Source of the DNA: a virus
Reading direction: 5' to 3' (one strand)
DNA length: 25,196 nucleotides
IMG/VR virus record: IMGVR_UViG_3300035661_000313
Span: 1-25,196 of that record
Shown: piece after piece, positions 1-25,196 of the stretch
How positions within the stretch are numbered: position 1 is the stretch's first letter
Layout: the number at the start of each line of letters is the position of its first letter
Notes under the pieces: generated by a model
Told to the model about the DNA's origin: nothing
Seen by the model: the letters and a program-made list of their open reading frames with translations, nothing else
Database searches by the model: none
Program-made: the position numbers and the translations under genes

Positions 1-180
1 ATCACGCTGCACGTTCTCGGAGCCCCCACCACGGTCATGATGGAATTGATTCAACGGGGCTTCATCGTGCCGAAGCCAATGGGGGTCCGGATCAACGTGG
101 TTCTTGGACCCGATTCCGGTGGCGCGATCTTCGCGCTTGATGACCCGACGGCCGGCCTCGACGCTGGCGCTTTCCTCTAA
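1..180 (+). CDS. Tail/baseplate protein, C-terminal part only
   Basis: The frame is open from the first base to a TAA at 178-180 and encodes the last 59 residues of a protein whose start lies outside the window. The visible segment carries a hydrophobic strand-rich stretch (LHVLGAPTTVMMEL), then RGFIVPKPMGVRINV and a short acidic, Gly/Ala-rich end. The pattern of a turn followed by PKPxGV resembles the C-terminal end of phage tail proteins of the DUF2612 type, usually encoded next to baseplate J-like genes and just before fibre genes. The position here, directly before a collar-domain protein, fits. The family name is from memory of the pattern, not from a search, so only the general tail assignment is fairly secure. 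Confidence 0.6.
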   Translation: MTLHVLGAPTTVMMELIQRGFIVPKPMGVRINVVLGPDSGGAIFALDDPTAGLDAGAFL

Positions 181-189
181 GGACCCACG

Positions 190-942
190 ATGTCAACAAC
201 GCAATACCTGGCTTTCGGAACGGCTGCAGGGGCGAACGCAATCTCGGCCGCCGAGTACGCTTCCCTGGCCTCAACTCTGGTGGCCTTTGGCTTCCAACCT
301 GGCCTGGCTCGCTCCGAGCATATCAACGCAGTGCTCAGGCAGGCCACAGTCGGGGTCGCTGGCCTCGCGCGCTTCTGTGTCGACAATGGTTCGGCAGATC
401 AACTCGATGACGGCTCCGTTGCGAACTTCGCGGCCAACATCCGCTTGGCAGTTCAGGCCCTGGCTACCTCTGGAGGATCGCCGTCAGGCGCGATCATTGC
501 GTTTGGGGCTGCTACACCCCCGGCCGGGTGGTTGGAATGCAATGGCGGGGCCATCCTGCGCGCCAGCTATCCCACCCTGTTCGCTGCAATCGGCACGACG
601 TGGGGCGCCGGTGATGGTTCGACCACATTCAACCTTCCGGATCTGCGAGGCGAGTTCCTGCGGGGCTGGGATCATGGGCGTGGTGTTGACTCCGGCCGGG
701 CGATGGCTTCGACCCAGGCTCAAGACACCCTGTCGCACAACCACTTGAACGGCGTGGCAGAAGACATCGGCCACGACTTCGTGTTCGTCTACGGCAGCAC
801 GAACTCAGGGATGCCGGGATCGGCCAGCGGGAACGTCAACGATATCTCCGGTTCGGCGGACGTTCAGGGCTACACATCGTATACGGGCGGCGCTGAGACC
901 CGACCGGTCAACATGGCCGTCATGTATTGCATCAAGACCTAA
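190..942 (+). CDS. Tail fibre protein with phage tail-collar domain
   Basis: A 250-residue structural protein. Residues about 1-95 form an N-terminal module that is also found at the start of the next gene. Residues about 103-160 are a clear phage tail collar domain: GAIIAFGAATPPAGWLEC, then SYPTLFAAIGTTWGAGDG, then FNLPDLRGEFLRGWDHG. In this family the collar segment sits at the tail tip or short fibres and the variable C-terminus contacts the host. The C-terminal part (about 170-250) ends in ETRPVNMAVMYCIKT, the usual ending of collar fibres. The ATG at 190 follows the previous stop by 9 nt, with an AAGGA at 179-183. The next gene begins 9 nt after the stop, so the three tail genes are read together. 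Confidence 0.88.
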   Translation: MSTTQYLAFGTAAGANAISAAEYASLASTLVAFGFQPGLARSEHINAVLRQATVGVAGLARFCVDNGSADQLDDGSVANFAANIRLAVQALATSGGSPSGAIIAFGAATPPAGWLECNGGAILRASYPTLFAAIGTTWGAGDGSTTFNLPDLRGEFLRGWDHGRGVDSGRAMASTQAQDTLSHNHLNGVAEDIGHDFVFVYGSTNSGMPGSASGNVNDISGSADVQGYTSYTGGAETRPVNMAVMYCIKT

Positions 943-951
943 GGAACCAAC

Positions 952-3489
952 ATGTCCATCAACAACTTCAAGCCCTTTGCAATCGCGGTCGGCTCCCGCG
1001 TCATGGACCAGACTACGTGGGAGTCCCAGGATGGCCTGGTCTACGGCTTTCCTGCTGGCATTCTGACCAAGGAGCTGTTGAACAAGGCCATTCGTCAGCC
1101 TAGCGTGATCGCTGCCGCCATCGCGCAGTATGTGGTCAATCGGACCGGCTCTGATGTGCTCGACAATGGCGACATCAGTACGCTGATCACTCAAATGACC
1201 ACGGCCTTTGGGTCTGGTGGGGGTGGGCCCGGCGCCGCTGCGCAGTTGCTGAGTCTACGAGCCACTGGGTTCGCATTCGTGTTCTTGGATGCAGCCGCCA
1301 CAACCACGGCGAGCCCGACCATCACGTTCACGGCGGATCTTCAGAACGTCACTGGCACGGTCACCTTCTCGGCTCAAGCCTACGATGCGGCTGGCACGGC
1401 ACTCGGGTCGGTCACGCTAGGCGGCACTTCTCCCAATGCTACGATGACGGCCACGCAGTTCGTGGCCCACGCCGGCACCCGCAAGGTCATCGTCACTGCG
1501 ACGATCCCAGGCGCGGGCGGCAGCACACTCACGGATCTGTTCTCGGTCTACCGGGCGGACGGCGGCTCTGATGCCATTCAGGCTCGATTGACCAACGAGG
1601 CTCATACGGTGGCCTCTCTCGCTGACGGAACGGTGACGAGCTACTCCGGCGCGAGCGGGGTGAATGAGGTCTACAAGGGGCTGGCTCTTCTCTCCAGCGT
1701 CACGACCCCGTCAGTATCCTTCTCGCTGGTTGGCTACACTGGCTTCAACACGACCTACCCGGCCGCGCAGGCTGGTATCACCATCAACTCGACGACTGGG
1801 GCCTACAGCGTTACCGGCGGGATGAATGCGGTCAACGCCACAGTGACCATTCGGGGCACCTTGAGCACCGGTCAAACTATTGACTCGATCTTCAGCCTGG
1901 CCAAGTCAATTGCTGGATTGGCTGGCCCGGCTGGCACCGCCCCGTTCTGTGCGGTGTCGGCCTCACCCAGTCAAGCGTTCATTACCCCCTCGGACTCCAC
2001 GATTCCCGCGCCCACCTCGATCACGATTACTGCAACCACGGCCAACATCCCGAGCCCGACATTCGTGTGGCAAGTGGATGGAGTCACGCAGGTCGGGGTC
2101 ACCACCGGGGTCTTCAATCTGGCCTCCTTCCCGTCTGGCACCACGAAGATCGTTAAGTGCACGGCCACCGGGTCTGACGCAAGCACGTCCTTTGACATCG
2201 TCAGCATCTACAGCTTGAAGAGCGGGGACAACGCCTTCAACTTGATGATGTCCAACGAAAACCAGTCGGTCTCGTGCGACTCGTCTGGAACTCCCAAGGC
2301 TGGCGCGGCTAACCTGACAACGCAGTGCTTCCTCATCAAGGGTTCGGTTACGCTCACCACCGGCGTGACGTGGTCCATTGCAGCGAACTCCGGCTTCACC
2401 GGACAGTCTGTGAGCGGAACAGGTGTGCTCACCACCACTGGTATCACCACGCTCTTTGCCTCCTGCACCGTGCAGGCCACGTACAACGGGCAAATCTACC
2501 AAAAGGTTTTCACTGCGAACAAGGTGCTTGATGGGGCTAGCGGAACGGGGATCCAGGGCTTGCGCGGATCGCTCCAGGGCTACTCGGCAAGCGTGTCTCC
2601 TGCTCAGTACATGGCGGGCACTGCCTGGAATGCTTTAAGTGACGACTTTTCCGCATCCACCGTCATTTGGTTAATGCTTGGGAACTCAGGCACCCCGGTC
2701 AGCAACGCCCACTTGCGCATCGGCGACACGGTCACGCTGAAGAACGCGGCAGGCACGGCAGCTGATACACGCTTTTGGTCTGGCAGCTCCTGGCTCCCTC
2801 CTGGCACCTTCGTGAGTGGTAACGTAGTTGTGGGTGGGACGATCTCCGGGCAGACCAACCTTAACATCACCGGATTTGCTCAGATTGAAGGCTATCAAGC
2901 GATCGGTCTTACTGACTTTATCAACGGAAGTACGTGGATAGTTAACGCGGCCGTGACTGGAAACATTCAACAAGGGGCTATCAATGGGAACACGGTGATT
3001 GGAGTCTGTGGGCGCACTGGTAACACCAACGGGGCCGGCGTCTATGGGTACAGCACGCTCACCACTGGTGGCTATGGGGTGGTTGGGCGCGCTGGTATCG
3101 CTGGGGTACTAGGCATGGCTGGACCAATGAACGGCTCGGCTGGGGTCGCTGGGCAAGCTCTGCTCAGCACTCCATTTGGTCAAACGACATACGGTGGGTC
3201 CTTCTCCGGCAACGGAGCCAACACGATAGCCTTGACAGCGGATTCTTCGGGAGGAGATTTGGCCGCCATATTTCACGGGCCAGTGACAATGAGCACGGGG
3301 ACGTTCAGCGCGGTAAACTCGCTTATGCAGGTGGCCAACCTCGATATCCGGCAAGGATCTGCCAGTGGTTCAGCGGCGTGGAACCTACCCGGCGCAGGCA
3401 CCAAGCCAGGAAGCTCCACCGCTGGGGTCTTCGTGCCCATGTACATGAACGGGGTGCTCGGTGATGTGCTGTGGTGGCCCCGCAACTAA
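952..3489 (+). CDS. Large tail-tip/fibre protein with Ig-like repeats
   Basis: An 845-residue protein, probably the main host-contact fibre or tail-tip protein. Residues 1-90 repeat the N-terminal module of the preceding collar protein, which suggests a shared attachment to the baseplate. The middle (about 100-580) is rich in Ser, Thr, Gly and Val, in strand-forming blocks typical of Ig-like tail domains. Around 600-640, the segment SWLPPGTFVSGNVVVGGTISG matches the style of the C-terminal region of lambda gpJ-like proteins. From about 670 the protein is glycine-rich with short GVYGYS/GVVGRAG/GVLGMAG motifs, compatible with a receptor-binding tip built from glycine-rich turns or a beta-helix. 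It ends in a hydrophobic LWWPRN. The ATG at 952 has AAGGAA at 941-946 upstream. Function is inferred from architecture and position; no chaperone-type cleavage motif was recognised. Confidence 0.82.
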   Translation: MSINNFKPFAIAVGSRVMDQTTWESQDGLVYGFPAGILTKELLNKAIRQPSVIAAAIAQYVVNRTGSDVLDNGDISTLITQMTTAFGSGGGGPGAAAQLLSLRATGFAFVFLDAAATTTASPTITFTADLQNVTGTVTFSAQAYDAAGTALGSVTLGGTSPNATMTATQFVAHAGTRKVIVTATIPGAGGSTLTDLFSVYRADGGSDAIQARLTNEAHTVASLADGTVTSYSGASGVNEVYKGLALLSSVTTPSVSFSLVGYTGFNTTYPAAQAGITINSTTGAYSVTGGMNAVNATVTIRGTLSTGQTIDSIFSLAKSIAGLAGPAGTAPFCAVSASPSQAFITPSDSTIPAPTSITITATTANIPSPTFVWQVDGVTQVGVTTGVFNLASFPSGTTKIVKCTATGSDASTSFDIVSIYSLKSGDNAFNLMMSNENQSVSCDSSGTPKAGAANLTTQCFLIKGSVTLTTGVTWSIAANSGFTGQSVSGTGVLTTTGITTLFASCTVQATYNGQIYQKVFTANKVLDGASGTGIQGLRGSLQGYSASVSPAQYMAGTAWNALSDDFSASTVIWLMLGNSGTPVSNAHLRIGDTVTLKNAAGTAADTRFWSGSSWLPPGTFVSGNVVVGGTISGQTNLNITGFAQIEGYQAIGLTDFINGSTWIVNAAVTGNIQQGAINGNTVIGVCGRTGNTNGAGVYGYSTLTTGGYGVVGRAGIAGVLGMAGPMNGSAGVAGQALLSTPFGQTTYGGSFSGNGANTIALTADSSGGDLAAIFHGPVTMSTGTFSAVNSLMQVANLDIRQGSASGSAAWNLPGAGTKPGSSTAGVFVPMYMNGVLGDVLWWPRN

Positions 3490-3524
3490 ACCTCTTTCCT
3501 CAACCCTCACGACAGGAGATCCTC

Positions 3525-3698
3525 GTGAAACGCAACGACAAGAACATCGTCCTCCAAGCTCTGGCCCAGGTGCTGCAAGACAACCAAGGGCAGCGCATTA
3601 CGCTGGCCATGATGAACGGCATCCTGGCCACCGTTGACGCCAGCGTGCCGGTAGACCTGGAAGTGCCCGAGCCGCCCCACGCAGGTCAGGAGGGCTGA
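3525..3698 (+). CDS. Small hypothetical protein, 57 aa
   Basis: I do not recognise this protein. The frame is also open from an ATG at 3471, inside the preceding fibre gene, but the GTG at 3525 is preferred because it has an AGGAG ribosome site at 3514-3518 with 6 nt spacing. The product starts MKRNDKNIVLQALAQVLQDNQGQ, is mainly helical in the first 40 residues and ends in a Pro/Glu-rich tail. There is no signal peptide or membrane segment. It lies between the fibre gene and the lysis genes and stops 3 nt before the next start, so it is part of the late operon. It could be a tail-fibre accessory or lysis-associated protein; the sequence does not decide. Confidence 0.6.
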   Translation: MKRNDKNIVLQALAQVLQDNQGQRITLAMMNGILATVDASVPVDLEVPEPPHAGQEG

Positions 3699-3701
3699 CC
3701 T

Positions 3702-3989
3702 ATGCCGGACACTCGTGATCGCGCGCACCCAGGCCCGGACATGAGCAATCGAGACTTCGATGCCCTCGTTGCCGCGGTGCACGAGGCGATGGAGCGCGGT
3801 TTTCGCGGCCGCCTCCTTTCTGACAAGCAAGTGGCCTGGGTAGAACTCGCCATCGAACGTGAAGCGCAGAGCATTGCGTTTCGTCGGGCGGTGATAGAGA
3901 AAACATTGACGGGCCTACTCTGGGCTGGCATCGCTGGCGGTGGCGCGCTGGTCATGGCTTACCTCAGAGCCCACGGCTGGAAAGACTGA
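3702..3989 (+). CDS. Small single-TM protein, candidate holin or spanin-like
   Basis: A 95-residue protein with a charged, helical N-terminal two thirds and one clear membrane segment near the C-terminus (about residues 69-87, TGLLWAGIAGGGALVMAYL), followed by a short RAHGWKD tail. A perfect AGGAGG at 3688-3693 sits 8 nt before the ATG at 3702. An internal ATG at 3741 (MSNRDFD) is possible but lacks as good a site. It is placed directly before the endolysin gene with a 3-nt gap, the usual location of a holin or other lysis helper. A long cytoplasmic-type amphipathic segment before one C-terminal TM is unlike classic multi-TM holins, so the role is an inference from position. Confidence 0.7.
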   Translation: MPDTRDRAHPGPDMSNRDFDALVAAVHEAMERGFRGRLLSDKQVAWVELAIEREAQSIAFRRAVIEKTLTGLLWAGIAGGGALVMAYLRAHGWKD

Positions 3990-3992
3990 CCA

Positions 3993-5255
3993 ATGGCCAT
4001 CTCGCAATATGCCCGCGCGCTGCTCAAGGTACTCGAAGGGCGGCGGCTCAAGGCCTACCCAGACCCAGCCACCGGGGGAGAGCCCTGGACCAACGGCTAC
4101 GGGCATACGGGCGGGGTCAAGGCCGGTGAAACCATCGACGACGCCCAGGCAGAAGCCTGGCTCGACGAAGACATCGCAGCGGCTGAGGCCATCGTCGACC
4201 GGTGGGTGACCGTCAAGCTCACTACGGGCATGCGAGATGCGCTGATCTTGTTCATCTTCAACATTGGCCCAGGCGTCCAAGGCCAGAAGGACGGGTTCGT
4301 GTGGTTGAAGAACGGTGACCACTCGACTCTTTTGACCAAGCTGAACGCCGGCGACTACGTGGGGGCCTCGGCAGAGTTCCCCAAGTGGGATAAGGCCGCG
4401 GGCAAGCAGATGGACGGGCTTCATCAGCGCCGATTGAAGGAACAAGCCCTGTTCTGCTCTGGTGGCTTCCAAGGCCAGGCCGCAGACCCACCCCAGGCGC
4501 CCGCAGGATGGCCTCAGGATGCGACGATCGTCCCTGAACCCACCCTACCCCCCACCCCAACGCCGAAAATCGCTCCTAGCGGCTTCCCGGCCGGTGAAGG
4601 TGAACCACAAACCGAAGCCCCTGAAGGAGCCGACCCCATGACTACCGTCTCTGATGTCGTTGACAGCCCTATCACCAAGTTCCTGTTGGCCGCAGTGAAC
4701 CCGATCCTCGGCATCGTGCCTGAGATCGCGCACATCTTCATTGACAAGCAGGGCACCACGGTCCCCGAACGCAATGTGGCCGCTGCGACCAAGCTGGTCC
4801 AGGTCGCGCAATCAGCCCTCAAGGCGGCTGGCCTAGACGGATCCAACGCCCAGGCCGTCGTGCAGTCGATCTCCACCAGCCCAGAAGCGGCGAAGGTCGT
4901 GCGTGAAGCCGTGATCTCCTCGTACTTCGAGCTGACGCAGATGGGCGGTGGCCTTGAAGCGGCTCGGTCTGCCGATCTTCAGTTCGTCACGGCCCTGGCC
5001 AAGGAGCCATGGTACTTAGTCTTCAAGTCGCCCAGCCTGATCATGGGCTGCTTGTTGCTGCCACTGGTCTACTTGATCGTGTTGAACCTGATCGGGGTCC
5101 TGGGGACTGCGACTTGGTCGCCTGACGCGCGGGCCGCACTCGCTGGTGCGATCTCCGGGTCGATCGTGGGTGGCCTGGTGGGCTACTACTACGGCCAGAC
5201 CACCACACGCAACCGGTCGGTGGCCCCCGCCGAGACCACAGCCTCCGCGAGCTAG
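3993..5255 (+). CDS. Endolysin: GH24 lysozyme fused to C-terminal membrane domain
   Basis: A 420-residue protein. Residues 1-150 are a T4-type lysozyme (muramidase): the catalytic Glu-Asp-Thr triad is visible as E15 in LEGRRLKAY, D24 in YPDP and T33 in WTNGYGHT, followed by ALILFIFNIGPG and the C-terminal helix region QRRLKEQALF. Residues about 165-215 are a Pro-rich linker (PTLPPTPTPKIAP). Residues 216-345 are soluble and helical, and two hydrophobic segments follow at about 349-370 and 380-401, ending in a polar TTTRNRS tail. Normal lysozymes of this class are about 150-170 residues, so more than half of the protein is extra. An in-frame ribosome site and ATG before residue 216 suggest a second product from the same frame. 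There is no N-terminal signal sequence. The gene ends in an overlap of CTAG with the convergent gene. Confidence 0.87.
   Translation: MAISQYARALLKVLEGRRLKAYPDPATGGEPWTNGYGHTGGVKAGETIDDAQAEAWLDEDIAAAEAIVDRWVTVKLTTGMRDALILFIFNIGPGVQGQKDGFVWLKNGDHSTLLTKLNAGDYVGASAEFPKWDKAAGKQMDGLHQRRLKEQALFCSGGFQGQAADPPQAPAGWPQDATIVPEPTLPPTPTPKIAPSGFPAGEGEPQTEAPEGADPMTTVSDVVDSPITKFLLAAVNPILGIVPEIAHIFIDKQGTTVPERNVAAATKLVQVAQSALKAAGLDGSNAQAVVQSISTSPEAAKVVREAVISSYFELTQMGGGLEAARSADLQFVTALAKEPWYLVFKSPSLIMGCLLLPLVYLIVLNLIGVLGTATWSPDARAALAGAISGSIVGGLVGYYYGQTTTRNRSVAPAETTASAS
4638..5255 (+). CDS. Possible internal-start product: membrane domain, holin-like, 205 aa
   Basis: Within the endolysin frame an AAGGAG at 4624-4629 lies 8 nt before an in-frame ATG at 4638, right at the end of the Pro-rich linker. 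Translation from it gives a 205-residue protein starting MTTVSDVVDSPITKFLLAAV, with a helical soluble part and two C-terminal membrane segments (LIMGCLLLPLVYLIVLNLIG and AALAGAISGSIVGGLVGYYY). This layout resembles 3TM-type phage/GTA holins (first hydrophobic stretch near the start, then a hydrophobic pair). The site is stronger than those of many separate genes in this window. Either a true second start exists, or a formerly separate holin gene has been joined to the lysozyme. Whether it is used cannot be seen from sequence. Confidence 0.45.
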   Translation: MTTVSDVVDSPITKFLLAAVNPILGIVPEIAHIFIDKQGTTVPERNVAAATKLVQVAQSALKAAGLDGSNAQAVVQSISTSPEAAKVVREAVISSYFELTQMGGGLEAARSADLQFVTALAKEPWYLVFKSPSLIMGCLLLPLVYLIVLNLIGVLGTATWSPDARAALAGAISGSIVGGLVGYYYGQTTTRNRSVAPAETTASAS

Positions 5256-5884
5256 ACGTAGATGCCGCGCTTCTTCGCGTCGTCGCGGCGCTCGCGTCTA
5301 TCAGCCACCGCCTGCTTCTGCCAATCGAGCAGAGCCCACGGGAAGAGGGCCCAGGCGCGCGTGAAGCCCTCGATCCACATGTCCTGCGGCGGCGACAGAG
5401 GCCCGAGCTTGGTGCGATACGTGTAAACATTGACGAAGCCGGGGTCGACTTCAAGCTCCAACCCGAAGCGTTCCGCGAACCCCTTGCGGACTGCATCCGT
5501 GAACTGGGTGCCGTTGCGAATACGCAACAGGGCTTGGTCGATGATGGTCATGGTGCCCATTGGTGATAGTCCTTGGTCGAAGTCAATGGAATACTTCATG
5601 GGCTTGATTCCTCGGGCTGATTCACCAAAGCCTGTTTGCTTAATAAGGCCGGCCTCGCGCGCCACGCAGACAATGCGCTGACAGGAGTCGTACTTCGCTC
5701 CGCTGGCCGCCGAGAGCTCGACCGTGGTCAACTGGTCACGCACCAGATACCGGAGCACGTGGCAGGCCAGACTGAAGGCCCTGAAGTTGTTGACTCGGCC
5801 TTTGCCGCGCTGAACGGTGCGGGTCGTCAGCGGCGGCGTTTTCGCTTGGGCCGACTTGAGGCTTTCGATGGTTTCTATTTGCAT
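5252..5884 (-). CDS. Hypothetical protein with winged-helix-like N-terminal half
   Basis: A 210-residue protein, the last gene of the leftward arm. Residues about 35-100 look like a winged helix: LRYLVRDQLTTVELSAASG, then CQRIVCVAREAGLIK and a strand pair ending PMKYSIDFDQG. The second half has no motif I recognise; it contains Trp/Phe-rich GFTRAWALFPWALLDWQ and a very basic RRERRDDAKKR end. It could be a DNA-binding regulator, but the call rests on pattern alone. The ATG at 5884 lies 2 nt after the stop of the upstream gene and has no strong ribosome site, so translation is probably coupled. Its stop overlaps the endolysin stop on the other strand (CTAG at 5252-5255). Confidence 0.7.
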   Translation of the reverse strand: MQIETIESLKSAQAKTPPLTTRTVQRGKGRVNNFRAFSLACHVLRYLVRDQLTTVELSAASGAKYDSCQRIVCVAREAGLIKQTGFGESARGIKPMKYSIDFDQGLSPMGTMTIIDQALLRIRNGTQFTDAVRKGFAERFGLELEVDPGFVNVYTYRTKLGPLSPPQDMWIEGFTRAWALFPWALLDWQKQAVADRRERRDDAKKRGIYV

Positions 5885-5886
5885 GG

Positions 5887-6108
5887 CTAAACGCGGATCA
5901 CAAGGTGAGCCTTCTGCACCTCATTGTCGTGAGGCGGGTTGTAGAAGGTAGGGACCGCTCCTCGCTCGAACCGACGAGCGTGAGCCAGGGCCGGGGCAGG
6001 AGCCGTATGGCGCCCCTTCGCGGGCATCCACTTCTCGACTTCAATATCACCACGGCCGGTCGTCTTGCGGAGCAACTGAAGGTAAGCGATGTAGTCGTCG
6101 AGGGTCAT
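5887..6108 (-). CDS. Small hypothetical protein, 73 aa
   Basis: I do not recognise this protein. The ATG at 6108 is chosen over an upstream in-frame start at 6162 because it forms an ATGA overlap with the preceding stop and has an AAGGGGA ribosome site just upstream. The product (MTLDDYIAYLQLLRKTTG...) begins with an amphipathic helix, has an RGDIEVEKW strand-like stretch and ends QKAHLVIRV. It has no membrane segment. The style of a short DxYIxxLQxLxxxxG helix followed by a small beta region is common in phage proteins of unknown role. It is co-transcribed with its neighbours. Confidence 0.62.
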   Translation of the reverse strand: MTLDDYIAYLQLLRKTTGRGDIEVEKWMPAKGRHTAPAPALAHARRFERGAVPTFYNPPHDNEVQKAHLVIRV

Positions 6109-6473
6109 GGCTTCCCCTTCTTGCCCAGGCTTCCCAAGAACTTGCCGTGCAGGGCCCGCCACAAACGGGCGGAGGCCACTAGCGGGTAGTCGTAGCCGTC
6201 GGGGTGGGGTTTATTGAGGCCACACCATTCAATCTGCGGCTGGATCTCAAGGCCAGCCGGGATCGTCTTCAGGCGGTCAGCCTCCTCGAACATGTCGGGC
6301 CATACTGGCTTGCTCCAATGATGGCCGTTCCACCAGCGCCGGCAGGAGACCCTTTCGACATCTTCACGCCTGGTCTCCCACCAACCCAAGAACGGTGGTG
6401 GCTGCTCGGTGGTCTTGGACCAGCCCGTCAGACCAATGAAGGCCTCTACGTTGAGGATGAGTTGTTTGTTCAC
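6105..6473 (-). CDS. Hypothetical protein, 122 aa, Trp-rich
   Basis: I do not recognise this protein. It starts with a GTG at 6473 that overlaps the upstream TGA as GTGA, with an AAGGAAA ribosome site a few bases before it. The sequence is rich in Trp, Pro and charged residues (FLGWWETRREDVERVSCRRWWNGHHW), has no membrane segment, and ends in a basic GKKGKP tail. Residues about 70-100 carry IPAGLEIQPQIEWCGLNKPHPDGYDYPLVASARLW, which suggests a compact beta-containing fold. Position directly after the SbcC-like gene may mean a replication/repair link, but only by neighbourhood. Confidence 0.62.
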   Translation of the reverse strand: MNKQLILNVEAFIGLTGWSKTTEQPPPFLGWWETRREDVERVSCRRWWNGHHWSKPVWPDMFEEADRLKTIPAGLEIQPQIEWCGLNKPHPDGYDYPLVASARLWRALHGKFLGSLGKKGKP

Positions 6474-8224
6474 GCACTTTCCTTTCTTTGGGTTCTGGTG
6501 GGGCTGGCTCGTCGCCGTACGTCATGAAGTGACGAGCTACTCGCTGTATCTGCTCTGTTCCGTTCTTGTGCATCTGGCTCCTTAGTTGCTGAGATATACA
6601 GGCCCGATTGATCGAACTTGCTCCAGCCCTCCTTGGTCTTGATGACGCCGGAGTGGCCGTCGAAGTTCCCGTAGCCCAGGCTCCGGTGGTCGATGATCCA
6701 AATCTGCCGACCCTCGGCCTTAGCCCGCTGTGCCAGGCTATCAAGTAGATCAGTCACCCCCTGGCCACCCATCCACTGCGTTGGCTCGTCCCAGAACTCG
6801 ACGTTGAAGGTGGTGCCGGTGCGGGCCCGGATGAGGTTTCCGAGGCCCTGCTGCGTAGCGACGCGCAATCGCTGGCTCTCTCCCCCTGACCATGCCTCCC
6901 AAGGCACTAGGCGGCTGTTGTGGGGGCTCTGTACGAAGACGTTGAAGCCTCGCTGGATCGACCCGGACTTGGTCTCGCGGTCAACCTCGAACTTCAGCTC
7001 CCAGTCAACCAGACCGAGTGAGGCAACGCAGCTGTTCACCTCGATCTCAAGTTGCTGCAGGGTCTCACTGATGAGTCCGAGTCGGATCTCCTTGAAGCCC
7101 CTGACCCAGTAGCTGTTGATCCTGAGTTGCGTGTCAGCGTCATCAAGCTGGCGTTCAAGTCGTGACAGATCCCGCTTGACCTGGGTGCGAGCTTGATCGA
7201 CTCTAGCCAGCATGTCGGTGAACGGGCTCTTACGTCGCTCGGTCTTCTCTGCGTCCTCTTCGATGCGATCCAGGGTCTGCTCAATCTGCGCAAGCTCCCG
7301 AGTGAAGCGCCTGACCTCGGCGTCTGCATCGTCGACCGCTCGCAATCGGGTCTTCAGGTCTTCAGCGTGGCTGCACCCAACGGCCTGGCCGCATTCTGGG
7401 CAGACCTTCTTGGAGTTCTCGGCCTTCTCCAGGTAGATGCCATACATGTTTCTGGCCGCCCCGGCGCGGGTTTCTGCTTCCTTGATGGCTTCGGCCTTGG
7501 CTTTGCTGACCCTGATCATCCTGGCGTGCTCGTCAGCCAACGAGTCAAGCTCTCGCTGCTGACTGGCCTTCCACTTGGCCTCTTGTGCGTCTAGGTCATC
7601 CGTTGTCAGGGCCTCCAGCTGGCCTTTGAGCCCGGCCGCCTCACGCTCGATGCGTCGGCAGACCACATCCCACTCGTTTGCTTTCTTGCTGGCCTTGGCC
7701 GCGTAGTCGAGCCACCGGTCCAGGCCCATCACCTCGGAGAACAACGCGGCCTTGGCTTCGGCCTTGAGGTCCAGGAACATCGGCTGCGCCTGAGCCATCA
7801 TCACGCAGTTGAGAAACGGGGTGAAGTCCAGTCGAAGATCCGCCAGCAGAGGGTTCGAGTCCTTGGCCAGGTCGTGCACCGTGCCGTCATGTAGCTCTGT
7901 CAAGGTCCAGCTGTTTGGGCTCCATGTCCGGATTATGCGAAAAGGGAATAGGCCATCGCTGACGTAGTCGAAGGCAACCGCCGCCCCCTTACCAACGTCC
8001 CAGTTCGCCGCGTCGGCGGCCTTGAGCCCTCGCGTGGTCTTGCCGAAGATGACCCAGCAGAGCGCGTCGAGTAGCTTGGTCTTGCCAGCCCCATTCGCTC
8101 CCAGGCGTGGCTGCTCTTGGTTGTCGCCCCACAAGAAGTAGAACCCAGGTCCTTCAGGAAAGTGAAAGGTCTGGGTCTCCTTGAACGGACCGAAATTGGT
8201 CAGGCTGATCGACACCGGGGTCAT
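6470..8224 (-). CDS. SbcC/Rad50-like recombination ATPase (T4 gp46-like)
   Basis: A 584-residue ATPase partner of the nuclease encoded just upstream. The Walker A motif GANGAGKT is at residues 42-49 and a zinc hook CPEC at 275-278 sits in the middle of two coiled-coil arms (about 175-270 and 285-400). The ABC signature WSGGES lies at about 445-450, Walker B VEFWDEP at about 475-481 and the switch histidine in IIDHRS near 513. In this family the complex processes DNA ends and, in T4-like phages, host DNA and replication intermediates. The arms are short compared with bacterial SbcC (about 1000 aa) but typical for gp46-like phage proteins. The last about 45 residues are polar, Ser/Arg-rich and outside the ATPase core. 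The ATG overlaps the upstream stop as ATGA, so the two subunits are translationally coupled. Confidence 0.93.
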   Translation of the reverse strand: MTPVSISLTNFGPFKETQTFHFPEGPGFYFLWGDNQEQPRLGANGAGKTKLLDALCWVIFGKTTRGLKAADAANWDVGKGAAVAFDYVSDGLFPFRIIRTWSPNSWTLTELHDGTVHDLAKDSNPLLADLRLDFTPFLNCVMMAQAQPMFLDLKAEAKAALFSEVMGLDRWLDYAAKASKKANEWDVVCRRIEREAAGLKGQLEALTTDDLDAQEAKWKASQQRELDSLADEHARMIRVSKAKAEAIKEAETRAGAARNMYGIYLEKAENSKKVCPECGQAVGCSHAEDLKTRLRAVDDADAEVRRFTRELAQIEQTLDRIEEDAEKTERRKSPFTDMLARVDQARTQVKRDLSRLERQLDDADTQLRINSYWVRGFKEIRLGLISETLQQLEIEVNSCVASLGLVDWELKFEVDRETKSGSIQRGFNVFVQSPHNSRLVPWEAWSGGESQRLRVATQQGLGNLIRARTGTTFNVEFWDEPTQWMGGQGVTDLLDSLAQRAKAEGRQIWIIDHRSLGYGNFDGHSGVIKTKEGWSKFDQSGLYISATKEPDAQERNRADTASSSSLHDVRRRASPTRTQRKESA

Positions 8225-9231
8225 TTGATTAGCTCCAGGCCCACGTCATAGGCTTCACCGCCCAACCCTTCACGCTCAACATAGGCCAAGATCGCGTCAG
8301 GATCGCTCTGGCGCGACGAGGAGGCATTCCCCCCGCCTACCCTATGCCGCTGCCGTTCCGATCGGTCTATGACGAGCTGAACATCCTCCAGCTCGACCTT
8401 GAATCGCCCGAGTTGCTTCACAGCGTCGGCCTTGATGCGCCTCCAGTCGGCCTTCTCCGCCTCGGCCAGCGTGACCACCAACTTGACCTGATCACCTGGC
8501 TTGAGCCAATCGACCCCGTGAAGCTCTTTCAACGACCGGATGCGCAGGGTGACCCGGCTGATGCCTTCGTAGAAGAGGTCGACGGCTCGGTTGCGGGAGT
8601 CGAGCAGGATGCAGCGGGGCCTGAAGTTGTCGCCGAAGTGCACGTGGTATGGGCTGCCCACGTATTCGACCGATCCGATGACCTGGGGAACGTGAATGTC
8701 GCCCGAGTAGACCTTGCCTGCGTTCAGGGGCGGCAGTTCCTCACCATCCATCTCCTGACCGTTGCTGGCAATCGACCCCTTGACCGTCTGGTGCATGAAA
8801 AGGTAGTCGTAGTGGCTGAAGTCCATTGAGGCCCACTCCGTCGCTGGGGTCTTCGAGTGAGGGAGCAGGTAGACTGACGGCCCTTTGCCATCGTCAGGCA
8901 GCTCGGTCGGCGCCGTGACGAACTTGATGTTGGGGATGTTGTTCAGGAAGTTGAAGTAGCTGTGCCCGGCCCGCAGGTAGTCGTGGTTGCCCTGAAGGAT
9001 CACGATCTCGACGCCCAGCCAGGTGATGACTGACAGAGCCTCGACGATGCCATTGGTCAGCTCGGCCGGGTGGTAGTCCTTGGCGTCAGTCAGATCGCCC
9101 AGGATGAACAGGGTCTTAACCTGCTCGGAGACGCACTCGTTTGCGAGCCACCTCATGAACTGCCACCTGTATGCGTCGCGCGGGTTCGAGGTGAGGTGAA
9201 GGTCGCTGCATATCAATGCTGGGAGTTTCAT
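8221..9231 (-). CDS. SbcD/Mre11-like nuclease (T4 gp47-like)
   Basis: A 336-residue metallophosphoesterase. The two-metal motifs are all visible: D10 and H12 in CSDLHL, D46 in LGDLTDA, N82-H83-D84 in QGNHDYL, a histidine in FMHQT and the SGDIHVPQ loop. The C-terminal part (about 215-336) would be the capping and Rad50-binding region. In the Mre11/Rad50 complex this subunit provides exonuclease and endonuclease activity on DNA ends. The start at 9231 is well fixed because the first catalytic motif lies at residue 10. The gene's first 116 nt overlap the end of the upstream resolvase gene in another frame. Downstream it overlaps sbcC-like by 4 nt. Confidence 0.93.
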   Translation of the reverse strand: MKLPALICSDLHLTSNPRDAYRWQFMRWLANECVSEQVKTLFILGDLTDAKDYHPAELTNGIVEALSVITWLGVEIVILQGNHDYLRAGHSYFNFLNNIPNIKFVTAPTELPDDGKGPSVYLLPHSKTPATEWASMDFSHYDYLFMHQTVKGSIASNGQEMDGEELPPLNAGKVYSGDIHVPQVIGSVEYVGSPYHVHFGDNFRPRCILLDSRNRAVDLFYEGISRVTLRIRSLKELHGVDWLKPGDQVKLVVTLAEAEKADWRRIKADAVKQLGRFKVELEDVQLVIDRSERQRHRVGGGNASSSRQSDPDAILAYVEREGLGGEAYDVGLELIK

Positions 9232-9703
9232 TGTTGTTCATCCGATGGAGCATAAGGTCGTGGATGGCCAGGGCGTCAGCTTCGTTGTCGTCGGCTGGCT
9301 TGAAGCCGCGCTCGCGGGCGATCTTCAGCATCACATCCTTGCCGGCGTTGCCCTTACCGGTCCAGTGCTTCTTGATAGTGCCAGCCGGGATCGGCTCATA
9401 GTTGACGTTGTTGGCCTCGCACCAGGAGGTGAGGGTAGCGAGGAAGCCGCCGTAGACATGACCCGCTGCAACTGAGGCGGGGTGCTGCTTCACTTCCTCG
9501 AAGGCCAGCCACTCGATGCCGTTGGAGAGCTTCTGCATCTCGTCGAGCCAGCGCGAGAACTTGAGGTAGCGCATGCCGGCCCCTTCGTTGCTGCGTGGCT
9601 TGAACGACTGGGATCCGCTCTGCTGCTGGCGCTTCCCATGGGGGTTGATACTCGACATGCACCAACCGGTGGTGGTGCCCAGGTCAAGAGCCAACAACTT
9701 CAC
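9116..9703 (-). CDS. RuvC-like Holliday junction resolvase, RNase H fold
   Basis: A 195-residue nuclease when read from the GTG at 9703, which has an AAGGA site 7 nt upstream; the frame extends further to 9898 but that part looks like shadow sequence. The RNase H-fold acidic residues are visible: D7 in LLALDLGTTTGW, E69/E70 in WLAFEEVKQHP and D143 in DDNEADALAIH. The segment IPAGTIKKHWTGKGNAGKD is typical of phage RuvC-like resolvases. Such enzymes cut four-way junctions before packaging or in recombination. The last about 38 residues are encoded inside the start of the Mre11-like gene and follow the catalytic core, so they form an extra tail. It overlaps the upstream small gene by 20 nt. Confidence 0.85.
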   Translation of the reverse strand: MKLLALDLGTTTGWCMSSINPHGKRQQQSGSQSFKPRSNEGAGMRYLKFSRWLDEMQKLSNGIEWLAFEEVKQHPASVAAGHVYGGFLATLTSWCEANNVNYEPIPAGTIKKHWTGKGNAGKDVMLKIARERGFKPADDNEADALAIHDLMLHRMNNNETPSIDMQRPSPHLEPARRIQVAVHEVARKRVRLRAG

Positions 9704-9911
9704 GGCGGATCCTTTGGGGTTGGGTGTCGCGGAGCCTTCTGCCCACGATCGCGGGTTCAGGTGGCAGCCTGGGTCTGGGGTCGAAGTACTCAGCGATAGC
9801 GTCAGCCGCCTCACTACTCCCACAAACCACGGTGACGTACTCGCCCAGGCACGAGAAGGTCTGAGCAAACCCCTCGTGCCAGGGGCCGTCTGAGTCATGG
9901 ACGACCTTCAT
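9684..9911 (-). CDS. Small hypothetical protein, 75 aa
   Basis: I do not recognise this protein. The ATG at 9911 lies 2 nt after the stop of the recombinase gene and is preferred over the in-frame upstream start at 9962, which would run inside that gene. The product begins MKVVHDSDGPWHEGFAQTFSCLG and continues EYVTVVCGSSEAADAIAEYF, an alternation that suggests a small alpha/beta protein; the last third is basic (RRLRDTQPQRIRRE). It overlaps the resolvase start by 20 nt. The ribosome site (GAAGAAG) is weak, so translation is likely coupled to the recombinase gene. Confidence 0.6.
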   Translation of the reverse strand: MKVVHDSDGPWHEGFAQTFSCLGEYVTVVCGSSEAADAIAEYFDPRPRLPPEPAIVGRRLRDTQPQRIRREVVGS

Positions 9912-9913
9912 GC

Positions 9914-10984
9914 TTAGTACTTCTTCGATTGGGGCAGGAACGTGGTTTCGATGGCCGCCCACTCCCGGTGAATCAAGGTGGTCAGGGCCTGGCGCATCGA
10001 CGCCACCTCGACGCCGCCCTTGTTGCGAAGGTTGGCCATCTTCACCTTGTAGCCGGTCTTGCTCAAGCCCAGCTCCCCTAGCAGATGCTCACGCTTGTTG
10101 TCGACCAGCCAGGTGACGCCAGCCGTCAGGTCATCGACGCCATAGCCGAAGAGAACCGGGTAGCGCGCTCGCCGGAATGGCAGGCCTACCTTGTTCTTTT
10201 TCACATAGGCCTCGACGTTCACCCCGACGATGCGGTCGATCCCATCCACCGTCTTCTTTTCCTTGCTGAGTTCAGCCAGCCACATGATCTGCGACGCGTA
10301 GAAGTCAAGCGCGCGGCCGCCGCTGCGGGTCTTGGTCTCTCCGAACGTGACGTTCAGCTTGTCACGGATTTGACTGACCACGACGAAGAGAACGCCTTGC
10401 TCCTCCATCCGGCCAACCAGCATTCGGAAGAGCTTACCGATGGCCTTGGGCTTCGCCCCGCCGTAGGAGCCCTCGTTGAAGTCCCTGCCCATCTCGGCTT
10501 CATCCGACAGGGCGTCGAGTGAGTCAATGATGTAGAGGCCCGGCTTGCCTTTGAACTTGTCGAGATGCAGCACCAGATCGTCGTACAGCTCTTCGACGGT
10601 CTCCAGGGGCTTGTCGTCGGCGTTGAACAGGATTTTGTCGATGGGGATGCCAAGAGCCCCGGCATAGGGCTTGTCGAACGCCGCCTCGGCCTCGGCATAG
10701 CGGCACCAGCCGTCGGAGTAGTCGCGCAAGAAGTTTGCGCACAGTTCCATGGCCAAGAGCGTCTTGCCGGCCGACTTGTCGCCAACGATGTTGAGTACAC
10801 GGCCAAGAACGGCGCCGCCTCCCAGGGCCTCGTCAACCACCATGCAACCGGTGCTGACGAAGCGGAGCCCGTCCTTGTCTGATCCGGAGGCGAAATAAGA
10901 GGCGACTTGCGTCGCCTCTTCAACTGCCACCCGGACCCGCGACTTTGTAGGCGTTTCAGCCTTCAATGCTTTGCGGGTCGCCAT
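9914..10984 (-). CDS. RecA/UvsX-family recombinase
   Basis: A 356-residue strand-exchange ATPase. Walker A is GDKSAGKT at residues 68-75, the catalytic acidic residue region is YAEAEAAFD at about 96-104 and Walker B is GLYIIDSLDAL at about 149-159. The L2/DNA-binding stretch VVVSQIRDKLNVTFGETKTRSGGRAL follows at about 205-230. The core matches RecA/RadA more than T4 UvsX, but the gene order (next to a gp32-like SSB and a UvsY-like protein) points to the same job: filament formation on ssDNA for recombination-dependent replication and repair. The ATG at 10984 has a GAGGG site about 7 nt upstream and follows the SSB stop by 3 nt. Confidence 0.93.
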   Translation of the reverse strand: MATRKALKAETPTKSRVRVAVEEATQVASYFASGSDKDGLRFVSTGCMVVDEALGGGAVLGRVLNIVGDKSAGKTLLAMELCANFLRDYSDGWCRYAEAEAAFDKPYAGALGIPIDKILFNADDKPLETVEELYDDLVLHLDKFKGKPGLYIIDSLDALSDEAEMGRDFNEGSYGGAKPKAIGKLFRMLVGRMEEQGVLFVVVSQIRDKLNVTFGETKTRSGGRALDFYASQIMWLAELSKEKKTVDGIDRIVGVNVEAYVKKNKVGLPFRRARYPVLFGYGVDDLTAGVTWLVDNKREHLLGELGLSKTGYKVKMANLRNKGGVEVASMRQALTTLIHREWAAIETTFLPQSKKY

Positions 10985-10987
10985 GGA

Positions 10988-12208
10988 TCAACCCTCGCGA
11001 CGCCGGCGCATCTCGGCCAGCTTGCCACGGCCTTCGTCTTCGTCCTTGGATTCACGGCCACCGCGGCGCGAGCCACGATCGTCATCATCGTCCTTCACAG
11101 AGGCGCGACCGCGGTTGGGCTTCTCGATGTCGAGTTCCTTGCAGATCGCATCGGCGAGCTCTTCGTCAGAATCGAACTTGTTGGGGTTCACCTTCAAGTC
11201 GTGCTCGTCGACCAGAGCTTCCAGCTCGGAGCCGGTCATGTCGTGAACATCGGCCCAGGAGAAGTCCGGGTCAGCCGGCTTGTCATACTTCTCGGTCTCA
11301 CGGCGCCGCGAATCACGATCGTCATCATCGTGGCCACGGCGGGTCTTGTAGTCACGATCATCATCGCGCCCTCGGGCTGGCTTGCGATCATCGTCACGAT
11401 CATCGTCGCGGCTCCGTTCCTTGTGTGAGCCGCCACCACCGAAGGCCTTGGCGATGTGATCGTAATCGTAGTAGACCAGCGTCTCGGGCAGAGGGGTTTC
11501 CACGGCCTCTTCAAGCCACCGGTCGTTGCCAAGGCTCGATTCACGTCGGGCCACGGCGATGCCCAGGTACTCGGTGCGATCCTTCGCGCCTTTCTTCTCG
11601 AACTCGACATCGTAGCCTTCGTCCGGGTTGTCGATAGGAAGCACTTCGCCGCTCTTCTTGTCGACGCTAATCTTGCAGATGTCGCGGTCAACCGTCCAGG
11701 GCATCGCCCAGGCTTGCAGGCCTTCCTTCTCGTTGTCGCGGTCAATGACGTAGACCAGAACCCGGCGCTTCGGCTCAAGTTCCTTGGCGAGCTTCTCGTC
11801 GCCGTCGTTCTGGGCCATCTTGCGCTCTTCGCAGATGGGGCACTTCTCGTCCTTCATCTTGTGCAGGCACAGGTAGGTCTGGCGATCCGGGCCGACGCCA
11901 TAGTGCACGTAGATGTCGAGGCCGTAGTGCTTGGGCTTGGCCCAGGTCGGCGGCAGGATGCGGATCGTGTTGTCCTTGTCGTTGGGCTTGAACATCTTGA
12001 CCGACTCGACGAGGTACTTGTCGAACTCGTTGGCGCCCTGACTTGAACGCTTGTCGATATCGGCCTTGCTGCGGCCTTCGTAGCGGTAGCTCGACCTGCC
12101 AGAAGACCGGCCGCCACGATCATCGTCACGGCTGCTGGAACGGCGCGAGCCACGATCGTCATCATCACGGCTTGAACGGCGCGAGCCACGGTCATCATCT
12201 CTTGACAT
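10988..12208 (-). CDS. gp32-like single-stranded DNA-binding protein with charged repeats
   Basis: A 406-residue protein with a gp32-type core at about residues 60-245. A zinc-binding pattern is visible in the core (YLCLHKMKDEKCPICEE, Cys/His then CxxC), as in T4 gp32. Both ends carry unusual low-complexity repeats of Arg, Asp and Ser: SRDDDRGSRRSS-type units at residues 1-45 and again at about 255-310 and 375-395. The acidic C-terminal tip that recruits partners in most SSBs is absent; the protein ends in a basic MRRRREG. T4 gp32 is about 300 aa, so the repeats account for the extra length. The ribosome site before the ATG (GAGAGAAA) is weak. The gene overlaps the small membrane-protein gene upstream by 14 nt. 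Confidence 0.85.
   Translation of the reverse strand: MSRDDDRGSRRSSRDDDDRGSRRSSSRDDDRGGRSSGRSSYRYEGRSKADIDKRSSQGANEFDKYLVESVKMFKPNDKDNTIRILPPTWAKPKHYGLDIYVHYGVGPDRQTYLCLHKMKDEKCPICEERKMAQNDGDEKLAKELEPKRRVLVYVIDRDNEKEGLQAWAMPWTVDRDICKISVDKKSGEVLPIDNPDEGYDVEFEKKGAKDRTEYLGIAVARRESSLGNDRWLEEAVETPLPETLVYYDYDHIAKAFGGGGSHKERSRDDDRDDDRKPARGRDDDRDYKTRRGHDDDDRDSRRRETEKYDKPADPDFSWADVHDMTGSELEALVDEHDLKVNPNKFDSDEELADAICKELDIEKPNRGRASVKDDDDDRGSRRGGRESKDEDEGRGKLAEMRRRREG
11064..11089. repeat. 26-nt direct repeat, copy 1, in the SSB gene
   Basis: An identical 26-nt sequence occurs here and at 12141-12166, encoding the same DDDDRGSRR-type charged unit near opposite ends of the SSB-like protein. Shorter variants occur around 11311 and 12178. 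Confidence 0.85.
12141..12166. repeat. 26-nt direct repeat, copy 2, in the SSB gene
   Basis: Same 26 nt as at 11064-11089, about 1.08 kb away in the same gene and frame. Identical DNA, rather than only similar protein, hints at recent copying or gene conversion. Confidence 0.85.
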
Positions 12209-12326
12209 GGTTGTTTCTCTCGTAGTGGTGTTTCGATTGAAAGAAAGCAGCGGTCACCAATCTCGCTGCCAGGTAAATACCCAGGATGGCTATCAGGACA
12301 TAGCCCAGGATCTCAAGTATTGACAA
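12195..12326 (-). CDS. Tiny single-TM membrane protein, 43 aa, TTG start
   Basis: A TTG at 12326 has a strong GAGGAG site 5 nt upstream (12332-12337 on the plus strand). It opens a 43-codon frame that ends in TGA at 12195-12197. The product begins MSILEILGYVLIAILGIYLAARLVTAAFF, a single membrane helix of about 20-25 residues, followed by a basic polar tail QSKHHYERNNHVKR. Gene-like overlaps at both ends (14 nt with the upstream and 14 nt with the downstream gene) support it; longer in-frame readings from 12569 are shadows of the upstream gene. No family was recognised. A role in anchoring replication proteins at the membrane or in superinfection exclusion would be speculation. Confidence 0.5.
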   Translation of the reverse strand: MSILEILGYVLIAILGIYLAARLVTAAFFQSKHHYERNNHVKR

Positions 12327-12801
12327 GGGTTCTCCTCTTGGTCCCGTCGACCTCCTTTGTGGCGCGCCTAATGGCTTGCCGGATTGAATCGCGTGCGGTA
12401 TCCGGCCCCGACGCGGTGTTGATGGCGAAGTACTGATGGCCGAATAGGTCGGCCATGGAGCGGAGGTCGAAGCTTCGTTGCTTCCAGGCGGTCTGGGCGG
12501 CCTCCCACTCACCCTCCTCACACTGCGCGAGGTGCATCTCTTGCCAAAGGTGCTGCCAGGCCGGGTCACGCTTGGCCCCCTTCTCGGCCACGGGGTTGCT
12601 CATCTTTGGGTCATCCTCCTTCAGCTCGGCAATGAGCTTGGCTTCAAGCGTATCAAGCCGCCGCTTGAGGTCTCTGACGGCGCCAGCTCGGTGAGCCACC
12701 TCGCGCCCGATCTCCTCCATCACGGCAGAGTTGGTCGTCAAGTGATCGTCGAGCCTATGCCGGTTGATTGGCAACAGGGCCCGTACTTCTGAGAGTTCCA
12801 T
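12313..12801 (-). CDS. UvsY-like recombination mediator (probable)
   Basis: A 162-residue, almost wholly helical protein. The ATG at 12801 is preferred: AAGG overlaps the upstream stop codon a few bases before it, whereas the alternative at 12831 is a TTG. Residues about 10-60 (LDDHLTTNSAVMEEIGREVAHRAGAVRDLKRRLDTLEAKL) form a long helix or coiled coil. A second helical block follows (DPAWQHLWQEMHLAQCEEGEWEAAQTAWKQRSFDLRSMADLF). The arrangement is like phage UvsY-family mediators, which load the recombinase onto SSB-coated DNA. The neighbourhood, upstream of an SSB and a recombinase gene, agrees. Primary sequence evidence is only a pattern, so an unrelated coiled-coil protein is possible. Confidence 0.5.
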   Translation of the reverse strand: MELSEVRALLPINRHRLDDHLTTNSAVMEEIGREVAHRAGAVRDLKRRLDTLEAKLIAELKEDDPKMSNPVAEKGAKRDPAWQHLWQEMHLAQCEEGEWEAAQTAWKQRSFDLRSMADLFGHQYFAINTASGPDTARDSIRQAIRRATKEVDGTKRRTLVNT

Positions 12802-12808
12802 AACACCT

Positions 12809-13789
12809 TCAGTCGAAGAGTAGGTTTCCAAAGGCCAGCAGCAGCGGGGCGAGTTTGTCCGAGGTCATGAACGGCTTAGAGAAACACGACATGATGTCGA
12901 GTATCCGTATCGCCTCCTTCTCTGACTTCGCCCCCATAGCGCAGGCCGCCAGGTAGTTCACGATAACTATACGGGTCGATTCAGGATTGATGTCGGGTAT
13001 CGCTTTCAGAATCTCCACCAGCCGGCGCCATTCCAAACCCCCTTTGATGAGCAATCGGCAGAGGTCGATAACCTCCTTGTTCTCCAGGGGTGTTTCGAGC
13101 AATCGGCCGGCTTCGTCGAGGTCTCGGCAGTCCTGGAGCATCGACAGCATGACCAGAGCCTGCCTAGGAGAGCCGGAACAGGCCCTTCCTGCCAGTTCTA
13201 CGATGTTCGTGGGGGTTGATAGCCCCTCGGCCTCGCAAACGCTCTCAAGCAGGTCCATCACATCGTCGAATTTGACGGTCTTCAGCATGTAGCTGTGGCA
13301 GCGCGTGACGATCGTCTCGGGCACCTTGCCTGATTCTGTGGTGCACAGAAAGAAGAAAATATGCGGGGGTGGCTCCTCGATGGGTTTCAGCATCGCCTGC
13401 CAAGCGGCCTTACTCAGAGAATGGCACTCGTCGATGATGATGGCCTTGTTCGGGCTCGTGCCAAACCCCTGGTACCTCAAGGTCGACATAACCTCCTTCA
13501 TCGCGTCGATTCCGCTATTACCTGCGGCGTCGACTTCGAGTATGTTGGCCGGCTGGCAATTCAACTCCGCCGCCATGATCCGGGACAGGGTCGTCTTGCC
13601 ACAACCACTAGGGCCGGTGAACAGGAACGCGTGGGGCCTCGTAGCTTGCTTGGCCAGGGCCTTCAGCGACTTGGTGACGGCGTCCTGGCCGATGACCTTG
13701 TCGAGGCTCAGAGGGCGGTACTTGATGTGGAAGGGTTCGTCGTGGGATTCGACGGTCTTGGGCTCTTCAATTTTGCGGCGGGTGGTCAT
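12809..13789 (-). CDS. AAA+ sliding-clamp loader subunit (DnaX/RFC/gp44-like)
   Basis: A 326-residue AAA+ ATPase. After an N-terminal YRPLSLDKVIGQD box come Walker A GPSGCGKT (59-66), Walker B IIIDECHSL (about 117-125), sensor 1 LCTTES (about 149-154) and the arginine-finger segment VTRCHS (about 161-166). The C-terminal part (about 170-326) would be the lid and collar domains. The DnaX zinc-finger cysteines are missing, so it is closer to RFC small subunits and T4 gp44. It should open the beta-type clamp encoded nearby. No separate delta or gp62-like subunit was recognised, so the loader may be a homo-oligomer or use another of the small proteins. It starts 4 nt after the polymerase stop. 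Confidence 0.92.
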   Translation of the reverse strand: MTTRRKIEEPKTVESHDEPFHIKYRPLSLDKVIGQDAVTKSLKALAKQATRPHAFLFTGPSGCGKTTLSRIMAAELNCQPANILEVDAAGNSGIDAMKEVMSTLRYQGFGTSPNKAIIIDECHSLSKAAWQAMLKPIEEPPPHIFFFLCTTESGKVPETIVTRCHSYMLKTVKFDDVMDLLESVCEAEGLSTPTNIVELAGRACSGSPRQALVMLSMLQDCRDLDEAGRLLETPLENKEVIDLCRLLIKGGLEWRRLVEILKAIPDINPESTRIVIVNYLAACAMGAKSEKEAIRILDIMSCFSKPFMTSDKLAPLLLAFGNLLFD

Positions 13790-13792
13790 GGT

Positions 13793-16423
13793 TCAGATAT
13801 ACGGGTTAGGGTGGCCAAACAGAACGTCGCTCCGATACTTCGCTATCTCCTTAAGATCGCTCCAGCGGGTGCCGACAGAGACCTCGACGACTAGAGGAAC
13901 GTTGATCCAATCAAAGCGTGGCAGGCACATCTCGCGCACGATGATGTCGATCTTTCTTTCAATCGTCGCGTCGCACAGGATCGTCGACAGATCATCGTGA
14001 ACGTTCAGGCTGGGTTGCAGCTCAATGTCGTCCTCAAGGTCAGCCCGCTCCGACAGGGCGTTCATGCCTTCAAGCACGATGTCAGCCGCGGTCCCCTGGA
14101 TCGGCATGTTGATGATCTCGTTAGGCGTCATGGGACCCCGGCGCCGCCGGCCTGACATGGTCTCCACGTACAGGTTCTTCTCGTAGCTCTTCAGCAGCTT
14201 GGCCTGCCACTTCTTCACGCCGGGGAACTGATCCCAGAACTCAGCGCCAAGAGCTTCAGCCACCGAGTCAGGCAGGTGCAACTGCTCTGCACACGAGCGC
14301 AGGCTCGATCCGAAGAGTTGAGGGAAGACCCAGTTGTTCTTCGACTCCTGACGAAGCGTCTTGAGCCCCTTCTCGGCCCAATCTACCTCGAACTCCTCGA
14401 CGATCCAATCCTTGATCGCCGGGTACTCCTCGACCATGCGTTGCGCCCAGAAGCCGTGAACGTCGTAGTCCGTCCAGCAGTACTTCACGAGGTTCGAGTC
14501 CTCGCTGGCCATGCCCACCACCCGGAACTCGATCTGCCCGTAGTCGGCCGCCACGATCCAGCCGCTGCCTGAGTGAACGATGCCCCGTATATCCTTGTGC
14601 TTTCGCTTGGGCCAGTTCTGGATGTTTGGGTCGAAGGAGGCCAGCCGGCCGGTGACCGCGACCATGGACGAGTACTTCGAGTGGATCAAGCCATCAGCAG
14701 AGATGACCTGACCACTCAAGACAGGGGCCAGGTAGGTGCTCCTCAGCTTCTCGATGCCGCGATGCTCCAGGATCATGTGAGCAGAGGGCACCAAGTTGCG
14801 AGGGATCTGGGAGAGCACCGACTCGTCAGATGAGTGCGTGATCTTGCCGTCACGATCTGCCTTGCGAGTCTCGTCACGATCGCAGACATCACGCATCAGT
14901 CGAAGGACGTGGTCTGAGTTGGTGGGACTGAAGCTGCCGAAGCGCGCGGTGTACTTCTTCACCTCAGGTGTGGCCCGAAGCCGGCCCTCGATCTCCTTGA
15001 CTTGCTTGTGGAGCTTCGATTCCAGATCAACAGCGAAGTCGATGTCTGTTGGCAGGCCTTTGCTCTCCGTCATCACAAGGGTGGGGCACAGCCTGACCTT
15101 CCGCTCGTACTCGGCCCACTGTGAATCGGCCTGGCTCTTGAGCTTGGGTTCAAGATCACGAGCAAGCAGGTCGGTCCATTTGGTGTCTAGAGCGTTGTAG
15201 CGCAGGATCTCCTTGATGGGGTACTCAAGCCACCACTTCGGGCGCTTCACGTCGACCCGGCTCTGATCCTTCAGGTTGAAGCCGAAGCGAATCCGGGTCT
15301 GTATGTCGAGGCTCTTGGTCCCCTCGCGCTCGTCTAGGGTGTGGCACATGGCCATGGTGTCGCCCCACTCCGTTCGGCGCAGAAGTTGCCGGCCGTAGAA
15401 GAACGCCAGCCATTCCTGCTCAAAGCTGAGGTTGTGCGCGATCTTCCGGCCGGAGAGCAGCAGGTACTCGCCGAAGAGGTCGCGCACCTTGGCAATACGT
15501 GAAGCAGTCCCCCAGCCGTCAGGGTGGTCGATGCTGAAGCCTACCGTCCGCTCGAACGACCCGACCGCGGCCGTCAGCATAAGTGGCGCCTCCATGTAGG
15601 GGCGGAGGCCACTGGTCTCGATGTCGACGCTTGACTGCTTGATGCCAGCCAGGTCTGCTAGGGCTCGTTCAAGCCTCTGGAAGTCCCCAGGCTCTTGCCC
15701 GGTGATGTATTCGATCCCGCGGTCGTATGGGGCCTCGTAGATCGTCGGGGCCTCAAGCTCTTGCCGATGCAGCAGGTCCTCAATGAAGGCCGTGTCGTGC
15801 TCCATGGCGAGCTCGTACTCCGACTTGCCGTACTTCTTTTTCTTGAACACGTAGTTCGGCCAGAGTATCGGGTAGTACCAGCACTTGTGCTCGCCGATCT
15901 TGGTAGCGATGAGCTGGCCCCGGAAGCGCATCGCGCCACCACTGATGCCAGTTGCCCAGAGCAGCGCCTGATCACCAACCCCGATCACCACCAGAGGCTT
16001 GGTGCGTTCGATGTCTGATGTGATGCGGGGCCGACAGCACTCGATCTCGATCACATCGACCTTTAGATTCCGTTCGCCCTCGTCGTTGAGCAGTGGCATG
16101 CACTGGGTCATGTGGCCGAAGCGCAGATCGTTGCGCATGAACCCCTTGGAGAACTTGGAGAGGATTGCCGAGCCGGCCTCCCCCACCCAGTGCTTGTTGG
16201 CCCGGTCCTCGTCAGCATTGGGTCCGGATCCCATCAAGTAGGCCATCGGATGTTCAGCGCCCTCCGGCTCAAGCTGAGGGGAAGCCAATCTCGGCCAATC
16301 CTTTCGGCGGGGGCAAACGTCGCACCCCATCTTGTTCAGTGAGTTGATGGGGATGATCCCCTTGCCTGAGTGCGCAGGCTTCGCCTTTGCGGCCTTCTTG
16401 GCCTCTGCGTAGAAGAACGACAT
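13793..16423 (-). CDS. Family A DNA polymerase with N-terminal UDG-like domain
   Basis: An 876-residue replicative polymerase in three parts. Residues about 30-220 resemble family 4/5 uracil-DNA glycosylases: cysteines C34, C37, C108 and C129 or C130 in the Fe-S spacing, and the glycine-rich GSGPNADED...VGEAG loop at 65-84. Residues about 260-425 are a 3'-5' exonuclease with D267/E269 (SVDIETSG), D355 (GDTMAM) and Y409/D413 (YNALD), so proofreading looks intact. Residues about 430-860 are the polymerase: motif A AADYGQIEFR (D627), O-helix R691-x3-K695 then WVFPQLFG, and motif C NVHDDLS (D810-D811 where HDE is usual). The O-helix has one residue more than the Pol I pattern. It lies between clamp and clamp-loader genes. 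Confidence 0.93.
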   Translation of the reverse strand: MSFFYAEAKKAAKAKPAHSGKGIIPINSLNKMGCDVCPRRKDWPRLASPQLEPEGAEHPMAYLMGSGPNADEDRANKHWVGEAGSAILSKFSKGFMRNDLRFGHMTQCMPLLNDEGERNLKVDVIEIECCRPRITSDIERTKPLVVIGVGDQALLWATGISGGAMRFRGQLIATKIGEHKCWYYPILWPNYVFKKKKYGKSEYELAMEHDTAFIEDLLHRQELEAPTIYEAPYDRGIEYITGQEPGDFQRLERALADLAGIKQSSVDIETSGLRPYMEAPLMLTAAVGSFERTVGFSIDHPDGWGTASRIAKVRDLFGEYLLLSGRKIAHNLSFEQEWLAFFYGRQLLRRTEWGDTMAMCHTLDEREGTKSLDIQTRIRFGFNLKDQSRVDVKRPKWWLEYPIKEILRYNALDTKWTDLLARDLEPKLKSQADSQWAEYERKVRLCPTLVMTESKGLPTDIDFAVDLESKLHKQVKEIEGRLRATPEVKKYTARFGSFSPTNSDHVLRLMRDVCDRDETRKADRDGKITHSSDESVLSQIPRNLVPSAHMILEHRGIEKLRSTYLAPVLSGQVISADGLIHSKYSSMVAVTGRLASFDPNIQNWPKRKHKDIRGIVHSGSGWIVAADYGQIEFRVVGMASEDSNLVKYCWTDYDVHGFWAQRMVEEYPAIKDWIVEEFEVDWAEKGLKTLRQESKNNWVFPQLFGSSLRSCAEQLHLPDSVAEALGAEFWDQFPGVKKWQAKLLKSYEKNLYVETMSGRRRRGPMTPNEIINMPIQGTAADIVLEGMNALSERADLEDDIELQPSLNVHDDLSTILCDATIERKIDIIVREMCLPRFDWINVPLVVEVSVGTRWSDLKEIAKYRSDVLFGHPNPYI

Positions 16424-16435
16424 CGCTCCCCCGAC

Positions 16436-17551
16436 TCAGACTGAGCAGTGGGCGATCAAGTGCAGGAAGCTGGCGTCTTTGTTGCCCATCACCAGGACGC
16501 GATTAAAGAAGCCCAGATGCGTGCAAACCTTGCAAGCCCGGGTGACCAGCGTCGGGTCGATGTGGAACGGCTCTGATGGGCTATCCCCAGCGTCGAACGT
16601 GATGCTATCACTCGCTTCACCGACCGAGCTGGTCGACAGGAGCTTGATGGCCTCGGAAGTGCAGGTGATCTTGGTGGCCTTGTCGACCTCGTTGCTTAGG
16701 ATGAGCAGAGCCCGGGTGAAGGCGGCGTCGAAGGCATCGGGGATTGGGTCGATCAAGTCGGACACCTTCTTTGACTTGATGTGCTTCGACATGATCGCCG
16801 GGAAGTCGAGTGGCTCAAGGTCAACCAAGGTCTTCTGGAATAGCACGGCGACCTCAGCATCCCCCTCGTCGAAGAAGTAGGCCACCAGCGCGCCAGCGTG
16901 AAGTTCGACCTCCACCTCGACTTTGGGAAAGGCCTTCGACAGAGAAACCAACTGCTCGCAGAAGAACGCCGGGAGGATCACAGGCGCATCGCCTGGCAGT
17001 TCTACCTTGCTCTTGGTTGCGTAGCGGCTGATCGTGGTGTTGTCGGTTGAGAAGAGCACAGCCTTGCCGGCTTCAGCATCGAGAGTGACGCCCATCGTCG
17101 CCGGGTGGGTCGGGTCATTGCCCACGGAGAGCAGGCAGCGTTGGATGCCGGCCAGGATGTCCTCAGTGATGTTCAGCACCGGCACCTTCTGCTTCGCTTC
17201 CGGAATGGCCAACGGGAAGTCTTTGGCCGGCAGGATGGGGATCTTGATCTTCGACCGGCCGGAGACGATCACAAGGCTTGCGTCAGCGCCAGCCTGCAAC
17301 ATCACCTTCTCCGCATTGAAGCTGTTCAGGCTCTTCGATAGCGTCTCACCTGGCAAGCAGAGATCCAGGTCTAGGTCCTTGGTCGGCAGAGCGATCTGGA
17401 TCGCGGCGATGTCGTTGTAGGAGGACGCGAACCCGCCGCCGAACTTGATGTGCTTTAACGCCGGAATGTAGTCCTGAGTCGCAACGGCCGGCTTTAGCAG
17501 GTTGACCAGCTTGAGCAGAGTTTCGCGGTTGATCGAGTCGGTGGAGTTCAT
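16436..17551 (-). CDS. DNA polymerase sliding clamp, bacterial beta-type
   Basis: A 371-residue protein of the length of bacterial DnaN (about 366), far longer than the about 228-residue T4 gp45. It begins INRETLLKLVNLLKPAVATQ, like the first helix of beta clamps. It shows three successive strand-helix modules with features such as SYNDIAAIQIAL, MGVTLDAEAGKAVLFSTDNTTISRY (the usual beta-clamp 'ATD' type region) and VILPAFFCEQLVSLSKAF. It would encircle DNA and tether the polymerase encoded next to it. The ATG at 17551 has only a weak GAAAG site, and the first 206 nt overlap the frame of the upstream small gene. Placement directly upstream of polA and the clamp loader supports the call. Confidence 0.85.
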   Translation of the reverse strand: MNSTDSINRETLLKLVNLLKPAVATQDYIPALKHIKFGGGFASSYNDIAAIQIALPTKDLDLDLCLPGETLSKSLNSFNAEKVMLQAGADASLVIVSGRSKIKIPILPAKDFPLAIPEAKQKVPVLNITEDILAGIQRCLLSVGNDPTHPATMGVTLDAEAGKAVLFSTDNTTISRYATKSKVELPGDAPVILPAFFCEQLVSLSKAFPKVEVEVELHAGALVAYFFDEGDAEVAVLFQKTLVDLEPLDFPAIMSKHIKSKKVSDLIDPIPDAFDAAFTRALLILSNEVDKATKITCTSEAIKLLSTSSVGEASDSITFDAGDSPSEPFHIDPTLVTRACKVCTHLGFFNRVLVMGNKDASFLHLIAHCSV

Positions 17552-17708
17552 GGTGTTTTGCTTTCAGTTGCTGGGTGAGGAGTTCGAGGGAGGTGTAGGG
17601 GCTTGGGTAGTCGAAGAAGGAGATCAGGACATCGGCCTGGCCGACCTCGACGACAGATGCTCGGTCCGCCGCTGCCGGGGCAGACCCGAGGACGGCGAAG
17701 ACTTTCAC
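17346..17708 (-). CDS. Small protein like the DpdA N-terminal segment (copy B)
   Basis: A GTG at 17708 overlaps the upstream TGA as GTGA. The first about 52 residues (MKVFAVLGSAPAAADRASVVEVGQADVLISFFDY...) are unique DNA; the rest of the frame lies within the clamp gene and its Arg-rich end looks like shadow translation. The segment VVEVGQADVLISFFDY lines up with LLEAGHPKLLVSFLDY of the neighbouring small protein and with CLSECGFPIHLGSFVE at the start of the DpdA-like enzyme. The fold is probably a small beta-alpha unit. The real C-terminus is uncertain because no stop occurs before the clamp start. Function unknown; linkage to DpdA suggests a role in the modification complex. Confidence 0.5.
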   Translation of the reverse strand: MKVFAVLGSAPAAADRASVVEVGQADVLISFFDYPSPYTSLELLTQQLKAKHHELHRLDQPRNSAQAGQPAKAGRCDSGLHSGVKAHQVRRRVRVLLQRHRRDPDRSADQGPRPGSLLAR

Positions 17709-17914
17709 CGCTTCTTGGCGTTGAGGGTCGGGGCGCGCTTGGGGACCTTGCGGCCAGCCAGCGGAGACTTCGGCTTCAGGATGTTGTGGTGCTTGTCGGT
17801 GTAGTCTAGGAACGACACCAAGAGCTTTGGGTGGCCGGCCTCAAGCAGGCCGCAGGAGTAGCCATTGGCCCCGTGGAGGTCGGTGGCCGATTGAACAAGG
17901 TAGATCGTGGTCAC
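17705..17914 (-). CDS. Small protein like the DpdA N-terminal segment (copy A)
   Basis: A GTG at 17914 overlaps the dpdA-like stop as GTGA and has a GAGGAG site 8 nt upstream, giving a 69-residue product starting MTTIYLVQSATDLHGANGYS. Longer in-frame readings begin inside dpdA and are rejected. The core CGLLEAGHPKLLVSFLDYTDK resembles the N-terminal unit of the DpdA-like protein and of the next small gene. The tail is very basic (KPKSPLAGRKVPKRAPTLNAKKR), as in nucleic-acid-binding peptides. It lacks the Asp motif of transglycosylases, so it cannot be catalytic on its own. It could be a partner or decoy subunit of the DpdA enzyme, or simply a leftover duplication. Confidence 0.6.
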   Translation of the reverse strand: MTTIYLVQSATDLHGANGYSCGLLEAGHPKLLVSFLDYTDKHHNILKPKSPLAGRKVPKRAPTLNAKKR

Positions 17915-18846
17915 AGCAGGGCTCCTCGACGAAGGGTGTTCTTCTCGAACGGGCGGGTAGCCTTCGCCTCGCTCACCATCTTGAAGAACATGACATTGCA
18001 GGTGGCTCGGTGGTAGTAGCTCTCCGTGACCTCCTCGTAGGTCTTGCCGCAGAAGGTCAGCCAACGCAGCAGGATCGCTCTCATTGCGCCCGACATCGAG
18101 TTGGAGTGCTTACCCCCTGCGCTCTGCTTCGGGTTGCGGTCTGAGACCGATATGGTCGACGGCACCTCGTCGAACACGAACTCACCGTTGCGCATGGCTG
18201 GTAGGTAGACCGATCCACTCGCGGTGATCTTGATCCACGTGGTCGAGTCGATGCTATACCACGGGTAGCGGAAGATGAGCGGCACGGCGGTCATCCCGAA
18301 GCCGTGGGTCTTCACGACGGGCAGGCCGGCGTCATCAGTGATGCGGGCGAACACTCGATCAAGCCAGGTGCGCCGTGGGCCCCCAGGGATGCCCACGAGG
18401 CCACCAATGCCGATGTAGTCGCAGCCATAGTCCAGCATGCGTTCGAGGAAGCGTGGCTCCTCGCCGTAGTGGTAGACGGGCAGGGGGTCGAGCCCCTCAT
18501 TGCGCATGTAGAGGAAATTCACCCAGGACTGCTCGGCGGCCTCGTTGCGTTCACGCGGGGTGGCCGATCGCCCAGGCGCGCCGGGGATCACATCGAGGCT
18601 GGCGTAGACCTCGATCAATTCGATGTTGGCTCGGATGAACTCGCAATACTCGTCGAGGTCAATGACGGTGCCTCTTGACCACGCCGAGTAAGCCCCGGAG
18701 TCAAGAAAGAAGCGGAACTTATCAGGGGTGATCATGAGTTGTAGTCGTGAGGTTTCAACGAAGCTGCCTAAGTGGATGGGGAAGCCACATTCACTCAAGC
18801 ACCGGCGTCGCCAGGGGTGAAGCGCGGTGCAGAGCCAGGTCAGCAT
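17911..18846 (-). CDS. dpdA: DpdA-like DNA transglycosylase (7-deazaguanine insertion)
   Basis: A 311-residue TIM-barrel-type protein related to tRNA-guanine transglycosylase. The first catalytic aspartate is in FFLDSGAYSAWSRG (D49), matching the DSGGF motif of TGT. The barrel continues with VYASLDVIPG (about 80-89), YIGIGGLVGIPGG (about 144-156) and HGFGMTAVPLIFRYPWYSIDSTTW, whose D200 is in the position of the TGT nucleophile. The TGT zinc-binding cysteines are absent, as expected for phage DpdA. In this family the enzyme exchanges guanine in DNA for preQ0 or a derivative. queC and folE lie directly upstream. The ATG at 18846 lacks a clear ribosome site but follows a structured gap; the N-terminus matches the two small downstream proteins. 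An alternative start at 18735 would remove that module. Confidence 0.8.
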   Translation of the reverse strand: MLTWLCTALHPWRRRCLSECGFPIHLGSFVETSRLQLMITPDKFRFFLDSGAYSAWSRGTVIDLDEYCEFIRANIELIEVYASLDVIPGAPGRSATPRERNEAAEQSWVNFLYMRNEGLDPLPVYHYGEEPRFLERMLDYGCDYIGIGGLVGIPGGPRRTWLDRVFARITDDAGLPVVKTHGFGMTAVPLIFRYPWYSIDSTTWIKITASGSVYLPAMRNGEFVFDEVPSTISVSDRNPKQSAGGKHSNSMSGAMRAILLRWLTFCGKTYEEVTESYYHRATCNVMFFKMVSEAKATRPFEKNTLRRGALL

Positions 18847-18853
18847 AAGTGGG

Positions 18854-18934
18854 TGGGGCCACCGGGCTGCGATGCCCGGCTATTGGCTTGAGAGGAGACT
18901 GTCTGGCCTCATTGGCGCAACACCAATGGCCCCG
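18854..18934 (-). promoter_or_regulatory. Structured leader candidate before dpdA (cloverleaf-like)
   Basis: The 94-nt gap between folE and dpdA is among the longest in this operon and folds by hand into a closed multi-arm shape. An outer stem pairs 18855-18860 with 18928-18933. Inside are a 6-bp hairpin (18862-18867 with 18874-18879), a bulged 7-bp hairpin (18892-18898 with 18902-18910) and a 5-bp hairpin with a 7-nt loop (18911-18915 with 18923-18927). It ends about 8 nt before the dpdA ATG, where no ribosome site is visible. It could be a regulatory leader or a processing site. It is not a regular tRNA, since no anticodon arm forms. GC-rich DNA folds easily, so this is a candidate only. 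Confidence 0.35.
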
Positions 18935-18940
18935 GTGAGA

Positions 18941-19510
18941 TTATCGGCCCAACGCAATCAGGTTCAAGAACTCGGCGCGAGTCTCGGGCTTCGCCTTGAA
19001 TACCCCCCGCAGCGCGGAAGTGGTCGTGTCTACATTGGGCATCTTGACGCCGCGCGTGGCCATGCAGAAGTGCTTTGCCGTGATGACCACGCCGACCCCA
19101 ACAGGGTCCAGGACATCATTGATGGCGTCCGCGATCTGGTTGGTAAGCCGCTCCTGGACCTGCAAACGACGCGAATAGGCATCGACCACCCGTGCCAGCT
19201 TGCTGATCCCCACGATGCGCCCGTTAGGGATGTAGGCGACATGCGCCAGGCCGATGATGGGAGTGATGTGGTGCTCACAGTGAGACTGAACGGGGATGTT
19301 GGTCAGGAGGACCATCTCGTCGGCCTTCTCGGCGCCGTCAGAGAAGTCCTTGCGGAGAAGTTCCAGCGGGTCGATGGCGTAGCCAGCGAACCACTCTCCC
19401 CAGGCGCGCACGACCCGGTCAGGGGTGTCGAGGAGGCCTTCGCGTTGGGGATCGTCACCGATGTGGGCCATCATGCCTTTGATTGCATCTCGTGCATTGA
19501 AGAGGGTCAC
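18941..19510 (-). CDS. folE: GTP cyclohydrolase I
   Basis: A 189-residue enzyme for the first step from GTP towards 7,8-dihydroneopterin triphosphate, which enters either folate or 7-deazaguanine synthesis. Zinc ligands are visible as C78 and H81 in SHCEHH and C149 in [10 protein letters not shown]. Other family blocks are [49 protein letters not shown] and [12 protein letters not shown]. The GTG at 19510 is chosen because it forms a GTGA overlap with the queC stop and has GGGAG 8 nt upstream; the in-frame reading from 19573 lies in queC. Length is normal for the family (180-220). Position between queC and dpdA-like genes points to preQ0 synthesis rather than folate. Confidence 0.95.
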
Positions 19511-20355
19511 GCCGAAGCTCCCAGGTTGTAGTTCATCTTGGCGCGGAGGATGTCGTCGGAGAGCAGCAGGCACGATTCCTTGTTGCTGTAGTTCTCCGTG
19601 CGGGGCACCTCCATGAAGCCTTCACGGCAGGCCCTGATCACCAAAGGATCCGGAACGCCAGCCATCTCGAACCCGTGAGCCCGCAGCACGGAAGCGTGAT
19701 CCTTGCCCACCGGTGGATAGGCGCCGTCGTAGGCCGTGTGCGAGAAGGCCAGGGCCACGTAGGCGCCTTCCATCTCCATCGCCAGGTGAATCGAGTCCCT
19801 CTTGCTGAGGTTCATCAGTGGGGCGTAGATGCAGAACTCGCCGGTGCCTAGAGCTTCGTTGATCGTTGCTTCCTGAGTAGCGATAAAACTCTCACGGCAG
19901 TCTGGGTAGTTGGCGTTGTCGGCCTCGCACACGCCGGTGACAAGCGCGTTAATGCCCAGGCAGACGGCTCGGTTGGCGGCCAGGGTCAGGAACAGCGCGT
20001 TGCGCATCGGAACAAACGTCTTCTCGACCCGATCACCGATGATCGCCGCCATCGAGTCGTGGTCATCGTAGAGCTCAAGCACCTCGAACGCATTGGTCAG
20101 TGGGCTAGCGCCCTTCAGGATGGGGCCCAGCTCGACGATCTCATGGCTGGCCACGCCAGCGAGCTTTGCGACATCGCGTGCGGCCTGGATCTCGCGGCGA
20201 TGACGCTGGTTGTAGTCGAACGTGACCGCGTGCACTTCGGCGAAGTACTTCTTCGCCCAGAATAGGCAGGTGGTTGAATCTTGGCCGCCTGACAGAACCA
20301 CGAGGGCCTTATGTCGAGGGTGGCTGTTGACGGATCCGGGTTGAGTGTTGGGCAC
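19507..20355 (-). CDS. queC: QueC-like 7-cyano-7-deazaguanine synthase, zinc site lost
   Basis: A 282-residue PP-loop ATPase for conversion of carboxy-deazaguanine to preQ0. The ATP-binding SGGQDSTT is at residues 22-29, followed by [49 protein letters not shown] and [14 protein letters not shown], all typical of QueC. The four structural zinc cysteines of the family (C-x8-C-x2-C-x2-C) correspond to A208, V216, D219 and S222, so the zinc site is gone although the surrounding positions still align. A C-terminal extension of about 40 residues ([15 protein letters not shown]...NYNLGASA) is present. The GTG at 20355 is chosen for its AGGAG site 5 nt upstream. It opens the queC-folE-dpdA run after a terminator. 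Confidence 0.88.
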
Positions 20356-20391
20356 AATGGCTCCTGAGGTTAGGGGAAAGGTGGGGGCAAG

Positions 20392-20425
20392 AAAAAGGCC
20401 CCGCATGGATATATACGGGGCCTTT
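20392..20425 (-). terminator. Rho-independent terminator after the KOW-repeat gene
   Basis: On the minus strand a stem of about 10 bp (AAAGGCCCCG pairing with CGGGGCCTTT) has a loop of about 12 nt and is followed by a run of five T. It sits 25 nt past the stop of the KOW-repeat gene and about 37 nt before the queC start, so it separates two transcription units or sets their ratio by partial read-through. Confidence 0.85.
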
Positions 20426-20449
20426 GGGGCAAGCCAGCCGGCCTGCGCT

Positions 20450-21442
20450 TTACTTCATCATCTTGCGTTCGCGCAGCAGCTTGAACATCTTGTGGCAGTC
20501 GGCGTGGATCATGCCGACTGTGGTTTCCTTGAACTCAAGGGCTTCCTTCTTCATCATCTTGACGATGTCATCCTTGGAAGCGTCGGGATTGTCGCAGATC
20601 AGTTCACGAGCGCGCAGAGTGACCGAGACTCCGCCGTTGTCTTCTTTGGTGGTGCGCTTCTCTTTCGAGTCGTCATCGCCGTCCGAAGCCTTGCCACGGC
20701 TCTTGGTCTTGGGCTCGTCGTCGGCCTTCTTACCCTTGCCCTTGCCGGCGTTCTTCACCTTGACCACGATCGACTCGATGCGGTCCTTGTCGAACTCTTC
20801 CTCGTCGCCGGCTGCGGTCTTGATCACCACGACCTTGTCGTCGATCTCGATCACGTTGCCCATCATGACCTTGCCACGCTTGGTCTTGATCTCGACGGTG
20901 TCGCTGACCTCGGGATCGGCCGGGCCTTCGTCGTCTTCCGCCTCGGCGGCCTTGCGGCGGCTCTTGGACTCGTCAGCCGGCATGGGCACGATCGTGTCGA
21001 TGCGTTCGAGGTCCAGGCCCAGCTCTTCGCCGTCGACTTCCAGCACCAGCTCGCCCTTGTCATCGGGGTCGATGATCTTGCCCACGTATTCCTTGCCGCG
21101 CTTGGTGACCACGGTGACCTTGTCGCCCTTGGTCGGCTCGTACTTGGCGGCCTTGGCCGGCTTTTCTTCCTCTTCCACCTCGGCGGCCTTGCGACGGCTG
21201 CGCGGCTTCACTTCTTCCTCCTCGGCGTCGGGGTAGATCGGCGGGGCCTTGTTGGCGTTGACCTTGTCGGCCGCTTCGTTGAACCAATCTTGCGCCGGCT
21301 CGGACAGCTGGCCCCAGGCCTTGTCGGACAATCGGCCCACGCCGACGATCAGCCGCTTGATGTAGGCCTCGTCGGTGATCTTCTCGCCGCGCTTGGGTTC
21401 GACTTCCGAGGCCTTGGCCAGTTCTGCTTGGATCTTGCTCAT
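20450..21442 (-). CDS. Acidic protein with two KOW/SH3-like repeats, unknown role
   Basis: A 330-residue protein I do not recognise as a named family. The ATG at 21442 is preferred over 21481 because of an AGGAG 9 nt upstream. After a helical N-terminus (about 1-85) the protein contains two copies of a unit. Each copy is a linker SRRKAAE plus an acidic stretch, followed by a small beta domain: [20 protein letters not shown]...[10 protein letters not shown] and [20 protein letters not shown]...[10 protein letters not shown]. These resemble KOW/SH3-like barrels that bind nucleic acid or RNA polymerase. A charged Lys/Asp-rich linker follows. A C-terminal segment (about 265-330, [24 protein letters not shown]) looks like a helical DNA-binding region. 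It has its own promoter and terminator, as expected for an abundantly made protein. Confidence 0.82.
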
Positions 21443-21480
21443 TTGGAAAAATCTCCTAGGAGGTTTGGGGTTTGTGCACA

Positions 21481-21525
21481 CCGGGCGTCCCGGCTAGTTG
21501 AATTATACAGAGGCGTGTTGGCTAG
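21481..21525 (-). promoter_or_regulatory. Promoter P2 with leader stem-loop
   Basis: On the minus strand a perfect TATAAT lies at 21502-21507, about 60 nt before the start of the KOW-repeat gene. Upstream, the motif CAAACTAGCCA at about 21518-21528 is shared with promoter P1. A clear TTGACA is missing at the normal distance. Just after the expected start of transcription, CCGGG-ACG-CCCGG (21481-21493) can form a short stem-loop. Confidence 0.6.
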
Positions 21526-22064
21526 TTTGTGAAGTAGTCGTTTACCTTTCCCAGCGTGTCAGCTTCATCCGGAAGGCCCAGCATCTTGTTGATGATCAAG
21601 TTGCCGTTCGCGTTGCGTCGACCTTTCTTCGTCCAGGCCTTCGTCGCCAGGTCGAGCAGTTCTTGTGGGGCATTCAAGAACAGGTTCAGTACCATCAAGA
21701 CTTCACGCGGGGCCTGCTGAACCATCAGCGTCAAGGCGCCAGCGTTGTCAGTCTCACCAATGGCCTCCCGATTCCATTCCGAGCCGTCTTCGGGATCCAA
21801 ATGGGTTTCAGAGACCATCACACGCGCCTTGGTCGCCTTCACAGACAGGTCATTCAGGTGGTGAGCCCACGCGGTCTTAAACAGGGCCATGAAGTGCTGC
21901 GGCGTGTCGATGATCGAATACTTAGCAGCGCATCGCAGAAAGACAAGGACCCCCTCTTGCATCAAGTCTTGTCGATCATGGGTGTTGGCCACCCGCCACA
22001 AGTCTTTGGTGATCTGGTTCATCAAGTAGCCTTCAATGGGGCCGTGGAACTCAGGCGTGTACAT
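21522..22064 (-). CDS. Sigma-70-like protein (region 2 pattern), phage-encoded
   Basis: A 180-residue helical protein. Residues about 22-80 (LWRVANTHDRQDLMQEGVLVFLRCAAKYSIIDTPQHFMALFKTAWAHHLNDLSVKATK) follow the sigma region 2 pattern: an acidic DLxQEG box, then a helix, and an FxxYxxxW-like helix with aromatic residues. Residues about 115-165 (PREVLMVLNLFLNAPQELLDLATKAW) could be a region-4-like helical part but lack a clear helix-turn-helix. Such phage proteins may direct host RNA polymerase to phage promoters. The ATG at 22064 has a GGAGGAG site and overlaps the upstream gene by 14 nt. It ends at the P2 promoter. A primase-associated or other helical protein remains possible. Confidence 0.6.
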   Translation of the reverse strand: MYTPEFHGPIEGYLMNQITKDLWRVANTHDRQDLMQEGVLVFLRCAAKYSIIDTPQHFMALFKTAWAHHLNDLSVKATKARVMVSETHLDPEDGSEWNREAIGETDNAGALTLMVQQAPREVLMVLNLFLNAPQELLDLATKAWTKKGRRNANGNLIINKMLGLPDEADTLGKVNDYFTN

Positions 22065-22437
22065 TCACTCTCCTCCGGGGTTTCGCCTCTTTGGCGGTGG
22101 TCACTATGGGTTCAATAAATTCAACGCACCTACGGGCCTTTCCTTGGGCCGGAGGGGCATCCTCGGCCACGCCGACCAACACCCGCGTTCGCTGGCGCTG
22201 CTGAGCTGGCATCTTGCCACTGCGAATGTCTTCCAGAATGCGCTTCACGCTCACGCTGAACGGGTCACCTGAGACCGGGGCGATCCACGCGTCGGTGCCA
22301 TCGCTCACCCCGACGATCTCGAACTCGCCAGGCAGCATGCGAAGCTCGACCTGTCGGTTGCGGTGAGGGTCGAACGCGTTGGCCAGCAGAAGGCAGCCAG
22401 CGAAATGACTCTGGAAATAGTGGTTGTACTTGCTCAT
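22051..22437 (-). CDS. Hypothetical protein, 128 aa
   Basis: I do not recognise this protein. The ATG at 22437 overlaps the primase stop as ATGA. The N-terminal 75 residues look like a small alpha/beta domain (YNHYFQSHFAGCLLLANAF, then VELRMLPGEFEIVGVSDGTDAWIAPV). The C-terminal 50 residues are basic and low in order (KMPAQQRQRTR...AKEAKPRRRVNVHA), suggesting nucleic-acid contact. It lies between the primase and a sigma-like gene in the operon started by P1. Confidence 0.65.
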   Translation of the reverse strand: MSKYNHYFQSHFAGCLLLANAFDPHRNRQVELRMLPGEFEIVGVSDGTDAWIAPVSGDPFSVSVKRILEDIRSGKMPAQQRQRTRVLVGVAEDAPPAQGKARRCVEFIEPIVTTAKEAKPRRRVNVHA

Positions 22438-23456
22438 GGGGGATCCTGCGGGTTGTCAGCGATGGCATCAGTCCATCGGATTGCTTGCTTGGGGCTCATC
22501 TCGCCTGCATCTTTGAGGCCATAGGGCACTCGGGTGATCCTCAGATCACGAATGAATGCCAGCTCTTGACGCATCCTCATGCTATCAACAAGCCCTAGGC
22601 CAGAAGCCATGTCCATCATGACGAACTTGTAGTCGAACTGGTCCTCTGCCTCCTCTAGCATGTAGGCTTGCTCATCGCTGACCGAGTTGGTCGACAGGGC
22701 TACGGCGCGCACGCCTACCTCGGCCCCGTAGTGGTCTATCTTGAGTGCATCTAGTGGGCCCTCGACGATGATCAAGACCCGCCCGCCGAGGGCGATGCAG
22801 TCGTAGTTGAACAGGGTCTCTTTGGGAGGCACTAGGCACTCATCACGTGAAAGATCGCGGTAGCGGATCGTCGACCGGGCGATGGCCCGACCAGTCCAGG
22901 CCACGAGGTCTCGGTCTATCTCGTAGGGCAGAATCACACGATCACGCCAATCACCGGTAGAAGCGAAGCGGAGTCCGTGGGTTTCGGCAAGGTCTTCAGG
23001 GAAGGCAAAGCCCCGCCCATCCAGGTAGTCGAGGTGGCGCCTCGCTCGACGGCCCAGGAGGGGCTCAAATTCGCGCGGAAAGGCCAGGAAACGGCTGACC
23101 TGATGGGTTTGCCCCTCTTCGGTCTTTTGACGGCCCAGAACGCGAGCAGCCAGGGCCGTGAAGCCGTCAGGGTCGACGAAGTCTTCACCCAGGCCGGCTA
23201 TCTCTCGCGCCTTCCAATAGGGCACGTGAAGCAAGGCCATGAGCAGACGCAGAGGGCTCTTGCCCGAGTGGGCACGGCGGTTGCGCCAGCAGGAATACCA
23301 GCCGGTGTCGAGGTTCAGGCCCATGTGTTGTGAAGGGTCGGCCGATCCGCAGAACGGGCAGCGGATGTTGACCTCCCCTCGCTTGACATTGGCCCCTCGC
23401 TCAATGAAGGGGATGCGGTGCTCGTCTAGCAAGCCCCGCCAGTCAAGGGGCCGCAT
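22434..23456 (-). CDS. DnaG-like primase with zinc finger and variant TOPRIM domain
   Basis: A 340-residue protein from the ATG at 23456 (a TTG at 23462 is also possible). Residues about 33-56 are a CHC2-type zinc finger (CPFCGSADPSQHMG...WYSCW). Residues about 165-300 show a catalytic fold: RDRVILPYEIDRDLVAWTGRAI, then the TOPRIM start VLIIVEGPLDALK (E at about 231, D at about 235) and FKFVMMDMASG-type second motif (D at about 281). The second motif normally reads DxD; here the second aspartate is replaced by alanine. The C-terminus is short with no helicase domain. It would make RNA primers for the replisome encoded downstream. It overlaps the downstream gene as ATGA. Confidence 0.85.
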   Translation of the reverse strand: MRPLDWRGLLDEHRIPFIERGANVKRGEVNIRCPFCGSADPSQHMGLNLDTGWYSCWRNRRAHSGKSPLRLLMALLHVPYWKAREIAGLGEDFVDPDGFTALAARVLGRQKTEEGQTHQVSRFLAFPREFEPLLGRRARRHLDYLDGRGFAFPEDLAETHGLRFASTGDWRDRVILPYEIDRDLVAWTGRAIARSTIRYRDLSRDECLVPPKETLFNYDCIALGGRVLIIVEGPLDALKIDHYGAEVGVRAVALSTNSVSDEQAYMLEEAEDQFDYKFVMMDMASGLGLVDSMRMRQELAFIRDLRITRVPYGLKDAGEMSPKQAIRWTDAIADNPQDPP

Positions 23457-23458
23457 GA

Positions 23459-23773
23459 TCAACGCATCCTTGGGGCGCGCTTTGCGGGGGCTCGACGGCC
23501 CTTCTCCGTTCGGGTCAGCCCGTTGGGACTCTTTTTCCTGATGATCTTGCGATCATCCGAAGCCGGCGTGGCCCAGAACCACAGCTCGTTGCCGTTGACG
23601 ATCATGCAGTCAATGCAGCTGTGGTTCTTCAGGTGGGCCAGGGCAGGCCGGATGCGGTTCATTGGGATGGCCGTTGCCGCGTGAATCATCATGCGGTTTG
23701 CAAAGTCATCCAACGCAGTTAGGTAGGCCAGCACCACCGATACATCAGTGGGCCGTGTGGTTTCGTAGGGCAT
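23459..23773 (-). CDS. Small hypothetical protein, 104 aa
   Basis: I do not recognise a family. The protein starts MPYETTRPTDVSVVLAYLTALDDF, and the central part (MNRIRPALAHLKNHSCIDCMIVNGNELWFWATP) looks like a small winged-helix: a helix, then two strands around the NGNELWFW turn. The last 30 residues are strongly basic (KKSPNGLTRTEKGRRAPAKRAPRMR). It is the first gene after promoter P1 and is followed by the primase with a short overlap. A DNA-binding or regulatory role is possible but unproven. Confidence 0.66.
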   Translation of the reverse strand: MPYETTRPTDVSVVLAYLTALDDFANRMMIHAATAIPMNRIRPALAHLKNHSCIDCMIVNGNELWFWATPASDDRKIIRKKSPNGLTRTEKGRRAPAKRAPRMR

Positions 23774-23802
23774 CTTGATCTCTTTCTAGGGTTTCGAGGC
23801 CC

Positions 23803-23832
23803 ATTATACAAGGCCTCTGGCTAGATTGTATA
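23803..23832 (-). promoter_or_regulatory. Promoter P1 with inverted repeat (possible operator)
   Basis: On the minus strand a perfect TATAAT lies at 23803-23808, 30 nt before the start of the 104-aa gene. A 7-bp inverted repeat, TATACAA at 23805-23811 and TTGTATA at 23826-23832, spaces its arms over the -10 and about the -35 position, as an operator would. The motif CTAGCCA between the arms is shared with P2. A normal TTGACA is not present, so activation or a different sigma factor may be used. Confidence 0.65.
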
Positions 23833-23842
23833 CTAATTACAC

Positions 23843-25196
23843 TCAGCTACCCAAAAACCAATTTTTGCGGTCCTTTGAGCTGGCCCCAACCACCGATGAG
23901 TAGAGGTCCTTACCTTCCGCCAATAGGGTGAGGATGCCGCCGTCAACCGACCTTTTCAAAGCCAGGTCGTATATAAAGACCCGGTTGGTTTGGCCAGGGC
24001 GGTGGATGCGCTTCTCTGTCTGCTTCCTGGTGATAACCGGGGTGGGACTCTCGTAGAAGACCATGTAGCGGGCCACCTTCTGCAAGCCGTCGTTGCCGGT
24101 GCCGCCAGCCTCGGAGTTCATGACGAAGACCCGGCAGCCTGGGTCAGACATGAAGCGAAGGCGCGAGGCCGGCTTGTCCTTGGTGCCGCCGTAAAACCAC
24201 TCGTGATCAATCTTCAGATGGGTCAACCGGTCGCAGATCAGCCGGCCCGTATCGGTGTAGTCATAGCACACCACGATCTTGGAGTCACCCATCTCGTCGA
24301 TGAGCCGCTCCAGGGCGTCGAGCTTGGGGTTCTGTTTGAACATCAGCGAGTGATCCCCGTAGTCATCCTTCCACTTGAGGTAGCCGGAGGTGATCTGCCG
24401 CATGCGAAGCCATGGAGCTTCCAGGGCCCTAGAGTCGCCGCCTGAGTTGATCACTCCTTCCACCGCCCGCAGGTAGTGCTCCTTCTGCTCGGCGCCCATG
24501 TCGAGGTTGATGCGGCGGTAGACGCGGGCTGGCAGGTCGTTGACCTCGCTCTCGTCGTATCGCAGCGACCGGTTCTGAAGCATCTTGTTGAGCAGGCGAG
24601 TCATGCGGACGTTGTACGAGTAGACCTGGCCCTTCCATGGGCTCATCTTGGCGGTGAAGAACGTGCGCCGGAACAGACCCAGGTTCTCGCCGAACGTCTC
24701 GCCCTGATCGACTAGGTAGAACTGAGCCCAGATGTCTTCGACATCTCTACCAAACAGGGTTCCCGTGGCGGCGTAGACACGATCGGCGCTCTTGGTCAGC
24801 TGGTGCACGATCCCGAACCACAGGTTCTGGTGGTTCTTCAGCTTGTGGCTCTCGTCGATGGCAACGAAGTTGTAGAGCTTCTGCGCCATCTTCACCAGCT
24901 TGTCATTGCGAACCATGCTGACGCCCTTCTTGCCTTTCTTCTTGTCGCAGAGGGCCCAGTGGAGACCTTGGTAGTCTATCAACGAGACATCGCCACGAGG
25001 TGATAGCAGGGCCTCGCGCTTGGCTTCTATGTCTGACATCGAGATGGCCCATGGTTCAAGGTCTGAGTGCCTGTCCATGTCTTCGGTCCACGAGTCGATG
25101 TTGATCAGCCTAGGAACGGTCACGAGGGCCCTACGCAGGGTCTTCTCACGCTGGGTTTGGGTGATGAGGTCAAGCAGGATCTTCGACTTGCCTAGC
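23843..25196 (-). CDS. SNF2/SWI2-type helicase, N-terminus beyond window
   Basis: The frame is open from the window edge: the last bases already encode LGKSKILLDLITQTQ, a Walker A (motif I) of the helicase. In-window motifs follow: VAIDESHKLKN (DESH motif II), AATGTLFGRDVEDIW (motif III), KIVVCYDYTDTGRLICDRL (motif IV-like), FVMNSEAGGTGNDG (motif V) and RKQTEKRIHRPGQTNRVFIYDL (motif VI with the arginine fingers). This is the SWI2/SNF2 translocase pattern found in several phage replication modules, where it may remodel forks or remove bound proteins. An internal GTG at 25123 gives an apparent complete frame, but the motif I sequence before it shows the true start is outside. The TGA at 23843-23845 is followed by the P1 promoter. 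Confidence 0.88.
   Translation of the reverse strand, partial: LGKSKILLDLITQTQREKTLRRALVTVPRLINIDSWTEDMDRHSDLEPWAISMSDIEAKREALLSPRGDVSLIDYQGLHWALCDKKKGKKGVSMVRNDKLVKMAQKLYNFVAIDESHKLKNHQNLWFGIVHQLTKSADRVYAATGTLFGRDVEDIWAQFYLVDQGETFGENLGLFRRTFFTAKMSPWKGQVYSYNVRMTRLLNKMLQNRSLRYDESEVNDLPARVYRRINLDMGAEQKEHYLRAVEGVINSGGDSRALEAPWLRMRQITSGYLKWKDDYGDHSLMFKQNPKLDALERLIDEMGDSKIVVCYDYTDTGRLICDRLTHLKIDHEWFYGGTKDKPASRLRFMSDPGCRVFVMNSEAGGTGNDGLQKVARYMVFYESPTPVITRKQTEKRIHRPGQTNRVFIYDLALKRSVDGGILTLLAEGKDLYSSVVGASSKDRKNWFLGS

Follow-up and report, generated by a model that had tools for sequence, protein, structure and literature searches.

Evidence from sequence comparison for a probable two-product phage lysis gene: an endolysin-holin fusion with a free holin nested in frame

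Results

Lysozyme, linker and membrane unit in one reading frame

The window (the whole stretch of DNA analysed here, a virus record of 25,196 bases) carries late genes on its plus strand that end at the ORF 3993-5255 (Table 1). The 420-aa product of this ORF matched PF00959 (Phage_lysozyme) over aa 14-150 with an E-value of 8.8e-35; at 120 bits against a cut-off of 22.3, the criterion for a GH24 enzyme was met. It also matched the endolysin family PHROG_7 (E 1.4e-48). E15, D24 and T33, which we take to be the catalytic residues of the window lysozyme by analogy with GH24 enzymes, are invariant across the 8 GH24-type fusions described below. A linker of about 55 residues, about one quarter of them Pro, lies between the enzyme and M216. 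Codon 216 is situated at the domain boundary and specifies the first residue of a 205-aa membrane unit; the 8-nt spacer between AAGGAG and the ATG at 4638-4640 reads CCGACCCC. All clearly hydrophobic helices of the 420-aa ORF come after M216.

Table 1. Features of the fused lysis gene and of the gene directly upstream
Feature	Position	Strand	Basis
Gene for 95 aa directly upstream, its C-terminus weakly hydrophobic, stop codon 3 nt ahead of the ATG of the fused gene	3702..3989	+	
Fused endolysin-holin ORF, 420 aa (long product)	3993..5255	+	ORF list; PF00959, PHROG_7; same in-frame architecture in 35 other loci
GH24 lysozyme catalytic domain, aa 14-150	4032..4442	+	Pfam match
Pro-rich linker, aa 161-215	4473..4637	+	Sequence; hypervariable between loci; pLDDT <50
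Internal Shine-Dalgarno (SD) AAGGAG, 8 nt ahead of the internal ATG	4624..4629	+	Anti-SD pairing -8.0 kcal/mol; kept in relatives
Internal in-frame start ATG, M216	4638..4640	+	Stand-alone TeaA-like genes start at the homologous Met
TeaA-like holin unit, 205 aa (short product), stop codon included	4638..5255	+	Profile alignment with TeaA family
Hydrophobic N-terminal helix of holin unit, unit residues 11-26, amphipathic or TM	4668..4715	+	AF2 helix; hydropathy
TM helix 1 of C-terminal hairpin, unit residues 132-151	5031..5090	+	AF2 helix; hydropathy 2.63
TM helix 2 of hairpin, Gly-rich, unit residues 162-190; basic tail after	5121..5207	+	AF2 helix; hydropathy 1.37

The AF2 model of the 205-aa unit (mean pLDDT 83) was all helical, with a C-terminal hairpin and a hydrophobic N-terminal helix; the latter overlaps a 19-residue segment (aa 232-250) with a hydropathy of 1.73 and might be a third membrane segment. 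Our criterion for a TeaA-type unit, a C-terminal TM hairpin in a helical protein, was met by AF2 and hydropathy. The model of the full-length 420-aa protein had a pLDDT of 54.5, and only its helices were used, with no further topology. The initial annotation of this locus had proposed that AAGGAG, spaced 8 nt from an in-frame ATG at 4638, allows a 420-aa and a 205-aa product to be made from one frame, and that the membrane part has two C-terminal TM segments. Coordinates and sizes held, as did the two segments, to which the N-terminal hydrophobic helix is to be added.

The window is syntenic with Edwardsiella phage vB_EpM_ZHS: the order of replication genes is the same and the DNA polymerases are 58% identical, whereas the lysis genes differ. 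In the equivalent place, vB_EpM_ZHS carries a stand-alone GH19 endolysin gene and two separate membrane-type genes whose products are visibly hydrophobic, where the window has the 95-aa gene and the fused gene. The 95-aa protein belongs to no Pfam or PHROG family and has no segment above the TM threshold; it may conceivably be an accessory lysis protein. A small gene of no known family directly precedes the fused gene in L001, L007, L033, L049 and L052 as well. In several relatives the product of the small upstream gene has a single TM helix, frequently combined with a long stretch that is helical or charged, and an antiholin, a second holin or a spanin-like partner are all possible. As the record is a fragment, a further holin may also lie outside the window. 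On the minus strand, genes for GTP cyclohydrolase I and QueC (18941-20406; PF01227, PF06508) suggest a preQ0-type base modification; the adjoining ORF 17911-18846 (minus strand), without a Pfam match, may encode a transferase.

The membrane unit is probably a TeaA-type holin

Searched on its own, the 205-aa unit of the window matched no Pfam or PHROG family and gave no direct database match to TeaA, the holin of Vibrio phage ICP1. The unit of one relative (L016), however, aligned with TeaA at 29% identity and 93% coverage (E 1e-6). A comparison of the family profile with that of the TeaA family by hhalign gave an alignment from end to end (E 4.9e-17, probability 98.8), in which the internal start is aligned with residue 1 of TeaA. 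PHROG_1544, the family of TeaA, was matched by 24 of 38 family members (best E 2.6e-12). Homology of the window unit to TeaA thus holds at the family level, via family profiles. The best BFVD structure match of the unit model was ORF20 of VHML, a TeaA homologue, but this match was weak (E 0.1).

Other searches were negative. The window unit found no match in cultured phages by tblastn, nor did the units of L001, L013, L023 and L057; only L016 reached TeaA. The L001 unit had no match in plasmids, solved structures searched with the family profile gave only chance-level GPCR or PhoU matches, and Foldseek against the PDB returned nothing. TeaA has been assigned to GTA_holin_3TM by remote homology (PMC7182436); we found no match to PF11351 (GTA_holin_3TM), up to E = 1, in the window unit, in the relatives tested or in TeaA itself.

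TeaA collapses the proton motive force and triggers lysis, as tested in Vibrio cholerae (PMC7182436). By homology, the membrane unit is probably a holin of the same type; permeabilisation and triggered lysis have been shown for TeaA only.

The fusion recurs with three unrelated endolysin classes

IMG/VR and GTDB genomes were searched with the membrane unit and duplicates were removed, which left 36 distinct fusions, the window included; near copies (L017, L034, L047 and L055) were not counted as extra loci. Another candidate, L018, was rejected: its MAG contig, labelled Saprospiraceae, seems to be a chimera of a repeat-protein gene and a GC-rich phage holin piece. Hosts that could be named were Burkholderiales (Azohydromonas lata, Pelomonas and a Burkholderiales MAG). 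The fusion of Azohydromonas lata NBRC 102462 (L021) is of the GH104 class and lies in a prophage.

The fusion is always in frame, and it involves three unrelated endolysin classes: GH24 (8 loci), GH19 (15) and lambda-R/GH104-like (13). Representatives of the classes were checked by Pfam and PHROGs; the GH104 label rests on resemblance to lambda R. Linkers vary widely in length and content, and in 27 of the 36 fusions at least one of the other frames is closed by a stop just before the start. The enzyme classes are intermixed on the holin tree, with 17 changes compared to 19.4 for shuffled labels, most branches of the tree being weakly supported. L033 (GH104) and L053 (GH24) have almost identical linker DNA, and the segment TACTCACAGGAGG before the ATG is common to L006, L008, L015, L035 and L040, which between them represent all three enzyme classes. 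Because such nearly identical stretches are found across enzyme classes, the enzymes have probably been exchanged upstream of a module consisting of linker, ribosome site and holin. In L015, L016 and L057, the N-terminal holin part is the same, but the TM hairpin is divergent, ends with a WFGSS/WLGSS-type motif and is closer to TeaA; possibly, the hairpin is exchanged too.

The internal start signal is conserved in the relatives

AAGGAG-N(4-9)-ATG occurs twice in the window, and 0.94 occurrences are expected by chance. The motif of the window alone was therefore rejected as evidence, and the case rests on the relatives. Within the window, predicted anti-SD pairing is -8.0 kcal/mol at 4638 compared to -3.3 at the gene's own start (3993).

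The boundary carries ATG in 31 fusions and GTG in 4; the remaining one (L044) has only ATT there. An SD of -5 kcal/mol or better is present at the boundary in 34 of 36 fusions (94%), whereas the same holds for 16% of 689 other in-frame starts in the same ORFs and for 18.5% of upstream linker codon positions. Boundary SDs were stronger than those of the 689 other starts (Mann-Whitney p about 1e-20); the 36 loci are related rather than independent, so that p-values overstate independence and this is not a strict probability. Of 35 loci for which main starts were assigned by hand, a few perhaps wrongly, 27 have a stronger SD at the internal start than at the main one. L041 and L051 have a weak SD at the boundary. 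The only fusion without ATG, GTG or TTG there is L044 (2362-3537), in which ATT follows TAGGAG and an ATG 13 codons past the boundary has a weak SD; L044 may initiate at ATT, or the short product may have been lost. Fused relatives without ribosome site and ATG had been named in the initial annotation as evidence that would refute an internal start; the start codon, as found here, is kept in 35 of 36 fusions and a good SD in 34.

Conservation of the SD could in part reflect the encoded peptide. At fourfold-degenerate sites of the holin part, identity is 0.41 compared to a random expectation of 0.35, which is close to saturation. Nevertheless, the sequence at -11 to -7 is AGGAG, at about 0.8-1.35 bits for every position, against 0.1-0.6 bits over most of the linker. 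Relative to the reading frame, the SD takes each of the three possible phases (28, 7 and 1 loci), and the peptides it encodes differ among loci (KE, QE, PE, EG, KG, VG and WR); in the window it lies within P-E-G-A-D-P-M and is not in the phase that gives the usual K-E. Codon choice at the junction gave only weak evidence (p 0.018 for GAG over GAA, no enrichment of K or Q), therefore we relied on phase and saturation instead. Near-saturated synonymous sites, three phases and varied peptides indicate that the boundary SD is in all likelihood conserved at the nucleotide level. Most SDs are in one phase as [KQ]-E, so some contribution from conservation at the peptide level is possible.

The boundary site is also among the least structured places of the mRNA, at the median 95th percentile within the ORF and the 91st relative to nearby linker positions; base composition partly explains this, as the z-score against shuffled sequences was only +0.4. 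As a negative control, M4Lys, an endolysin with a C-terminal TM domain, has no internal SD start, so an internal start does not follow from a C-terminal TM region. The idea that internal starts are general to C-terminal-TM endolysins was accordingly dropped, with M4Lys the only one checked. Two in-frame initiation signals, both conserved, were required of a dual-start lysis gene; by sequence comparison this was met.

Separate genes in some relatives start at the homologous Met

In three loci of two lineages (L023/L055 and L054), the two halves are separate genes. The holin gene begins out of frame within the last 16 or 46 nt of a GH19 endolysin gene (L023:3010-3025, L055, L054:2914-2959), and its start is the homologous Met (M-V-P-F or M-A-P-F). 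This comparison had been proposed in the initial annotation, and its outcome favours the claim of an internal start. These loci are possibly intermediates between separate and fused forms.

A TeaA-like gene also lies directly 3' of a lysozyme, endolysin or peptidase gene in the cultured phages PBR31, VHML, MAR, 1.133.O, 1.270.A and 1.012.O, with spacings from a 1-nt overlap to a 15-nt gap. Such pairs indicate that this gene order is old and that the internal ATG is the counterpart of a true gene start. In Xanthomonas phage PBR31 (L063), the TeaA-like gene (2498-3046) is annotated as 'putative spanin', and a small separate 'holin' gene precedes the lysozyme gene.

Discussion

We interpret the ORF 3993-5255 as a nested, in-frame, two-product lysis gene encoding an endolysin-holin fusion and a free holin. 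This reading is likely and strongly inferred, in the absence of expression data. The fusion, the conserved internal start signal and the homology to a tested holin are established by sequence comparison; synthesis of the two proteins in infected cells, and their membrane topology, are inferred. The proposal in the initial annotation that one frame gives a membrane-anchored lysozyme and a holin-like protein is supported by the relatives and by the homology to TeaA.

Three other explanations were considered. The full-length fusion might be the only product that matters, as a C-terminally membrane-anchored endolysin of the Enc34/M4Lys kind, with the internal SD and ATG being a relic of a separate holin gene. 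Endolysins of this type lyse cells on their own if overproduced (PMC7143992, PMC8943055), and the ancestral holin start is indeed seen in the separate-gene relatives. A relic would be expected to decay, however, whereas SD and start persist in 34-35 of 36 loci, in all codon phases and with synonymous sites near saturation, and no internal SD start is found in M4Lys, which does not need one; we regard this explanation as very unlikely. Alternatively, the short holin could be the sole important membrane product and the fusion an unused by-product of tight overlap, the holin tail being tolerated. The out-of-frame overlap of the same two genes in L023, L055 and L054 and the usually stronger internal SD (27 of 35) are in line with this view. 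Against it, in-frame fusion is far commoner (36 loci versus three) despite widely varying linkers, and other-frame stops just before the start are frequent (27 of 36), therefore the joined frame itself seems to be favoured, and a mere by-product is unlikely.

It is also conceivable that the short product acts as an antiholin or regulator, the effector being either the long form or a different protein, for instance one encoded by the small upstream membrane genes. Several relatives have, ahead of the fused gene, a small gene for a protein with a TM segment, the antiholin gene arrA adjoins teaA in ICP1, and the long and short forms of lambda S have opposite roles (PMC9671378). But the short form matches TeaA end to end, TeaA is a holin and not an antiholin (PMC7182436), and the upstream 95-aa gene of the window lacks a segment above the TM threshold. 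This possibility appears very unlikely as well.

Under the preferred reading of a nested two-product gene, initiation at 3993 would produce the 420-aa GH24 endolysin with a flexible linker and a TeaA-type holin, and independent, internal SD-driven initiation at 4638 would produce the 205-aa holin alone. Both products would reside in the inner membrane through the C-terminal hairpin; the enzyme domain is inferred to be cytoplasmic (N-in, C-in) because of the basic C-terminal tail and the two TM helices. We speculate that the free holin forms lesions into which the endolysin-holin is built, and that triggering of the holin assemblies would then expose the tethered enzyme to the adjacent peptidoglycan. 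Overproduced M4Lys and Enc34 enzymes with C-terminal TM regions lyse cells (PMC7143992, PMC8943055), so there must be some way for an enzyme on a tether to get to the wall. The ratio of free to enzyme-burdened holin might help to set the time of triggering, as with the long and short forms of lambda S. Lysis timing by the ratio of two products, also put forward in the initial annotation, is plausible only, with no experimental data for it. In the long form of lambda S, export of TM1 is altered. By analogy, and as inference only, 215 residues of enzyme ahead of the hydrophobic helix after M216 would hinder export far more than the long form of lambda S does.

A bolder reading is possible, in which the long product is an enzyme-carrying antiholin that co-assembles with the holin. 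The enzyme domain would block or delay triggering until free holin suffices, and holes would open with the endolysin in place. If true, one gene would act as a lysis clock and deliver the enzyme as well, and this device would have been put together repeatedly from different classes of enzyme.

The window gene resembles several known systems, each in part. With TeaA of ICP1 (PHROG_1544) it shares homology over the whole unit, the start Met, the C-terminal hairpin and a FFFGS/YYYGQ-type motif; TeaA, however, is encoded by a separate 182-aa gene beside the antiholin gene arrA, whereas the holin of the window is fused to and nested in an endolysin gene. Like lambda S (S105/S107), it has two starts in one frame for a holin and a longer form, with timing by ratio possible (PMC9671378). 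The forms of lambda S differ by two residues and those of the window by a 215-residue enzyme plus linker, and no homology was found between lambda S holin and the window unit. In-frame internal starts with a shared stop are also known in two-polypeptide endolysins such as CTP1L and phi2638A (PMC9430671, PMC4777826, PMC12203907); unlike in the window, where the short product is a holin, these endolysins come from phages of Gram-positive hosts, and their short products are cell-wall-binding parts or other pieces of the endolysin. Internal starts were deemed unlikely in endolysins of Gram-negative hosts, which that survey left out (PMC9430671).

An N-terminal enzyme with a C-terminal TM region is shared with Enc34, M4Lys and Siskin endolysins (PMC8943055, PMC7143992, PMC6498227), of which that of Siskin is predicted to have two TMs, N-in and C-in (PMC6498227). 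The initial annotation had called a lysozyme with C-terminal TM segments uncommon, which held, although these are precedents. Unlike the window, their phages have a separate putative holin gene. The catalytic domain of M4Lys is unrelated to the GH24 enzyme of the window, and the TM unit of L001 showed no similarity to M4Lys (BLASTP E 0.66), so homology to the Enc34 type was not supported. Finally, Clostridium sporogenes has a TpeE-family protein in which a holin and its endolysin are naturally translated as one chain (PMC9527704); there, the holin comes first and belongs to another family, and no second start is described.

Dual-start holins, internal-start endolysins, a holin-first fusion and C-terminal TM endolysins are thus known separately. 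In the open-access literature searched, we found no published example of an endolysin-holin fusion with a free holin from a conserved nested start. The usual view is that lysis is timed by keeping endolysin and holin apart as separate actors. In the present set, dozens of phages have joined them in one frame that retains an internal ribosome-binding site, across enzyme classes. The arrangement would provide a simple test system, as one product can be removed by one codon change. It is also relevant to the questions of how a tethered endolysin gets to the wall and why membrane endolysins of the M4Lys type can lyse cells alone. Gene callers give one start per stop and would miss endolysin-nested holins, so that reports of 'no holin found' could often be mistaken. 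Two of a phage's main tools for bursting its host may come from a single gene.
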